A DNA stretch of 64,000 nucleotides from NCBI GenBank assembly GCA_016235425.1, contig JACRLC010000091.1, positions 1-64,000 of the forward strand, in the 5' to 3' direction. The position numbers and the translations under genes are program-made. This DNA comes from Chloroflexota bacterium (GTDB lineage: Bacteria > Chloroflexota > Anaerolineae > Anaerolineales > Villigracilaceae). Each line of letters opens with the position of its first letter. The first letter of the stretch is position 1. Positions 1-64,000 of the stretch are shown here, piece by piece. Under the pieces are notes generated by a model that was given only the letters and a program-made list of their open reading frames with translations, searched no databases and had not been told where the DNA came from.

Positions 1-145
1 GAAATTGCCGAACCGATACGCCCACTGCGCCCTGAGTTCCACCGCCGCCAGCATCGGCGAAAAGTGTGCACGATGTCTTCGGATACTGCCAAGCTAACGA
101 AGTCGAAAAAATGAGCACGATGTCCCTGGACATGACAGCTAACTA
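1..145. other. Left edge, no gene called
   Basis: This stretch lies downstream of the permease gene on the minus strand. It contains a 10-base direct repeat (gcacgatgtc at 69-78 and 115-124). A plus-strand frame is open from base 1 to a stop at 112-114 and encodes a basic tail. That could be the end of a gene, perhaps a transposase, lying mostly outside the window, but nothing here proves it. Confidence 0.3.
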
Positions 146-1201
146 CTAATTGTAACTAATGCGTGGATCAAGATAGGCATACATAACATCAACGGCCAGG
201 TTGGCCAGCACGAGGAAGACCGCATATAGCAGGATCGTCCCCATAATCACCGGGTAATCGCGGCTCGTAATGCTGGTGACAAAATATTTGCCCATGCCCG
301 GGATGCCAAAGATCAACTCGGTTACAAATGTGCCGGTTACCAGCGCGGCAAAGAGAGGGCCGAGGATGGTAACAACCGGAATCAGGGAGTTCTTCAAGGC
401 GTGGCGGGTAACGACCACACGCTCGTGCAAACCTTTGGAACGCGCCGTCCGAATATAATCTTCCCGAATGGTCTGGAGCAGGGTGGCGCGCGTCAAGCGG
501 GCGATTACCGCCGATGAACCCAGACCCAATGCAAAGGACGGCATCAGCGCGTGCTGGAAGAACTCCCAACCCAGATTGGAGGGTAGAAATCCCAGGAAAA
601 AGGGCGGCTTGGCGGCCCACCCGGTGGGCGGCAGCCACTTTAGCTCTATTCCAAAGATCCATATAAATATCGGCCCCAGTACAATGACCGGCACAGACAC
701 GCCGAAAATAGCGACCCCCATTCCAAAATAATCCAACGCAGTGTTTTGTTTCAGAGCCGACATAATGCCCAGGGGGACGCCGATCAAAACCGCTATGATT
801 AAAGACATCACCCCCAATTGGGCTGAGATCGGCAGGTTGTCGCGGAAAATGTCATTGACCGTGCGGCCGCGCGACTTGTACGATGGGCCGAAATTCATCC
901 AGCGGATCCACAGGGAGCCGACCTTGGCATTCAGCAGGAAATCGTCCTGGTAGGACGTGCTGGGAGGCGTGGTGGTGAAATGCGGGATAAAGACGGCATA
1001 AACATAATTGGCGTATTGTATGTGTAAAGGCTCGTCCAGATGATAGCGCTCATTCAAGATCCTGATGGTTTCCTCGGGTAAGGTCTTCTCACGAGTGAAG
1101 GGCCCCCCAGGCACCGCGTGCATCAATAGAAAGGTAATGATGGAAACCACCAGCACGACCACCAGCATATAGAGCAGACGACGGATTATGAAGCTGACCA
1201 T
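146..1201 (-). CDS. Peptide ABC transporter permease (DppB/OppB type)
   Basis: Inner-membrane permease of an oligopeptide/dipeptide ABC importer. The N-terminus (MVSFIIRRLLYMLVV) is the usual first membrane helix of DppB/OppB proteins. Several hydrophobic helices follow, and the binding-protein-dependent transport motif (EDYIRTARSKGL) that docks on the ATPases lies in the C-terminal half. The start at 1201 is preferred over an ATG nine codons upstream because GGAG sits about 8 bases before it and the helix begins there. The gene follows the binding-protein gene on the same strand. The partner DppC-type permease is not in the window. About 351 residues, slightly long because of an extracellular loop between the first and second helices. 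Confidence 0.9.
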   Translation of the reverse strand: MVSFIIRRLLYMLVVVLVVSIITFLLMHAVPGGPFTREKTLPEETIRILNERYHLDEPLHIQYANYVYAVFIPHFTTTPPSTSYQDDFLLNAKVGSLWIRWMNFGPSYKSRGRTVNDIFRDNLPISAQLGVMSLIIAVLIGVPLGIMSALKQNTALDYFGMGVAIFGVSVPVIVLGPIFIWIFGIELKWLPPTGWAAKPPFFLGFLPSNLGWEFFQHALMPSFALGLGSSAVIARLTRATLLQTIREDYIRTARSKGLHERVVVTRHALKNSLIPVVTILGPLFAALVTGTFVTELIFGIPGMGKYFVTSITSRDYPVIMGTILLYAVFLVLANLAVDVMYAYLDPRISYN

Positions 1202-1297
1202 CGGTTTTCTCCGTTCGATAAGACACAAAAGGTATTACAAGGGATGGAGAGGGGGGGAATCTGCCCCCCTCTCCATTTCGTACTCGGACTTGCCTGC

Positions 1298-3100
1298 TTA
1301 GTGGGGCAGGATGTCCCACTTTTCGAACGATTCAATCCCGTTCGAACTGAAGGTACGAACCACGTACGGCTTGGTCAGATCCAGGTTGGTATACCAGTAA
1401 ATCGGAATCATGATGGCATCCTGGACGATCGCGATATCCTCGGCTTGCGCGTACAGTTCGACGCGTTTGGCCGGATCGGTCTCTTTGGCGGCCTCGCGGA
1501 CAATCAGTTCATATTCATCATTCTTCCAGTTGAAACCGCCGTAAGGCTCGCCATTCTCATCCGCCGGGTTTTGCGAACCGTTGACTGCGTTGTTTTCGCG
1601 CTCGAAGTTGTTGGCATCCGGGTAGTCCACGCACCAGCCACTGCGATAGATCTGCGGTGTATCCTTGCTTTTGGTGGTAGCCAGGAAGACGGCGAACTCC
1701 TGGTTCACCAGCTTGACGTTGACACCCAGGGTATCCTTCCACATTTGCTGAATAGTCTCCGCGATCGCCTGATGGCCGGCGGAGGTGTTATACATCAGGG
1801 TCAGGTCGAGTGAATCAGCGGTCACGCCCTTCTCGTCCAGGTAGGATTGCAGTTCAGCCTTGGCGGCTTCCGGGTCATACTTGATGCCCAGATCAGGACG
1901 ATCAGCGATTGTCGGCGAACCGGCCAGGCCGGGGCGTGCGAACCATTGAGCAGGTTCCTGGCCGCCTTTAGTGACGTTATCAATCAGACTCTGGCGGTCA
2001 ACAGCCATGGACAGGGCGCGGCGGACGCGCACATCATCCACGACCGGAGCCTTGGTGTTGAAACCGTAGTAGTAGGTACACAGTTGTGGAGAGACTGACA
2101 ACTCAGCCGAAAGCGTCGGGTCAGCCCTGATGCGGTCGAGATCGGACAAGGAAACGGCCGTTACGTTATCGGCATTGCCTGCCTCATATTCTGCAAGCTG
2201 GGCAGGCTCATCCAGCATCTGGAACACGATCTCGTCGAGCTTGGGCTGGGGAATTTCCTCACTGCCGGGCCAGAAGGGGTTCTTCACGATGGAGATATAG
2301 TCGTCATGCACCCATTCTTTGACCGTAAATGGACCGTAGCTCTGAAAGAAGCCGGGTTCGATCCAGCGCTCACCGCGCGCCTCGACGGCGCCATCGCAAT
2401 CGCCCTCGATGATCCACTTAGGCTGCGCGTATGCGACCCACAGGCTGGCGATTTGTGCGTTATAGGCTACCTGATCAATGAAGGTTAATTCCAACGTCTG
2501 GTCGTCAATCACCTTGACGCCCACGGTGGAGAAATCATCCGTCACGCCGTTACTGAAGTCGGAAGCGCCTTTCAGCACAAAGCCCAACAGGTAGGCGTAG
2601 GGTGAAGCATTGGCAGGGAGTTGGTTTCGATAGATCCCATAGGCAAAGTCATTGGCGGTCACCATGCGGTCGGCGGAGGCATCGCAGGTCTTTACAGTCT
2701 CCACCTCGGTGCCATTCCAGCGCACCCACGGGACATCGTCGCGCAGGTGGAAGGTGATGGTCTGTGTGCCATCAGCGTTATCCACGACATCCCAGGATGT
2801 AGCCATGCCGGGTTCAAGCAGGTTGGTGACTTCATTCAGGTGTGTCAAACCGCCAAAGGCTTCCTGGGCAATTTGGTTCGAATTGGCATCCTCCGACACG
2901 GCCGGATCAATCGTTGCGATATCGCCGGACAGGAAGTTCGTTATCAGAACCTTGGGGCCCGCCGAAACCGGGGGTTCGGTCGCGCCCGGAACCGCAGGCT
3001 CGGCGGCCGCGGGGGCTTCGGTGGCTGGTGCGCTACCGCAAGCCGCTAATACCATACTGAGTACGACCAGCAGACTCAGTATATAGAAATTTTTACGCAT
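1298..3100 (-). CDS. Peptide ABC transporter substrate-binding lipoprotein (SBP family 5)
   Basis: Extracytoplasmic solute-binding protein of family 5, which captures oligopeptides or similar ligands. Residues 1-20 form a lipoprotein signal with lipobox LAAC (Cys21), followed by an Ala/Pro/Glu/Thr-rich linker typical of Gram-positive-type and Chloroflexi anchored binding proteins. The body contains the family pattern of target-activity segments (VRRALSMAVDRQSLI in the middle). 600 residues is normal for the family. The gene lies between the ATPase genes and the permease of the same transporter. The ligand cannot be told from sequence. Confidence 0.93.
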   Translation of the reverse strand: MRKNFYILSLLVVLSMVLAACGSAPATEAPAAAEPAVPGATEPPVSAGPKVLITNFLSGDIATIDPAVSEDANSNQIAQEAFGGLTHLNEVTNLLEPGMATSWDVVDNADGTQTITFHLRDDVPWVRWNGTEVETVKTCDASADRMVTANDFAYGIYRNQLPANASPYAYLLGFVLKGASDFSNGVTDDFSTVGVKVIDDQTLELTFIDQVAYNAQIASLWVAYAQPKWIIEGDCDGAVEARGERWIEPGFFQSYGPFTVKEWVHDDYISIVKNPFWPGSEEIPQPKLDEIVFQMLDEPAQLAEYEAGNADNVTAVSLSDLDRIRADPTLSAELSVSPQLCTYYYGFNTKAPVVDDVRVRRALSMAVDRQSLIDNVTKGGQEPAQWFARPGLAGSPTIADRPDLGIKYDPEAAKAELQSYLDEKGVTADSLDLTLMYNTSAGHQAIAETIQQMWKDTLGVNVKLVNQEFAVFLATTKSKDTPQIYRSGWCVDYPDANNFERENNAVNGSQNPADENGEPYGGFNWKNDEYELIVREAAKETDPAKRVELYAQAEDIAIVQDAIMIPIYWYTNLDLTKPYVVRTFSSNGIESFEKWDILPH

Positions 3101-3216
3101 GTTCCTTCTCCTCGTGAAATTATATTTATCGATTTACAGCTTTACTTTATCAAAGAACAACGATGTTCAATACTGGGGCGCAACCACCTCCTTCCAAAAT
3201 AATTTCAAAAACGCTT

Positions 3217-4212
3217 CTATATGAACTGATCGGCAAAGTGACAGGCCACAAAATGGCCCGGTTGGGCCTCGCGAAAATCCGGTTGTACTTCAGCGCAGAT
3301 GGATTCTGCAATGGGGCAGCGCGTACGGAAACGGCAACCGGATGGAGGGTTGACCGGGGACGGAACGTCTCCCTTGAGAATGACTCGTTCCCGCCGCGCG
3401 GAGGCGATCGGGTCCGGGATTGGGACGGCAGATAACAACGCCTGCGAATAGGGATGCAGGGGTTTCAGGTAGAGTTCCTCGCTGTCAGCCAGTTCCACGA
3501 TAATTCCCAGGTACATCACAGCAATGCGATTGCTAATATGACGCACCATCGAAAGGTCATGGGCGATGAACAGATAGGTCAAACCGAACTGTTCCTGCAG
3601 GTCCTCGAGCAGGTTGACCACCTGGGCCTGAATGGAAACATCCAAAGCGGAAATAGGCTCGTCACAAACAATAAAAGAGGGCTGTAAAGCCAGCGCGCGG
3701 GCGACGCCAACGCGCTGGCGCTGTCCGCCTGAAAACTCATGCGGATAGCGGGTGGAAAACGCCGGGTTCAATCCGACCAGATTTAGCAGGTTGGCAACGC
3801 GCTCCTCGATTTCATTTTGTGCGGCGATCTTGTGAATAAGCATGGGTTCACCGATGATTTCGCCGACCGTCATGCGGGGATTGAGACTGGCATACGGATC
3901 CTGGAAAATCATCTGCATCTTGCGCCGCATGTGTCGCAAATCATTCCCTTTTGCTTTCACGAGATCGACCCCGTCAAAGATCACCGACCCTGAGGTTGGG
4001 CGATGGAGCTGAAGTACGGCTCGCCCGGTGGTGGATTTACCGCAGCCGGATTCGCCCACCAGGCCAAGCGTCTCGCCCTGCTTCACTTCGAAGGAAATGT
4101 TATCAACGGCATGCACCGCGCCGGTTTGCTTCTGAAAAATAATTCCCTGCTTAATGGGAAAGTGCTTGACAAGCTTGCTAACACGCAATAACACATCGGT
4201 TGTTTTGGACAT
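3217..4212 (-). CDS. Peptide ABC transporter ATP-binding protein (OppF/DppF type)
   Basis: Cytoplasmic ATPase subunit powering peptide import. Walker A (GESGCGKST), Q-loop, ABC signature ([15 protein letters not shown]), Walker B ([12 protein letters not shown]) and the H-loop (FIAHDLSMV) are all present. The oligopeptide-transporter C-terminal extension carries a CRFRTRCP-type cysteine cluster. Its ATG shares one base with the stop codon of the upstream ATPase gene (TAATG), which points to translational coupling. It is the second ATPase of a heterodimeric pair. 331 residues, standard length. Confidence 0.95.
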
Positions 4213-5201
4213 TAGCGCGCTCTCCCGGTTTTGGTATCAACCCAACAGGCTGCGCGATGTTCGGTCCCGACACCTAACAGCGAAGGGTTTTCCTTCCAGC
4301 ACTTCTCTGTAACCCATTTACAACGCGGCGCAAACGGACAGTGGTTTGGTTTTTCATACAACACTGGAGGCAGTCCATCAATGGAAACGAGCCGATGATG
4401 ACCCTTCTCGTCCACGCGAGGCAGACTGCCCATCAGACCGAGCGTGTAAGGATGTTGCGGATTTGCGTACAGTTCCTCGACCGGAGCCGCCTCGATAATA
4501 AGGCCCCCGTACATGACGACCACCTTTTGAGCAAGATCGGCAACCACACCCAGATCGTGTGTGATCCAGATGATTGCCATTCCAAGTTCATCGCGCAGCC
4601 GCTTGACCAAATCTATGATCTGGGCCTGAATGGTCACATCCAATGCCGTGGTCGGTTCGTCTGCGATCACGACCGGGGGGCTGCACGACAGCGCCATGGC
4701 GATCATCACGCGCTGACGCATTCCACCGGAGAACTGGTGGGGAAAATCGCGCAGCCGGTCTTTCGCGTTGGGGATGCCAACCATGTTCAACAAACTGGCT
4801 GCATGTTCCCGCGCCTGGTTGCGCGTCATGCCCAGGTGCAACATAAGCGGTTCTTCGAGTTGCAGTCCCACCGTTAGAACGGGGTTGAGGGAAGTCATCG
4901 GGTCCTGGAAGATCATGCTGATCTGCGAACCCCGGATATGACGGATCTGTTCGTTGGGCATTGCGATTAAATCCTGGCCGAAGAAGAGCGCCTTCCCATT
5001 TTTGATCTTACCGGGAGGCGTGGGAATCAAGCGCAGGAGCGACAGCATGGTTACGCTCTTGCCGCACCCGCTTTCCCCCACGATCCCCAGCGTTTCCCCT
5101 TCCTTAAGACCAAAGGAAATACCGTTGACGGCGTGAACAACCCCGGCCGGGGTTTGAAACACTGTTTCAAGCCCCTGCACATCGAGTAGAAGGTCAGGCA
5201 T
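4212..5201 (-). CDS. Peptide ABC transporter ATP-binding protein (OppD/DppD type)
   Basis: First ATPase of the peptide importer. Walker A ([10 protein letters not shown]), signature ([15 protein letters not shown]), Walker B ([12 protein letters not shown]) and the switch histidine (WITHDLGVV) are visible. The C-terminal oligopeptide/dipeptide extension has the cysteine pattern CPFAPRC. It is the first gene of the visible operon, with an AAAGGA-like ribosome binding site just upstream. 329 residues, as expected for the family. Confidence 0.95.
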
Positions 5202-5652
5202 CTACACTATCCTTTACTGCAATGGAATATTAGTACATGATGTCTATGTGCCAGGCAGACACCCAATTCTTCGAGTGAGTCAATCACAATATCCTTGGAG
5301 CGGAGACCGGGTCTACATAACCCGGTCTCCGCCTCACATCCAAGGGATTGCTTTCTGTGAGGAGAATGGTTGAAAGCAAATCCGCCGTTCACCGGGCCGC
5401 TCCTTGCCCGATGATGTACGCATCATACAAAATGCGCCCTCAAATGTCATGCGTCTCGAAACGGATTTTTACCCCCTCCATTGTGCGGTCTTTCACCCCC
5501 TGCTTCAAACACCCCAGCCCTACCAACGAAGGCAATTCCCGGGTAAAAAAACCCCTCCAGGGAAGGGTGACAAAAAACTATCCCGATTGAAGATGGCCGG
5601 GAGAATCTGCACTATACTTACAGAAGAAAACTGGAAAGCATATAATAAAGCC
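5202..5652. other. Divergent intergenic region between peptide transporter and sensor kinase
   Basis: About 450 bases between divergent genes. It should hold the transporter promoter on the minus strand and the kinase promoter on the plus strand. A strong hairpin lies at 5300-5332. A possible plus-strand -10 (TATACT, 5613-5618) has TTGAAG upstream, but at an unfavourable 20-base spacing. The long open frame that enters from 5404 gives a basic, low-quality N-terminus and is probably not translated. Confidence 0.5.
5300..5332. repeat. Perfect 13-bp hairpin, extended stem
   Basis: The arms 5300-5312 and 5320-5332 (core GGAGACCGGGT / ACCCGGTCTCC) pair perfectly around a 7-base loop. Outside them atccttgg (5291-5298) can pair with ccaagggat (5340-5348) with one bulge. 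It lies between two divergent genes, so it terminates neither. No T-tract follows. It may be a repeat element or an operator/attenuator for the transporter operon. Confidence 0.7.
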
Positions 5653-8600
5653 GTGCAAACATTATTCCCCAAGCGATTCCTCTTTTTGACTCTTTGCACC
5701 ATCCTGATGACCACATCCTGTGGGACGGTGTCCACGCCCCGCGCGCCAGAGTCAACCCCGTTCCCCGCCTCCACACCCGGACCTGAAACCGGCTCGGCCC
5801 CATCCGAGCTGGTCCAAACGAATACAACCTACAGCGAAAACATCCGTTTCGAGCATATCGGCCTCGAAGATGGACTCTCGCAAAGCGTGGTCCACGTCAT
5901 CCTGCAGGACCGCAAGGGGTTTCTGTGGATCGGCACAGAGGACGGACTCAACCGCTTTGACGGGTACCAGTTCAAAGTCTACAGGCCCGACGCGGACGAC
6001 CCGGCCAGCCTGAGCGACCGCTGGATCACATCCATCGTCGAAGACCCGCAGGGACATTTATGGGTGGGCACGCGCCTGGGCGGCCTAAATCGTTACGATC
6101 CAGCCACCGGGAAATTCACGCGCTTTCTCTATACAAGCGAAAATATAAACACCCCTATTCTCAATCACATCACCGCCCTGCTTGCAGACGGTTCCGGTTT
6201 ATGGATCGGAACCGAAAAGGGACTCTACGTCTTTGATTTTGCAGAAGAAACTTTCAAGCAATTCAAATTGTCCGCCAACGCAGCGCAGGACCTGAGCAGC
6301 TCGATGATCACTGCAATCCACAAAGACTCTTTCGGCACCCTGTGGATCGGCACATCGGATGCAGGCTTAAACCGCTACGACCCGAATAAAAACAAAATTG
6401 AGATCTACAAATACGACAAGGATGACTCCAACAGCCTGAGCAGTAATCGCGTATTGAGCATCACCGGCGACCGCAATGGCAACATCTGGATCGGAACAGC
6501 CAATGGCCTGAACCGCTACGAAGCGGCATTGAATTATTTCACAAGATTCATGCACTCAGAATCAGACACCGACAGCATCGGCGGCATTATGATCTTTGCC
6601 ATGTACCAGGATCGGTCGGGCGGACTCTGGTTCGGCACCAATGCAGGGTTGGATCGTTACGATATCCGCTTTAGAAGATTCATTCATCATCGAAATCAAC
6701 CCACGGTTGCCAACAGCCTCAGCAACAACATTGTGTATTCAATCTACGAGGATCAAAGCGGCGTGTTATGGGTGGGAACTTATGGCGGCGGCCTGAGCAA
6801 ATACAACCGCCAGCAGGATAAGTTTGCCTATTTCCGTCATAACCCGGATGATCTGAACAGCCTGAGCAATGATTTCGTCCTGCCCATCCTCGTGGATTTG
6901 AATGGCATCGTTTGGATTGGAACCTATGGCGGCGGCCTGAACCGCTTCAACCCAGCCATCAACCGCTTTACACAATACCGCCACGATCCTGAAGACATCA
7001 ACAGCCTGGGCAGTGATGAGGTCGTCTCACTGGAGCTTGATAATTTGGGCGCGCTATGGATTGGCACATCAGCCGGGCTGGATCGTTTCAATCCCTACAC
7101 TGGGACGTTTACTCATTTCCGCCCCGATTTAAACGACCCAACCAGCCTCTCCGGTGCGCCGATATTCGTAACCTACCAGGATCAATCCGAAATATTATGG
7201 GTTGGCACCAGCCGGGGATTGGACCAATTCGACCCGAAGACCGAAACCTTCATCCATTACAAATCCGAGGAAAATAACCCGCTCGGTTTCAATGGAAACC
7301 GGATCACAGCCATTCTGGAGGATGAGGACCTTATCCTTTGGGTTGGCACATTCGAAGATGGCTTGAAACGCGTAGATCAAAAAACGGGAGAGATCACCCG
7401 GTACATAAACGACCCGAACAATCCATCCACCATAGGAAGCAATTCCATCCTCTGCATTTATCAGGATTTTCATGGAACGCTGTGGATCGGCACGACCGGC
7501 GGCGGCCTGAATCGCTACGAGCCATCCAGCAATTCCTTCACCAGGTTTACGGAAAAAGACGGCCTGCCCAACAACGTGGTTTACGGCATTCTGGAGGATA
7601 ACAACAGCAGGCTGTGGCTCAGCACAAACTACGGACTTTCGCGTTTCAACCCGGCTGATAATAGCTTCAGAAACTTCACATCCAGCGACGGCTTGCAAAG
7701 CAACGAATTCAGCCAGAATGCATTTGCAAGGAGCAATACAGGGGAACTGTATTTTGGCGGGATCAACGGTTTGAACGCGTTCAGGCCGGGAAAGATCCTG
7801 GATAACCCCTATCCTCCTCCGATTGCATTGACCTCCATCACCCAGGATGGGACTCCGCTTAGCAGTGGCATCACACCCGAAACAGTAAAGCAGATCACCC
7901 TCACCTGGCCGCAGGATTCATTCGAGTTTGAATTTGCCGCGCTGGCTTATGGTCAACCATCCAAGAACCAGTATGCCTATAAACTGGAGAACTTTGAATC
8001 GAGCTGGAACCAGATCGGCACACAACGCAACGGCAGGTACACAAACCTGCCCGGCGGCACGTACACCCTGCGCATGCGCGGTTCCAACAGCGACGGCGCC
8101 TGGAACGATGAAGGCCTCTCCATCAAAGTGACCGTCATCCCGCCATTCTGGCAGACGTGGTGGTTCCGCGCCCTGCTTGCGGCACTGGCAGTTACGGTTG
8201 TCGCCGGAGGATACCGACTGCGGCTGAAAGGCATCGAAAATCGCAACCGCGAACTGGAACGGCTCGTCCAAAAACGAACCGCCGATCTGCAGAAGCGCAG
8301 TCTCGAAATGGAAGCGCTCTACCAGGCCGACGAAAAAATCCTCCGCAACGTCACGCTCAACCAGGTCTTCCAAACACTGGTGGACGTATCGGTTACGTTG
8401 CTCAAGGCTGAGCGCAGTTTGATCCTTGCATGGGATGAAGAAGAAACGCGCGTAACGCCGCGCGTCAGCTATGGCTTCGATAAAAAGACACTGGCTGTCA
8501 TGAAATTTTCCAGGGGCGAGGGGATGGTTGGGCAGGTGCTTGCCACGGGCCAGCCGATCATCGAATCGGACTTGAACGCCGATAATCTGAGGCCGGATGT

Positions 8601-9411
8601 CCGCGCCGCCATCCTCGAGGAAGGGATCAAATCCTTCGCACACCTGCCGATCAAGGTGGATGGAAAGGTGATCGGCGTGTTCAACATCGGCTTCACGCGG
8701 CCAAACGCCATCAACGAGGATGTGGTGCGGCTCTACACGGCGCTCGTGCAACGCGCCTCACTTTCGATTGCGAACATGCAACTGTTTGAGCAAACCAAGG
8801 ATCTGGCAGTGATGGAGGAACGCAACCGCCTCGCGCGGGACCTGCATGACAGCGCCAAACAAAAAGCATTCGCGGCGCTGGCGCAGTTGGGCACGGTCAA
8901 CGGCATGTTGAAGATCAAAGCAGACGGCATCAAACCGCATTTGACCGAGGCCGAGACCCTCGTGTACGAAGTGATCCAGGAGCTAACCTTCCTGATCCAG
9001 GAGATCTACCCGATTGCCCTCCAGGAAAAGGGACTCCCCACCACCCTGCGCGAGTATATCTTCGAGTGGGAAAACCGCAACGATACCGTGGTCAACCTCT
9101 CGGTCCAGAATGAACGGCCGCTTCCGCTTGATACGGAGCAGGCCATTTACCGGGTCATTCAAGAGGCACTGGCAAATGTCTCCCGTCATAGTCAGGCAAA
9201 AAGAGTGGAGGTCTCCCTGGTTTATAATACCGACTCATTACAGGTGACGATCTCAGATAACGGCCGCGGATTCGATGTGAACCAAAAAGCGAAGGGCATG
9301 GGATTCCGTTCCATGCGCGAACGCATCGGCAGTATCCGCGGCACCATTCAAACACAAAGTGCGCCGGGACAGGGAACGCGCGTCATCGTTCAGGTTCCCA
9401 TCAAAGGGTAG
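5653..9411 (+). CDS. Reg_prop propeller sensor histidine kinase (HisKA_3)
   Basis: Large hybrid sensor kinase. After a signal-like segment (weak lipobox TTSC near residue 23) come about fourteen repeats with a LWIGT..GLNR(Y/F) core, forming extracytoplasmic seven-bladed propellers of the Reg_prop type. A Y_Y_Y domain follows, then one membrane helix (FRALLAALAVTVVAGGY), a coiled coil, a GAF domain, a HisKA_3 phosphoacceptor helix (MEERNRLARDLHDS) and a HATPase_c domain (ISDNGRGFD). The propellers probably sense a ligand outside the membrane. GTG at 5653 is chosen because it starts directly at the signal segment. ATG at 5593 or further upstream is possible, and no start has a clear ribosome binding site. 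The gene is paired with the response regulator 16 bases downstream. Its ligand is unknown. Confidence 0.85.
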   Translation: MQTLFPKRFLFLTLCTILMTTSCGTVSTPRAPESTPFPASTPGPETGSAPSELVQTNTTYSENIRFEHIGLEDGLSQSVVHVILQDRKGFLWIGTEDGLNRFDGYQFKVYRPDADDPASLSDRWITSIVEDPQGHLWVGTRLGGLNRYDPATGKFTRFLYTSENINTPILNHITALLADGSGLWIGTEKGLYVFDFAEETFKQFKLSANAAQDLSSSMITAIHKDSFGTLWIGTSDAGLNRYDPNKNKIEIYKYDKDDSNSLSSNRVLSITGDRNGNIWIGTANGLNRYEAALNYFTRFMHSESDTDSIGGIMIFAMYQDRSGGLWFGTNAGLDRYDIRFRRFIHHRNQPTVANSLSNNIVYSIYEDQSGVLWVGTYGGGLSKYNRQQDKFAYFRHNPDDLNSLSNDFVLPILVDLNGIVWIGTYGGGLNRFNPAINRFTQYRHDPEDINSLGSDEVVSLELDNLGALWIGTSAGLDRFNPYTGTFTHFRPDLNDPTSLSGAPIFVTYQDQSEILWVGTSRGLDQFDPKTETFIHYKSEENNPLGFNGNRITAILEDEDLILWVGTFEDGLKRVDQKTGEITRYINDPNNPSTIGSNSILCIYQDFHGTLWIGTTGGGLNRYEPSSNSFTRFTEKDGLPNNVVYGILEDNNSRLWLSTNYGLSRFNPADNSFRNFTSSDGLQSNEFSQNAFARSNTGELYFGGINGLNAFRPGKILDNPYPPPIALTSITQDGTPLSSGITPETVKQITLTWPQDSFEFEFAALAYGQPSKNQYAYKLENFESSWNQIGTQRNGRYTNLPGGTYTLRMRGSNSDGAWNDEGLSIKVTVIPPFWQTWWFRALLAALAVTVVAGGYRLRLKGIENRNRELERLVQKRTADLQKRSLEMEALYQADEKILRNVTLNQVFQTLVDVSVTLLKAERSLILAWDEEETRVTPRVSYGFDKKTLAVMKFSRGEGMVGQVLATGQPIIESDLNADNLRPDVRAAILEEGIKSFAHLPIKVDGKVIGVFNIGFTRPNAINEDVVRLYTALVQRASLSIANMQLFEQTKDLAVMEERNRLARDLHDSAKQKAFAALAQLGTVNGMLKIKADGIKPHLTEAETLVYEVIQELTFLIQEIYPIALQEKGLPTTLREYIFEWENRNDTVVNLSVQNERPLPLDTEQAIYRVIQEALANVSRHSQAKRVEVSLVYNTDSLQVTISDNGRGFDVNQKAKGMGFRSMRERIGSIRGTIQTQSAPGQGTRVIVQVPIKG

Positions 9412-9427
9412 CACAGGAGGTATGAAC

Positions 9428-10096
9428 ATGGCACATCGCACGAGCATTCTGATCGTGGACGACCACGAAGTGGTCCGCAACGGGATTCGGTCCTATCTGG
9501 AAACGATCCCGGATTTTCACGTGGTCGGGGAGGCGGCATCCGGCGAAGAGACGCTTTCGCTGGTTTCAGAATTGATCCCCGATATCGTCCTGCTTGACCT
9601 GATTATGCCGGGTATGGACGGCATCGAAACCACGCGCCGCGTCAAGCAGATCAGCCCGCGCACACAGGTGGTGGTGCTGACGTCCTATCACGAAGACGTG
9701 CATATCTTCCCCGCCTTGAAAGCAGGCGCGATTTCCTACATCCTGAAAGATATGAAAATGGATAAATTGGTGGAAACGCTTCACCGCGCTGTTCAGGGTG
9801 AAGTGACTCTGCACCCGCGCGTGGCGGCGCGCGTCCTGCAAAACCTGCGCGGTGAAAACAGCGACGAGCAACCGCTCTTTACCGAACTCACCGAGCGCGA
9901 ACTGGACGTGTTGAAACTGATCGCGAACGGGCTGACCAACAGCCAGATCGCCGAGAAACTGGTCATCAGCGAGAACACGGTGAAGGGGCACGTGAGCAAT
10001 ATTCTGAGCAAGTTACACCTCGCTGACCGAACGCAGGTGGCGGTGTACGCCTGGCAACAGGGAATCGTTCAAAGGAACAGCGCGGGCGAGGATTAG
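9428..10096 (+). CDS. NarL/FixJ-family response regulator
   Basis: Two-domain DNA-binding response regulator. The receiver domain has the acidic pair (VDDHE), the phosphoacceptor Asp in DIVLLDLIMPGMDG and the conserved Lys in YILKDMK. A LuxR-type helix-turn-helix (LTERELDVLKLIANG..NSQIAEKLVISENTVK, shown in parts) occupies the C-terminus. AGGAGG at 9415-9420 is 7 bases before ATG 9428; the ATG at 9422 is too close to it. The HisKA_3 kinase directly upstream is the expected partner, as the two families usually pair. Its targets cannot be seen. Confidence 0.95.
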   Translation: MAHRTSILIVDDHEVVRNGIRSYLETIPDFHVVGEAASGEETLSLVSELIPDIVLLDLIMPGMDGIETTRRVKQISPRTQVVVLTSYHEDVHIFPALKAGAISYILKDMKMDKLVETLHRAVQGEVTLHPRVAARVLQNLRGENSDEQPLFTELTERELDVLKLIANGLTNSQIAEKLVISENTVKGHVSNILSKLHLADRTQVAVYAWQQGIVQRNSAGED

Positions 10097-10160
10097 ATTA
10101 CGTCCGCAGATTTGACACACGCACCTGCCGCACAGTGCTGGCAGATTACGCAGATAAATA

Positions 10161-10193
10161 AAAAGGACACGATGCGACTCGTGTCCTTTTTTT
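10161..10193. terminator. Bidirectional Rho-independent terminator
   Basis: The stem GGACACGA / TCGTGTCC (10165-10172 with 10179-10186) has a short loop, flanked by AAAA on the left and a T-tract (10187-10193) on the right. It separates the convergent response regulator and DsbA-like genes and can work in both directions. Confidence 0.85.
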
Positions 10194-10206
10194 GTTGGTC
10201 TAAAAC

Positions 10207-10947
10207 TTAATTTCCAATTTCGGCCAGCGCCGCATCAATCTTTGATTGGAACTCGCTGAACGGCTGTGCACCTTCGATAAGCACGGTTTTGGTTTCGCCG
10301 TTGACAGTATAGGTCATTACAAAAGAGGGTGTGGCCTTAATTCCCGCGGCACGCCCATCGTTAAAATCCTGATTCACCTCATCGCTGTACTTCCCGCCAC
10401 TGACGCAGGAATTATACGCGCCCATATCCAGTCCAACGGACTCGGCAAACGCGCTCAACCGGCGGTCGGTGTAATCGCCGATATTTTCACCGTTTTGATT
10501 TACAAAGATAATATCGTGCATTTCCCAGAACTTACCCTGGTCGCCTGCGCAATAAGCGGCTTCCGCCGATGCGCGTGATTCCGGCCCGATGAATTCACCG
10601 AAGGAGTTATACACAAAATAAACCTGGCCCGTGGCAACGTAAGCATCGACCAACTGGGACTCGGTCTGCTCGAAGAACCTGCGGCAGTATGGGCATTGGA
10701 AATCGGAATACTCTTCGATCTTGATCGGGGCATTTGGATCGCCAAGGCCGTTGCCCTGCGCCTCAGGCCGGACGATTGCCTCCGGTGTGACAACTGCACC
10801 GACAGGTTTAAAATTTGGATAAATGAAAAAGAATGCGACCAGGATCGCACCCACCGCAACCAGACCGATCGTGAAGAGCCGTGAGCGCATTTGTTCGCGG
10901 CGCATTTGCTCACGGCGCTGTTGGCGTTTACTTATCTCTTTTGTCAT
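10207..10947 (-). CDS. Membrane-anchored DsbA-like thioredoxin-fold protein
   Basis: Extracytoplasmic thiol-disulfide oxidoreductase of the DsbA/BdbD class. A very basic N-terminus (residues 1-23) precedes one membrane helix (about 24-43). The thioredoxin fold then carries the redox motif CPYC at residues 85-88 and the cis-proline loop (KATPSFV) near the C-terminus. The fold faces outward. It would oxidise or isomerise exported proteins, which fits a genome with cysteine-paired SLH exoproteins (see 56107-62800). Single gene ending at a shared terminator. 246 residues. Confidence 0.9.
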   Translation of the reverse strand: MTKEISKRQQRREQMRREQMRSRLFTIGLVAVGAILVAFFFIYPNFKPVGAVVTPEAIVRPEAQGNGLGDPNAPIKIEEYSDFQCPYCRRFFEQTESQLVDAYVATGQVYFVYNSFGEFIGPESRASAEAAYCAGDQGKFWEMHDIIFVNQNGENIGDYTDRRLSAFAESVGLDMGAYNSCVSGGKYSDEVNQDFNDGRAAGIKATPSFVMTYTVNGETKTVLIEGAQPFSEFQSKIDAALAEIGN

Positions 10948-11034
10948 ACTTTCTCCTCATCATCTTTGAAAGATAGGTGGAAATTTTCCCATGTCAAAAT
11001 GGATTTGTCCAGCCCAGGGTTAAAGGGTTCTTAT

Positions 11035-11871
11035 TTACCCCATCAAACGCGCATCCATCCAAATGGTCATCATCTTGAAGACTTCGGCCTGATCCGGCTC
11101 GTTGTGAATTTCGTGATACCACTCATCCCAGATGTGCAGGGTAATATTTTTATTACCTTTTTGGGCAAATTCGCGGCTGGCCTGTGCGGATGTGATTCGG
11201 TCCGCGCCGCCGTGCATGAGCAGAAGCGGCAAAGAGAATTCTGACGCGTGATCGAGCGCCCACAAACCGGCATCGAAAATCGAAACGAACTGGCGCGCGC
11301 TGATCCGGTCGTGCACCAGCGGGTCGTTGACGTACGCGTCCACAACCTTTTGATCACGCGAGATGGCCGCGGTTTCAAGACCGGAAGCCTGGGTGAAGCC
11401 GGGAGCGATATTGTTCATAAAACGTCCAAGGGCAACCTTGATGGCAGGCGGCTCAAAGGCAAGTTTGAGGAACGGCCCGGTGGCGATCACACCCGCAAGC
11501 TCAGGTTTGCGGCGCAATCCATAGTTCAGCGCCTCTCCCCCGCCCATGCTGTGGCCGTAAAGGAAACGCGGCAGTCCTGCATAGCGCTTCGCGGCCTGCG
11601 CGGTCAAATCATCGACATCATCCATGAGGGCATCATAAGAGGGCGTATGGCCGCGCGTTCCGCCGGATTTCCCATGCCCGCGCTGGTCGAAACCGAGCAA
11701 GGCATAGCCCGCTTTTGCAAAGGCCGCGCCCGCGTTGCTGTAACGACCGGCGTGTTCGCCCAGCCCATGCACGAGGCAAACCACTGCCTTCGGTGTGCCA
11801 TCCGGTTCCCAGCCTTGTGCGAAGAAATCCAGGCCATCGCGTGACTTCCAATCCATTTCAAAGGTGTTCAT
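11035..11871 (-). CDS. Alpha/beta hydrolase, monoacylglycerol lipase-like
   Basis: Serine hydrolase of the lysophospholipase/monoacylglycerol lipase group (Hydrolase_4). The nucleophile elbow GHSMGGG, the acid in LLMHGGADRITS and the catalytic His in WYHEIHNE are visible. There is no signal peptide, so it is cytoplasmic. ATG 11871 is used because GGAGG lies 6 bases upstream and it sits one base after the stop of the preceding gene; a longer reading would overlap that gene. It is the last gene of the long minus-strand run. The substrate, a lipid ester or similar, is inferred from family only. Confidence 0.9.
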   Translation of the reverse strand: MNTFEMDWKSRDGLDFFAQGWEPDGTPKAVVCLVHGLGEHAGRYSNAGAAFAKAGYALLGFDQRGHGKSGGTRGHTPSYDALMDDVDDLTAQAAKRYAGLPRFLYGHSMGGGEALNYGLRRKPELAGVIATGPFLKLAFEPPAIKVALGRFMNNIAPGFTQASGLETAAISRDQKVVDAYVNDPLVHDRISARQFVSIFDAGLWALDHASEFSLPLLLMHGGADRITSAQASREFAQKGNKNITLHIWDEWYHEIHNEPDQAEVFKMMTIWMDARLMG

Positions 11872-11872
11872 T

Positions 11873-12481
11873 TTATCCTCCAACTGTGATCTTGAATTCA
11901 CATTCCTTTGCGCCGAGCGCACGGCAGGAAGTTTCTTCGATATCGTGCTCATGGCCCATAGCCCAATACAGGGATTCGCGGATCAGGCCAAGTGTTACGA
12001 AGCAGATCGGGACGGAATCGGATTGGCCTAAAGTAGAGGGAGAGGCATGGTCAACGAAGAGCAGGTCCAGGTCGAGTGTGTGAATGGTGCCATTGCCCTG
12101 ATCCATGTTGAGCAAGCGCATAAGCAATTCGAGTGCCGGCTTGCGCCGCAGGCTGGCTGGGAGTCCGCGCACAATTGCGGCCTGCGCTTTGAAACCGATG
12201 GATGCGTCATTCAACAGCCGCTCCCAGAGTTTTCCGCCGATACTCAATAAAATACCGCGCGCCCCGCGGCCGTAGTATGTGCGTAACGCGGTTTGTAGTT
12301 TGGCATAAGCCTGCGCGGCGCGCGCATCGTCCAAAGCAGTGAAGTGCGCGGGATTGGCCCACTCAACGGGAAGTCCGGCCTTATCCAGCACAGCCGAAAG
12401 CGTATCGTGACCCAGGCTGGCAGACAGGGTTTCGACAAATGCGCGCATGATTTTCGGAGGAAATTCAACCCCATTACCCAT
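11873..12481 (-). CDS. V4R-like (4-vinyl reductase fold) protein, second copy
   Basis: Small cytoplasmic protein resembling the upstream neighbour along its whole length (shared YYGRGARG / FYGRGGRG segment and a C-terminal ligand-binding-like domain ending ETSCRALGAKECEF). The end matches the V4R/hydrocarbon-binding pattern in which cysteines near the C-terminus are conserved. ATG 12481 overlaps the upstream stop by 8 bases and is preferred to the longer start at 12556. It lacks the CxxC-type cluster of its paralogue. Function unknown; the V4R fold binds small ligands or cofactors in characterised proteins. Confidence 0.7.
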   Translation of the reverse strand: MGNGVEFPPKIMRAFVETLSASLGHDTLSAVLDKAGLPVEWANPAHFTALDDARAAQAYAKLQTALRTYYGRGARGILLSIGGKLWERLLNDASIGFKAQAAIVRGLPASLRRKPALELLMRLLNMDQGNGTIHTLDLDLLFVDHASPSTLGQSDSVPICFVTLGLIRESLYWAMGHEHDIEETSCRALGAKECEFKITVGG

Positions 12482-13097
12482 GATTGACTGCCTCGCCAAC
12501 TTCAAAACGGCAGTAAGGATCGCCTTTTGCCATGCAGTGTGTTTCCGTAATTTCAAAAGACCTGCCGGTTGCCCATTGCACGGCTTCGCTTATGGAACCG
12601 ACATACAGGTGGCAAATCGGCCCGTCGCTGGTGCGGCTGTGACAGATGGCGCAGGTATCTTCAATATAAGCCAGCCGTTCGCCCTCCTCCAGCCATGCGT
12701 TTACATTTGGATTGGACTTCTTGAGCGCGCCCACCATGCCATTCAAAATGAATTTGATGCGTTGTTTTTCGGGGAGCAATTTTAGCGCCACGCCTGCAAT
12801 CCCAAGCATGGCGGCCTGTTCACGCACGCCGTATTGAAACGATGCCTTGCCGATACGCCGCAACATGCCGCGCCCGCCGCGCCCATAAAAATCTTCGATG
12901 GCCTGATTCAGGCGGGCATAATCCGCGGTCTTAATGCCGGGGGCAAGATCATTAGGAGGAAAGTTGCCGATAAATCGCTCCAGGCCGCTGGCTCGCAAGA
13001 CGGCGTTCAAGCCATTCTCGCCCATCACCTCCTGGGTTGAAGAGAGCGCCTGCCGCACGAGCGCATTCACAATCACATCATCGTCTCGATGAGCCAT
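12474..13097 (-). CDS. V4R-like (4-vinyl reductase fold) protein, first copy
   Basis: Paralogue of the next gene. The N-terminal half is helical (FYGRGGRGMLRRIG), and the C-terminal half carries a cysteine-rich V4R-like domain: CAICHSRTSDGPIC, then THCMAKGDPYCRFEV at the end. The ending with Cys-x(6)-Cys-x-Phe is typical of V4R domains, known from bacteriochlorophyll-associated and aromatic-sensing proteins. The extra cysteines could bind a metal or be redox active (inference). It sits between a GNAT gene and its paralogue in one co-directional run. 207 residues. Confidence 0.7.
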   Translation of the reverse strand: MAHRDDDVIVNALVRQALSSTQEVMGENGLNAVLRASGLERFIGNFPPNDLAPGIKTADYARLNQAIEDFYGRGGRGMLRRIGKASFQYGVREQAAMLGIAGVALKLLPEKQRIKFILNGMVGALKKSNPNVNAWLEEGERLAYIEDTCAICHSRTSDGPICHLYVGSISEAVQWATGRSFEITETHCMAKGDPYCRFEVGEAVNHG

Positions 13098-13105
13098 ATA
13101 GCCTC

Positions 13106-13957
13106 CTATAATTGGTAAATAAACACCGGATACTGTTCGCCTGTTCGAACGAATCCCAACTTTTGGTAAAGGGAAAGCGAGGCGGCGTTATCGGCCTGGG
13201 TATTGACTGTGAGCCGCGGTAGATTCTGCGCATTCAGACGGAGGGTGAGATCACCCACCAAAGCGGACCCTATCCCCCGGCCCTGCGCTTCCTTTCGGAC
13301 CCCAAGCCTGGCGAGGTGCGCCCCCAGCATATTCCCGGTGCTGATCTGATACCCCACCACCCTTCCGGCCTCCTCTGCAACCGTGGCAAAGATGGCCTGC
13401 GAAAAAGCTTTTTGCAGTGCCTGGATCGAATTATGCCAAAGCGGTTCAAACGCGTCCGCATCGGCATCGGCAACGGCCGGCAAATCTTCGGCCAGCATGG
13501 GACGAATGTCAATCCCATTCGGGAGAGGACGCGGGGTAAAGAGACGCGTCTTCCATTCAAGAAGGATGATGCTCTGAAGCTCTTCAAAGCCGCTTGTTTT
13601 TAGAAGTTCCTGAAACCAGGGCTTGACGGCAATGGCGACCACTTGTGCGCCGCCTGTGTGAATGATCTCGGTGCGCGCCGCTTCCCATAACGGCGACCAG
13701 GCCTCGGGTCCGGAAAGACGCGAGACGTGTGTAAAAAGGCGCACCCAGGCCGCTCCGGGAGGGTCCTGCGGGCAGGCCAGCGCGGCGATGATCCGTCGCT
13801 GATCTTCGAGAACCCAATAATGCGGAGAGCCAAGCCATTCGAGCGGCGTGCGCCAATCCAAATGACGATGCACGCGGGCCTCGAAGAACATGAGGTTGGC
13901 GATCTGCTCTCCATCAGCAGTTTCGGCCGGGCGGGGTTGCAGGCTGACCGAGATCAT
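13106..13957 (-). CDS. GNAT family N-acetyltransferase
   Basis: Acetyl-CoA-dependent acyltransferase. The C-terminal half has the acetyl-CoA loop (LGVRKEAQGRGIGSALV) and the N..A..LYQKLGF motif typical of GNAT. The N-terminal half looks like a second, degenerate GNAT fold, giving 283 residues against about 150 for a single domain. Its start overlaps the stop of the TPR gene by four bases (ATGA), implying translational coupling. The substrate is unknown. Confidence 0.88.
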   Translation of the reverse strand: MISVSLQPRPAETADGEQIANLMFFEARVHRHLDWRTPLEWLGSPHYWVLEDQRRIIAALACPQDPPGAAWVRLFTHVSRLSGPEAWSPLWEAARTEIIHTGGAQVVAIAVKPWFQELLKTSGFEELQSIILLEWKTRLFTPRPLPNGIDIRPMLAEDLPAVADADADAFEPLWHNSIQALQKAFSQAIFATVAEEAGRVVGYQISTGNMLGAHLARLGVRKEAQGRGIGSALVGDLTLRLNAQNLPRLTVNTQADNAASLSLYQKLGFVRTGEQYPVFIYQL

Positions 13958-14478
13958 GATTTCATGCGCATGAAGAATCTGAGTATTCGTTCAAGGAGGT
14001 TCGGTTTTTGTTTCGCTTCGAGCGCGCCCATCATTTTGAGGGCCGAGTCTGTTATCTTTCCCGTTTTGAGTTTTAGCGACGCGGCCGATTTCATGACCAT
14101 GGCGCGCATATCGCCTTCGCCCGCCTCGGCAAAAAGCTCGGCGGAACGTTCGTAGGAGGCAATGGCTTCGTCGTATCGCTTGAGGGCTTCGAGCGCGGCG
14201 GCCTGGTTGCCGAGTGCCATGGCCTGGCGATTGATGTCATTTGCTCCCGCAAAGACGAGGTCCGTGCCAAGTGCGGCGGTGAGGGCCTCCTCCGGTTTGC
14301 CTGCCTGCAAAAGGGACACGCTGAGATTGTTTTGCATTTCAGCCGCGAGCAAGCCTGCGCGGCCAAGCGTAAATCCATCTGCGGCCCGGCGAAAAAGATC
14401 GGCGGCCTGATCAAATTGTTTTCTGCTGAAGGCTTGTTTGCCTTCTTCGGCAAGTTTGGAAGGGTCAGTGTTGGTCAT
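13954..14478 (-). CDS. Tetratricopeptide-repeat protein
   Basis: Helical repeat protein of about 174 residues. Repeats of alternating Ala/Leu-rich helices with the TPR spacing are visible (AEEGKQAFSRKQFDQAADLF, later AAALEALKRYDEAIASYERS). It is likely a cytoplasmic protein-protein adaptor. The start at 14478 is chosen because the repeat begins right after it; the longer start at 14523 lies in a repetitive intergenic element. Coupled to the GNAT gene by a four-base overlap. Partner unknown. Confidence 0.8.
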   Translation of the reverse strand: MTNTDPSKLAEEGKQAFSRKQFDQAADLFRRAADGFTLGRAGLLAAEMQNNLSVSLLQAGKPEEALTAALGTDLVFAGANDINRQAMALGNQAAALEALKRYDEAIASYERSAELFAEAGEGDMRAMVMKSAASLKLKTGKITDSALKMMGALEAKQKPNLLERILRFFMRMKS

Positions 14479-14509
14479 GAATAATACTCGGATGTCATGA
14501 TCGAGATTT

Positions 14510-14605
14510 CCTTCGGCCTGCACTCAGGGCAGGCTTCGCTTCGCTCACCTGTGCCTGCCTGTCCTGGCGGCCAGGCCAGGGCGCACGGTGCAGGCAGAAT
14601 GACAT
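14510..14605. repeat. Imperfect palindromic repeat element
   Basis: GC-rich stretch with nested inverted repeats (cctggcggccaggccagg and gcaggcaca-like arms). Its end, gtgcaggcaga, recurs near 23000 beside the parB gene, and its cttcgcttcgctcac start resembles 22926-22950 and 44620-44655. It looks like a dispersed intergenic repeat rather than a gene. Confidence 0.5.
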
Positions 14606-14611
14606 CTAAAT

Positions 14612-15289
14612 TTACAGCGTTATATCCAGCAAACCTTCGGCCACCGAACGCAGGCGTTCCCTGGACATGTCGCTGAGTTTCATCGCCAGTTCGAGATACG
14701 GACGGTTGACCGGCTGGCAGACAAAATTCTGGATGTCTTCGGGAAGATCCAGGAATTTCTGCATGGCTTTCTGGTTGGACATCCATTGCCCCACGGGACC
14801 GCTTTGGTCAAAGAAGGTATCGATGCGGCTGCCCATCACTGCGAGGATGGATTCAAGCTCCGGCACGGGGATGGGACGCGCGCCCATTTCATAGGATTTC
14901 AAGCGGGGCTGTGAGATGCCGGTCTCATCCGCGATGTGCTTGAGCGACATGTTTACGTTGTTGCGTTCCTGGCGCAGGAGCGCGCCGATCATGCGTTGAC
15001 GCAGACCGATCAATCGCGTCAGGTCGAGCGATTCGACCGGTGAGGCAGCGTCGGAAATCACCTCGCGTCCCCAAAACCGATTGATGGGTAACTTGAGATA
15101 AAAGACGAGCGTCTCGAGTTCCGGCAGGGAGGGCGCACGCTGGCCTTCCTCATAAGCGCGAAAAATCCCCGGCTTCACTCCAATGGCGTCAGCGCATTCC
15201 TTGATACTGCGGCGTTCTGCCAGGCGCGCATCGCGGATCAACAAGCCGAGTTTTTTTGTACGCAATGTGATCTGGGTATGAAAATCCAT
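14612..15289 (-). CDS. XRE-family regulator with tandem helix-turn-helix domains
   Basis: Cytoplasmic DNA-binding protein with two XRE/Cro helix-turn-helix units: LGLLIRDARLAERRSIKECADAIG.. (about residues 13-60, shown in parts) and MIGALLRQERNNVNMSLKHIA.. (about 100-150). A helical tail follows with no ligand domain I can name. ATG 15289 has GAGG six bases upstream; the longer ORF start would overlap the CpaF gene. Its place just downstream of cpaF suggests regulation of the Tad or surface programme (inference). Confidence 0.85.
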   Translation of the reverse strand: MDFHTQITLRTKKLGLLIRDARLAERRSIKECADAIGVKPGIFRAYEEGQRAPSLPELETLVFYLKLPINRFWGREVISDAASPVESLDLTRLIGLRQRMIGALLRQERNNVNMSLKHIADETGISQPRLKSYEMGARPIPVPELESILAVMGSRIDTFFDQSGPVGQWMSNQKAMQKFLDLPEDIQNFVCQPVNRPYLELAMKLSDMSRERLRSVAEGLLDITL

Positions 15290-15332
15290 GGTACCTCGCA
15301 ACGATTGAATGCACTGATTATAGCAGAGAGTA

Positions 15333-16661
15333 TCAACGTACCTGGCGGCCAGCCTTCTGTTCGGCGGCCAACTTCGGCGCAAAAATTTCAACGCCCAATT
15401 TGAAACCGGCGGCTTCAAGCCGCGGACCGAAGTTTGGCCGAATGCCTGTGGGCTTCAACTCACCGGCCACTTTGCCTTCAGATGAAACGCTCGTCTGCTC
15501 GAACTTGAAGATATCCGTCAACACAACTGTTTCACCCTCCATACCCGCCACCTCGGTGATGGCCGTGATCTTGCGCTGCCCATCCCTCAAGCGCGTTTGC
15601 TGGACGATCACGTCAATCGCCGAGGATATTTGCTGGCGCACCACTTTAAGCGGCAGGTCCATGCCTGCCATTAACACGAGCGTTTCAATGCGGGAGAGCG
15701 CATCGCGCGGCGTATTCGCATGGACAGTGGTAAGGGAACCGTCATGGCCGGTGTTCATGGCCTGGAGCATGTCAAGAGCTTCACCGCCGCGCACCTCACC
15801 GACCACAATACGGTCGGGCCGCATACGCAGGGAATTGCGAACCAGTTCGCGGATCGAGACCGCCCCAACTCCATCCACGTTCGCGGTTTTGGTTTCCATA
15901 CGCATAACGTGATCCTGTTGCAACTGCAGCTCGGCGGCATCTTCAATCGTGATGATGCGCTCGCTCTCAGGGATAAAGCCGGAGAGCACGTTCAGCAATG
16001 TGGTTTTCCCCGAGCCGGTGCCGCCGGAGATGACAATATTAAAGCGCGCGATCACGCAGGCACGCAAAAAATCCGCCATGCCCTGCGTCATCGAACCGAA
16101 ATTGATCAGGTCATCCACCTTGAGTTTATCCTTGCTGAATTTTCGGATCGTGATGGATGGCCCGTCAACCGCGACCGGCCTCACCACCGCATTGACGCGC
16201 GAACCATCCGGCAGGCGCGCATCCACGGTGGGGCTGTCCGCGTCCACGCGGCGGCCAAGCGGCAGAATGATATGATCGATGATCTGCAAGACGTGATCGT
16301 CGTCGTCAAATGTCACCGTGGATTTGGAGAGTTGTCCCTTGCGTTCCACGTAAACTTTCTTCGGGCCGTTGACCATGATCTCGGTCACTTCGGGGTCGTC
16401 CAGCAGGGATTGGATCGGGCCAAAGCCGAGCAGGTCATTCAACACCTGGTCGAAGATCTGCTTTCGCACATCATCGGGAAGTTTCAACTGCGTCTGATCA
16501 TAAATGCGCGAGATTTGCTCCTGGAGAAAAACTGCGCGCTGGGGCGCGGCAATTCCCTCCGTTTCAACCGCGCGCGCAAGATTATCGGCAAGATATTTCT
16601 TAAGGCGGATCAAGTCCTGGCCGCTCAGGCGCGATGGCGCCGGGGATGATGGCCGGGTCAT
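15333..16661 (-). CDS. cpaF: CpaF/TadA-type secretion ATPase
   Basis: Hexameric ATPase that drives Tad/Flp pilus assembly or a related type IV filament system. It has an N-terminal helical domain, Walker A (SGGTGSGKTTLLN), the Asp box with Glu (ITIEDAAEL), Walker B-like (IVVGEVRGGEALD) and the His box (TGHDGSLTTVHANT). 442 residues is normal for CpaF. Its ATG overlaps the preceding small gene by four bases. The tadB/tadC membrane partners and prepilin genes are not in this window, so the machine is incomplete here. Confidence 0.93.
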   Translation of the reverse strand: MTRPSSPAPSRLSGQDLIRLKKYLADNLARAVETEGIAAPQRAVFLQEQISRIYDQTQLKLPDDVRKQIFDQVLNDLLGFGPIQSLLDDPEVTEIMVNGPKKVYVERKGQLSKSTVTFDDDDHVLQIIDHIILPLGRRVDADSPTVDARLPDGSRVNAVVRPVAVDGPSITIRKFSKDKLKVDDLINFGSMTQGMADFLRACVIARFNIVISGGTGSGKTTLLNVLSGFIPESERIITIEDAAELQLQQDHVMRMETKTANVDGVGAVSIRELVRNSLRMRPDRIVVGEVRGGEALDMLQAMNTGHDGSLTTVHANTPRDALSRIETLVLMAGMDLPLKVVRQQISSAIDVIVQQTRLRDGQRKITAITEVAGMEGETVVLTDIFKFEQTSVSSEGKVAGELKPTGIRPNFGPRLEAAGFKLGVEIFAPKLAAEQKAGRQVR

Positions 16662-16957
16662 GCTTTGTCTTCCTCGCGGACCGCTTCCTCGTCCGGCATG
16701 ATCCAGATGATCTGAGCGCGGCGCACTGCGATAAACGGCGCTTCAAACTGGACCTTTCCATCTGATCCCGTTATAGAGGCATTCGTTACGGCCAGGAATA
16801 ATTCATCGTGTTCAAGCTCATCCTTGATACGTTCCCCGCGGCGGACGTGCACGAAGCCCCTGATAAGATGGCTGGAGGTCTGCATGGTTGCAGGCACGGC
16901 AACCTTCGAGATCACATCCGTATAGAACTTTCCCTTTTCATCGTATTCAATGGTCAT
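16658..16957 (-). CDS. Small conserved-looking protein between cpaE and cpaF
   Basis: 99-residue soluble, acidic protein with no family I recognise. It has a beta-rich pattern (THLIRG-like strand, FVHVRRGERI, FIAVRRAQIIWIMPDEE) and no signal peptide or membrane helix. It is tightly coupled to cpaF by a four-base overlap and lies 17 bases after the cpaE-like gene, so it probably belongs to the same complex or its control. No function assigned. Confidence 0.75.
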   Translation of the reverse strand: MTIEYDEKGKFYTDVISKVAVPATMQTSSHLIRGFVHVRRGERIKDELEHDELFLAVTNASITGSDGKVQFEAPFIAVRRAQIIWIMPDEEAVREEDKA

Positions 16958-16974
16958 GTTTCTCTCCCGTGTTT

Positions 16975-18126
16975 TTATCCGGCGCGCAAGCGGCGCGCCA
17001 TTTCGGTTATTTGCTTTGCCATATCCCGAAAAACAATCGAGGCCGTATCGTTGGGGAACTTTATGGAGAAAGGCTGGTGCTGGTTATTTGCCAGGGCAAA
17101 ATTACCGCCCAAATAAGGCACGGCTGTTTTGATCGGCAGTTCAAGAATTTTTTCGACCTCGGGTTTACTCAAGCCTTCCAAACCGATCGCCCGGTTAAGG
17201 ATCGCATAAATGGAAGACGCATCCAACCCCTTGTTCTGAAGATACTGCCACATCGTCTGCGTCAATTCGACCGTGCTCATATCCGTGCCGATGATCAGCG
17301 CAACCAGGTCGGCGTTTTGGATCAACGGCAGGCTGAACTTGGAAAGCGACCGCCCCAGGTCCACAAGGACATAATCGAAGTGTGCCTTCAGGGCGCTGAT
17401 AATGTCCCAAATCCGTTCAACCTTGAGGTGAAGACTGCTTTCCGGGTCGGGTGAGCCTGCCAGCAGATGGAATTTCCAAACGGGTACTTCCGTGAGTTCT
17501 TCGCTCAAAAATTCCGCCGTCAATTCCCCCGGCATCTTATCCGAAATGGTCACAAGATTAAGCGTACCCTTATATCCCACGGTCGGAGCAATCGAACCAA
17601 TCGGCAGGACCATATCCAGGACCGACACGCGGCTCTCAGGCTGTTCGTACGCAATGGTCATGGCGATATTCGCGCACAGAGACGAGGTTCCCACGCCGCC
17701 CTTGGCGCTCAGAAAAACGATCAACAAACCGCCCTGCTTTACAGACGCCGCGGTAATCCCCAACAGGCGTCCAACCGCCTCATTTAGCGCGGGCAGTGCC
17801 TGGCCGGATTTGACGATGTATTCATTGAAACCGGCGTCAAGGCATGACCTAACGCGCGCCACTCCCGGGTCACTGCTCAACGCGATCACAGGGATATTGG
17901 AAGTGCGCGCGTCCTGTCGAAGCTTGATTGCCAAATCCTCCCCTCTCAGGTCCGATAAGACCGGGTCGACGATCAGGAGGTCGGGTCGGTCGCGCCAGGC
18001 AAAGATCAGCCCTTCCTTGCCGGAAACGGCCTGGAGCACGTCATATTTCTGCTCGGTCAAATTCCGGGCGATGAAATTTTGGCTGGCGACATCCGAATCG
18101 ACGATCAGGATCTTTTTTCCGGTCAT
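16975..18126 (-). CDS. CpaE-like protein: receiver domain fused to MinD/ParA-type ATPase
   Basis: Localisation ATPase of Tad/Flp systems. Residues 1-120 are a response-regulator receiver (LIVDSD; phosphoacceptor in LLIVDPVL). Residues about 135-380 are a MinD-family ATPase with deviant Walker A (SAKGGVGTSSLC) and a Walker B-like YVLVDLG. CpaE proteins position the pilus machinery. GGAAGG lies 8 bases before ATG 18126; the longer ORF start has no support. The sensor kinases upstream could phosphorylate the receiver (inference). Confidence 0.9.
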   Translation of the reverse strand: MTGKKILIVDSDVASQNFIARNLTEQKYDVLQAVSGKEGLIFAWRDRPDLLIVDPVLSDLRGEDLAIKLRQDARTSNIPVIALSSDPGVARVRSCLDAGFNEYIVKSGQALPALNEAVGRLLGITAASVKQGGLLIVFLSAKGGVGTSSLCANIAMTIAYEQPESRVSVLDMVLPIGSIAPTVGYKGTLNLVTISDKMPGELTAEFLSEELTEVPVWKFHLLAGSPDPESSLHLKVERIWDIISALKAHFDYVLVDLGRSLSKFSLPLIQNADLVALIIGTDMSTVELTQTMWQYLQNKGLDASSIYAILNRAIGLEGLSKPEVEKILELPIKTAVPYLGGNFALANNQHQPFSIKFPNDTASIVFRDMAKQITEMARRLRAG

Positions 18127-18221
18127 GATGTTACCTTCCTTATCCTCGCCTTCCTGAAACCGCAGGCGCAAAGACGGGCAATGAGCGGCAAAGGCTACGG
18201 AGAAAGGTCATTTCACGAAAA

Positions 18222-18917
18222 TCACGCTTCAAACGGAGGCATCAAGTAACCCAGCCCGGAGCGCGTAACAATGTGATGAGGATTGTGGGCATCCTCCTCC
18301 AATTTTTGGCGCAGGCGGGCAATGCTCACCCAGAGAATTTCCTTGTCGTTTTTGTACTCTGCGCCCCACACGCTGGTCAGCAGTTCTTCAGAGGTAAGGA
18401 TCTTCCCGATGTTATGGGCAAATTGAAGCAGAAGCCTGTATTCCGTGGCGGATAGCGAGATGGGTTGTTCGCCGCGCCATACTTCTGCGCGGGCAAAGTC
18501 GATCTTCAAATTGTCATGCGTGAAAAAGCGCGCCTGGCCGGTATCGGCGGGAGGCTGGGCGCGGCGCAAAACCGCACGGACACGCGCCAACAACTCGGTG
18601 GCCGAAAACGGTTTGACGAGGTAATCATCCGCGCCAAGGTCCAGCCCGCGGACGCGGTCCTGCTCCTCGCCTTTTGCGGTCAGGATCACGATTGGCACAG
18701 TCGAGAATTCGCGCAGGCGCTGGCAGGTGGCAAAGCCGTCCAGCCTCGGCATCATCACATCCAGCAGAACCAGGTCAATCGGCTGTGTGGAAAAAACGTC
18801 AAGGGCCTGCACCCCATCCTGTGCAGTGACCACTTCATAGCCTTCCGTGCGCAGGTTGGCTTCCAACAGACGCAGATAGCGGGGTTCATCGTCCACGATC
18901 AAAATGCGCTTGGACAT
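18222..18917 (-). CDS. OmpR/PhoB-family response regulator
   Basis: Receiver domain (ILIVDDEPRYL; phosphoacceptor Asp in LVLLDVMMPRLDG; Lys in YLVKPF) followed by a winged-helix DNA-binding domain (SATEYRLLLQFAHN..LTSEELLTSVWG, shown in parts). AGGAGG directly upstream supports ATG 18917. It follows two histidine kinase genes by 30 bases and is the likely partner of one or both. Confidence 0.94.
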   Translation of the reverse strand: MSKRILIVDDEPRYLRLLEANLRTEGYEVVTAQDGVQALDVFSTQPIDLVLLDVMMPRLDGFATCQRLREFSTVPIVILTAKGEEQDRVRGLDLGADDYLVKPFSATELLARVRAVLRRAQPPADTGQARFFTHDNLKIDFARAEVWRGEQPISLSATEYRLLLQFAHNIGKILTSEELLTSVWGAEYKNDKEILWVSIARLRQKLEEDAHNPHHIVTRSGLGYLMPPFEA

Positions 18918-18947
18918 ACAGCCTCCTTGAAAAAACAAGAATTGAAA

Positions 18948-20135
18948 TCAAAGAAACGGGTCGGCAGGCAATTGGATAAAGAAGGTTGTGCCTTTATCCA
19001 CGACCGATTCTGCCCAAATCTTACCATGATGTGCCAGAATAATTTGCTTGCAAATGTAAAGCCCAAGACCAGTGCCGGTGGTGCCATTCTCGCCGGGCAC
19101 GCGATAGAACCGTTCAAAAATAAAGGGCAGATAATCCTCTGGTATCCCCTCGCCCTGATCGGCAAAGGCTACCTCGAGTTTGGCGTCCTTGAAACGCATG
19201 ACAATGCTCAACCTGGAACCGGGAGCATATTTGATGGCATTATTGAACAGGTTTTCAAATACCTGTGAAAGCCGCACCCCGTCCCCGCGGATGGGAGGGA
19301 TCTTTTCAAAGTCAAGGTTAACGTCCAAATCACGGTGATACATTTTCACGCGCGTGGTCACATCGCGCACCAGGGCATCGAGGCGCAGGGGCGAAAATTT
19401 AAATTGCAGGGTTTTGCTCTGCAAACGCGCCGACTCGAGCATGTTGTCGATCAACTGGGTCAGACGGTCCGCCTCTTCATCGATGATGGTGAGGAACTCA
19501 AGTTGTGTCTCTTTGTCCCAGGTGGTATCCTGCCGGAGCAGGCTGGTGCTGTAACCTTTGATGAACCCAAGCGGCGTGCGAAGCTCGTGTGAGATGGTCG
19601 AAACAAAATCATCCTGCAGGCGCATTTGACGCTGTATTGATTCAAGTTCAGTGCGCGCCTCCTGCAGGTCCCTGCGCTCAATCAACGAGGAGGCCCAGAA
19701 CGCCTGCAAAGACGCCAGGGAAACGTGCAGTTTGGAATATTGCGGTCCGCCGAAACGGATAAAGACCAGCGCCCCGCTCAGGCGCGCCCCAATTTTAAGG
19801 GGCAGGCCCAGGAGGTGCGCCAGTGTGAGCCGGTCTGTTTCACCCGACTCTTTCTTTGGTTCGTGCATGGTTACGCGGCCGGTCGCAAGCACCTGGTTCG
19901 CCGCGCTTTCGCCCCAGGCGGCGTCGGCTTCGGCGGTTTTTCCGCGTCCGACCGCGCGCGCATAGATGACCTCCAGCCCTTTGGTTTGCGGATCGAGCAA
20001 ATAGACCGCAACGTTATCAAAGACGAACTCACCGCGCAGGGATACAAAAAGCATATCCAACGCGGCGCGCCAATCCGTCTTTTGCGTCACTTCGCTGAAC
20101 ATCTCATTCAGAGCGGTAAGAGTTGATGTGTCCAT
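18948..20135 (-). CDS. Sensor histidine kinase with GAF domain
   Basis: Cytoplasmic two-component kinase. A GAF-like sensory region spans residues about 20-160, a coiled coil follows, then the HisKA dimerisation helix with the H-box (STISHELRTPLGFIKGY) and HATPase_c (N-box FNNAIKYAP, G1 FADQGEGIP, F/G2 TGTGLGLYI). No membrane helix is seen, so it senses a soluble or internal signal. It starts two bases after the upstream kinase stops and precedes the OmpR-type regulator. Confidence 0.92.
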   Translation of the reverse strand: MDTSTLTALNEMFSEVTQKTDWRAALDMLFVSLRGEFVFDNVAVYLLDPQTKGLEVIYARAVGRGKTAEADAAWGESAANQVLATGRVTMHEPKKESGETDRLTLAHLLGLPLKIGARLSGALVFIRFGGPQYSKLHVSLASLQAFWASSLIERRDLQEARTELESIQRQMRLQDDFVSTISHELRTPLGFIKGYSTSLLRQDTTWDKETQLEFLTIIDEEADRLTQLIDNMLESARLQSKTLQFKFSPLRLDALVRDVTTRVKMYHRDLDVNLDFEKIPPIRGDGVRLSQVFENLFNNAIKYAPGSRLSIVMRFKDAKLEVAFADQGEGIPEDYLPFIFERFYRVPGENGTTGTGLGLYICKQIILAHHGKIWAESVVDKGTTFFIQLPADPFL

Positions 20136-20137
20136 GG

Positions 20138-21160
20138 TTACTCGGTCACCGCAAGAAGCGGGAATTTAAAAACCGAACCCTTGCCGGTCACAGACTGCAC
20201 ATCCAAAAGCGAGCCGTGCGCCTCCACGATCTGCCGCACGAGCGAAAGCCCGAGGCCCGTGCCTCCATAATGCCGCGTCGATGAGCCGTCCAGTTGGTGG
20301 AAAGGCTCGAAGATTTCCTTCAAACGATTCGACGGGATTCCGATCCCCGTATCGCTTACCGAGACCATGACCAGGTTATTTCCCTCCTTTTTGACACTGA
20401 CCACCACGCGTCCACCCGACGGGGTGAACTTGATCCCGTTATCCATGAGTTGGTTCAACACCCAACCGATCTTCTCCGGGTCGGCCTGCACGTTGGGGGT
20501 ATCATCATCCGCCACCGCGCTGACCTGCACGCCGCGCTCATCGCCTTTCGGCAGGGCAAACTTGGCGGTCAAATTGACGAGGCGGCGGATATCCACCGTT
20601 TCGAGCTTCATGCTCATTTCGCCGCGCGTGGCGAGCGAGAACATGATCAAGTCTTCGATCATGCTTTCCAGTTTTGAGGCCGCGCGCTGGCTGACCTGCA
20701 GGGCATGACGTTGTTCCTTTGAAATCTCCCCCAGCGATTCGGTGATGAGCAATTCGATGTAACCCTTGATGTGAGTGAGAGGGGTGCGTAATTCGTGGGA
20801 AATATTGGCGACGAAATTGGCCTTCATCTGGCTGAGTTCGGAAAGCCGTTCGAGCGCATCGTTTAGTTCGGCTGTGCGCTCAATGACGCGTTGTTCAAGG
20901 TTTCGATTGGCGGCGGTCAATGCAGAGCGCAATTGGATGATCTGCTCGGTGACGGCCTGATCCAAAAGATCGCGCTCCAGTAATTTCAAATCGACCAGGG
21001 CCTGCCCGAGCAGGTAAGTCTTTCCATCCGCCATCTGTTCCTGCTGATAGGCCAGCGCTTTCTGCAAATCCTCTTCGCTCACCAACCCCTTCTGGACAAG
21101 GTGATCGCCCAGGCGAGGAATGAGCATTTCAGGGGTTAATTTGGGCAAAGGACGAGTCAT
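20138..21160 (-). CDS. Sensor histidine kinase with MshEN-like N-terminal domain
   Basis: Cytoplasmic histidine kinase. The N-terminus contains two tandem 24-residue motifs fitting RLGxxL-x10-L-x3-L-x2-Q: residues 16-39 (RLGDHL...ALAYQ) fit at every fixed position, and residues 50-73 (LLGQAL...AVTEQ) fit with conservative changes. In type II secretion ATPases this paired motif (MshEN) binds cyclic di-GMP. The spacer here is 10 residues rather than the usual 5. A coiled coil, HisKA (H122 in ISHELRTPL) and HATPase_c (DTGIGI) follow. No membrane segment. It lies in a run with cpaE/cpaF genes, which suggests second-messenger input to surface-filament control (inference). Confidence 0.88.
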   Translation of the reverse strand: MTRPLPKLTPEMLIPRLGDHLVQKGLVSEEDLQKALAYQQEQMADGKTYLLGQALVDLKLLERDLLDQAVTEQIIQLRSALTAANRNLEQRVIERTAELNDALERLSELSQMKANFVANISHELRTPLTHIKGYIELLITESLGEISKEQRHALQVSQRAASKLESMIEDLIMFSLATRGEMSMKLETVDIRRLVNLTAKFALPKGDERGVQVSAVADDDTPNVQADPEKIGWVLNQLMDNGIKFTPSGGRVVVSVKKEGNNLVMVSVSDTGIGIPSNRLKEIFEPFHQLDGSSTRHYGGTGLGLSLVRQIVEAHGSLLDVQSVTGKGSVFKFPLLAVTE

Positions 21161-21165
21161 AAAGT

Positions 21166-22830
21166 TTATCCTTGATTATGCCAGACCCAATTCCCGCCGA
21201 TCATCGTCGCGCATGATTCGATTTTCAGCAGGTCATCGGGATTACAGTTGAAAATATCCTGTTCGAGAACGATCAGATCTGCGAGGTATCCGGGGACAAG
21301 TTTTCCGAGGCGGTCTTCCGCGTTTGCCGCGTAGGCCGCACCGAGAGTGTAAGCGGATAATGCTTCGGGGAGAGTCAATTTTTGTTCGGGGAACCAGCCG
21401 TCGGCGGGGGAGGAAGCGCCTGCCCTTCGCCGGGTGACGGCGGCGTGGAGTCCCAAAAATGGATTCGGCGACTCGACCGGCGCGTCCGATCCAAAAGCGA
21501 GATGAGCGCGGTGATTCAGTTGAGTCCGCCAGGCATAGGAGAGGGCGGCGCGTTCACCCCAGTAGCGGTCAGCCATGTGCATGTCGGAGGTGGCGTGGAT
21601 GGGCTGCATGGAGGCGATGATGTCCAGTTGCGCGAGGCGCGGCGCATCGTCGGGGTGAATGACTTGGACGTGCTCGATACGATGGCGCAAATGAGGCAAA
21701 CCCTTCTCCGTTTCGTAGGCGCGTAACTGCTCGTAAGCGTCGAGAACTTCATGGTTGGCGCGATCGCCGATGGCATGGACGGTCATGCTGAGGCCGGTGT
21801 CTGCAGCGCGGCGCGCGTGTTCGAAAAGTTCTTCGCCGTCCATGTTAAGGATACCGAGATTCTCCGGTTCATTCAAGTAGGGCTGGAACATGGCCGCAGT
21901 GCGAGGGCCAAGCGCGCCGTCCATAAAAGCCTTGACCGAGCCAATCCACAACCAATCGTCGCCGAAGCCTGTGCGGAGGCCAAGTTCGTGCGCGTGGTCG
22001 AGGCTGTCAACAGGAATGTTTTTGTTCACCCTTAATTTTAGTTTGCCGTGCGCGTGTAAATATTGTAATGCCATAAAAGAATCACGGCGGTCGAAATCAT
22101 GGATTCCGGTGAGGCCCATCTTCCATAAAATGGGCTGGGCTTTTTCGATGGCTGCTGCGATTTCATCGAGCGATGGAACGGGGATAATGTTTCCCACCAA
22201 CTGCATGGCGCTTTCGAGCAAAATGCCGGTGGCATTGCCGGAATCATCGCGCTGGATTTTTCCGTCTTTGGGATCAGGCGTGTTGACGGTGATACCCGCG
22301 AGTTTCAGCGCGGCAGTGTTCACCCAGGCGGCGTGCAGTGATTTAGCTGTGAGGTAGATGGGGTTATTGGGCGCGATGGCGTCGAGGTCGGATGCGGTGG
22401 GCCAGCCGCCCCCCCCGTCCCCCCCGACAAGCGGGGGGACGGGGGATGCAGATTCTTTCCCCCCACTCGTTGGGGGGATAAAGGGGGGCCACGAATTTTG
22501 ATTCCAACCGTGACCCAAAATCCATTCGCCGGGTATGGCTTTCTTCACGCGTTCGGCCACGCGATGCAGGCATTCTTCTTTTGTGTCTGTTTCGCAGTCA
22601 ATCTTTTGCAAGCCGAGGGCGTAGTGCTGGATGTGCAGATGCGCGTCGGTGAGGCCGGGCAGGATCGTTTTGCCCTGCATATCCTGTTGTTCGATCCTGC
22701 CATGCGCGAGACTCAGCAACTCGTCTTTGTCGCCAATCGCAAGGACTCTGTCGCGGGCGATCAGGATCGCCGAGACCTGCGGGCGGGTTTTATCCTGTGT
22801 GTAAATACGGGCGTTAAACAGGAGTTTCAT
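21166..22830 (-). CDS. Amidohydrolase family protein (YtcJ-like)
   Basis: Metal-dependent hydrolase of the Amidohydro_3/YtcJ group. The metal motif (LTDAHLHIQHY), later His residues (MTVHAIGDRANH; RHRIEHVQVI) and the C-terminal Asp (LAFGSDAPVESP) are present. The start at 22830 fits the family N-terminus (MKLLFNARIYTQD); the longer ORF runs into a repeat. Residues about 114-142 are an insertion of Gly/Pro-rich, low-complexity sequence encoded by a palindromic G/C tract at 22405-22490, placed before the ..ASDLDAIAPNNP segment. Substrate unknown. Confidence 0.9.
   Translation of the reverse strand: MKLLFNARIYTQDKTRPQVSAILIARDRVLAIGDKDELLSLAHGRIEQQDMQGKTILPGLTDAHLHIQHYALGLQKIDCETDTKEECLHRVAERVKKAIPGEWILGHGWNQNSWPPFIPPTSGGKESASPVPPLVGGDGGGGWPTASDLDAIAPNNPIYLTAKSLHAAWVNTAALKLAGITVNTPDPKDGKIQRDDSGNATGILLESAMQLVGNIIPVPSLDEIAAAIEKAQPILWKMGLTGIHDFDRRDSFMALQYLHAHGKLKLRVNKNIPVDSLDHAHELGLRTGFGDDWLWIGSVKAFMDGALGPRTAAMFQPYLNEPENLGILNMDGEELFEHARRAADTGLSMTVHAIGDRANHEVLDAYEQLRAYETEKGLPHLRHRIEHVQVIHPDDAPRLAQLDIIASMQPIHATSDMHMADRYWGERAALSYAWRTQLNHRAHLAFGSDAPVESPNPFLGLHAAVTRRRAGASSPADGWFPEQKLTLPEALSAYTLGAAYAANAEDRLGKLVPGYLADLIVLEQDIFNCNPDDLLKIESCATMIGGNWVWHNQG
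22405..22490. repeat. G/C-tract palindrome inserted in frame in the amidohydrolase gene
   Basis: Two hairpin-forming blocks lie inside the coding sequence. The first pairs cccccgtcccccc with ggggggacggggg around 22411-22445, and the second is a C6/G6 arm pair at about 22459-22477. The encoded peptide (PPLVGGDGGGGW) interrupts an otherwise conserved domain without shifting the frame. Confidence 0.75.
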
Positions 22831-22893
22831 ATTATAAATTCTTCGTCCTAAGCGGGGCGAGGAGCAATGGCGACGAACGAAGTCGAAGGGCAA

Positions 22894-23017
22894 GCTGATA
22901 CAAACAAAAACTGTCCTGAAATCCAGTCCTTCGACTTCGTTTCACTCCGCTCACACGCGCCTGCGCACTGCGTCTCCGCGCAGTGAATGGCGGTGCAGGC
23001 AGGACGAACACTTGTTA
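22894..23017. repeat. Intergenic inverted repeats upstream of the amidohydrolase
   Basis: gaagtcgaagg (near 22880) and ccttcgacttc (near 22927) form an inverted pair, followed by gcgcactgcg...cgcagtg and a gtgcaggcag end similar to the element at 14510-14605. No ORF or terminator is recognisable. Confidence 0.4.
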
Positions 23018-23872
23018 TTACAACAACCTTTCCAACAAAGCATCCAACTCTTCATTCGAATAATAATAGATGGTCATCGCGCCGCCCTTTTTGCCGTGCT
23101 TCAATGAGACTTTCGTGCCGAGGCTGTGCTGCAGTTTTCTTTCGATGTCGCTCACGTCTGCGCTGCGAATCGGCTTCTTTGCCTTGACCAGTTTCTGCCC
23201 GGCGAGCTTCCGCACCAGTTCCTCGGCCTGGCGCACGCTCAACGAGAGGTTGATGATCGTCTGCATCGCGGAGGCCTGCGCCTTTTGCGTGGACAGCATC
23301 AACAAGGCGCGCGCATGACCTTCAGTGATCTTTTCATCTACAAGCGCCTGCTTGACCGCGTCTGCGAGGCCGAGGAGGCGCAGGGTATTCGTCACGGCTA
23401 CGCGGCTTTTCCCCACGCGTTTGGCAACGGCCTCATGCGAAAGCCCGAACTCTTCGACCAACTGACGATAGGCTTCGGCTTCTTCGAGCGCGTTCAAGTC
23501 CGCGCGCTGGACGTTTTCGATGAGCGCCAGTTCCAGCAATTCCTGGTTATTGGCCTGGCGTGTGATCACCGGAACTTTTTGCAAGCCCGCCTTTTGCGCG
23601 GCCTGCCAGCGCCGCTCACCAGCGATCAAGGTAAACGTGCCGTCGGGTTTGGGGACAACGATCAACGGCTGGATCACGCCATGCTCGCGAATGGACGCGG
23701 CCAGTTCAGCCAGTTCCTCTTCGTGAAAATGAACGCGCGGCTGGCGCGGATTGCGTTGAATTGAATCCACCGTCACTTGCTGAACACCGCCCGCGACTGA
23801 CGATACCGAGGGCAGATCACCGCCTGGGATGAGGGCATCCAATCCTTTGCCGAGACCTGTACGTTTGGCCAT
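23018..23872 (-). CDS. parB: Chromosome partitioning protein ParB
   Basis: CTP-dependent parS-binding clamp for chromosome segregation. The N-terminal ParB/Srx domain has SIQRNPRQPR and the GERRW CTP-binding box, the middle has the helix-turn-helix (LSHEAVAKRVGKSRVAVTN), and a C-terminal dimerisation domain ends the protein. ATG 23872 has AGGAG upstream, and the family start (MAKRTGLGKGLDALIP) confirms it. It lies downstream of parA with a 68-base gap holding short cgtgtctttcgtg repeats. No parS site was recognised by eye. Confidence 0.95.
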   Translation of the reverse strand: MAKRTGLGKGLDALIPGGDLPSVSSVAGGVQQVTVDSIQRNPRQPRVHFHEEELAELAASIREHGVIQPLIVVPKPDGTFTLIAGERRWQAAQKAGLQKVPVITRQANNQELLELALIENVQRADLNALEEAEAYRQLVEEFGLSHEAVAKRVGKSRVAVTNTLRLLGLADAVKQALVDEKITEGHARALLMLSTQKAQASAMQTIINLSLSVRQAEELVRKLAGQKLVKAKKPIRSADVSDIERKLQHSLGTKVSLKHGKKGGAMTIYYYSNEELDALLERLL

Positions 23873-23940
23873 GCTCGCTCCTAATTTTCCAAACACGAAG
23901 GATATAAGGTTTTCCTTTGTGCACTTCGTGTCTTTCGTGT

Positions 23941-24720
23941 TTAACTCGGTTTTACTCCGTCGCCTTTGAGCAACTCTTTCGCCAGCGCCTCATACGCCTG
24001 CGCGCCGACTGAGCCGGGCGCGTAGGCCGAGATGGGCAGTCCGTACGAAGGCGCTTCCGCGAGACGGACACTGCGCGGCACCACGCTTTTGAACACCTGG
24101 TTTGGGAAATGGCGATTGACTTCCGCGACGACATCGGTGGAAAGATTCGTGCGCGGGTCGAACATGGTCAGCACCACACCGCGCACACGCAACTCCGGGA
24201 AAAGCGCCGAACGCACGCGCTGGATCGTATTTGTGAGCTGGCCGAGTCCTTCGAGCGCGAGATACTCACATTGAACGGGAACAATCACACCGTCGCGCGC
24301 GGCGACGAGTCCGTTCACCGTTAGCAAGCCAAGCGAAGGCGGACAGTCAATCAGGATGTAATCGTAACGTCCACGCAATGGCTCGAGTGCTTTTTTCAGG
24401 CGCGTCTCACGCGCCAATTCATCCACGAGTTCCACCTCCGCACCGGCCAGCGCAGGTGAAGAGGGCAAAAGCGAGAGTTTCAATTTTTCATTCAAGAGAA
24501 TGAACGATGAAGCGGGAGCGCCGTTGATCAAGGCTTCATACGTGCCGCCCGGAACGTTCAATTTATCCACGCCGAGGCATGAGGTGGCATTGGCCTGCGG
24601 ATCAAGGTCAATGACCAGCACGCGCTGGCCCAACTGCGCGAGATACGCGCCAAGATTAATGGAAGTAGTGGTCTTCCCCACCCCGCCCTTCTGATTCACG
24701 AGCGTATAAATACGCGTCAC
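23941..24720 (-). CDS. parA: Chromosome partitioning ATPase ParA (Soj type)
   Basis: Deviant-Walker ATPase that forms the DNA-bound gradient used by ParB. Walker A' (NQKGGVGKTTTSINL), A'' (VLVIDLDPQANAT) and the B motif (YILIDCPPSLG) are all present. The GTG at 24720 is preferred over upstream ATGs because its GTGA overlaps the pfkB stop by four bases and GGAGG lies 8 bases before it. Length from this start, about 259 residues, is normal. Confidence 0.94.
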   Translation of the reverse strand: MTRIYTLVNQKGGVGKTTTSINLGAYLAQLGQRVLVIDLDPQANATSCLGVDKLNVPGGTYEALINGAPASSFILLNEKLKLSLLPSSPALAGAEVELVDELARETRLKKALEPLRGRYDYILIDCPPSLGLLTVNGLVAARDGVIVPVQCEYLALEGLGQLTNTIQRVRSALFPELRVRGVVLTMFDPRTNLSTDVVAEVNRHFPNQVFKSVVPRSVRLAEAPSYGLPISAYAPGSVGAQAYEALAKELLKGDGVKPS

Positions 24721-25568
24721 GATAAAACCTCCATCAAACATTCCTCGATTTCTTTTTGGGTCGGGATCCCATCCAACCCCACCCGCGTCACGGAGCGCGA
24801 TGCAAGCTGGGTGGCAAAACGCGCGGCCTCCCACGGGTCGCGCGTCACATACAAGCGGACAAAAAACGCGGCAGCAAAAATATCGCCCGCACCGGTTGAG
24901 TCCACTTCATCCATCTCAGGAGCGCGAAAGCGGCGGCGGTCATCATTCCAATGCAAAACCGATCCCGCAGCACCCTCCGTGAGGCAAAGGACGCGCGTCT
25001 GATGCGCCATCGCTTCGACCTGCTCCAGATCGCGGGCCACATCTTCCACACTCAAAACAACGCCTCCCGCGTGACGAAGGGCCTGCTCGCTGTTTTCCCA
25101 AACACACGCGGCCACCTGACCATTTTCGTCCCACGTCCGCATCCAGCCTTGCGGCGTGATACCGATCAGCGACGCGGAAAGTTCTGCGGCCAGATTCGTG
25201 TCCAGCTCACGCGCGATCGGGGCAAGATGGATGATGGGCGTATTGCGCCAGGGCTGCGGGATATGTTCCTGCAGGAGCGGCTCGGCGCGATGATGCAAAA
25301 TCTGCCTGCGTCCGTTTTCGATTTTGATGTTCTCGAATGTGGTGCTATGCTCCGCAGGGACAGAGACCACGTGAATGCCATCCAATGCCTGCAAGGGCGC
25401 GTCAACCCCATTTGATGTAACGATGCCTACGCGTAATCCAAGTGCGCGCGCGGTGAGCGCGGCATACGCGGCAGTCCCGCCGAGGCGCAACCCACCGGGG
25501 ATGATATCCGCCGCGATGTGGCCAACAACGAGATAATCCACGTTCTGCAGAGGCACAAGATTAAGCAT
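24717..25568 (-). CDS. PfkB-family carbohydrate/nucleoside kinase
   Basis: Ribokinase-fold sugar or nucleoside kinase. The C-terminal PfkB signature with anion hole and catalytic Asp (DSTGAGDIFAAAFF) is clear, and the N-terminal GG motif (GLRLGGTAAYAALTA) is present. 283 residues. It is translationally coupled to parA by a four-base overlap, an arrangement whose meaning is not obvious. Substrate not predictable from sequence. Confidence 0.88.
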   Translation of the reverse strand: MLNLVPLQNVDYLVVGHIAADIIPGGLRLGGTAAYAALTARALGLRVGIVTSNGVDAPLQALDGIHVVSVPAEHSTTFENIKIENGRRQILHHRAEPLLQEHIPQPWRNTPIIHLAPIARELDTNLAAELSASLIGITPQGWMRTWDENGQVAACVWENSEQALRHAGGVVLSVEDVARDLEQVEAMAHQTRVLCLTEGAAGSVLHWNDDRRRFRAPEMDEVDSTGAGDIFAAAFFVRLYVTRDPWEAARFATQLASRSVTRVGLDGIPTQKEIEECLMEVLS

Positions 25569-25923
25569 GGATGAATTATAACGTAAGCAATTGGAGATTC
25601 CCCCGGAAGAAGAAAGTTCTTTGCCGCGGATTTCGCGAATGAGCGCGAATTTTAAAAATCAATCCGCGAAAATCCGCCTGCACCGGCTCCAGGCCAGGGT
25701 GAAATCCGCGGCTGAGGTTTTGAGTTTTCCCCTTAACTGTGGAACCAAATGTTGTTGCCGTGCGCGTTTTCGGAAAGGATTCGTAACTCTGGAGTCGACA
25801 GCTTGCTGTCCAAATGCCAGAAGCATACCCCTTCGGAGCACCTGGCGTCTGGACTCCAAAATTAAAAGGGACGGCAGTTGAATTGCCGTCTCAAGGTTAT
25901 TTATTGGCGCGGTTACTTCAAAA
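25569..25923. other. Gene-free 355 bases with several repeats
   Basis: No coding signal. It holds an inverted repeat of the ccgcggattt...aatccgcg type (about 25626-25675), which resembles 60477-60510. It also holds the GGAGTC double-hairpin element (25791-25857) and a small hairpin gacggca/tgccgtc around 25873-25890. The last could weakly terminate transcription. Confidence 0.5.
25791..25857. repeat. GGAGTC...GACTCC double-hairpin element
   Basis: Outer arms GGAGTC (25791-25796) and GGACTCC (25851-25857) enclose a hairpin GACAGC-TT-GCTGTC (25797-25810) and a second loop closed by GCCAG/CTGGC. The architecture matches the elements at 31442-31492 and 51791-51860. Confidence 0.6.
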
Positions 25924-26672
<749 letters not shown>

Positions 26673-26768
26673 GTTGATATTTTACCTCTAAACAGAAGGG
26701 CAGTCCCAGACGTTTCGCTCCCAACACCGCCGGAGACGGCGGTTTGGGCATTCCTGGCCGTTAAACAA

Positions 26769-26792
26769 AAAGGGCGGCCGTAAGGGCCGCCC
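26769..26792 (-). terminator. Rho-independent terminator after jag
   Basis: The stem GGGCGGCC/GGCCGCCC sits next to an A-tract on the plus strand (T-tract in the minus transcript). It lies about 16 bases past the jag stop and would end the rpmH-to-jag operon. A small GAGA-loop hairpin at 26726-26741 lies just beyond. Confidence 0.85.
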
Positions 26793-26807
26793 AGCGAGAA
26801 AAGGGAT

Positions 26808-27608
26808 TTACGAATCTTTTGGAAGGATTGTCACCTTGCGGTAGGGTTCCTCGCCAGTGCTTTCCGTTGTTACGGCGGGGTGACCGCGTAACTCGAGGTG
26901 TACCACGCGGCGTTCGCTCGAGGTCATCGGTTCGAGGGCAGCGCGGCGTCCGGTTTTGATGACCTGTTCGGCCATGCGGCGTGCAAGCTGGCGGAGTTGC
27001 TTTTCGCGGCGGCCGCGATAACCTTCCACGTCCACGACCAACTGCACCCATTGTTGCGCTTCCTTGCCGACCATCAGCGACGCGACGTATTGCAAGGCGT
27101 TCAACGTTTCGGCATGGCGGCCAATCAACGCGGACAGGTCGTCGCCGCGCACGTCCACGTGGAGGGAGCGGCGGTCATCGGTGTTCTCCTCGTCGTAGTG
27201 CGCGGAGACTTGCGCCTGAAACCCAAGGTGATGCAAAAGTTTCGAGACGATTGCCTCAGTGGTTTCGATCAGCGGGTCATGCTCTTCGACAACCGGCGCA
27301 GGAGCAGGAGTCGCTTCGACGGCGGGGGGCGGCGGAGTCTGCGCGGGCTTGGGCTTTTTTTCTTTAACGGGAGCAGGCTTGACATCCGGTTTTGAGGCGG
27401 GCTGGGGTGCAGGTTCGGAGCCTGGAGGCGGGTTGACAGTCAAACGGACGCGTACCTGTCGTCCGCCGAGTCCGAAGAGTCCTTTTGAGCCAGAATCAAG
27501 TACTTCCACAGAAACCGCACCGGCGGGCAGACCGAGTTGAGCAAGTCCCTGCGCGAGTGCTTCTTCGACGGTTGGAGCGATGATTTCCAGCGTAGTTCGC
27601 TCGTTCAT
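26808..27608 (-). CDS. jag: RNA-binding protein Jag/KhpB (Jag_N, KH, R3H)
   Basis: Cytoplasmic RNA-binding protein usually encoded next to yidC. Residues 1-55 form the Jag-N domain (GSKGLFGLGGRQVRVRL). A Pro/Ala/Lys linker follows, then a KH domain (LIGRHAETLNALQYVASL) and an R3H domain (MTSSERRVVHLEL). ATG 27608 is preceded by GGGAGG; the longer ORF has no support. It starts 10 bases after the yidC stop. KhpB homologues affect cell division and elongation in Gram-positive bacteria; the role here is inferred. Confidence 0.93.
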   Translation of the reverse strand: MNERTTLEIIAPTVEEALAQGLAQLGLPAGAVSVEVLDSGSKGLFGLGGRQVRVRLTVNPPPGSEPAPQPASKPDVKPAPVKEKKPKPAQTPPPPAVEATPAPAPVVEEHDPLIETTEAIVSKLLHHLGFQAQVSAHYDEENTDDRRSLHVDVRGDDLSALIGRHAETLNALQYVASLMVGKEAQQWVQLVVDVEGYRGRREKQLRQLARRMAEQVIKTGRRAALEPMTSSERRVVHLELRGHPAVTTESTGEEPYRKVTILPKDS

Positions 27609-27618
27609 GGGGGCCTCC

Positions 27619-28410
27619 CTATTTTTTGCGGGTGGTGGCAGTTGGTTTATTGCCGCCGGGCAGGAGGTTGCGCCAGTTGGCGCGGCCGGTGGCGGCATAT
27701 TGGGCAATGCCCAACAGGTTGCTCGTGATGAAGTAAACCGAGATACCGGATGCGAAGTTGAGCGCAAACCAGCCAAGCAAAAGCGGCATGTAGATGCTCA
27801 TCATTCCGCTCATCATGGCAGACTGGTCGTTGGGGTTCGTGGAAGTGGGCATCGTCAGTTTGGATTGAACGTAGGTGGTGAGCGCCACGATCACCGCAAG
27901 TGTGGGCAGGGCAAAGCCGAAGATGGTAATGGATTCGGGACTGCTGAGGTCCATCCACAGAAAGCGGCTGTTCAACGGGATGATGCTTTCGACGCTTTGG
28001 AACGGATAAACGGTGCGCGCCAACTGCAACATGCTCAACGGCGTGGAGGCCAGCGCGCGAATGATGCTTTGATACAGGCCGATGATGATCGGGAACTGGA
28101 TCAGCGTGGGCAGGCAGGATGCAAAGGGGTTGATGCCTTTTTCCTTATAAAGGCGCATCTGTTCCTGGGCGAGCTTCTCGCGGTCTTTGGCATATTTCTT
28201 TTGAATATCCTGCCAATCCTTGTCGTTGTTCAATTCCTGCATGGCCTGCGCGCCTTTCACCTGCGAGGCATTTAAAGGCCAGGTGATGGCGCGGATGAGA
28301 ACCGTGAACAGGATGATCGCAAAGCCGAACATGTGCGGACTATGCCCCAGCACGTCATAGATCCACAACAGCAGGTTGGTCATCGGTTGAATGATAAATG
28401 ATTCCCACAT
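27619..28410 (-). CDS. yidC: Membrane protein insertase YidC/Oxa1
   Basis: Inserts and folds inner-membrane proteins, alone or with Sec. The core Oxa1 helices are visible, starting with FGFAIILFTVLIRAITWPLN, then a cytoplasmic hairpin rich in Lys/Glu, then LPTLIQFPIIIGLYQSI and further hydrophobic stretches to ITSNLLGIAQYAAT. There is no large periplasmic domain, as in Gram-positive types. The start at 28410 has AAAGGA upstream; the longer ORF would overlap the lipoprotein gene. 263 residues. Confidence 0.95.
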   Translation of the reverse strand: MWESFIIQPMTNLLLWIYDVLGHSPHMFGFAIILFTVLIRAITWPLNASQVKGAQAMQELNNDKDWQDIQKKYAKDREKLAQEQMRLYKEKGINPFASCLPTLIQFPIIIGLYQSIIRALASTPLSMLQLARTVYPFQSVESIIPLNSRFLWMDLSSPESITIFGFALPTLAVIVALTTYVQSKLTMPTSTNPNDQSAMMSGMMSIYMPLLLGWFALNFASGISVYFITSNLLGIAQYAATGRANWRNLLPGGNKPTATTRKK

Positions 28411-28423
28411 GGGATTTTTTCCT

Positions 28424-29494
28424 TTACTTGGCAGGCGTGAACTTCCACGCCTGGTTGCCATCGGCAGAGAACGCAACCAGCGCGGTCTCGGCCTGATACG
28501 GTGCGACCAGGATCAACTCACCTGAAGCGACCGGGGTGGTGTAGATCTTGCCGCCCACTTCGCGTTCGAGGACGGTCTTCCCATCGCGATCCAACACGAC
28601 GAGAGTCCCCGATTCCGTCGCGACGTAAATCTGGTCGCCGATTAATAGCGGACTCGCGGCGATTGGCCCATCCGGTTTAACGCCGGACCAGTTGAATTTT
28701 CCGCCTGCCAAATCGTACGAATAAACGTTGCCTTCGAGATCGGCGTAGTAGAGCGTCTCGCCATCGAGCGCGGGCGGCCCCCAAATCCAGCCTTCGGATT
28801 CGGCCAGGGTCTTGTGATCCCCAGCCGCAGTAACATATTCCATTGTAGATGCAAACGTACCGACGTAGACGCCATCGGTGTTCAGGGCTGGCCCGCCGGG
28901 AATGGCGCCGCCCAAATCAATGGATTCATTGGATTCCGGATTCGCAAGATTGACGATGTGCAAGTGATGATCGAGCGAAGCGATGTAGATCACCTGTCCA
29001 TCCGTCACCGGCGACGACCACAACGCGCCGCCGAGTTCAACGGAATCAACAAGCGAACCATCGAGATTCAATATGTAAAGGGAGCCATCGGTATTTGGAG
29101 CATAGATCAGGTCGTTGTACACGAGCGGCGAAGCGATCCACGCGCCCTTGGCTCCCGCGAATGGCTGCGCCCAATTATCCTTGCCGGTGGCTGGGTTGAT
29201 GCTGACGAAGGAATGATTCGTCCCCGCACTGCCGATGAGCAATTGACCATCCGGCGTGATGACCGGGGGGGCATAGTAATGAAGGGCGTTGTCCGCTTTC
29301 GCGGGATAACGCCATGCTTCTGCGCCGTTATTCAAATTTACAGCATAAATGAAGGAACCGCTGGAGACATAGGCTCTCTCCGCGTCCGCGGCAAGACCGG
29401 GCCAGTTGTTCACTTGTGTTTGCGTGCCGCAGGCGCTCAATGCCAGAGCGGCGAGGGCAAGCAAAAAGAATAATTGCAAACGTTTGGTAGTCAA
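28424..29494 (-). CDS. PQQ-type beta-propeller lipoprotein
   Basis: Exported propeller protein anchored by lipid. The signal peptide ends at lipobox LSAC near residue 21, and about seven blades follow, with PQQ-like repeats such as VYSYDLAGGKFNW, LYILNLDGSLVDS and LVVLDRDGKTVLE. It resembles BamB by fold, but a BamB role is unlikely if the cell lacks a conventional outer membrane. It is unusual to find it between yidD and yidC; it may assist membrane or surface protein handling (inference). 356 residues. Confidence 0.88.
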   Translation of the reverse strand: MTTKRLQLFFLLALAALALSACGTQTQVNNWPGLAADAERAYVSSGSFIYAVNLNNGAEAWRYPAKADNALHYYAPPVITPDGQLLIGSAGTNHSFVSINPATGKDNWAQPFAGAKGAWIASPLVYNDLIYAPNTDGSLYILNLDGSLVDSVELGGALWSSPVTDGQVIYIASLDHHLHIVNLANPESNESIDLGGAIPGGPALNTDGVYVGTFASTMEYVTAAGDHKTLAESEGWIWGPPALDGETLYYADLEGNVYSYDLAGGKFNWSGVKPDGPIAASPLLIGDQIYVATESGTLVVLDRDGKTVLEREVGGKIYTTPVASGELILVAPYQAETALVAFSADGNQAWKFTPAK

Positions 29495-29516
29495 AGTGGT
29501 GTTACTCCTACATAAA

Positions 29517-29810
29517 TTACTTCACCGGATCATACCCGCCCGGATTAAACGGATTACAGCGCATGACGCGCCAGACGGCCATCACCGAGCCTTTCATCGC
29601 GCCATGCTTGTAAATGGCCTGGTATCCATAATGTGAGCAGGAGGGGTAGAAACGGCAGGTGTTTTCAGGCAGGCCGCGCGAGATCGTCATCTGGTAGAGA
29701 CGAATCAACGCAAGCAGGGCAATGCGCGGCCAATTGACCGGCGTGCGCGGCATGTCGCGCAAACGCGGTTCATTGGGATAATCGTGCAAATGGAATTCAG
29801 GATTCATCAA
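29517..29810 (-). CDS. yidD: Membrane protein insertion efficiency factor YidD
   Basis: Small amphipathic protein that helps YidC. The conserved core is intact: [14 protein letters not shown], the cysteine motif [11 protein letters not shown] and the end [14 protein letters not shown]. 97 residues. The start overlaps the rnpA stop by 14 bases; a shorter start at the internal MPRTPVNW is possible. Classic rpmH-rnpA-yidD order. Confidence 0.94.
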
Positions 29811-30144
29811 CCGGGATGAGTTTGGCGCGGCGAAGAACCGTGAGCAACGCGTTGCAGGTTTCTTCCAAAGAGGCGGAAACCAGTGCGGGTCGGGCGATCA
29901 GGATCAAGTCCCAGCCTGAAGCGAGAGAAGGTAAAAGCGGACGCATGGCCTCGCGCAACAGTCGTTTGGCCCGGTTTCGGTGAACCGCTGTCCCCGTCGT
30001 CTTCCCTGCGGCCACACCCACGCGCACGTGAGGGGTCTCGCTGGCTTGTGTTACCAACACAACAAGCGGGTGGGCATAAGACTTGCCATTTCGCCGCACC
30101 CGCTTGAAATCTTCCGACCGGGTCAGACGGAATTTACTCTGCAC
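29797..30144 (-). CDS. rnpA: Ribonuclease P protein component
   Basis: Protein cofactor of RNase P, needed for tRNA 5' maturation. The RNR motif ([13 protein letters not shown]), the N-terminal [12 protein letters not shown] and a basic overall composition identify it. 115 residues, typical. It lies 48 bases after rpmH and overlaps yidD. Confidence 0.96.
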
Positions 30145-30192
30145 CCGTGCCTCGAAGGAGGAAGTCCGTCCCGCGCGTTACGCCGGTCCGGC

Positions 30193-30363
30193 TTACCAAC
30201 GAGTCCGTTTGACGTGTTCGTTGGATTTAGTGGTCAATTTATAGCGGCCTTTGAGGCGGCGGCGCTTGAGAACTGCGCGGCCATCGGCCGTAGCCATACG
30301 CGAACGGAAACCGTGCACACGCACGCGGCGGCGGATCTTGGGTTGGTATGTACGCTTGGTCAT
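30193..30363 (-). CDS. rpmH: 50S ribosomal protein L34
   Basis: 56-residue, very basic ribosomal protein read directly from the complementary strand: [13 protein letters not shown] at the start, [17 protein letters not shown] in the middle and KRTRW at the end, then TAA. It is slightly longer than the usual 44-47 residues because of a C-terminal tail. It heads the rpmH-rnpA-yidD run; a weak AAGGAA lies upstream of the ATG. Confidence 0.95.
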
Positions 30364-30833
30364 TCCTTATGCTTCCTTACTCAAAAGATAATTACGAATT
30401 CCGATTAAGTTATAGTGACGACCTTCGCCCTCTGAAAGCGACAGGTTTGGATACGCCAACGAAAGTCGCTACTACAAGTTAGCCGGAACCAGCAGGCAGA
30501 TAGTGGCGGGGAATTATATCGCGAGAATCAGGAATCGGTCAATTTTGAACCAATTCAATTGGGTAACCAAAAGTTTACAGGTTTCGGAGTGCAAAGTCTA
30601 CCGACTTTGAGGCAAAACGGTCCTTTTCCATTGTTTTGAGTGACGCAAGCAGATTTTATAGGACTCCCAGTGAATCTTGAAGAGCACATGGCTTTCCAAA
30701 AATTGATTACGGTGCCACAGAACTCATAAAGAAAACGAGACTTTTTAGGTCCCCTTTTAGCGGAACGACCAAAGTCATGACTGCGTTTTCGTGAACTACT
30801 GATTCTCTGTTACCAATAGACGACTGGGCAAAC
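30364..30833. other. Gene-free 470 bases upstream of rpmH
   Basis: No ORF of note. It must hold the rpmH promoter; a TATAAC near 30411-30416 on the minus strand is a weak candidate. A 16-base near-palindrome (30549-30564, accaattcaattgggt) and a partial copy of the GGAGTC hairpin family (30586-30612) are present. No DnaA-box cluster was seen, although dnaA/oriC often sit here in other bacteria. Confidence 0.45.
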
Positions 30834-31418
30834 CTATGCCTGTTGCAGAATTGACTCGACGGTAGGCTGTGTCAACTGGCGAAACATGTCGTTGATCTGT
30901 TCGGCGGGATAAGGCATGTCGTGGTCGAGCCACCAGGTGAGCAGCGAGGTCAACGTGCTGTAGATGTACAGCGTCAGAATCTCCAATGGAATTTGTTCTT
31001 TTCTTCTCACAGGCAAATGTGATTTGAGATGCTCCCCAATGTGCGCCGACATATATCTCTGTAAGTGTGAGAGCATGGTGTGTCCGCCTCTTTCCCCGAC
31101 CAGGGCTTTGTAGACGCGCTGATACTCCTGCGCATGCTGGAACATGACGAGGCTTAACGTCCAGGGATTTATCTCAGACGGGGATTGTCCGAGTAAGTGC
31201 TGTTCAAACTGACTCTGCAAATTCTCGAATCCGCTGAGAAACAAATCTTCCTTGTCTTGAAAATGTGCATAGAACGTTGATCGCCCTACGTTGGCGCGGT
31301 CAATGATGTCTTGCACGGTGATGGATTCGTATCCCTTTTCCAGAATCAACGCCACCAGCGAATCCTGTAAGAGTTGGCGCGTGCGCTGAATGCGGCGGTC
31401 TGTTACTTTTTGGGGCAT
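30834..31418 (-). CDS. TetR/AcrR-family transcriptional regulator
   Basis: 194-residue TetR-type repressor. The N-terminal helix-turn-helix (ITVQDIIDRANVGRSTFYAHF) is textbook, and the C-terminal ligand domain contains a segment like the TetR_C_33 group (LTSLLTWWLDHDMPYP). It is divergent from the ABC exporter operon that starts at 31653. Palindromic candidate operators in the shared intergenic region suggest it controls both itself and the exporter. The ligand is unknown. Confidence 0.9.
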   Translation of the reverse strand: MPQKVTDRRIQRTRQLLQDSLVALILEKGYESITVQDIIDRANVGRSTFYAHFQDKEDLFLSGFENLQSQFEQHLLGQSPSEINPWTLSLVMFQHAQEYQRVYKALVGERGGHTMLSHLQRYMSAHIGEHLKSHLPVRRKEQIPLEILTLYIYSTLTSLLTWWLDHDMPYPAEQINDMFRQLTQPTVESILQQA

Positions 31419-31441
31419 GGTTTAGAACTCCTTATATAGAT

Positions 31442-31492
31442 GGAGTGCAAAATCTCCCGATTTTGCACCGAAGTCGGGAGACTTCGGACTCC
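31442..31492. repeat. Double-hairpin element with complementary loops
   Basis: Hairpin 1: GTGCAAAATC (31445-31454), loop TCCC, GATTTTGCAC (31459-31468). Hairpin 2: CCGAAGTC, loop GGGA, GACTTCGG (31469-31488). The two loops are complementary to each other. Outer GGAGT/GGACTCC ends match the family at 25791 and 51791. Confidence 0.7.
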
Positions 31493-31503
31493 GTTTCTGA
31501 ACA
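31492..31503. promoter_or_regulatory. Left arm of a 12-bp inverted repeat, candidate TetR site
   Basis: CGTTTCTGAACA here is the exact inverse of TGTTCAGAAACG at 31596-31607, on the other side of the divergent promoter region. Both contain a GAACA/TGTTC half-site. Confidence 0.55.
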
Positions 31504-31515
31504 AATTGCATTGCC

Positions 31516-31533
31516 ATGTTCGGTATTGAACAT
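31516..31533. promoter_or_regulatory. Palindrome ATGTTC-N6-GAACAT, candidate TetR operator
   Basis: Perfect 6-bp arms around six bases. It shares the TGTTC/GAACA half-site with the palindrome at 31588-31600 and the inverted repeat at 31492/31596. All lie between the divergent TetR and ABC exporter genes. Confidence 0.6.
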
Positions 31534-31551
31534 TTCAAAGTGGATTGGTTG

Positions 31552-31580
31552 TTGACATCTGCGGTTTACACCATTATAAG
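31552..31580 (+). promoter_or_regulatory. Promoter of the ABC exporter operon
   Basis: TTGACA (31552-31557), 17 bases, TATAAG (31575-31580): near-consensus sigma-70 type. The expected transcription start near 31587 falls at the palindrome GAACA-TAG-TGTTC (31588-31600), consistent with repression by the divergent TetR protein. Confidence 0.75.
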
Positions 31581-31587
31581 AGAAATC

Positions 31588-31607
31588 GAACATAGTGTTC
31601 AGAAACG
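31588..31607. promoter_or_regulatory. Palindrome GAACATAGTGTTC plus TGTTCAGAAACG arm
   Basis: Operator candidate covering the predicted transcription start of the exporter operon. The palindrome occupies 31588-31600, and its right half continues into the 12-base arm that is repeated in inverse at 31492-31503. Confidence 0.6.
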
Positions 31608-31652
31608 TATATATTGTACAACAAACCAAGCCAAAAGAAAAGGAGATACAGA

Positions 31653-32378
31653 GTGTTTACCCAAGTAGCAAATCCAATCAAAGAGGCGATACTTCCCGCT
31701 TCGTCAAGCCGATTGATCGAGTTGCGCGGCGTGACGAAAGCATACGAAGTGGCCTCAGGTCAATTCCTGGCATTGAAAGGGATCGACATGCAAGTGGACG
31801 CGGGTGAGTTCGTGGCCGTTGTCGGTAAATCGGGGAGCGGCAAATCAACGTTGATCAATGTCATCACCGGGATTGACGATGCTTCCTCGGGCGAGGTGCT
31901 GGTGGCCTCGACGGTTGTCAGCAAGTTGGATCAGGAGCAGTTGTCCATCTGGCGCGGAAAGAGCGTGGGCGTGGTCTTTCAATTTTTCCAGCTCCTCCCC
32001 ACTTTGACCGTGGCCGAAAACGTGATCCTGCCGATGGATTTCTGCAACACGTACCCCGTGCGCGAACGGCGCGAGCGGGCGATCTCGTTGCTGGAAAAAG
32101 TCGGCATTGCGGAGCAGGCGGATAAGCTTCCGGCACATCTCTCCGGCGGACAGCAGCAGCGCGCCGCAATTGCGCGCGCACTGGCGAACGATCCACCCAT
32201 CCTTGTGGCTGATGAACCGACGGGCAATCTTGATACGCAAACGTCGGAGGATGTGATGCGGTTGTTTTCAAAGCTGGTCGAGGAGGGCAAGACCGTCGTG
32301 ATGGTGACGCACGAACGCGATTTCAGCCGCTACTTCACGCGCACGATCATGCTGGCCGATGGGCAGGTGGTTTCATGA
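31653..32378 (+). CDS. ABC transporter ATP-binding protein (MacB/LolD type)
   Basis: ATPase of a MacB/FtsX-type exporter. Walker A ([14 protein letters not shown]), Q-loop ([11 protein letters not shown]), signature ([15 protein letters not shown]), Walker B ([12 protein letters not shown]) and H-loop (MVTHERDF) are all present. GTG at 31653 is preferred because AGGAG lies 7 bases upstream; the in-frame ATG at 31614 lies close behind the operator. The stop overlaps the permease ATG (ATGA). About 241 residues. Confidence 0.92.
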
Positions 32379-34786
32379 TCGGCCCGCGGTGGAAGAAATT
32401 GCTGCGTGATTTGCAAGCCGCGCAGGGACGAATGTTGATGATGGTGCTGGCTATTGCGGTCGGCGTGTTCAGCGTCGGGACGATCCTGAGTGCGTACACG
32501 ATCCTCACGCGCGAGATCAGCAACAATTATTTGGGGACGAATCCCGCATCCGCTTTACTGGAGGTCGAACCGGGAGTGGACGATGCCCTTTTAGCGGAAG
32601 CAGGCGGACGGTCAGGTATTGAAGCGGTGGAGGCCAGTTCAACGGTGGTGGCGCGGGTGGAGGTCAGCCCCAATCAATGGATGCCTCTGCTTCTATTCGT
32701 CATCAAAGATTTTGATACGATGCATATCAACAAGTTCAATCCCGAATCGGGAGAGTGGCCTCCAGCCGAGGGTCATATTTTGATCGAGCGCGAGGCACTG
32801 AGTCTGACCAACACGGAGGTGGGCAATGCGATCAACGTCGAGACGCCGAACGGCTCGAAGCAGGAGGTTGTCATTTCGGGTCTCGTGCATGACCCTGGGC
32901 TGGCGCCCGCGTGGCAGGAGCAAACCGTGTACGGATACATCACGCCCGCGACGCTGGCGATGCTTGACGGGAGCAGTGACTTGCACATTTTGAAAGTGAT
33001 CGTTGAAGACCAATCGAGCGTGCAGGCGATTGAAGCGCCTGTGAGTGAGCTGGCCGCGTGGCTGAAATCGCAGGGCTACGCCGTGCATGAGGTTCGCATT
33101 CCGCCGCCGCAAAAGCACCCGCACCAAACGCAGATGGTCGCGATTTTGACGATGATGTTGATCTTTAGTTTGATGGCGCTGGTGTTGAGCGCGATCCTGA
33201 CCGCGACGATGATCGGCGGCTTGCTCGCACAGCAGGTTCGGCAGATCGGCGTGATGAAAGCGGTCGGCGCGCGCTCGCGGCAGATCGCGGGAATTTATCT
33301 TGCGCTGGTCGCGCTGATCGGAAGCGCGGCGGTGGTTTTGGGATTACCGCCGAGCCTCGCGGCGGGGCGCGGCCTCGCAGGGTTGGTCGCCCAGCTTTTG
33401 AATTTCACGTTGTACAGCACCGACATCCCTGGTTGGGTATACCTCGTGCAATTCCTGGCTGGTGTGCTTGTGCCGTTTTTGATTGCGCTCGGCCCGATTT
33501 TCAAGACGACGCGCGTCACCGTGCGAGAAGCGATCAACGACTTTGGAACCAGCAAAGAGACATTCGGTTCGCGCCGCCTCGACAGTTGGCTCGGAAAAAT
33601 CCAGGGCCTTGATAGCACGCTGATGCTGGCTCTGAGAAATACCTTTCGGCGCAGAGGCCGCTTGCTGCTCACGTTGAGTCTGCTCTCGGTGGCGGGCGGG
33701 ATTTTCCTTGCGGCGTTGAACGTCAAGACGGCGTGGGAACAGAACCTGGCCGATGCCGCCGCGGACCGCCGCTACGATTTGGAGATCCGTTTGAATTCGC
33801 CCGCGCCGAAAGAGAAGGTTCTCTCTGCGATTGGTGATGTGCCCGGCATTCAACAAGTGGAAGCTTGGAACTATGAACCTGCCGCCAAATATCGCCCCGA
33901 TGGATTGGACATCGTCCGAACCTATCCCGATGGTGGGCACGGAAGTTTCACCCTGCGTTCCCTGCCGCCCGAAACCGAGATGGTACGCTTGACCATTTTG
34001 GAGGGACGTTGGCTCCAGTCCGGCGACACGGACGGCGTAGTGCTCAATCACATGGCGCGGGCGTTGTTCCCGAACGTGAAGGTGGGCGATCAAATTCAGT
34101 TAATGCTGGATGGAAAGGAGGTTGATTTGCAGGTTGTTGGGATCGCGCGTGAACTGGTCACACCCGCGACGGCTTACGTCTTACCGGAGAAATTTGCAGA
34201 GGTCACAGGCACAATTGAACAAGTAAATGGGATTCGTATTGTCATGAACAAACACGATGCGGTCACCCGAAGCAACGTCGCAGGAGAAGTCGAACGCGCG
34301 CTGGAAGCAAATGGCATGAACGTGAAAGTCTCCATCCTAGAGACAATGCTGGACGCGGCAGTCAGCGGACACGTCTACATCCTGATCGTGATGCTGATCG
34401 TGATGTCTGTATTGATCGCAATTGTCGGCGCACTGGGATTGGTTTCGAGCATGGGTACGAGCGTCATCGAGCGCACGCGTGAGTTTGGGATCATGCGTTC
34501 CATCGGAGCCAGGTCAAACACCGTGCTGTGGAATGTTATCAGTGAAGGGATTTTCATCGGGCTGATGAGCTGGGTTATCGCGGTTGCAATGTCCCTGCCA
34601 CTCTCGCTCTCGATTGGCAGGTTGATCGGCAACCTCGCTTTTCGCTTCCCTCTGCCATTGATTTTGTCGCCGTCGGCTGTAGTTATTTGGCTGGCGATCA
34701 TCGTCATCGGCTCGATAGCCGCGAGCGCGTATCCCGCGCGGAACGCGTCCCGGCTGACGATTCGAGAAACACTGGTATATGTCTAG
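32375..34786 (+). CDS. FtsX-like ABC transporter permease (two FtsX/MacB modules)
   Basis: 803-residue integral membrane partner of the ATPase before it. An N-terminal helix (MLMMVLAIAVGVFSVGTILSA, shown as one helix in parts) is followed by a MacB_PCD periplasmic region, then an FtsX core with three helices and the RQIGVMKAVGARSRQI coupling segment. A second periplasmic region and a second FtsX core (EFGIMRSIGARSNTV) end in ..NASRLTIRETLVYV. Systems of this type export peptides, lipoproteins or drugs. Four-base overlap with the ATPase gene. The substrate is unknown. Confidence 0.9.
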   Translation: MIGPRWKKLLRDLQAAQGRMLMMVLAIAVGVFSVGTILSAYTILTREISNNYLGTNPASALLEVEPGVDDALLAEAGGRSGIEAVEASSTVVARVEVSPNQWMPLLLFVIKDFDTMHINKFNPESGEWPPAEGHILIEREALSLTNTEVGNAINVETPNGSKQEVVISGLVHDPGLAPAWQEQTVYGYITPATLAMLDGSSDLHILKVIVEDQSSVQAIEAPVSELAAWLKSQGYAVHEVRIPPPQKHPHQTQMVAILTMMLIFSLMALVLSAILTATMIGGLLAQQVRQIGVMKAVGARSRQIAGIYLALVALIGSAAVVLGLPPSLAAGRGLAGLVAQLLNFTLYSTDIPGWVYLVQFLAGVLVPFLIALGPIFKTTRVTVREAINDFGTSKETFGSRRLDSWLGKIQGLDSTLMLALRNTFRRRGRLLLTLSLLSVAGGIFLAALNVKTAWEQNLADAAADRRYDLEIRLNSPAPKEKVLSAIGDVPGIQQVEAWNYEPAAKYRPDGLDIVRTYPDGGHGSFTLRSLPPETEMVRLTILEGRWLQSGDTDGVVLNHMARALFPNVKVGDQIQLMLDGKEVDLQVVGIARELVTPATAYVLPEKFAEVTGTIEQVNGIRIVMNKHDAVTRSNVAGEVERALEANGMNVKVSILETMLDAAVSGHVYILIVMLIVMSVLIAIVGALGLVSSMGTSVIERTREFGIMRSIGARSNTVLWNVISEGIFIGLMSWVIAVAMSLPLSLSIGRLIGNLAFRFPLPLILSPSAVVIWLAIIVIGSIAASAYPARNASRLTIRETLVYV

Positions 34787-34795
34787 GCTAAAACT

Positions 34796-34842
34796 GATGG
34801 TCGAGTAGGCCGAGCGTTCGTCGAGGCCGTATCGAGACCATC
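34796..34842. repeat. REP-like palindrome GATGGTCGAG...CGAGACCATC
   Basis: Imperfect inverted repeat just after the permease stop, with arms gatggtcgagtagg and cgtatcgagaccatc. It is of the widespread type containing 'cgatacg' and 'ctactcga'. It may act as terminator or mRNA stabiliser. Confidence 0.6.
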
Positions 34843-34877
34843 ATGTAACTTGAAAACAATACATTTCTTGGAAAGCG

Positions 34878-34930
34878 GTGGTTTCGATACGCCCTTCGCA
34901 AAGAACGCTCAGGGCTACTCAACCACCGGT
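34878..34930. repeat. REP-like palindrome CGGTGGTTTCGATACG...CTACTCAACCACCG
   Basis: Second member of the same type as 34796-34842 but in opposite orientation: arms cggtggtt (34878-34885) and aaccaccg (34923-34930) around a gatacgccc...gggcta core. The two elements form a head-to-head pair separated by 35 bases. Confidence 0.6.
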
Positions 34931-34957
34931 GACTAACTGACTGAAAGGAAAATCAAA

Positions 34958-35101
34958 ATGGAAAACAAAACAAACTCAAAAAAGAAGATCGTCAATGTCG
35001 TCATTGCAATCGTTGTAATTGCAGCTCTTCTGGCGACCGCGCACATTCTGGTCAACTACTTCAACATTGCGGAGGTCATCAGAGCAATACATGGCGGCTG
35101 A
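34958..35101 (+). CDS. 47-residue membrane peptide
   Basis: Short ORF with a good ribosome binding site (GAAAGGA, about 8 bases upstream). It begins MENKTNSKKKIV, a basic start, then one hydrophobic helix (IVVIAALLATAHILV), and ends RAIHGG. It could be a small partner of the exporter upstream or a regulatory peptide. Its position after two REP-like elements suggests possible separate expression. No homologue is recognised. The translation was read by hand. Confidence 0.6.
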   Translation: MENKTNSKKKIVNVVIAIVVIAALLATAHILVNYFNIAEVIRAIHGG

Positions 35102-35145
35102 TGCAGAATAGTTCCTGAGGATAACCAACCTACAACCTATACAGT

Positions 35146-35173
35146 CAACGCTTCTTGGATCCAAGAAGCGTTG
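35146..35173. terminator. Perfect 28-base palindrome, likely terminator
   Basis: CAACGCTTCTTGGA and its exact inverse meet without a loop (14-bp arms). It follows the 47-residue ORF by 44 bases. No strong T-tract follows, so termination efficiency is uncertain. Confidence 0.55.
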
Positions 35174-35312
35174 TTACACATAAATAATCCACGGATCACG
35201 AAAAAGCATTTCCAATGCTCATGGGCGTATCCGCTTTTTTAACGGCGGCAGGTTCGGGCCCGGAATGAAGCGGTGTATGTCGAGCATTTGTTTGCGGTAA
35301 AAAGGTAAGATA

Positions 35313-35341
35313 TTGACTTCTGGAACGTTCAGTCCTATAAC
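35313..35341 (+). promoter_or_regulatory. Promoter with embedded operator of the second TetR gene
   Basis: TTGACT (35313-35318), 17 bases, TATAAC (35336-35341). The spacer holds TGGAACGTTCAGTCCT (35321-35336), which matches the palindrome TGGACTGTTCAGTCCA at 35957-35972 over its right half. Repressor binding here would block RNA polymerase directly. The expected start, 7-8 bases past the -10, coincides with ATG 35349. Confidence 0.75.
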
Positions 35342-35348
35342 GCCAAAC

Positions 35349-35936
35349 ATGAACCTGGGTAGACCTCTCGAATTCAATCCCGAAGAAGCTCTTGACGCGG
35401 CCGTTGATGTATTCTGGTGCAAAGGATATGAAGCCACTTCGATGACCGACCTGCTGGATGCGATGGACTTGTCGAAGAGCAGTCTCTATCAAACGTTTGG
35501 AAGCAAGCGGCAGCTTTTCGAACGCAGCCTTGCCCGCTATGCAGATTGGCTGTCCGCGAAAATGACAAAGGAACTGGCCGAAGCCAAATCGGGACGAAGT
35601 TTCATCGAGGACACGTTTGAGGCCGTTGCCAATACTGCCCAACAGCCTGAAGGAGCCAAAGGCTGCCTGATGGCCAATTCGGCCAATGATTTCGGTCAAA
35701 GAGAACCAGCGCTGGCGATACCTGTCTCGGATGGCCTGCAACGCTTTACCAGGGTATTCATGGATGCCGTAATCAAGGCGCAAGCTGAAGGCGGCGTATC
35801 GGCGAGTGCCGACCCGCACGCCCTGGCAAATTACCTGCTTGGCACTATGAACGGGCTAAGGACAATGATCAAAGCAGGCGCGGACAAACGCTCTGCGAAA
35901 GGAATGGTGACTTTGATTTTAAAAGCGCTCGACTGA
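35349..35936 (+). CDS. TetR/AcrR-family regulator, probably leaderless and autoregulated
   Basis: 195-residue repressor of the TetR subgroup with start MNLGRPLEFNPEEALD and helix-turn-helix ATSMTDLLDAMDLSKSSLYQTFGSK. The C-terminal domain includes KGCLMANSANDF, typical of TetR_C-type regulators of redox or drug responses. ATG 35349 falls exactly where transcription should start, so the message is probably leaderless; the longer frame would begin before the promoter. Its operator-like palindrome recurs in front of the redoxin gene. Confidence 0.88.
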   Translation: MNLGRPLEFNPEEALDAAVDVFWCKGYEATSMTDLLDAMDLSKSSLYQTFGSKRQLFERSLARYADWLSAKMTKELAEAKSGRSFIEDTFEAVANTAQQPEGAKGCLMANSANDFGQREPALAIPVSDGLQRFTRVFMDAVIKAQAEGGVSASADPHALANYLLGTMNGLRTMIKAGADKRSAKGMVTLILKALD

Positions 35937-35956
35937 TATTTTTTTTGCCTCAATTC

Positions 35957-35972
35957 TGGACTGTTCAGTCCA
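35957..35972. promoter_or_regulatory. Operator palindrome TGGACTGTTCAGTCCA
   Basis: Perfect 7-bp arms around TT, 41 bases before the redoxin ATG. A degenerate version lies in the TetR promoter at 35321-35336. The two sites support regulation of both genes by the adjacent TetR protein. A TATAGC at 35975-35980 could be the -10. Confidence 0.7.
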
Positions 35973-36013
35973 AATATAGCTAATTTCAATCACCCACCCA
36001 AAAGGAGTAATTT

Positions 36014-36850
36014 ATGAATACCGCTACAACCCAAACCGGAATCCCCACCGATGGTTATCGGTACGATCATCCGAGGTTATACCCCGACATTGTCAACGAT
36101 ATGTACATTCCCAAAGGCGACTTGGGCCCTGGAGACAAAGTTAAGCCATTCGATCTGCAAACAACAGACGGTGGCCGTTTCAGGAGCGCCGACCTGGCGG
36201 TCAAAGGACAACCTGTCCTTCTGGTGTTTGGTTCGCTAACCTGCCCAGTTACTGAAAGTGCGGCCGGTGGTTTAAAACAACTATATGCCAGTTATGACAA
36301 TAAAGTGCGCTTTGTAATGGTCAAAGTGCGCGAAGCTCACCCCGGCCAGACCATCCGCCAGCCGCAAACGTTCGAGCAGAAACTGCGCCACGCGGTGGAC
36401 CTCAAAAACCATCATGGACTGCCTTTCGAGATGGCGGTTGACGACATTGACGGGACATTCCATCGCACCCTGGGTTCGCGGCCCAACAGCGCCTATGTGA
36501 TCGATCCTTCGGGAATAATTATCTTCCGCGCTCAATGGGCAAACGAAACCCAGGCAATCGGCGAAGCGCTGGAGGCAATTGTTGCTGGAAAGACTCCGCC
36601 AGAACCAGCCGTGACCCGCACTTTACACTCCATCACTCAAATGGTCGGCTATATAAATCCCGTACTTGACGCCGCTGGAAAGGGCGCGCATCTCGATACC
36701 TGGAAAGTTGTCCCGCCGATGGGGATGATGATGGCTCTGTCAGAATTGTTCTTTTTCCTGCCTCGTAACAAGCGCGGCCTCCCCGCGATGATACTGACAA
36801 TGGCATTGATGGCCGCTGTTATTGCGATGGCTGTGATCCTGATTGTCTGA
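36014..36850 (+). CDS. Redoxin/deiodinase-like thioredoxin-fold protein with C-terminal membrane helix
   Basis: 278-residue protein. Residues about 35-200 form a thioredoxin-like fold with the active-site segment LVFGSLTCPVTESAAG, which resembles iodothyronine deiodinase and related redoxins, but with Cys rather than selenocysteine. SAYVIDPSGIIIFRAQWAN is the usual strand after the active site. The C-terminus has a hydrophobic stretch (MILTMALMAAVIAMAVILIV) that should anchor it in the membrane. AAGGAG lies just upstream of the ATG. It is probably controlled by the preceding TetR regulator. The catalytic role is uncertain: peroxidase or thiol reductase. Confidence 0.8.
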   Translation: MNTATTQTGIPTDGYRYDHPRLYPDIVNDMYIPKGDLGPGDKVKPFDLQTTDGGRFRSADLAVKGQPVLLVFGSLTCPVTESAAGGLKQLYASYDNKVRFVMVKVREAHPGQTIRQPQTFEQKLRHAVDLKNHHGLPFEMAVDDIDGTFHRTLGSRPNSAYVIDPSGIIIFRAQWANETQAIGEALEAIVAGKTPPEPAVTRTLHSITQMVGYINPVLDAAGKGAHLDTWKVVPPMGMMMALSELFFFLPRNKRGLPAMILTMALMAAVIAMAVILIV

Positions 36851-36885
36851 TCCTTCCCTGGCATATTCTGGAAGCCAACGATTGC

Positions 36886-36921
36886 CTTACTCGCCGCCCT
36901 ATTTCCAGGGCGGCGAGTAAG
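36886..36921. terminator. Strong 15-bp hairpin between convergent genes
   Basis: CTTACTCGCCGCCCT (36886-36900), loop atttcc, AGGGCGGCGAGTAAG (36907-36921). Perfect stem between the redoxin (plus) and carB (minus) 3' ends. It likely terminates at least the plus-strand transcript, although the T-tract is poor. Confidence 0.7.
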
Positions 36922-37020
36922 TTTGACCCTTAACGAACAAAGGGGTTTTGAGGCGGCCCCGAACCTTTTGAAAGAGCACAAAAGAATCCTCAATGCGTTG
37001 TTTGAGGAGGCTGACCGTTA
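36919..37020 (+). pseudogene. Possible C-terminal remnant of a MarR-like regulator
   Basis: A plus-strand frame reads SLTLNEQRGFEAAPNLLKEH and then ILNALFEEADR to a stop at 37018-37020. The pattern (Leu-Thr-x-x-x-Gln, then an amphipathic helix) is like the end of MarR-family proteins. No start or DNA-binding part is present, so this would be a relic. It may also be chance. Confidence 0.25.
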
Positions 37021-37065
37021 GGGCCAACTGATGCTTCTGAATGGCGGAAACCAATCCACATTCTG

Positions 37066-40000
37066 CTAGTCTGCATTCGTCGAATAATGTTCCTGCATGC
37101 TTCGATAGCGTAGTTCATGCTTCCCCATCGCGCGGATGGCCGCCACCGCCGCGGAAGCCGCGGAGAGAGTCGTCAGCAGTGGGACATTCATCGCGATTGC
37201 CGCGGAGCGGATTTCCGCACCGTCGCTGTGGGCGTGCGGACCAAGCGGCGTGTTGATGACCAGTTGAACTTTGCCGCCGCGAATCAAATCCACCGTGTGC
37301 GGCGAACCATCTGCAAACTTATTGATGGCCTTGACGGGCAAGCCCACTTTGCAGAAAAAGTCCGCGGTGCCTGGGGTGGCATATAACGTGAAGCCCATGC
37401 GGTACAAATCACGCGCCACTTTCAAGCCTGCGCTCTTGTCGTAATCATTGACACTGATGAGTACCGCGCCGCTTTGCGGCAAACCAGTGCCTGTGGCAAT
37501 TTGCGATTTGGCAAAGGCATGACCGAAGCGCGAGGCATGTCCCATCACTTCGCCAGTGGAGCGCATTTCAGGTCCGAGCAAAATGCTGGAGCCGGGCAGT
37601 TTCTTGAACGGAAGCACAGCTTCCTTCACAAAAAATCCATCCACGCGCGGCTCTTCGGTCACGCCAAGTTCTTCGAGAGTGCGCCCCGCCATCACCTGCG
37701 CGGCAACGTAGGCGAGATTTAATCCAGTAGCCTTGCTCGCGTAAGGAACAGTCCGTGAAGCGCGCGGGTTTACTTCCAGCACGCAGACGACTTCATCTTT
37801 CAACGCGAACTGCACGTTCATCAGTCCGCGCACACCGAGTGCAAGCCCCAACTGCTCGGTGTATTCGCGCATGATTCCCTGATGATACGCGCTTACTTTA
37901 TATGGAGGAAGGACGCACGCCGCGTCACCCGAATGGACGCCTGCTTCCTCGATATGTTGCATCACCGCCCCGACAACGACTCGTTCACCATCGGATAATG
38001 CGTCCACGTCAATTTCAAAAGCGTCTTCCATAAATTTGTCAATCAAAATCGGTTGACCAGGAGCCGCCTCAATCGCCTTTTGGATGAATCCCGCCAAATG
38101 AGGCTCGGACTCCACTAAAGCCATCGCGCGTCCCCCGAGCACAAACGACGGTCTGACCAAAACGGGATAACCGATTCTTTCAGCGACGACTCGGGCTTCA
38201 TCAAGCGAACGCGCAATCCCGTTTTCGGGCTGGGGGATGTCCAACTCTTTGAGCAGTTTTGCAAACTCTTCGCGGTCTTCGGAGAGTTGAATGGCATACG
38301 GTGATGTGCCCAAAATCTTTACGCCCGCCGCTTCGAGACCTGCCGCCAGATTCAACGGAGTCTGCCCGCCGAATTGCACAATCACGCCGACAGGTTGTTC
38401 GCGGTCAATGACGTTGAGAACGTGCTCAAGCGTGAGAGGTTCAAAATACAATCTATCTGCGGTGTCATAATCCGTGGAAACCGTTTCGGGATTGCAGTTG
38501 TACATGATGGTTTCGTAGCCCATCTTCGATAAGGCAAATGCCGCCTGACAACAGCAGTAATCAAATTCGATTCCCTGACCAATGCGATTCGGTCCGCCGC
38601 CGAGGATAAGGATTTTTTGCTTATCCGTCGGGCGGGACTCATCGTCCATTTCGTAGGCGCTGTAAAGATAAGGAGTCTGTGCTTCAAATTCGGCGGCACA
38701 GGTGTCAACGCGTTGGAAGGTGGGGAGGATACCGAGTTGCTTGCGAAGGTCTCGAATGGATAATGCAGAATGATGAATGAGGAATGCAGAATTTTGAATT
38801 CGCGCAACTTCAGAGTCGGAGATTCCCATTTGCTTTGCGGAACGCAAAATAGATTTGCTTCTTGAGTCATTTTGCAGTTGATATTCTGCAATCTGCATAC
38901 TGACTTCTTCATTCGATTTCATTTGCGCAAGGAACCATAAATCGTAGCCAGTGGCTTTTGAGATTTCTTCCAATGACATGCCCTGCCGAATCGCTCGATA
39001 GACGCGGAACAATCGGTCGGCGGTGGGAGTTGTCAGCGTGGTGAATGTTTCGGGTTCAGCGGGCAGTTCGCGGCTTGGCCCCGAAGCGTCGAGGGCGTCC
39101 ACTCCAATTTCGAGGGATTGAATCGCTTTGTTCATGGCTTCGGGAAACGTCCGTCCCAATGCCATCACTTCTCCCACAGACTTCATCTGCGGGCCGAGGG
39201 TCGGGTCAACGCCTGGGAATTTTTCGAATGCCCAGCGCGGAATTTTGACGACGACGTAATCGAGCGATGGCTCGAACGCGGCTTTGGTTTGTTTGGTGAT
39301 GTCGTTGGTGATTTCATCGAGGGTGTAGCCGACGGCGACGAGCGCGGCAAGTTTGGCAATCGGAAAACCTGTGGCTTTTGAAGCAAGCGCCGACGAACGA
39401 CTGACGCGCGGATTCATTTCGATGACAACGACGCGCCCGGTTTTGGGGTCAACGCCAAATTGAACATTCGAGCCGCCCGTTTCCACACCCACCGCGCTGA
39501 GCACGCGATGAGCGAGGTCGCGCAGAATTTGATACTCGCGGTCAGTGAGCGTTTGCGCGGGTGCGACAGTGATGCTGTCGCCCGTGTGCACACCCATCGG
39601 GTCAAGATTTTCAATCGAACACACGACGACAAAATTATCGGCTTTGTCGCGCATCACTTCGAGCTCATATTCCTTCCAACCGAGCACTGACTCTTCGAGC
39701 CACGCCTGACCGATGGGCGATTCAGAAATGGCACTGCGAACAGCCTCTGCAAGTTGCTCTGGTTCGTAAACCCATGACGCGCCCATGCCGCCCATCGCAA
39801 ACGAAGCGCGGACGAGAACAGGGTAGCTCGTTTCTTTTATTAGTGATTCGGCTTCGTCGAGCGAATACGCCGCTCCCCCACGCGGAACGGGGATACCGTT
39901 CTTCTGCATGGTCTCGCGGAACAAGAGGCGGTCTTCGGCGGCTTTGATGGCGCTGAGTTTCGCACCGATGAGTTGCACACCATATTTTTCGAGCACGCCG

Positions 40001-40311
40001 TTTTCACTGAGAGCAAGCGCGAGGTTGAGGCCCGTCTGCCCACCGACTGTGGGTAGCATGGCGTCAGGTTTCTCTTGTGCGATGATTGCTTCGAGGGATT
40101 CAGGCGTGAGCGGCTCGATATAAGTTGCATCCGCAATTTCAGGGTCGGTCATGATGGTGGCGGGATTCGAGTTGACCAGCACAACGCGGTAACCTTCGGC
40201 TTTCAAGGCTTTGACCGCCTGCGTGCCAGAGTAATCAAACTCCGCGGCTTGACCGATGACAATGGCTCCCGAGCCGGGAACGAGGATGGTGTGGATGTCG
40301 CTACGCTTCAT
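37066..40311 (-). CDS. carB: Carbamoyl-phosphate synthase large subunit
   Basis: Makes carbamoyl phosphate from bicarbonate, ATP and ammonia for pyrimidine and arginine synthesis. Two ATP-grasp halves are present, each opening with a GxGPxxIGQ-type loop ([32 protein letters not shown]), plus a C-terminal MGS allosteric domain. 1081 residues, normal. The connecting domain differs from the family consensus at residues about 470-518, where the DNA carries CAGAATG-type repeats (38758-38906) encoding [14 protein letters not shown] in place of the usual linker. The ATG itself abuts another such repeat and has no visible ribosome binding site. Confidence 0.96.
38758..38906. repeat. CAGAATG-type repeats in frame within carB
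   Basis: Two repeat blocks lie inside the carB connector: ataatgcagaatgatgaatg... at 38758-38797, and a shorter block with tgcag/ctgca units near 38873-38906. The frame is kept. The same units occur at 40312-40352, 40765-40812 and 41344-41440. Confidence 0.7.
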
Positions 40312-40352
40312 AATGCAGAATGTAGAATGAAGAGTGCAGAATGTCTGGTTTC
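40312..40352. repeat. CAGAATG-type repeat between carB and the four-helix-bundle gene
   Basis: The tract aatgcagaatgtagaatgaagagtgcagaatg directly abuts the carB start codon and separates it from the four-helix-bundle gene. Confidence 0.75.
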
Positions 40353-40368
40353 TCGTTGCATTTTCGTT

Positions 40369-40740
40369 CTATCCCTTTTTAGAATTATTTCGTCTTGACG
40401 TGTTAATGGATGAGACAAAGATGGCAATCAACTCGTCGGTTTCTTTTTGCAGATATGCAAGTTTGGCGGCAGGGACAATTTCACCTTCCACCAGCAATTC
40501 GAGCCAGTATGCGGTTTCGTCCAGTTCTTTCAACCCGCCACCCATCATGTTTACAAAATCTGCCGGGGATTTCGCTCTGCAAGCCTCCCGGTACTGCGCC
40601 CCAACCGAAGTGCCGCTTCGCAGAACTTGTTTTCCAAGCACCTGCGCTTCTCCACTCTTTGGCAGGCTTTGATACAGTTTGATAATCCGCAAGGCAAATT
40701 TCTTCGTTCTTACCCGCAAATCCGTCACATCACGCGCCAT
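40369..40740 (-). CDS. Four-helix-bundle (S23/IVP-like) protein inserted between carA and carB
   Basis: 123-residue helical protein of the 23S rRNA-intervening-sequence family. Core motifs RIIKLYQSLPKSGEA, VLRSGTSVGAQYREACRAKS and ELDETAYWLELLVEG are well conserved. Function is unknown in general; related bundles serve as accessory proteins of diversity-generating retroelements, but no reverse transcriptase is seen here. The second of two ATGs (40740) is six bases after GGAGG. It lies between two CAGAATG-type repeat tracts (40312-40352 and 40765-40812), as if it were a separate cassette in the operon. Confidence 0.88.
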   Translation of the reverse strand: MARDVTDLRVRTKKFALRIIKLYQSLPKSGEAQVLGKQVLRSGTSVGAQYREACRAKSPADFVNMMGGGLKELDETAYWLELLVEGEIVPAAKLAYLQKETDELIAIFVSSINTSRRNNSKKG

Positions 40741-40764
40741 CATTCACCTCCAGAAATCGAATAT

Positions 40765-40812
40765 TCTTTTGCATTTCAATTCTGCATTCATCATTCTGTA
40801 TTCTTCATTATT
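40765..40812. repeat. CAGAATG-type repeat covering the carA stop codon
   Basis: The plus-strand tract aattctgcattcatcattctgtattcttc runs over the last codons of carA (IMKNTE and stop), so the carA C-terminus is repeat-encoded. It is the second flank of the four-helix-bundle gene. Confidence 0.75.
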
Positions 40813-41966
40813 TGAAAGAATTCCCCAAAAATATCATGCGCATCATGCGGGCCTGGCGCGGCTTCGGGGTGAAACTGCACACTGAAGACAGGTTTGTTTT
40901 TGAGCCGCAGGCCTTCGAGCGAGTCATCGTTCAAACTTTTATAAGTGATTTCCACTTCGTCTTTGTTCAAATCGCCTTCAGTGACGCAGTAGTTATGATT
41001 TTGCGCAGTGATGAGCACTTCGCCGCTTGGCAAATATTGAACGGGATGATTCCCACCGTGATGTCCAAACTTGAGGCGGTGCGTGTCTGCGCCGAGAGCG
41101 CGCCCAATCAATTGATGACCGAGGCAGATTCCAAAAACTGGCACGCCGCTTTCAATCAATCCACTCACGGCTTTCACCGCGTACGGCAATCCCGCAGGGT
41201 CGCCGGGCCCGTTCGAGAGGAAGACGCCATCGGGCTTCATCGCCAACACTTCATCGGCGGTTGTGTCAGCAGGGACAACGGTTACGTTTGCACCGTAGCT
41301 GGAAAGATGGCGGAGGATGTTTTCTTTGATGCCAAAATCATAAGCCACGATGTGAAATGCAGAATGAAGAATGGAGAATGAAGAATTCTGCATTCTGACT
41401 TCCGCTTTCTTCATTTGTATTTCTGCATTCTGCATTACCCATTTACTCCCCGCGTCTTCCACCCAACGATAACTCTCCTCACACGTCACTTCCTTCACCA
41501 TATCGCGGCCATCCAACCCAGGCCACTCACGCGCCATTTTCAACAACACATCCGCAGGTATGCCCTTTGTTGACAGCGCGGCTTTTTGCGTGCCGCCGTC
41601 GCGGAGTTTGCGCGTCAACCAGCGCGTGTCCACGCCGCTGATACCAGGGACGCCATAATCACAAAGCCAATCCGAAAGCGTTTTGCTCGCGCGCCAATTC
41701 GACGCGACTGGACTCAACGCCCGCACCACTGCCGCCGAAACCTGTGGCTTGGCAGATTCATCGTCTTCGAGATTGATTCCCACGTTGCCGATGTGCGACA
41801 CGGTAAACAGCACACCCTGTCCGCGATACGACGGGTCGGTCAAAATTTCCTGATAGCCCGTCATGCTGGTGTTGAAGACCAGTTCAAAGACCGCGTCAGC
41901 GTCCGCGCCAAAGGCCTGGCCTTCGAGAATGGTTCCGTCTTCCAAAACAAGAGTTGCCAACTTCAT
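40791..41966 (-). CDS. carA: Carbamoyl-phosphate synthase small (glutaminase) subunit
   Basis: Releases ammonia from glutamine for CarB. It has the N-terminal CPSase_sm domain ([17 protein letters not shown]) and a class I glutamine amidotransferase with nucleophile Cys in [12 protein letters not shown] and the His-Glu pair in [12 protein letters not shown] 30-residue segment of low complexity ([12 protein letters not shown]..., residues about 176-207) sits before the [12 protein letters not shown] strand and is encoded by CAGAATG-type repeats (41344-41440). Start overlaps the purB stop by four bases. 391 residues. Confidence 0.96.
41344..41440. repeat. CAGAATG-type repeats in frame within carA
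   Basis: Alternating gcagaatgaagaatg and inverted ttctgcattctg units over about 95 bases at the boundary between the two CarA domains. The reading frame stays open through both orientations. Confidence 0.8.
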
Positions 41967-43318
41967 GCATTCACCACACGGTCTGTTAATTGAATTGCGA
42001 GTCCCAGATAGGATTCTGGCGAGAGGTTTTTCAAACGCCCACGCGTTTCCTCATCTACATCAATCGCTTCACACCATGACCTGTAGTCTGATTCCGTTAA
42101 AACGCGGCCGCGCGTCTGCTGCTTGAGCGACTCGTACGCGTCGCTTCGTCCAGCCGCGCGCAGGATGGTCTGCGCGCCCTCGGCGACGACTTCCCAGTGC
42201 GCGTTCAATTCGGCCTTGAGTTTTTCCTCATCCGCGGCAATGCGCTTCATGCCGCGCGTGAGGTTGATGTAGGCGAGAAGTGTATGCCCAAGCGCGGTGC
42301 CAAACGTGCGGCGGACAGTCGAATCGGACAGATCGCGTTGCAGGCGCGAGACTGTCAGTTTTTGGGCGTAGTGTGCGAAGAGGGAGTTGGCTACGCCGAG
42401 ATTGCCTTCCGCGTTTTCGAAATCAATCGGGTTCACTTTTTGCGGCATCGTTGACGAACCGACTTCACCTTCGACGACGGTCTGCTTGAGCGTACCGTCG
42501 CTGATGTAACGCCAAACGTCCTGCGAAAAATCAATCAGGATGGAATTGGTTAAATGGATGAGGTCAAAGTAGCGAATCCAATTATCATAGGGCAGGATTT
42601 GGGTGGTGAGCAAATTGGGTTCGAGGTCGAAGTGGGCAACGAAATCTTTGCTGAAGGAGAGCCAGTCAATTTGCGGGGCGGCGGCTTGCAGGGCATTGAA
42701 GTTGCCGACCGCACCCGTCAGCTTGGCTTCAAAACGAAAAGCGGAGATGTCATCGCGGGTCTTTTTGAGACGCGCAAGATAGACCGCGATTTCCTTGCCC
42801 AATGTGGTGGGGACGGCAAACTGTCCGTGTGTGCGCGCCAGCATGGGAATGGCACGGTAGCGGATGGCGAAGTCGGAGAGATTGGAGATTAGAGAGTTGA
42901 GATTAGGGAGGATGACTTTGTCGCGTGATTCTTTCAGAGCGATGGCTTGACCGAGGCTGTTGGTGTCTTCGGAGGTCAGGCCGAAGTGAATCCACGGAAG
43001 CAAATCTTCGAGCGTCGTGCCTTTTAATTTTTCCTGCAAGAAGTATTCGATGGCTTTGACATCGTGACGCGTCTCGCGCTCCTTGGCCTGGATGGATTCT
43101 GCGTCGGCGGTGGAAAATGCTGAAACAACGGAAGCGAGATGGGCGGATTCGGAATCGGTCAAAGGGCGAATCAAACCCACTTTAGCGAGAGCAGGCAACA
43201 GGTCGAGTTCGACGCGGACTCTATCACGCAGGAATGCAAATTCGGAGAAGAATCCACTTAATGGCGCGGTCGCGTCGGCATAGCGTCCATCCAAAGGAGA
43301 AAGGGCGTGAAGTGTCAT
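41963..43318 (-). CDS. purB: Adenylosuccinate lyase
   Basis: Cleaves SAICAR and adenylosuccinate in purine synthesis. Fumarase/aspartase-superfamily signature [16 protein letters not shown] (flexible signature loop) and the early [10 protein letters not shown] and [11 protein letters not shown] segments are present. 451 residues, the E. coli-like long form. Both ends overlap neighbours by four bases (purH-N stop and carA start), so it is translationally coupled. Confidence 0.96.
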
Positions 43319-43881
43319 TGGCTTAGGTATCCAGAGATGGTGGTGTCGTAGTGCGCGGTAACTTTGAAACCCTTGACGGCAAGGTCTTTGCGGAGGTTGG
43401 AGATTGTGCCGTTTTGCAAAGCGGCGAGGGCGGAGGCGTAGTCGGCAGGGTCGCAGACGAGGGTGACGCGCTCGTGATTCTTTGCGGCAGCGCGGATGAG
43501 GGTGACGCCGCCGATGTCTATGTTTTCGATGACTTCGGCGTAGGTGACGTCCGCTTTGGCGATGGTGGCTTCGAATGGATAGAGGTTGACGGCGACGAGG
43601 TCAATGTAATCCCAGCCGAGGTTAAGGAGCTGCTGGTGGTCTTCGTCGGTAGGACGGGCGAGCAGGCCACCGTGAATGGCGGGGTGCAGGGTCTTGACGC
43701 GGCCGCCGAGGATTTCGGGGGACTTGGTGTAGTCAGCTACTTCGGTGACAGGGATGTTGTTGTCGCGAAGTAATTTGGCGGTGCCGCCTGAGGCGAGGAG
43801 AGTCCAGCCGAGGGAGGCGAGGCTTTGGGCAAATTCGACGATGCCAGTTTTGTCGTGAACGGAGAGGATGGCGATGGGCAT
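43315..43881 (-). CDS. purH: IMP cyclohydrolase (N-terminal PurH domain as a separate protein)
   Basis: 188-residue MGS-like domain equal to the N-terminal third of PurH, which closes FAICAR to IMP. The family start (ILSVHDKTGIVEFAQSL), the KSPEILGGRVKTLHPAIHGGLLA region (read in parts) and ENIDIGGVTLIRAAAKN are intact, then the protein ends. The AICAR transformylase part is a separate gene at 44658-45836 with purN in between. The split looks genuine: both parts have proper starts and stops. Confidence 0.93.
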   Translation of the reverse strand: MPIAILSVHDKTGIVEFAQSLASLGWTLLASGGTAKLLRDNNIPVTEVADYTKSPEILGGRVKTLHPAIHGGLLARPTDEDHQQLLNLGWDYIDLVAVNLYPFEATIAKADVTYAEVIENIDIGGVTLIRAAAKNHERVTLVCDPADYASALAALQNGTISNLRKDLAVKGFKVTAHYDTTISGYLSQ

Positions 43882-43900
43882 GATGTTGTCCTTTCGGAAA

Positions 43901-44000
43901 AGCGGATTTCTGAAACCCCGCCCAAGAACGGCGGGGAAACGGATAGCGGATTCGGTAGCGGATATTGAAACGGATAAACGGATGAAAACGGATGTTGGCG
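43901..44000. repeat. ACGGAT-rich repeat between purN and purH-N
   Basis: Tandem-like array of cggat and acggat units (ggaaacggatagcggattcgg and onward) filling most of the gap between the two genes. It belongs to the family found in purM, purL and purF. Confidence 0.75.
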
Positions 44001-44002
44001 AA

Positions 44003-44602
44003 TCAGGTTTTTGTGTTGGAAATGATTGTTTTCAGTGTTTCTACGAGGATGCAGTGTTCGGCTTGGTGAACACGAGTCTCAAGGGATTCTAACGTGTCAT
44101 CTTTGTGGATGGGGACAATTTCGGTGGCGAGGACGGGGCCGTTATCCACGCCTTCGTCGGGGACGAGGTGAACCATGACGCCTGTGTGAGTTATTTCGCC
44201 GCGCTGGTAGGATTCAAAGGCTCGTTGGATGGCGTGCGTGCCGGGGAATGTTCCAGGCAAGGCAGGGTGGAGATTGATGACGCGGTTGGGAAAAGAGGAA
44301 AGAAAGGAAGAGGAAAGAATTCGCATCCAGCCAGCTAAAATAATATAGTCTGCTTGTTTGCTGGTCACCTCGTCTGCTAGTCGTGCGTCATAGTCGCGGC
44401 GAGATTCGTTTTCCCGTTTGGCGAAATAAATTGCTTCAACGCCAGCGTTGCGGGCGCGCGTCAGGCCGTAGGCATCCGCTTTGTTGGAGATGACGGAGAC
44501 AACGGAGGCGGGGAGTTCACCTGAGACGCAGGCGTCGAGGATGGCTTGCAGGTTGGAGCCGTTGCCAGAGATGAGAACGACGAGGCGGGTTAGTTTGGTC
44601 AA
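44003..44602 (-). CDS. purN: Phosphoribosylglycinamide formyltransferase
   Basis: Transfers formyl from 10-formyl-THF to GAR. Substrate loop ISGNGSNLQAIL, catalytic Asn/His in RVINLHPALPG and the Asp in DEGVDNGPVL are present. The start codon is TTG at 44602, preceded by AAGGA at about 8 bases; no nearby ATG fits. 199 residues. It lies between the two split purH genes. Confidence 0.94.
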   Translation of the reverse strand: MTKLTRLVVLISGNGSNLQAILDACVSGELPASVVSVISNKADAYGLTRARNAGVEAIYFAKRENESRRDYDARLADEVTSKQADYIILAGWMRILSSSFLSSFPNRVINLHPALPGTFPGTHAIQRAFESYQRGEITHTGVMVHLVPDEGVDNGPVLATEIVPIHKDDTLESLETRVHQAEHCILVETLKTIISNTKT

Positions 44603-44657
44603 AAAGATTTCCTTGATAAATGCGCTTCGACTGCGCTACGCTCCGCTCAGCGCGAAG

Positions 44658-45836
44658 TTAATGATGGAAGAGGCGGACGCCTGAGAAGATCATGGTCATG
44701 CCGTATTCGTTCGCGGCCTGGACGACAGTGTCGTCGCGTGCCGAGCCGCCTGGCTCGAGCACGTAGCGGACTCCGCTGGCGGCGGCGCGGTCAATGCTGT
44801 CGCGGAAGGGGAAGAAGGCGTCGGAGCCGAGGGTAACAGAGTCAAGCTTGGAGAGCCACTGCTGCTTTTCGTCGAGAGTCAGTTGTCGGGGAGTGTGAGC
44901 GAAGATTTCTGTCCACGCGGATTTTTCGTTGGGGGTCACATCGTCACGCAGGAATTGGTCAATGGCGTTGTCGCGGTCGGGGCGTTTGATGCCAGGTTTG
45001 AAGGGCAAATCCAAAACGGTTGGGTGCTGGCGCAGCCACCACAAATCCGCTTTTTGACCCGCGAGGCGAACACAGTGGATGCGCGATTGCTGCCCCGCGC
45101 CGACACCGATGGCCTGTCCATCCGAGATAAAACAAACGGAGTTGGACTGGGTGTATTTGATGGTAATCCACGCGAGGGTGAGGTCGCGGATGGCGGATGG
45201 AGGCAAGTCCTTTTTAGCAGTGACGATGTTGGTGAAATCGGCGGGCGTGACGAGGCGGTCATGGCGGCGTTGTTCGAAGCGGATGCCAAAAACATCGCGC
45301 ATTTCCTGAACGGAGGCTGGCTCGTAAGTGGGGTCAATTTGCACAACGGCGTATTTGCCCTGCTTCTTGGCTTTGAGAATTTCAAGCGCGGCAGATTCAT
45401 AGGCAGGGGCGATGATGCCATCCGAAACTTCGCGGGCAATAAGTTTGGCAGTGGGAACATCCACAGTATCGGATAACGCAACAAAATCGCCAAAGGAACA
45501 GAGACGGTCTGATCCACGGGCGCGAGCGTAAGCAGTGGCGAGAGGCGAGAGTTCGAGGTCATCTACAAAATAGGCTTTTTTGAGGGTCTCGGATAGTGGA
45601 GTGGCAACTGCGACTCCCGCAGGGCTGACGTGCTTGAATGAGGCGGCGGCTGGCAGGTCAAGCGCGGCTTTGAGTTCGCGGACGAGCTGCCATGAGTTTA
45701 GCGCGTCAAGAAGGTTGATGTAGCCTGGCGAGCCATTGAGTATGGAAATAGGTAATTCGGAATCATCTTTCATAAAGACGCGGGCAGGCGCTTGTTGAGG
45801 ATTCGTTCCATACCGCAAAACAATAACTTTAGACAT
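44658..45836 (-). CDS. purH: AICAR transformylase (C-terminal PurH domain as a separate protein)
   Basis: 392-residue protein equal to the AICAR transformylase part of PurH. It starts with VLRYGTNPQQAPARV, has the catalytic Lys-His in SFKHVSPAGVAV, then YTQSNSVCFISDGQAIGVGAGQQSR in parts and a final SDAFFPFRDSID..YVLEPGGS. It lacks the cyclohydrolase domain, which is supplied by 43315-43881. It follows the purM fusion by 12 bases. Confidence 0.93.
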   Translation of the reverse strand: MSKVIVLRYGTNPQQAPARVFMKDDSELPISILNGSPGYINLLDALNSWQLVRELKAALDLPAAASFKHVSPAGVAVATPLSETLKKAYFVDDLELSPLATAYARARGSDRLCSFGDFVALSDTVDVPTAKLIAREVSDGIIAPAYESAALEILKAKKQGKYAVVQIDPTYEPASVQEMRDVFGIRFEQRRHDRLVTPADFTNIVTAKKDLPPSAIRDLTLAWITIKYTQSNSVCFISDGQAIGVGAGQQSRIHCVRLAGQKADLWWLRQHPTVLDLPFKPGIKRPDRDNAIDQFLRDDVTPNEKSAWTEIFAHTPRQLTLDEKQQWLSKLDSVTLGSDAFFPFRDSIDRAAASGVRYVLEPGGSARDDTVVQAANEYGMTMIFSGVRLFHH

Positions 45837-45848
45837 CTTGAATTCCTT

Positions 45849-47498
45849 CTATTTTGTTAATTGAACCTGCTTATCACCTTGGACCAATTCACCGATGATA
45901 AAGGTTTCTTCGGGGATTTGGGCTTGAAGTGTGGCAGCGGATGATTTGTCCACGATGGCAACCATGCCGATGCCCATGTTGAAGACGCGGTACATTTCGT
46001 CAGTGGCGATATGCCCTTCGGACTGAATCAACCTCCAGAGCGGAGGAGGCGTCCATGCGTCAAGATGGATGACAGCGTTTAAATCGTCAGGCAGAATGCG
46101 CGGGATGTTTTCAATAAATCCGCCGCCTGTGATGTGGGCGAGGGCTTTTATTTCAGAGAGCAGGGAATAGAGAATAGGATAATAGGAGCGATGCGGGGTA
46201 AGGAGGGCGTCCGCGAGGGTTGAGTTGAGTTCGGAGAAAAATGTGTCGAGAGGTATGTCTGTAAAAACTTTGCGAATCAGCGAATAGCCGTTCGTGTGCG
46301 GGCCACTGGATTTCAGGCCGAGCAGGATATCGCCTGCTTTGATGTTTTGACATGGAAGGATTTCATCTCGCTCCAACACACCGACAATTGTTCCTGCCAC
46401 ATCGAATTCATTTGGCTGATAGACCCCTGGCATTTCTGCAGTCTCGCCACCGAGCAGTGCCATGCCTGCTTCTTTACAGGCTTCGGCGACGCCTGTCACC
46501 ACTTCGGCGGTTTGTACGGGGTTGAGTTTTGAGGTGGCGAAGTAATCCATGAAAAAGAGCGGACGCGCGCCCAGCACGAGAATATCATTGATGCAGTGAT
46601 TGACGATGTCGTGACCAATGCCGCGATAACGGCCAACGGATGCGGCAAGCTTTACTTTTGTGCCAACGCCATCTGTGGAAGCGACCAAGACGGGCGATTT
46701 CATTTCTTTCAAAGCGGAGACATCAAATAATCCGCCAAAGGAGCCGATGCCTGCAAGAACGGATGGGGTGTAAGTGGATTTGACGGCGGACTTCATCAAT
46801 TCCACAGCGCGGCTGCCAGAGTCGATGGAGACGCCAGACTCAGCGTAAGCGCTTTTAGGAATATCAACAGAAACGGATTCGGGAACGGATGGCTGGCGCG
46901 AAGCGGATAAACGGATGGCGGCCCAACTTGGAGAAGGAATCTCAACTAAAATTGGTTTTCCGTCCACTGATTTGAAGCGGATGGGAGGCACATCTGATTT
47001 TCTGCCTGGCGCAGCCGAAGTGGAAGAGGGCAGGGGAGGCAGTTTCATCCCTGGAGCTTTGTGGATGACACGATACAGATGTTTTTGCCAATCCTGAACA
47101 TTTTTAGGGACTAACAATCGCTTGTTTTCAAGGCGAGGCCTTCCAAAGTTATACAATTCACCCACCTGGGAGCCAGTGGCTGCCAAATAAGTTAATACCT
47201 GTCCCACATCCTCCATCGTCAATAAATGTCCAAATGCCTTGCACTCCACTATCAGGCAACCTTCCACCCATAAATCAAGATAAAGGTGTCCAATCAATGA
47301 TTCGCCTACCCATACTTCCACTTTCTTCTCCACTTCTACTTCCAAACTGGAATCCAGACATAACTCGGCTAAACGACGCTGGTAAAAAATCTCTTTATGA
47401 CCTGGCTTAAGTTCATTGTGAGTCCGCATTGCCAGTCCATTCACTTGATATGTCAAATCATCAAGCGCTGTTTTTATCAAACCAGGGTTTTCATTCAT
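45849..47498 (-). CDS. purM: GxxExxY (PD-(D/E)XK-like) domain fused to AIR synthetase PurM
   Basis: About 549 residues. Residues 1-150 are a GxxExxY-family domain: G33..E36..Y39 in GHKEIFY, then the nuclease-like D75...E85-x-K87 (DLWVEGCLIVECK). A linker follows, in which residues 194-210 (IRLSASRQPSVPESV) are encoded by an ACGGAT-type repeat. From about 213 a complete PurM follows (AYAESGVSIDSGSR, STDGVGTKVKLA, GGETAEMPGVY), which makes AIR from FGAM with ATP. No ATG, GTG or TTG lies at the PurM boundary, so the fusion is probably translated whole. ATG 47498 has GGAGG four bases upstream; a longer start at 47543 would read the repeat. The role of the extra domain is unknown. Confidence 0.9.
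   Translation of the reverse strand: MNENPGLIKTALDDLTYQVNGLAMRTHNELKPGHKEIFYQRRLAELCLDSSLEVEVEKKVEVWVGESLIGHLYLDLWVEGCLIVECKAFGHLLTMEDVGQVLTYLAATGSQVGELYNFGRPRLENKRLLVPKNVQDWQKHLYRVIHKAPGMKLPPLPSSTSAAPGRKSDVPPIRFKSVDGKPILVEIPSPSWAAIRLSASRQPSVPESVSVDIPKSAYAESGVSIDSGSRAVELMKSAVKSTYTPSVLAGIGSFGGLFDVSALKEMKSPVLVASTDGVGTKVKLAASVGRYRGIGHDIVNHCINDILVLGARPLFFMDYFATSKLNPVQTAEVVTGVAEACKEAGMALLGGETAEMPGVYQPNEFDVAGTIVGVLERDEILPCQNIKAGDILLGLKSSGPHTNGYSLIRKVFTDIPLDTFFSELNSTLADALLTPHRSYYPILYSLLSEIKALAHITGGGFIENIPRILPDDLNAVIHLDAWTPPPLWRLIQSEGHIATDEMYRVFNMGIGMVAIVDKSSAATLQAQIPEETFIIGELVQGDKQVQLTK
46871..46918. repeat. ACGGAT-type 48-base element in the purM fusion linker
   Basis: 48 bases matching 53674-53721 (in purL) at 45 positions by eye. 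It keeps the frame and encodes IRLSASRQPSVPESV on the minus strand. An inverted, diverged copy lies at 47516-47560, so the GxxExxY segment is bounded by inverted copies. Confidence 0.85.
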
Positions 47499-47515
47499 TC
47501 TGCCTCCAGACCAAT

Positions 47516-47560
47516 CATCCGTTTTTCCGTTTTGCGAAGCCATCCGTTACGGAATCCGAT
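47516..47560. repeat. Inverted ACGGAT-type element between purD and the purM fusion
   Basis: Plus-strand catccgtttttccg...gaagccatccgttacgg aligns with the reverse complement of 46871-46918 with few differences and one gap. It begins at the purD stop codon and ends 18 bases before the fusion start. Confidence 0.8.
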
Positions 47561-48816
47561 TATAGTGCCAGCCGCGCGATATCCTTCCGATACTGAACTC
47601 CCTCAAACCAAACCTTCCCAATATTAGCATACACATCCCTCACTGCCGATGCAATTCCATCCGCCCACGCCGTGACACCAAACACGCGCCCTCCCGCAGT
47701 GACGATATTTCCATTATCTATTTTTGTTCCCGCGTGAAAGCAAATCACGTTCTCAGGCAGCGCGTCAAAAGCAACCACTTTTCCGCTTTCTGCTTTTTCG
47801 GGATAACCCTTGCTCGCCAGTACCACACACACTGCCGCGCCATTTTTCCAGCGGATGACCACATCGTTCAATTTGCTATCCATACAAGCCTCGATAATAT
47901 CCAGCAAATCCGTTTCGAGCAGCGGAAGTACGATTTGCGTTTCGGGGTCGCCAAAGCGGCCGTTGAATTCCAATACGCGGAGTCCGTCTTCAGTCAGGAT
48001 AAGACCCGCATAGAGGACGCCAACGAACGGCGTTCCCTCATTCCGCAATCCATCAACCGCAGGCTTCAAAACGGATTCCATCGCTTCATTCATTAAAGCA
48101 GATGCAAAGATTGGCGCAGGCGCATACGCACCCATGCCACCTGTGTTGGGGCCGTTGTCGCCGTCAAGCAGTCGCTTGTGGTCTTGTGCGGGGAGCATCG
48201 GGACAACGGATGTTCCATCCGTGAATGCCATCAGCGAAACTTCCTGTCCACTCAACCTCTCTTCGATGACCACTTCATCCCCAGCCTCGCCAAATGCTCT
48301 GCCAACCAAAATCTCTTTCAGCGTGGACTTTGCCTCTTCAACGGTAGCAGGCAAAATCACGCCCTTGCCCGCCGCCAATCCCGAAGCCTTGATGACAATT
48401 GGATAATCCACTATTTCCAGATAACGGATTGCATCATCAAATCCGCTAAATGTGGCATAGCGCGCAGTCGGGATGTTGTGCCGTATCATAAAGTCTTTTG
48501 CAAAGACCTTTGACGCTTCAATCTGCGCCGCGGCCTGCTTCGGCCCAAAACAGCGGATTCCACTCCCCGACAGCGCATCCACCATCCCCTCCGCCAGCGG
48601 AATCTCAGGCCCGACAATTACCAAATCAATCCGCTTCTCCCTACAAAAGCGGGTGACTGTCGCGTGGTCACTTACATCCAACGGAACATTCTCGCCGCAA
48701 GCCGCCGTCCCTGCGTTACCAGGCGCGATATACAACTTAGTCAAACGCGGCGACTGCATCACCTTCCACGCCAGCGCATGTTCCCGCCCGCCCGACCCGA
48801 TGATCAAAACATTCAT
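47560..48816 (-). CDS. purD: Phosphoribosylamine-glycine ligase (GAR synthetase)
   Basis: ATP-grasp enzyme joining phosphoribosylamine and glycine. N-terminal loop LIIGSGGREHALAWK, ATP-grasp core IVIKASGLAAGKGV and metal-binding LEFNGRFGDPETQ are intact. 418 residues, normal. It starts 2 bases after the purF stop. The stop codon is formed at the edge of an ACGGAT-type repeat. Confidence 0.96.
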   Translation of the reverse strand: MNVLIIGSGGREHALAWKVMQSPRLTKLYIAPGNAGTAACGENVPLDVSDHATVTRFCREKRIDLVIVGPEIPLAEGMVDALSGSGIRCFGPKQAAAQIEASKVFAKDFMIRHNIPTARYATFSGFDDAIRYLEIVDYPIVIKASGLAAGKGVILPATVEEAKSTLKEILVGRAFGEAGDEVVIEERLSGQEVSLMAFTDGTSVVPMLPAQDHKRLLDGDNGPNTGGMGAYAPAPIFASALMNEAMESVLKPAVDGLRNEGTPFVGVLYAGLILTEDGLRVLEFNGRFGDPETQIVLPLLETDLLDIIEACMDSKLNDVVIRWKNGAAVCVVLASKGYPEKAESGKVVAFDALPENVICFHAGTKIDNGNIVTAGGRVFGVTAWADGIASAVRDVYANIGKVWFEGVQYRKDIARLAL

Positions 48817-48818
48817 GG

Positions 48819-50270
48819 TTATTTTGTGACCCTTTCAAACCCAGTCTTGACAGATGTCAAATCCACGGGGATTGGATACTGTCCTGTAAAACATGCCTGA
48901 CAATATCCATCCGTTCGTCCCACTGCGCGCATCATTCCTTCCAACGAAAGATACGTCAACGAATCCGCGTTCACCATCTGTCGGATTTCATCCACCGTCC
49001 GCTGGTGGGCAATCAGGCTGTCCTGCGTTCCCATGTCCACGCCCATAAAACACGGATGTGCGATCGGCGGGCACGTGATTGCCATGTGCACTTCCTTCGC
49101 GCCTGCATTCCGCAACAACTTGATTAACGGCCCTGTGGTATTGCCGCGCACAATGCTGTCGTCAATTACCACCACGCGCCTGTCGCGCACATTTTCATTG
49201 ATCACATTGAACTTCAACGCCACACCGCGCTTGCGAAGCGAATCCGTCGGCTCGATGAATGTCCGCCCGACATATCTGTTTTTGATAAAGCCATCATTGT
49301 AGGGAATTCCACTCACATGCGAAAACCCAATCGCCGCTGGCACCGACGAATCAGGCACAGGAATCACCACCTCTGCAAATCCGTTTGAATCCGTTTGTCC
49401 GTTTGCATGTCCGTTGATAATTTCCCGCGCCAACTCCTCTCCCAATCTCTGCCTCACATGATGGACATTGATTCCATCCCAAGTCTGGTCAGGTCTCGCG
49501 AAATAAATATACTCAAACACACACATCGCCGAAGGCTTCACCTCTGGAAGCGCCTGCATCACCTTCAATGCATTATTGGAAAGCGACACAACCTCCCCAG
49601 GCTTCACATCGCGGATGGCTTCGCATCCCAATGTCTGCAAAGCACCTGTCTCCGAAGCCACCGCATGTCCGCCGCCTGGTAACAACCCAATACACAACGG
49701 GCGGAATCCCCATGGGTCGCGCGCTGCATACACACAATCGCGTGTCAGGATCACCAGCGAATACGCGCCCACCCATTTCTTCATCGCGGTCTTGATTCGC
49801 TCCTCCCACGTCGCGCCGCCGTTGCGCGCCAGCATCATCGTCATCACCTCGGTATCCGACGACGATGAAAACCCTACGCCCTGCTGCATCAATTCATTTC
49901 GCAATTCCGCCGAGTTGATTAGGTTGCCGTTATGAGCCAGCGCCAGCGGGCCATTAATCGTTTCGATCATGAACGGCTGGGCATTCCGCAGCGACGACGA
50001 ACCAGTGGTCGAATAACGGGTGTGCCCAATCGCATAGTGCCCTTTCAAATCCATCATGGCATTGGGCGTGAACACATGCGAAACCAACCCCACCCCCTTG
50101 TGCATGGACATCGTCTGCCCATCGGCCACCGCGATTCCCGCCGCCTCCTGCCCGCGATGTTGCAACGCGAACAACCCAAAGAACGCCATGCGCGCTACAT
50201 CTTCGTTCGGTGCAAAAATCCCCATCACCCCGCACTCTTCCTTCGGATGGTCATCCAGATAAAGCGTCAT
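48819..50270 (-). CDS. purF: Amidophosphoribosyltransferase
   Basis: First enzyme of purine synthesis, making phosphoribosylamine from PRPP and glutamine. After a short propeptide (MTLYLDDHPKEE) the Ntn nucleophile Cys13 begins CGVMGIF. The PRPP loop is VVVIDDSIVRGNT. C-terminal cysteines (YCQACFTGQYP) suggest the 4Fe-4S type as in Bacillus. Residues about 283-298 (GHANGQTDSNGF) are an insertion encoded by an ACGGAT-type repeat (49377-49427). ATG 50270 has AAAGGA upstream. Confidence 0.95.
   Translation of the reverse strand: MTLYLDDHPKEECGVMGIFAPNEDVARMAFFGLFALQHRGQEAAGIAVADGQTMSMHKGVGLVSHVFTPNAMMDLKGHYAIGHTRYSTTGSSSLRNAQPFMIETINGPLALAHNGNLINSAELRNELMQQGVGFSSSSDTEVMTMMLARNGGATWEERIKTAMKKWVGAYSLVILTRDCVYAARDPWGFRPLCIGLLPGGGHAVASETGALQTLGCEAIRDVKPGEVVSLSNNALKVMQALPEVKPSAMCVFEYIYFARPDQTWDGINVHHVRQRLGEELAREIINGHANGQTDSNGFAEVVIPVPDSSVPAAIGFSHVSGIPYNDGFIKNRYVGRTFIEPTDSLRKRGVALKFNVINENVRDRRVVVIDDSIVRGNTTGPLIKLLRNAGAKEVHMAITCPPIAHPCFMGVDMGTQDSLIAHQRTVDEIRQMVNADSLTYLSLEGMMRAVGRTDGYCQACFTGQYPIPVDLTSVKTGFERVTK
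49377..49427. repeat. Diverged ACGGAT-type repeat in frame within purF
   Basis: Plus strand reads aaatccgtttgaatccgtttgtccgtttg, that is, the family in opposite orientation to the purM and purL copies. It encodes a short polar loop before VIPVPDSS. Confidence 0.65.
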
Positions 50271-50314
50271 GCTTTTCCTTTTTGGATTGGGACTTGGCTG
50301 CATGCTCTGGCCTT

Positions 50315-50797
50315 TTACCGTTTAAGCGATTCATCGTCCGCTATGATTTTTTCCGCCGCTCGCCTCTGACTCACCCGAACCTGCTCCCGTACTTCGACAT
50401 TTGCCACGCCGAAAATTTTTGCCGCCAACAACGCCGCATTGACAGGTTCCAGCACAAGGGCAGGGGCAATACCCGAAGGCATCCTCAGCGACGAATACAC
50501 ATCCGCCCCACCAAAAGCATCTGACGCGGGCGGACATGCAATCACAGGCGCGCTGACCGCGCCATCGGCGAATCCGCTCAAGGCATTGCTCCGCCCCGCG
50601 ACCGTGATGTAAATTTTCGGTCGCTCATCCGCTTCATACTCACGCAGGATAGCAAGCGCGTGTTCCGCAGTCTTGTGCGCCGAACCAATCCGCATCACTG
50701 TTTCCAACCCAAAAGATTTGCAGGCCTCCGCAATTTTGTTACAGTGTTCCAAATCCGCTTTGGAACCCATCAGAATAACAACAAGTGGTTTTGACAT
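50315..50797 (-). CDS. purE: N5-carboxyaminoimidazole ribonucleotide mutase
   Basis: 160-residue PurE with start VVILMGSKADLEHCNK and the substrate segments GSAHKTAEHAL and VAGRSNALSGFADG. purK is not in this cluster, so class I (needing PurK elsewhere) or class II use of CO2 cannot be decided here. It is tightly packed: three bases before purC stops on one side, and a 44-base gap to purF on the other. Confidence 0.95.
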   Translation of the reverse strand: MSKPLVVILMGSKADLEHCNKIAEACKSFGLETVMRIGSAHKTAEHALAILREYEADERPKIYITVAGRSNALSGFADGAVSAPVIACPPASDAFGGADVYSSLRMPSGIAPALVLEPVNAALLAAKIFGVANVEVREQVRVSQRRAAEKIIADDESLKR

Positions 50798-50800
50798 AAA

Positions 50801-51772
50801 CTAAATCACTCCAGCCTTTTTGAGATTCTCTGCCAGCCTCGGTTCCACGGGATATTCACCCGCTTCAAACTTTGCACCCGTCAACATCTCAAAAATGGAA
50901 ATATATCGCTCACTAGCAGACGCCCACAACTCATCAGGCATCGCGGGAATCTCCCCGTCGCCGCGGTAGCCTTTTTCGGCGTAGGCGATTCGCACGAATT
51001 CCTTATCGAAATTCTCAGGCTCGGTTCCACTGGCAAAGCAGTCCGCGTAGGTTTCACTCCGCCAGAAGCGGGATGAATCGGGCGTGTGGACTTCGTCAAT
51101 CAACATGACCTTTCCGTCATCCGTCAATCCGAATTCATATTTGGTATCCACCAGAATCAGATTGGCTTCCTGAGCCGCTTCCTGTCCGCGCTTAAAAACA
51201 GCCAGTGCGGCAGATTGCACCTGCTTCCATGTCTTTGCATCCAGCAAGCCTTTCTCGACGACTTCCGCGCAGGTCAGGCGCTCGTCGTGTCCCGTCGCGC
51301 CGCCTTTTGTTGTGGGCGTGATAATTGGTTCTGGAAGCGCGGCATTTTTCTGCAAGCCTTCGGGGAAGTCGTATCCGTAGATATTGCGCTCGCCAAGCGA
51401 ATAGCGATACCACAACGCCGTGGATGTGACGCCCGTGATGTATCCGCGCACAATCACTTCCACAGGGATTGGCGTCACGCGTTTTACAATGGCCGCGTTT
51501 GGGTCAGGGATGGACAAAACATGATTGGGGATAATATCCGCTGTTTTCTCGAACCACCATGCGGACAACTGATTCAGCACCTGCCCCTTGTACGGCACAC
51601 ATGCAAGGATTCGGTCGAACGCGGACAACCTGTCCGTTGTGACGATGAGCCGCGTCCCATCCGCAAGGTCATACCACTCGCGCACCTTGCCCGATTGTTT
51701 GCCTGTGAGCAGCAGATTCATCTCGCCAAAGGCATGAGGAATTAATTGCAACAATTCATTTTGCGAAATCAT
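50801..51772 (-). CDS. purC: SAICAR synthetase
   Basis: Ligates aspartate to CAIR. The longer, yeast-Ade1-like form of 323 residues. Start segment GKVREWYDLADGTRLIVTTDRLSAFD (given in parts: GKVREWYDL, TTDRLSAFD), then EVIVRGYITG and the C-terminal LIDEVHTPDSSRFW. No inserts seen. A double-hairpin repeat lies between it and purQ. Confidence 0.95.
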   Translation of the reverse strand: MISQNELLQLIPHAFGEMNLLLTGKQSGKVREWYDLADGTRLIVTTDRLSAFDRILACVPYKGQVLNQLSAWWFEKTADIIPNHVLSIPDPNAAIVKRVTPIPVEVIVRGYITGVTSTALWYRYSLGERNIYGYDFPEGLQKNAALPEPIITPTTKGGATGHDERLTCAEVVEKGLLDAKTWKQVQSAALAVFKRGQEAAQEANLILVDTKYEFGLTDDGKVMLIDEVHTPDSSRFWRSETYADCFASGTEPENFDKEFVRIAYAEKGYRGDGEIPAMPDELWASASERYISIFEMLTGAKFEAGEYPVEPRLAENLKKAGVI

Positions 51773-51790
51773 GTCTTTTCCTTTTATTGG

Positions 51791-51860
51791 GAGTCCAAAG
51801 TCTGGAGACTTTGGACATATTTGCCAGAACCGAAATCCAACGTCGGGAGACGTTGGACTC
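51791..51860. repeat. GGAGTC...GACTCC double-hairpin between purC and purQ
   Basis: Hairpin 1: GTCCAAAGTC-TGGA-GACTTTGGAC (51793-51816). Hairpin 2: TCCAACGTC-GGGA-GACGTTGGA (51836-51857). It lies in the 90-base gap of the purine operon, so it would be transcribed as RNA structure. Confidence 0.7.
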
Positions 51861-51862
51861 TG

Positions 51863-52648
51863 TTATATCTGCGCGGCATACTTGACGCCGTTCTCAAACA
51901 ACTTCAACCCGCTTCCGCCCGTCTCGCCGCGCGTGTGGCGTGGATGCTGCCAATCGAAGATGTGATTTTCGGGATGGGGCATGAGTCCCAGCACATTGCC
52001 CTGTGGGTTGCAAATTCCAGCAATGTCGAGCATGGAGCCGTTGGGGTTGATGGGATATTCTCCATTTGCAGGCGAACCATCGGCGCGAATGTAGGTGATG
52101 GCGATTTGGTTTTGTTCGAGGAAAGATGAAAGAGGAAAGATGTCAGTTGTTTGAAAGTTGCCCTCGCCATGTGCAATGGGGCAGATGATGAACTCATCCA
52201 GTCCTTTTGTCCAAATGCAGGTTTGGGAAACGGGTTTGAGAGTCACCCAACGACATTCAAAATGACCCTGAGCATTAAAAGTCAATGTCGCTCCCTCACC
52301 CCCAGCCCCTCTCCCAACGGGAGAGGGGAGAATCCCAGACTTCACCAACGCCTGAAATCCATTGCATATTCCAATGACAGGTTTGCCAGAATCTACAAAC
52401 GCGATGATTTCGTCGGCAAAGTAGGAGGTCAGGTCGAGCGCAAGAAGTTTGCCCGCGCCCAATGCGTCAGCGTAGGAAAAACCTCCAGGAACAACGAGCA
52501 GTTGAAAGTCCCGAAAGAGCGTGCGGCGGGCGCGCAGTTCGTTGAGCGGGACTCCAATCGCATCCGCGCCTGCGAGAGTCAGCGCGTTCATTACGTCAAA
52601 ATCACGATTGGAGCCGTGGGCTTGGAGGATGAGGGCTTTGGGATTCAT
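51863..52648 (-). CDS. purQ: FGAM synthase glutaminase subunit
   Basis: Class I glutamine amidotransferase supplying ammonia to PurL. N-terminal ALILQAHGSNRDFD, nucleophile Cys in VIGICNGFQALVK and C-terminal His/Glu in LMPHPENHIF. 261 residues, with an insertion of about 14 residues (residues 107-120, SPVGRGAGGEG) encoded by a GC-rich palindrome at 52291-52330. The frame is unbroken. Confidence 0.95.
   Translation of the reverse strand: MNPKALILQAHGSNRDFDVMNALTLAGADAIGVPLNELRARRTLFRDFQLLVVPGGFSYADALGAGKLLALDLTSYFADEIIAFVDSGKPVIGICNGFQALVKSGILPSPVGRGAGGEGATLTFNAQGHFECRWVTLKPVSQTCIWTKGLDEFIICPIAHGEGNFQTTDIFPLSSFLEQNQIAITYIRADGSPANGEYPINPNGSMLDIAGICNPQGNVLGLMPHPENHIFDWQHPRHTRGETGGSGLKLFENGVKYAAQI
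52291..52330. repeat. GC-rich palindrome in frame within purQ
   Basis: CCCTCACCCC-like arm followed by hairpin CCCCTCTCCC-AAC-GGGAGAGGGG (10-bp stem). The same element with loop GCG lies in purL at 54766-54806. It encodes SPVGRGAGGEG on the minus strand. Confidence 0.85.
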
Positions 52649-52672
52649 GAGAGGGAAAGGATGAAAGATGAA

Positions 52673-55597
52673 TTACCCAGCACTTGCAGTTCTGGGCAAG
52701 TGTGAAGGATGAATATTAAAGGCGTGGATGAGGTCGGCGACGGGGATTTCGTTATCCGCAAGTTTGAGAACGGGTTCAGCGATGACCATGCCAATTTGGG
52801 TGAATGGCAGGTTTGTAAATTGCGCTTCGAATGTCGGCGCGTCAGCGGGGGTGACTTCGACGAGGAGACAGCCGTTGACTTCGGCAAATGGCGCGGCTGA
52901 ATTTATATCCAGACCAAGCCTTCCGCCAATGCACATCTCCGCGGCGGCGACTGCCAGTCCGCCTTCACTTAAATCGTGACACGACTTCACCAATCTGTTT
53001 TGAATTGCTTTGTGTAATGCTCGATAAACCTGCGGCGTCTCTTCGCGAACATCGGGAACGAACTGATGACTGATTACTGATAACTGATTACTCCCCACCA
53101 AATACACCACATTCCCCGCCTCCTTCAAATCCATCGTGACCGCCTTGTTGACATCGTGGATGATGCCGACGGCGGAAATCAACAGCGTGGGCGGGATAGA
53201 GTGACGCAGGCCGTCCGCGCCGATGTATTCGTTGTTGAGCGAGTCTTTGCCGCTGATGAAGGGCGTGCCATAGAACAGCGCCGCATCGTGACAGCCGCGG
53301 CAGGCTTCGACCAGTGTGCCCAGCGTTTCGGGACGAAGCGGATCGCCCCAGCAGAAGTTGTCGAGGATGGCGATACGGTCGGGATCAGCGCCAACGGCGA
53401 CCGCGTTGCGAATGGCCTCGTCAATCACCGACCACGCCATTTTGTAGGCGTCGCGTTTGCCATATTCGGGATTGATTCCGTTTGAGAGGACAATGCCTTT
53501 GACGCCGCTTGTGCCGATTGGCTTGATGACCGCCGCGTCGGAGGGCGCGTCTGCTTCGATGCCAGTCAGCGGTTTAACCACAGTGCCACCTTGCACTTCA
53601 TGATCGTAAATGCGGATGACGGGCGCTTTGCTGGCGATGTTTGGGGATGAGAGGAGGGCGAGCAATGTTTGGGAAACGGATTCGGGAGCGGATGGCTGGC
53701 GCGAAGCAGACAAACGGATGGATGGATTTGCGACTGGCTTTTCGATAATCGCTTTTAGATTTCTTTGCGGAATGCCTTCATGTAAAAAATCGTTGTCGAG
53801 GTCGAGAACAACTTTTTCAGCGTAGCGCACCACGAGGCGGCCTTTGCCAGTGAACGCGCCGATGTCTGTTAATTCGGTATCGAAGGTGTCGCAGAGGTTT
53901 TGCAAGGCGGGGATGTTTTCAGGCGAGACCGCCAGCACCATGCGCTCCTGCGCTTCGGAGAGGAATATTTCCCAAGGAGCGAGGCCGGGATATTTGAGGC
54001 GCACATCGAGCAAGTCCACGTCACAGCCTATAGACGAGGCCATCTCGCCGACTGCGGAGGACAGTCCGCCCGCGCCGCAGTCGGTGATGTCATTATAGAG
54101 TCCCATGTCGCGGGCGCGGACTATAACATCAATCAAGCCCTTCTCGATGATAGGGTCGCCAATCTGAACGGAAGCGCCAGAGACTTCGCCTGTCTGCGCG
54201 TCCATCGTCATCGAGGAAAAGGTCGCGCCGCGCAAGCCATCGCGCCCTGTGCGACCTCCGAGGACAATCACGCGGTCGGCGGGTTGCGGATTTTTGCGAT
54301 GTTTTCCTTTTGGCGCAATGCCGACACATCCACAAAAGACCAGTGGATTGGCGGTGTAGCCTTCGTCGTAAAGGATCGCGCCGTTGACCGTGGGAATTCC
54401 GATTTTGTTGCCATAATCCTGCACGCCCGCCACCACGCCCGATTGAATGCGGCGCGGATGCAAGACTCCCTCGGGCAACGAATCGGGATTGAGATTTTGA
54501 GGCCCAAAGCAAAGGATATCGGTGTTGGCGATGGGCTTTGCGCTGACCCCAAGCACATCGCGTATGACTCCGCCGACGCCTGTGTTCGCGCCCCCGAACG
54601 GCTCCACGGCTGATGGATGGTTGTGTGTCTCAACCTTGAACGAGATTTCGAATTCATCGTCAAAATCAATGATGCCCGCGTTATCCACGAAGGCGGAAAT
54701 AACCCAGGGCGCAGCGATTTGGTCGGTGGCGGATTTGAGATAGGTTTTGATGAGGGAGTTGATTTCACCCTCACCCCCCGGCCCCTCTCCCGCGGGGAGA
54801 GGGGAGTTTGTTATTTGAATTTTCGCTTTGAACGTCTTATGAACACAATGCTCGCTCCATGTCTGCGCGATGGTTTCAAATTCAACGTCGGTGGGGTCGC
54901 GGTTTTCTTTGATGAAATAATTTTGGATGGCTTGCATCTCCTGCAAGTCGAGCGCGGCGCGGCGTTCTCTGGAGAGAGCGAGCAGTTCATCGTCGGATAA
55001 TGTTCGGAGGGGAATGATTTCAACCGCGTTGCTGGATTCGGTTTCCTGCGGGAAGGAGGGGGTGATTTCGCCGAGTGTCCAGTGTTGGATGATGTTGTTT
55101 GCAAGCAGTTTGTTGGTGATGTCAGAAGCAGACTTTGAAACGGATAGCGGATGGTTGGGAACGGATTCCTCAACGGATTTTGAAGCGGACAAACGGATGG
55201 AAACGGATTCGTCGAAGGTGAGGATGAAGCGCTGACCAGTGGCAGTGCGGTGGACTCCGTTAAGTCCGAGTTCGTGCGCGGCGCGGACGATTTGCTCGGC
55301 GACGGGGTCGGTGACGCCGGGGCGGAGGGAAATTTCGAGAATAACAGAATCAGGCTCAGGCGGAGTCGGAGGCGAGGGCAATTCGTTCCAGGTCGCAGTC
55401 TGAGTCACAGGATCCGTTAAAAGTTCGAGCGCCAACTGCTGACAGTTCTCCTGTGACAGTTGGCCCTCGATAAAGTAGATGTCTTGAATTGCGATTCGTC
55501 GCAAGCCGCGAAAACCCAACGCGTGGGCATCTGTTAGGTAACTTGCGGATCGGGGATCAGGGCGGTTGGATTGGATGAGAAATTTATATGTTGGCAT
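52673..55597 (-). CDS. purL: FGAM synthase with N-terminal PurS-like repeats (PurS-PurL fusion)
   Basis: 974-residue protein making FGAM from FGAR. Residues 1-130 hold two PurS-like ferredoxin-fold repeats (ILEISLRPGVTDPVAEQI). A PurL linker follows (TWSEHCVHKTFKA), then AIRS-type N and C domains (VETHNHPSAVEPFGGANTG, given in part, and DHEVQGGTVVKPL). Three in-frame inserts are visible: residues about 130-154 and 626-642 (ACGGAT-type repeats, both with IRLSAS) and 265-278 (GC-rich palindrome). A near-consensus promoter lies directly upstream and the leader is about 10 bases, without a clear ribosome binding site. First gene of the pur-car run. Confidence 0.95.
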   Translation of the reverse strand: MPTYKFLIQSNRPDPRSASYLTDAHALGFRGLRRIAIQDIYFIEGQLSQENCQQLALELLTDPVTQTATWNELPSPPTPPEPDSVILEISLRPGVTDPVAEQIVRAAHELGLNGVHRTATGQRFILTFDESVSIRLSASKSVEESVPNHPLSVSKSASDITNKLLANNIIQHWTLGEITPSFPQETESSNAVEIIPLRTLSDDELLALSRERRAALDLQEMQAIQNYFIKENRDPTDVEFETIAQTWSEHCVHKTFKAKIQITNSPLPAGEGPGGEGEINSLIKTYLKSATDQIAAPWVISAFVDNAGIIDFDDEFEISFKVETHNHPSAVEPFGGANTGVGGVIRDVLGVSAKPIANTDILCFGPQNLNPDSLPEGVLHPRRIQSGVVAGVQDYGNKIGIPTVNGAILYDEGYTANPLVFCGCVGIAPKGKHRKNPQPADRVIVLGGRTGRDGLRGATFSSMTMDAQTGEVSGASVQIGDPIIEKGLIDVIVRARDMGLYNDITDCGAGGLSSAVGEMASSIGCDVDLLDVRLKYPGLAPWEIFLSEAQERMVLAVSPENIPALQNLCDTFDTELTDIGAFTGKGRLVVRYAEKVVLDLDNDFLHEGIPQRNLKAIIEKPVANPSIRLSASRQPSAPESVSQTLLALLSSPNIASKAPVIRIYDHEVQGGTVVKPLTGIEADAPSDAAVIKPIGTSGVKGIVLSNGINPEYGKRDAYKMAWSVIDEAIRNAVAVGADPDRIAILDNFCWGDPLRPETLGTLVEACRGCHDAALFYGTPFISGKDSLNNEYIGADGLRHSIPPTLLISAVGIIHDVNKAVTMDLKEAGNVVYLVGSNQLSVISHQFVPDVREETPQVYRALHKAIQNRLVKSCHDLSEGGLAVAAAEMCIGGRLGLDINSAAPFAEVNGCLLVEVTPADAPTFEAQFTNLPFTQIGMVIAEPVLKLADNEIPVADLIHAFNIHPSHLPRTASAG
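53674..53721. repeat. ACGGAT-type 48-base element in frame within purL
   Basis: Near-identical (45 of 48 by eye) to 46871-46918. It encodes IRLSASRQPSAPESV in the same reading phase as the purM copy. Confidence 0.85.
54766..54806. repeat. GC-rich palindrome in frame within purL
   Basis: CACCCTCACCCC arm plus hairpin CCCCTCTCCC-GCG-GGGAGAGGGG. It is the counterpart of 52291-52330 and encodes SPLPAGEGPGGEG in the same phase as the purQ copy. Confidence 0.85.
55138..55210. repeat. Diverged ACGGAT-type repeat in frame near the purL start
   Basis: Several cggat/acggat units in about 70 bases, encoding SIRLSASKSVEESVP and onward. It lies at the junction between the PurS-like repeats and the PurL linker. 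Confidence 0.7.
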
Positions 55598-56106
55598 GGG
55601 TAAAAACCGCCGCCATTTTACCTCTCTAGATTTGTCTAGTCAACACTTAATAACATCTTACAGGAAAATTGGCACCATCTGACATCGCTACGATACACCG
55701 CCGGCTGTGGACCAGATTGGAAATCCAGCTTGTGCTATTCTGCCAGATATGCTGGTCCATCACAGTGAATCCCGGAGAGCCCTAAAAATATCCTCCTTCG
55801 CAAACTTTTGGAAACTGCTTTTCGGAGTGTTGATATTGGTTTATGTTGCATAGTGCTTTTATCAGCAGTTTCATTTCGCCAGGTACTTTTGATCACACTG
55901 AAATCAGAAAATTTATTTCCTTTTCTTTAGCGGGAATTAATCCTGGTCTCACACAAAATTCACTCGGGGCAGAAAATCATCCAACCTTCCTCGTTTTTAC
56001 CCAAACAACCGCCCCAAACTGTAAGCTAGTCCTAATGTAAGCGGGTATTTTGGATGGTTATAATATTGCCGTTGACTTACAGACAAATTTGATTCAAGGA
56101 TTGAAC
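55598..56106. other. Divergent region between purL and the exoprotein island
   Basis: About 510 bases without a supported gene. It holds the purL promoter (55615-55643), an imperfect inverted repeat around 55705-55765 (ctgtggaccag...ctggtccatcacag), and a TATAAT at 56059-56064 that could serve the GH26-like gene, though no good -35 accompanies it. A 65-codon frame at 55843 has no ribosome binding site or recognisable content. Confidence 0.45.
55615..55643 (-). promoter_or_regulatory. Promoter of the pur-car operon with overlapping palindrome
   Basis: On the minus strand TTGACT (55643-55638), 17 bases, TAAAAT (55620-55615). The palindrome CTAGA-TTTG-TCTAG (55626-55639) covers the spacer and touches the -35, so it is a good operator candidate for a purine repressor. 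Transcription should begin around 55608, only about ten bases before ATG 55597. Confidence 0.75.
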
Positions 56107-57798
56107 ATGAAAAGGATTGTAATCTCCTCAAACATTTTGATTGCCCTGCTCCTCGCGCTAACGAGCATTCTTCCGATGGGAAGCGCTGGCGCTAGTGGAA
56201 CAGCAAATCTGCCGATATTATTCGGGGCATACACCAGCCTCGATTTACAAAGCAGTGTAGGCGAACTGACTTCCATGAATACCTGGCTCACCAATAACGG
56301 GGCGAGCGGCGTAACCTTTGCAGGGGATTTCATGAGCATCACATACAATCCAAATTGGAATGTGCCGCACGAACTAAATGCTGCCTGGGATGCAGGATTC
56401 ACACCTTTTGTCAATCTCATGCCCAGTGAGACGTGGGAGTCAAGCTACTATGATTCCAACTGCGATACGACCGGCGACATCGCCAACGGCTCCTGTGATG
56501 CCAAATTACAGACGTGGGCCAACCACTTCAAAACATGGGCAGGCAACGGTAAGCGGGCATTTATTGCCCCCCTGCCTGAAGTAAACGGTAACTGGGCCGT
56601 CTATAGTTCAGACGGACCAACCTTCATTCAGGCGTTTATCCGCATCCGCCAGATATTCGAAAATGCAGGCGTCCCACGCAGTGCGGTGCGCTGGGTTTTT
56701 GCTCCCAATGGCTGGAGCGACCCGGGTACCCCCTGGACACAGTTTGAAAACTATTACCCAGGCGACCAATATGCGGATATAGTTTCCTTTAGCGCTTACA
56801 ACTACGGGGGATGCGTCAACAACTCACAATGGCATACCTGGGATACATTTGAAGAAGGCTATCAACCCTACCTTGACCGCATGCGCGTCATGGCCCCATC
56901 CAAACCCATCTTCATATCTCAAATCGGGGTCACGGGCGTGGCAGACCCGGATGATTCCGATCCCAATCAAACCAAAAGCGCATGGACAAGCGACACCTTC
57001 AGCAAACTCGCGAATTACCCTGCAGTGCGCGGCATCATTTACTTCAACAAAATCAACACGTACGAAGTCGTTGGAAATTGCGCTGCACCTGACTACCGCA
57101 TCTACTACGGCAGTTCCAGCGGCGAAGCTGGCTTCCTAAGCATTATGAAAGACTCGCGCTTTGGGAAATGGTCCACAAGCAATGCCAACTGGAGCAGGAT
57201 TGCTTTTACCGACCCGAGCTACACGTTTGCCGATGTCCCGCCGAGCCACCCATTTTCCGGTGAGGCGAACGTCTGGTATTACACCGATGTGCATAAACTG
57301 TACAACAACAAAATCACCGGCGGTTGCACAACCGACCCGCTTATGTACTGCCCAGAAAGCCCTGTCACGCGCGCTCAAATGGCTATCTTCCTGCTCAAAG
57401 GACTGCACGGATCATCCTATTCACCGCCAACCGCGTCCGGCGTGGTGTTCACCGATGTAAACGGATCTTATTGGGCCGCCGCCTGGATCGAACGACTTGC
57501 GTCAGAAGGCATCACCAGCGGTTGTGGAAGCGGCAACTACTGCCCCGACAGTTCGGTCACGCGCGCCCAAATGGCCGTCTTCCTGCTCAAGAGCAGGCAT
57601 GGCATATCTTATTCGCCGCCGGCGGCGAACGGCGATTTCTCGGATGTGCCTGCAAACCATTGGGCTGCGGCTTGGATTGAACAACTTGCGGCAGAAGGCA
57701 TTACCAGCGGTTGCGGTGCTGGAATTTATTGTCCCGAATCTTCCGTCACGCGCGCGCAGATGTCTGTCTTCCTTGTGAAAACATTCAGCCTGCCATAA
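56107..57798 (+). CDS. Secreted GH26-like protein with three SLH-type repeats
   Basis: 563 residues. Signal peptide 1-30 (cleavage near GAGAS). Residues about 36-360 resemble glycoside hydrolase family 26 (beta-mannanase fold). The acid/base Glu is likely E158 in APLPEVNGNW, but the strand that normally carries the nucleophile reads FISQIG, with Gln272 where Glu is expected. Three SLH-type repeats follow (about 380-563), each with SSVTRAQMAVFLLK-like core and a Cys pair (GC...YCP). It is probably bound to the cell surface. AAGGA seven bases before ATG 56107. It may bind a polysaccharide rather than cut it (inference). Confidence 0.85.
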   Translation: MKRIVISSNILIALLLALTSILPMGSAGASGTANLPILFGAYTSLDLQSSVGELTSMNTWLTNNGASGVTFAGDFMSITYNPNWNVPHELNAAWDAGFTPFVNLMPSETWESSYYDSNCDTTGDIANGSCDAKLQTWANHFKTWAGNGKRAFIAPLPEVNGNWAVYSSDGPTFIQAFIRIRQIFENAGVPRSAVRWVFAPNGWSDPGTPWTQFENYYPGDQYADIVSFSAYNYGGCVNNSQWHTWDTFEEGYQPYLDRMRVMAPSKPIFISQIGVTGVADPDDSDPNQTKSAWTSDTFSKLANYPAVRGIIYFNKINTYEVVGNCAAPDYRIYYGSSSGEAGFLSIMKDSRFGKWSTSNANWSRIAFTDPSYTFADVPPSHPFSGEANVWYYTDVHKLYNNKITGGCTTDPLMYCPESPVTRAQMAIFLLKGLHGSSYSPPTASGVVFTDVNGSYWAAAWIERLASEGITSGCGSGNYCPDSSVTRAQMAVFLLKSRHGISYSPPAANGDFSDVPANHWAAAWIEQLAAEGITSGCGAGIYCPESSVTRAQMSVFLVKTFSLP

Positions 57799-57836
57799 TA
57801 TTGCGCAAAGGCTCAATTCCATACAAAACTCAAACC

Positions 57837-58193
57837 ATGTCAACTCGTAAAAAAATCATGCTCATCGCTGCTGCGTGTTTGAGCCTGCTTGGATTAACGG
57901 TCATCCTCTCTGCATGTGCCGGGGCACAATCCCCCGCCTCAGATACCGTGACCGTTGCAGGTTGGTTTGCCGTCGTTACAAACGGAGAGACTCATTACAC
58001 GCTCACCGATGACCACGGAAAAACATACCTGCTTGTCATCAACGAACAACTGCTGCAAGCCAGCGGCGGGGCGCTGGCCTTTGACCGCAAACGTGTCATC
58101 GTAACAGGCTTCCTCAAAGCCATTTCCCCGGAAACGCTCGACGTCAACTCCATTCAATTGGAGAGTTATCCCAACTCATACCCATCCCCATAA
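57837..58193 (+). CDS. Small lipoprotein with a domain shared with the next gene
   Basis: 118 residues. Lipoprotein signal with lipobox LSAC near residue 28. The mature part (VAGWFAVVTNGETHYTLTDD...LLQASGGALAFDRKRVIVTG, shown in parts) is similar to residues about 36-100 of the metalloprotease precursor 115 bases downstream (ITGWFSVIWG..LTDDNGQ..ELEAAGGILTFNRRRVAIKG). It may be a beta-barrel of OB type. It could act as a surface partner or inhibitor of that protease (inference). No clear ribosome binding site. Confidence 0.7.
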   Translation: MSTRKKIMLIAAACLSLLGLTVILSACAGAQSPASDTVTVAGWFAVVTNGETHYTLTDDHGKTYLLVINEQLLQASGGALAFDRKRVIVTGFLKAISPETLDVNSIQLESYPNSYPSP

Positions 58194-58307
58194 CGGTGCA
58201 ATTCTTATTGTTCGGGTTATCGGAAAAAATAAAGGTTGGATCAAGCCCATTAAAACGCGCGCAGGCAAAGGGTCCCGCGCGATGCGTAAAAAATCAGAGG
58301 AGAACCT

Positions 58308-60268
58308 GTGCTTTCAAACATCAATCCATTCATCCGAAAAATTCTCCTCAGCGGGGTCATTTTTATTACCCTGCTTTTTCCAATTATTCCGGTCCATGCG
58401 CGCTCCAGCGAAATCACCGGATGGTTCTCCGTGATTTGGGGAGACGGCGCGCCCGGATCAAACACATCGCCAACATCGGTCTTGTTGCTCACCGATGATA
58501 ATGGTCAATCAACTCACATACAACTGGATGAGACCGAGCTTGAGGCCGCAGGCGGTATTCTGACTTTCAACCGTCGGCGCGTAGCTATAAAAGGGACATG
58601 GGCGCCTCTTCATCCGACCCTCAGCCTGCCTGCCGTTTTTCAAGCCGAATCCATCACCCTGGCTGACTCCCCCGAACCGAAGACCGGTAACGCGCCCAAT
58701 ATATCGGCTATCACCGGTTCCCAACCATGGATATCCGTGATGTGCAAATTTCAGGATTATTCCGCTGAACCGAAGAACCTGGCCTACTTTCAAAACATGT
58801 ATGGCGGAACTTATCCCGGTCTTGACCATTATTGGCGCGAAGTTTCCTACAACCTTATCAATATCGTCGGGAGCAATGCAGTTGGCTGGTTCACCCTGCC
58901 GCATCCACGATCATATTATCTCCCCGGCAATCAGCTCGATCACACTCTCATAGCACAGGATTGCGCCGGCGCCGCTGATGCCGCCGTGAATTTCCATGAT
59001 TTTATCGGCATCAACCTCATGTTCAACACCGACCTGGACGGCTACGCCTGGGGCGGTTTTGAATGCCTCGATCTGGATGGCTCACTCGATTGCTGGAACA
59101 TGACGTGGGAACCGCCCTGGGGTTATTCAGCGATTACCGTGATGTCGCACGAAATGGGACACGGCTTCGGCCTGCCTCATTCCTCCGGCGCTTACGGCTA
59201 CACATACGATAACCGCTGGGATGTGATGAGCGATACGTGGACGGATTGTTCGCGCTCATCCGATGTCACTTACGGCTGTCTCGGCCAGCACACCATCTCT
59301 TTCCATAAAGACTATTTGGGCTGGGTCTCACAAAAATATATCGTCGCCAACGGAACCAGCGCCACAGTCACTGTTGACAGGCTGGACCAACCGCCCACCG
59401 GCAACTATCAAATGGCACAGATTCCCATTCAGGGGTCGAGTTTCCATTTTTACACGGCGGAAGTGAGACAACAAACAAGCACAAGCTACGACAAAAAACT
59501 TCCCGGGCAGGGCGTCATCATTCACGAAGTCGATCTAACCCGCACGCGCCCCGCTTATGTGACGGATGCAGACAATAACGGCGACACAGGAGACGCTGGC
59601 GCTATTTGGACGGCAGGCGAAACCTTCACTGACTTGGCTAACGGCATCACAATCGAAATACTTTCGTCCACCTCGTCTGGCTATCAGATCCGGGGGACCA
59701 ACACCGCCCCAGTGGTCACCTTTGCCGATGTCCCCACCAGTTACTGGGCACATTCATGGATCGAGAGGCTCTACAGTGCCGGGATTACCGGCGGCTGTGC
59801 CACAAACCCGCTTATGTACTGCCCGGAAAGCTCAGTGACGCGCGCGGAGATGGCTATCTTCCTCGAACGCGGAAAGGGACATCCTACTCACCTCCCGCGG
59901 CGCAAGGCAGTGTTTTTGGAGATGTGCCGGTCGCGCACTGGGCGGCATCGTGGATCGAACAACTCGCCAGTGATGGTATCACCGGCGGCTGTGGCAACAA
60001 CAACTACTGCCCTGAAAGCTCCGTTACCCGCGCTCAAATGGCTGTCTTCCTGCTCAAGGCCAGGCATGGCACAGGCTACAACCCACCCGCGTCCTCCGGA
60101 ATCATGTTCAATGATGTTTCTCCCTCCTATTGGGCCGCCGCCTGGATCGAGCAACTTGCCAACGAAGGAATAACCAGCGGTTGCGGCAACGGCGCATATT
60201 GTCCCGATAGTTCCGTCACCCGCGCCCAAATGGCCGTCTTTCTTGTCCGCGCTTTCAACCTGCCATAA
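58308..60268 (+). CDS. Secreted zinc metalloprotease with SLH-type repeats, one frame break
   Basis: Signal peptide 1-32 (GTG start, AGAGGAG five bases upstream). A domain shared with the preceding lipoprotein spans about 36-100. The protease domain is M6/metzincin-like, with the full zinc motif at residues 281-291 (HEMGHGFGLPH) and a Met-turn-like WDVMSD after it. Three SLH-type repeats end the protein. In the starting frame the reading derails after MAIFLERGK and stops at 60173. One missing base in the A/G run at about 59871-59879 puts the second and third SLH repeats back in frame to 60268. The catalytic part is unaffected; the truncated form would keep only one SLH repeat. Confidence 0.82.
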
Positions 60269-60799
60269 TTGATTTGGGTGCATTTCATTTGAGTTGAAAC
60301 CGTCCCGAAGGTTGGCAGCTAAAGACCAAAATCGGTTCAGGTTCAACCTTCGGGACGTTGCCCCAACTTGTTTGAAACACACCCAATTGATTTGGGGATG
60401 GTTCATTTCATTGACTATCCGCCCTTCCATTTACCAGAAGCTCACAAAAGCATTTTGGCTGTGAGTTTCGCCAATTCACACACGAATTTATAAAATCAAT
60501 TCGCGAAAATGAAGAGTACCGTACACCAAAACTTATACTATAATGGCGATATGAACGCAAAGATAGTTCGGAGCATTAAAACATAGGGATGAAAACCAAA
60601 TTTGGACGGCAGTTGCGCCGCATCCCGCCCTCTATCAACGGCTCACGAACAAAAAACGGGAGGTTATTATTGCATAAATCCTAAGCATATCATCCGGTTA
60701 CAGAGTGCGTTGGGTAAAGATCCGCCATGGTCAAATGTCGATTCCATTCCGTTACCATGCGCAGATAAAAACCAAGATTGATTTCAAAGAGAGGCAACC
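60269..60799. other. Gene-free 531 bases with repeats
   Basis: No supported ORF. It contains the 14-bp inverted repeat described separately, a direct repeat of aattgatttggg (near 60267 and 60385), a cgaattta...attcgcgaaaat stretch (60483-60510) like that at 25640-25675, and a TATAAT at 60539-60544 that could be part of a subtilase promoter. Confidence 0.45.
60301..60357. repeat. 14-bp perfect inverted repeat with 29-base spacer
   Basis: CGTCCCGAAGGTTG (60301-60314) and CAACCTTCGGGACG (60344-60357). It lies 33 bases after the metalloprotease stop and could form a terminator-like hairpin, but there is no T-tract. It resembles a dispersed repeat end. Confidence 0.65.
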
Positions 60800-62800
60800 A
60801 TGAATAAAAAACATTTTCAAAACACCAGGAATTTGTTACTCGCGCTCGTTGTTGCTATAGGACTGCTTTGGCCTGTGAGTCAAACGGCGGCCCTAACCCA
60901 AAAAGCCAAACCTGTACCCCAGGCAGAGGACTTGCAGGAAATCCCAACCAATCACATTATCATTAAATACAAAAACACCTCCAGCGCATTCTTGGCGCCT
61001 GCTCAGACCGATGAGATGGAGCGGTTGAGCGCTGCAGCCGGTGTCAACCTGCAATATTTACGCGCCATGTCGGGCGACGCTCACGTGTTACAACTGCCTG
61101 AACGGTTATCGCTGGAACAGGCGCGGACGATCAGCAGACAATTGATGAGCCTGCCGGAAATAGAATATGCCGAACCCGATCAGATTCTCCGGCATACCTT
61201 AACCCCCAACGATGTCCAATATGTAAATCAATGGCATTACTCCGGCACCTGGGGAATCAACGCGCCTGCCGCATGGGACATTACAACCGGGTCGAGCAGT
61301 ATTGTCGTTGCCGTGGTGGATACCGGCATAACGAACCACGCCGACCTGAGCGGACGCACCGTGCCGGGCTATGATTTCATTGGCGACACATTGGTAGCCA
61401 ATGACGGCGGCGGGCGCGACAGCGATCCAAGCGATCCGGGGGATTGGATCTCTTCCGCTGAAGACGCTTCGGGATATTTCGCTGGCTGCGGTACGTCAGA
61501 TAGTTCCTGGCATGGAACACACGTGTCCGGGACCATCGGCGCCGCAAGCAACAACGGCATTGGAGTGGCGGGAATCAATTGGAACTCAAAAATCCTGCCG
61601 GTTCGTGTGCTGGGCAAATGCGGCGGCTACACATCGGATATCGTGGACGGCATGAGTTGGGCCGCCGGATTGCCGGTGGCAGGCATACCGGCCAATCCAA
61701 ATCCCGCCAAGGTGCTGAATGTGAGCCTGGGCGGGTTTGGCTCGTGCGATGCAACCTGGCAGACTGCCATTAGTAATATTACCGCGGCTGGCGCGGTGGT
61801 AGTGGCCGCGGCTGGCAACAGTGCTTTTGATGCAAGCTACTTCGTTCCCGCCAATTGCAGCGGCGTCATCACGGTAGCCGCTACCAACAGCAGCGGTTCC
61901 CTCGCTTATTACAGCAACTATGGTTCAACCGTGGAAGTCAGCGCACCAGGCGGTGAACAATATTATGATAATGACCCTGGCGGCGTCCTTTCCACATTAA
62001 ACACAGGGACTACAACGCCTGTCTCTGACACATATATTTATTACCAAGGTACGAGCATGGCCGCACCGCATGTCAGCGGCGTGGTCTCGTTGATGTTCTC
62101 ACGTAACCCATACATGACTCCCAGTCAGGTATTGCAAATCCTGCAAAGTACGGCCAAGGCCTTCCCAGGCGGTGGTTCCTGCACCACCTCCATTTGTGGC
62201 AGTGGAATTGTGAACGCCGGTGCCGCCGTCGGCGCCGTGACACCGCAGACTTTTTCCGACGTTTCCACCAGCTACTGGGCATACTCGTATATCGAAAAGC
62301 TCTATAACGCCGGCATCACCGGCGGCTGTTCCAACAACCCGCTCATGTACTGCCCTGCGAGTTCGGTCACTCGCGCTCAAATGGCGGTCTTCCTGCTCAA
62401 AGGCATTCACGGCTCTTCCTACTCGCCTCCCCCCGCAACTGGAGGAGTGTTCGGCGATGTCGCAAACTCGCATTGGGCGGCGGCCTGGATCGAGCGCCTA
62501 TTTGCAGAAGGCATTACCGGCGGATGCGGCACTGGCATCTATTGCCCTGAAGACACCGTCACCCGCGCCCAAATGGCCGTCTTCCTCCTGAAGGCCAAGT
62601 ATGGCACATCCTATGCCCCTCCCCCGGCTACCGGCGATTTCTCGGATGTGGCTACAGACCATTGGGCGGCGGCCTGGATCGAACAACTCGCCGCAGAAGG
62701 CATCACCAGCGGGTGCGGCACTGGAATCTATTGTCCGGAATCCCCCGTTACGCGCGATCAAATGGCCGTCTTCCTCGTGAAGACATTCAACCTGCCGTAA
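60800..62800 (+). CDS. Secreted subtilisin-like protease (S8) with three SLH-type repeats
   Basis: 666 residues. Signal peptide about 1-31, an I9-like propeptide to about 130, then the S8 domain with catalytic Asp174 (AVVDTG), His238 (HGTHVSG), oxyanion Asn340 (AAAGN) and Ser419 (GTSMAAPHVSG): all four are present, so it should be active. Three SLH-type repeats (about 485-666) with paired cysteines end the protein, anchoring it to the cell surface. AGAGG lies five bases before the ATG. A strong terminator follows. Confidence 0.93.
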   Translation: MNKKHFQNTRNLLLALVVAIGLLWPVSQTAALTQKAKPVPQAEDLQEIPTNHIIIKYKNTSSAFLAPAQTDEMERLSAAAGVNLQYLRAMSGDAHVLQLPERLSLEQARTISRQLMSLPEIEYAEPDQILRHTLTPNDVQYVNQWHYSGTWGINAPAAWDITTGSSSIVVAVVDTGITNHADLSGRTVPGYDFIGDTLVANDGGGRDSDPSDPGDWISSAEDASGYFAGCGTSDSSWHGTHVSGTIGAASNNGIGVAGINWNSKILPVRVLGKCGGYTSDIVDGMSWAAGLPVAGIPANPNPAKVLNVSLGGFGSCDATWQTAISNITAAGAVVVAAAGNSAFDASYFVPANCSGVITVAATNSSGSLAYYSNYGSTVEVSAPGGEQYYDNDPGGVLSTLNTGTTTPVSDTYIYYQGTSMAAPHVSGVVSLMFSRNPYMTPSQVLQILQSTAKAFPGGGSCTTSICGSGIVNAGAAVGAVTPQTFSDVSTSYWAYSYIEKLYNAGITGGCSNNPLMYCPASSVTRAQMAVFLLKGIHGSSYSPPPATGGVFGDVANSHWAAAWIERLFAEGITGGCGTGIYCPEDTVTRAQMAVFLLKAKYGTSYAPPPATGDFSDVATDHWAAAWIEQLAAEGITSGCGTGIYCPESPVTRDQMAVFLVKTFNLP

Positions 62801-63358
62801 ACTCTCCCATAACGCAAAACAGGGACGGATTACACGCCGTCCCTGTTTTTGATTCCCCTGCCCCTCAATTCCGCTTCTCACGCTGACCGCGGACCGGTCC
62901 CGGCACACCATCAGTTTTCCGGCTCAAGCATCTTCCATTTCCCCGGCGATGCAACGAGGTCTCCGCATACGGCCGATGGATTTTGAGCAACATCCTTCCA
63001 AAAACGCTATTTTCAGTACAAATCAGTACAAATGCCTATTTCTTTTCGTATGAAATTTCTATATAATTTTTGTTGCAGAAACTCGCCGAATCAATCCCCA
63101 AAAGAACCAATACGTGATGAACGTCACTTGGCGCGCATTCTCAATAAGAGCATAATAAAAATCGAGGCAGGCCAAATAATATGCCCGGCTTTGGGCAGGA
63201 AGAAGAGGTGAAAACCGGAGAAAAATACACCAAAAAGACCTTACTTTATTCAGCAGGCGCAACAGACAAAAAAGCGGAACTTTGCTGTCAACTGAAAACC
63301 GCCTCTATCGTGTTCGTTCTTTTTCATAATTCATACGTTCCAATCCAAGGAGGATATT
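62801..63358. other. Intergenic region before the NHL gene
   Basis: After the terminator it holds a tandem cagtacaaat repeat (63014-63033), then TATAAT (63062-63067) as a possible -10. An AT-rich leader runs to the AAGGAGG ribosome binding site of the NHL gene. A frame open from 63181 overlaps that gene's signal peptide in another phase and is not credible. Confidence 0.45.
62818..62850 (+). terminator. Rho-independent terminator after the subtilase gene
   Basis: AACAGGGACGG (62818-62828), loop attacacg, CCGTCCCTGTT (62837-62847), then T-tract to 62850. Confidence 0.9.
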
Positions 63359-64000
63359 ATGCAACGCAAGTTGATGCTGTTCTCAGTGCTCGTCATATTG
63401 AGCCTGATAATTACACCCATCGGCGCCGCCAAGGCGCAAGGCCCCCTGCCCCCGCCGCCCCCAGTGGACGAGACAAAAGAGCCTGTGACAGATTGGCCGA
63501 CAAAGAACCCATTTCGCACCTATGACCTTTCGGAAAATATCGCCCCGGCAGCTGTGGGGGCATCGGGAACAAGTTTTCGTTATTTGCAGACTTTCGGCAC
63601 AACCAGCGTTCCCTATCTGGCAGACAACTCACACTTGAATAGACCGAGGGGGGTATTTGTTGATACAGGCGATAACCTATTTGTTGCTGAAACAGAGGGA
63701 AGCCGCGTTCTAAAATTTGACTCGTCAGGCAACAGCGTCCTCACACTTGGATATGCAGGCCAGCCCTGGTCGCATGATGATTTCCTCAGCTATGCGCGGG
63801 ACGTAGCTGTACGGGCCAGTGACGGACACATCTGGGTCATCGGCTCTCCCATGCTTAAAGAATTTGACTCCAGCGGCGTTTGGGTACAGACATTTCCTGA
63901 TCCCAATCCCTGGGAAACCGGTTCTGACAACGCTCACTTTAATGATCCATGGGGAGTAGCCTTTGGAGCGGGTGGTTATCTGTATGTAGCCGACTCTGGA
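63359..64000 (+). CDS. Secreted NHL-repeat protein, cut by the window end
   Basis: The first 214 residues are visible and the gene runs off the window. ATG 63359 has AAGGAGG five bases upstream. Signal peptide MQRKLMLFSVLVILSLIITP ends near AKAQG and is followed by a Pro-rich stretch. NHL-type blades then begin: NRPRGVFVDTGDNLFVAE with SRVLKFDSSG, and FNDPWGVAFGAGGYLYVADSG at the edge (read in parts). It is an extracellular propeller of unknown role, in the same island as the SLH proteins. Translation read by hand. Confidence 0.85.
   Translation, partial: MQRKLMLFSVLVILSLIITPIGAAKAQGPLPPPPPVDETKEPVTDWPTKNPFRTYDLSENIAPAAVGASGTSFRYLQTFGTTSVPYLADNSHLNRPRGVFVDTGDNLFVAETEGSRVLKFDSSGNSVLTLGYAGQPWSHDDFLSYARDVAVRASDGHIWVIGSPMLKEFDSSGVWVQTFPDPNPWETGSDNAHFNDPWGVAFGAGGYLYVADSG

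Follow-up and report, generated by a model that had tools for sequence, protein, structure and literature searches.

The locus at the 5' end of purM in the window (the whole stretch of 64,000 nucleotides that was analysed) raises the question of how a predicted nuclease domain, set between two inverted repeats, came to be read in frame with a core biosynthetic enzyme. The first-pass annotation had seen here a repeat-bounded cassette that landed at the purM 5' end and was kept as an in-frame fusion. The features of the window that bear on this question are as follows, with the two repeats at the locus referred to as the left and right arms.

47560-48816 (-): purD, the upstream side of the insertion site (TIGR00877, 539.9 bits)
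47516-47560 (-): left arm, lying between purD and the fusion ORF, its CGGA words read on the coding strand
45849-47498 (-): GxxExxY-PurM fusion ORF of 549 aa, identified by profiles and by a GGAGG before ATG 47498
47115-47459 (-): predicted GxxExxY / PDDEXK_3 nuclease domain (TIGR04256, PF13366)
46871-46918 (-): right arm, with ATCCG words, near reverse complement of the left arm, in the in-frame linker
45882-46850 (-): PurM domain (TIGR00878, residues 232-554, 359.9 bits)
43939-43993 (-): solo arm array between purN and the N-terminal purH ORF
53676-53720 (-), approximate limits: solo arm in frame inside purL (NPSIRLSASRQPSAPESV)
55140-55208 (-): solo arm array in frame inside purL (SIRLSASKSVEESVPNHPLSVSKS)

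The frame 45849-47543 (-) is open throughout and offers two starts, of which ATG 47498, just downstream of a GGAGG at 47503-47507, is likely the one in use (549 aa), the alternative being an upstream ATG at 47543 (564 aa). The PurM that follows the GxxExxY domain is complete. The annotated lack of a usual start codon at the PurM boundary is correct for the boundary itself, but the linker holds in-frame ATG and GTG codons 71, 52 and 44 codons 5' of the PurM core, so that an internally started PurM is formally possible. Elsewhere in the window, the PurH activities are split between two ORFs (44658-45836 and 43315-43881), one an AICAR formyltransferase of the PRK07106 type and the other the IMP cyclohydrolase half of purH; they flank a gene which we take to be purN.

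The two arms are inverted, as the annotation had it; its placing of the left one just outside the ORF is valid for the 549-aa start, whereas the 564-aa start overlaps this arm. The stop codon of purD sits at the outer edge of the left arm, and the right arm is translated in frame as the linker AAIRLSASRQPSVPESVS. Pairing between the arms extends over 24 nt (46871-46894 with 47538-47561, 88% complementary) and 21 nt (46897-46917 with 47516-47536, 86% complementary). The inverted-flank score of the tile that holds the locus is 51, the highest of 252 window tiles (median 19), of which five, the purM-locus tile included, score above 27.

The empty sites whose existence in relatives the annotation made a check on its reading were indeed found. 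The window's family was searched in 152 genomes, 53 of which gave a PurM match at E <= 1e-60. GxxExxY lies between purD and purM at 25 loci in 24 genomes of this family (a further filled locus, L148, is truncated at a contig end and stands outside the 25 complete ones), while 30 purD-purM junctions, 26 from the family and four from the order, are free of the insert. In 16 of these 30, PurD and PurM form a single ORF, as judged by open-frame length. Filled and intact empty alleles thus coexist at one fixed site, as is expected of a homing element. A single recent landing in the window's genome is rejected, since the fusion is present in 25 loci. The proposed repeat-bounded cassette, kept as an in-frame fusion, is therefore supported by the empty sites and by arm-flanked relatives; what has to be amended is the word 'landed', as the cassette belongs to a site-specific lineage that is being exchanged and does not reflect one landing.

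In the first six filled loci the PurD frame ends 0-84 nt past the last PurD-like residue, where the left arm begins or within it. Two genomes have a left arm that is open too, giving PurD-GxxExxY-PurM ORFs of 994 and 1081 aa. Among the empty junctions, L158 retains a piece of the GxxExxY C-terminal linker within a re-fused PurD-PurM ORF and is a scarred loss of the element, the scar being read by eye; the same inspection recognised no arm words or scars in the other 29. That false joins at the arm repeats, arising in assembly or binning, might have created these arrangements deserves mention, as most of the genomes compared are drafts and the bin G147 holds two filled loci. Such an artefact can be given hardly any credence, however, given that purD, element and purM lie on one contig, with one continuous GxxExxY-PurM ORF, at all 25 filled loci, and that filled loci occur on long contigs (G079 C12, 686 kb; G157 C5, 530 kb; G003 C1, 432 kb).

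The arms accompany the insert throughout. The left side has CGGA words and the right side TCCG words in 25 of 25 filled loci, at 7-8 times background, with densities of 4.9 (left) and 4.2 (right) words per 100 nt against 0.6 in the flanking purD and purM. Together with the tile controls, this rules out chance repeats. The same fusion without any repeat, which would speak against the cassette, was looked for among the relatives and none was found. The score for pairing of a locus's own two arms exceeds 27 in 21 of the 25 filled loci and is at or below 27 in the other four, and the left arm finds its best partner in its own right arm in just eight. From the arms of the filled loci we assigned by eye two element word types, GGAT and GGACT; left arms compared with right arms of the same type score a median of 34.5, as against 20.0 for the other type. 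An explanation in which the arms act in RNA or as hairpins, pairing across the ORF in the manner of an intervening sequence and so serving transcript processing or regulation, with their match kept for base pairing and not for mobility, has the inversion in its favour, as well as the occurrence of some flanking units as imperfect palindromes of 75-95 nt. It is nonetheless quite improbable: copy numbers differ widely between left and right arms, the right arm also belongs to the open frame into PurM at all 25 loci, the words recur elsewhere in the genome (see below), and Rfam gave no match at 43800-47700.

The history of the insert was compared with that of its flanking genes. In a tree of 114 GxxExxY domains, a single branch (SH-aLRT 97) separates the 25 purM-site copies from all others, and the filled and empty states require 12 changes on the PurD+PurM host tree (55 rows). 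In tests with 24 of the 25 filled loci (the second G147 copy was left out), the GxxExxY alignment rejects the host tree (delta lnL 965, AU p 1e-34), and the PurD and PurM alignments reject the GxxExxY tree (delta lnL 563 and 653). PurD and PurM also reject each other's trees, more mildly (delta lnL 106 and 147), so that other recombination must also act at the locus. Across 21 of the 25 filled loci, pairwise DNA identities correlate at 0.83 between purD and purM and at 0.38 between GxxExxY and host. Single pairs of hosts show the limits of the exchange: between G151 and G120 (L131 and L136), purD and purM are 0.89 and 0.91 identical and GxxExxY is 0.64 identical, with a change in identity that starts at the purD 3' end and stops near the first PurM-core codons; between G151 and G050 (L131 and L132) the left edge is reversed, from 57% in the last purD tile to 92% in the left arm. 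The element and its arms have been exchanged between hosts independently of purD and purM, and inheritance independent of flanking genes is a mark of homing elements.

These data also weigh on two other histories. The fusion is ruled out as a vertical relic by the rejection between GxxExxY and host trees. An insert that entered once and was then lost many times, with no movement since, would fit the single GxxExxY clade at this site and the scarred loss at L158, but is very improbable in view of the strength with which the two sets of trees reject each other, the finding of distant elements in close hosts, and the lack of a recognised scar in the other 29 empty junctions. Secondly, GxxExxY-PurM could be an ordinary host gene under diversifying selection (in defence, for instance), whose alleles are swapped by homologous recombination between the conserved purD and purM, without the nuclease driving its own spread. 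The mutual rejection of the purD and purM trees agrees with such a passenger role, as does the coincidence of the exchange limits with conserved coding ends. We regard it as unlikely, however, because it leaves unexplained the cognate inverted arms, the extra arms elsewhere, including those in other genes, and the recurrence of the same architecture at other junctions and in other phyla, which are described below; as regards defence, no PADLOC family matched the protein at E <= 0.01.

The predicted enzyme itself conforms to what was annotated, namely a GxxExxY/PD-(D/E)XK-like domain at the N-terminus of the purM product. Both profiles assign it to their families: TIGR04256 (GxxExxY) matches residues 29-143 with 76.4 bits (curated cut-off 35) and PF13366 (PDDEXK_3) residues 29-142 with 70.3 bits (cut-off 22). 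The residues originally named (G33, E36, Y39, D75, E85 and K87) are right in the 549-aa numbering, in which Q100 and Y104 render the QxxxY-type set complete; the corresponding nuclease-domain residues in the 564-aa numbering include E51, D90, E100-x-K102 and Q115xxxY119. All eight tested residues (G, E, Y, D, E, K, Q and Y) are identical in the 25 purM-site copies, and in 15 diverse copies the first seven are invariant and the last Y is found in at least 90%. The combination of ExK and QxxxY is the pattern of RecB, Cas4 and lambda exonuclease. One published gene was labelled cas4 or GxxExxY depending on the tool (PMC8934634). AlphaFold models of the window domain and of a relative, L189, are weak (pLDDT 65.7 and 73.5), and the matches obtained in fold comparison are weak as well (best Z 3.8 and 4.7, respectively), with OkrAI, EcoRV and PspGI among the weak rows for the relative.

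No PDB sequence matched up to E 1, and PHROGs matches were confined to the PurM part. LAGLIDADG, GIY-YIG and HNH are the common homing endonuclease classes, although homing enzymes of PD-(D/E)XK type exist; Pfam at E <= 0.001 returned PDDEXK_3, AIRS and AIRS_C alone, and none of these three classes. At the same threshold there was no Pfam match to a Y1 (HUH) transposase between the repeats, no match to Rpn (PF04754), and no transposase family of the kind that defines an insertion sequence among the profile matches.

Inverted arms are a general feature of GxxExxY genes. Such genes are present in 28 of the 31 genomes of the window's clade. For the order, 95 loci were picked by hand (leaving aside fragments and the second domains of tandem copies, and adding five places in G023 and G024), two of which were dropped for short flanks. 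Inverted flanks exceed the 95th percentile of mismatched pairs at 70 of the 93 remaining loci, and the 99th at 45, related copies in this set not being independent of each other; by the same test 23 loci are without arms. At the same score, the controls gave five of 252 window tiles and none of 142 tiles from empty purD-purM loci. Direct repeats, tried in place of inverted ones, are weaker (30 of 93 loci above the 95th percentile). The suggestion that repeat-flanked GxxExxY ORFs would be met with in other genomes was hence well founded, with the qualification that the word differs by lineage. Contigs were scanned with two narrower alignments, a diverse one of 15 GxxExxY rows having proved too variable; in viral contigs these two gave 122 and 69 short-pattern matches, none of which was confirmed as a relative. 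Three ORFs of 273-282 aa in G027 (L109, L110 and L111) carry a tandem pair of GxxExxY domains and have no arms by the test used; they are perhaps domesticated relatives.

The same arrangement extends across phyla. Another GxxExxY lineage served as query against named genomes; of at least 545 candidates the best 80 were taken, and 75 were used after five with short flanks had been dropped. The record titles of these best 80, most of them MAGs, include Chloroflexi, Planctomycetota, Bacteroidetes, Verrucomicrobia, Acidobacteria, Desulfobacterales, Cyanobacteria, Gammaproteobacteria, Elusimicrobiota, archaea and others. Inverted flanks score above 27 at 59 of the 75 loci, compared with nine of 434 tiles taken at a distance from the gene in these loci. 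With mismatched pairs as the control, 39 of the 75 lie above the 95th percentile, a level that is raised to 36 here because the cross-phylum loci share a word. In 20 hand-picked loci, which span many phyla, each word is a close variant of ACCGCAGAG-nn-CGCAGAG and is repeated, in sense on the left and antisense on the right. A relaxed form of this word is enriched about 20-fold (2.76 left sense and 2.99 right antisense per 150 nt, against 0.14 and 0.12 in 1439 tiles) and has the left-sense/right-antisense orientation at 54 of the 75 loci drawn from the best 80. At one locus in an Isosphaeraceae genome (L178), inverted arms of about 135-150 nt with a score of 190 surround GxxExxY, possibly marking a young insertion.

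The repeat word tracks the protein lineage and not the genome. In a set of 168 loci, the more alike two proteins are, the better the left flank at the first locus matches the right flank at the second (Mantel r 0.47, equalled in 0 of 999 permutations): the fraction of pairs with a flank score above 27 is 0.000 (to three decimals) of 3,569 pairs below 35% identity and 0.541 of 181 pairs at 70% or more. Within single genomes, a word is shared in none of 96 pairs below 40% protein identity, and the window's own genome has five GxxExxY genes with, by eye, five different words.

Fidelity to a site is likewise seen away from purM. For 25 pairs of GxxExxY loci outside purM, each pair drawn from different genomes, the neighbour genes match on both sides; these copies, too, hence keep to a junction. 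Two groups (L072/L078/L057 and L004/L106) are exceptions, with near-identical copies at different places, flanked by imperfect palindromes of 75-95 nt that are partly in tandem; the lineages are therefore mostly, not strictly, site-faithful. One stretch of G018 (L118, C14:56000-68000) has three GxxExxY genes at 59.6, 62.7 and 65.0 kb, in consecutive gene junctions, and G007 and G013 have matching copies at some of these junctions. Another junction, shared by two genomes of different families (L092 and L094), is filled by GxxExxY copies that belong to separate branches of the tree, which would suit a junction that is itself a hot spot.

Arms also occur alone. The window's word is present in 16 copies, with up to two mismatches and with the purM copies included, in its 5.0 Mb genome, where the word read backwards occurs once. 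At the two places in purL that hold solo arms, most of the aligned relatives (13 PurL sequences, one of them partial) have shorter loops; at the first of them the PurL of G018 has its own GGACT-type peptide. We inspected 20 solo arrays, hand-picked in G018, G024 and G086, and ran six of their ORFs through Pfam. At least five of the 20 are in frame within ORFs of known families, namely an inositol-monophosphatase-family gene (with a Pfam match in two stretches), leucyl-tRNA synthetase (leuS), a GHMP kinase, a PreP-type peptidase and an amine-oxidase-family gene, and the rest are intergenic, in unnamed ORFs or unclear; one of the six ORFs, L271, had no Pfam match. G086 combines 126 GGAT copies with the 1081-aa PurD-GxxExxY-PurM open frame in one genome (L166, L280 and L281).

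An effect of the element in trans on the number of words is clear for one word only, GGACT. Away from the purM locus, this word has 5-46 copies in all 12 genomes with a GGACT-type element, against 0-11 copies in 26 other genomes, 16 of which have none (p 1.9e-6). Several copies are nevertheless found in some genomes without a GGACT-type element, both GGAT-type (11 in G003, 10 in G119) and empty (11 in G110, 6 in G130, 5 in G127). Of the pairs that are independent on the host tree, an average of 7.3 agree with the effect and 0 go against it, in a test on 38 hand-picked genomes with a threshold of 7 copies set after the counts had been seen. Repeated with purM-locus copies excluded, it gave a median p of 0.03 over thresholds of 2, 3, 4, 5 and 8, and 0.125 at a threshold of 10. 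Filled genomes have more copies of the GGAT word than empty ones (p 0.0006, purM-locus copies included), but the number is not different between genomes filled with the GGAT and with the GGACT type (p 0.42).

What, then, is the insert? It has the structure of a unit, occupies a fixed site with intact empty alleles, is exchanged between hosts, carries words cognate to its protein and has extra arms elsewhere. It is probably a selfish nuclease element that homes to the purD-purM junction. The element would be compact: a single ORF, encoding a small PD-(D/E)XK nuclease (GxxExxY), framed by two inverted arms of short, lineage-specific repeat words, with this lineage occupying one fixed site. The nuclease may cut the empty junction, or DNA bearing its words, upon which repair from the filled allele would copy the element in, as in homing; the arms would serve as its binding and copying ends, and stray arms may be non-autonomous by-products. 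An element that enters a PurD-PurM gene would make PurD end within the left arm and would have PurM begin from the nuclease ORF. As the arm words can be read in frame, an insertion of this kind would couple the two, so that PurM would be lost along with the element, and the in-frame join may thereby protect the element.

Apparent repeated moves as a unit into one spot, together with cousins in many phyla that have matching repeats, point to an undescribed kind of selfish mobile element. We would extend this only tentatively, at somewhat less than an even chance, to GxxExxY across bacteria and archaea, which may form an undescribed class of mobile element: a RecB/Cas4-like nuclease of ~130 residues with cognate inverted word arrays, each protein lineage having its own word, would home to chosen junctions, its arms being copied in trans into intergenic and in-frame coding DNA, so that essential proteins would be rewritten (GxxExxY-PurM, and word-bearing PurL and LeuS). 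Selfish homing elements with cognate repeats would, if real, provide one cause for many genes of environmental genomes that lack an explanation and for the short repeats dispersed in them. Since word and protein co-vary, DNA specificity could be readable from the protein sequence, and this co-variation constitutes a natural data set for learning DNA recognition. The purD-purM site, for its part, is a clear case of a mobile nuclease joined to a core biosynthetic enzyme.

In the literature searched, most subscription journals lying outside its scope, we found no description of GxxExxY with cognate repeats, and no mention of PDDEXK_3 by name or of six repeat strings; the accessible excerpts of papers that name GxxExxY give no tested role for it. 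Several known systems are nonetheless comparable in part. Free-standing homing endonucleases, such as the phage T4 seg genes of 'intronless homing', are likewise small nuclease genes that spread without an intron or intein and are inherited independently of their neighbours (PMC2988022). Unlike them, GxxExxY is of the PD-(D/E)XK type, has cognate inverted arms that also occur elsewhere, and is fused to the downstream host protein. In RAYT systems a gene is flanked by inverted short repeats, which also occur solo in the genome and match the gene lineage. GxxExxY resembles such pairings of REP sequences (PMC3733652) with RAYT transposases as a gene with inverted short repeats, and here too cognate repeats both flank the gene and occur alone in the same genome; it differs in that no transposase domain was matched, the protein being a predicted PD-(D/E)XK nuclease.

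Rickettsia palindromic elements are, similarly, short repeats in frame in protein-coding genes (PMC10969869), and the GxxExxY arms show such in-frame insertion in purL, an IMPase-family gene, leuS and others; compared by description and not by repeat sequence, they are unlike the Rickettsia elements in having an apparent driver gene with matching words. Among nucleases, COG4636 is also a small, horizontally spread PD-(D/E)XK family that has been proposed to be selfish like homing nucleases, yet it is a different family, mostly with a migrated lysine, and in the accessible text its insertion is called virtually random and no cognate repeats are named (PMC551604). The Rpn or YhgA-like nucleases (PF04754) are likewise linked to recombination and horizontal transfer, but their profile is unmatched here, and the excerpts concerned mention no repeat arms (PMC5350276, PMC10327210). 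By their available descriptions, then, none of the homing endonucleases, REP/RAYT systems, Rickettsia palindromic elements or COG4636 has the combination of features brought together in GxxExxY.
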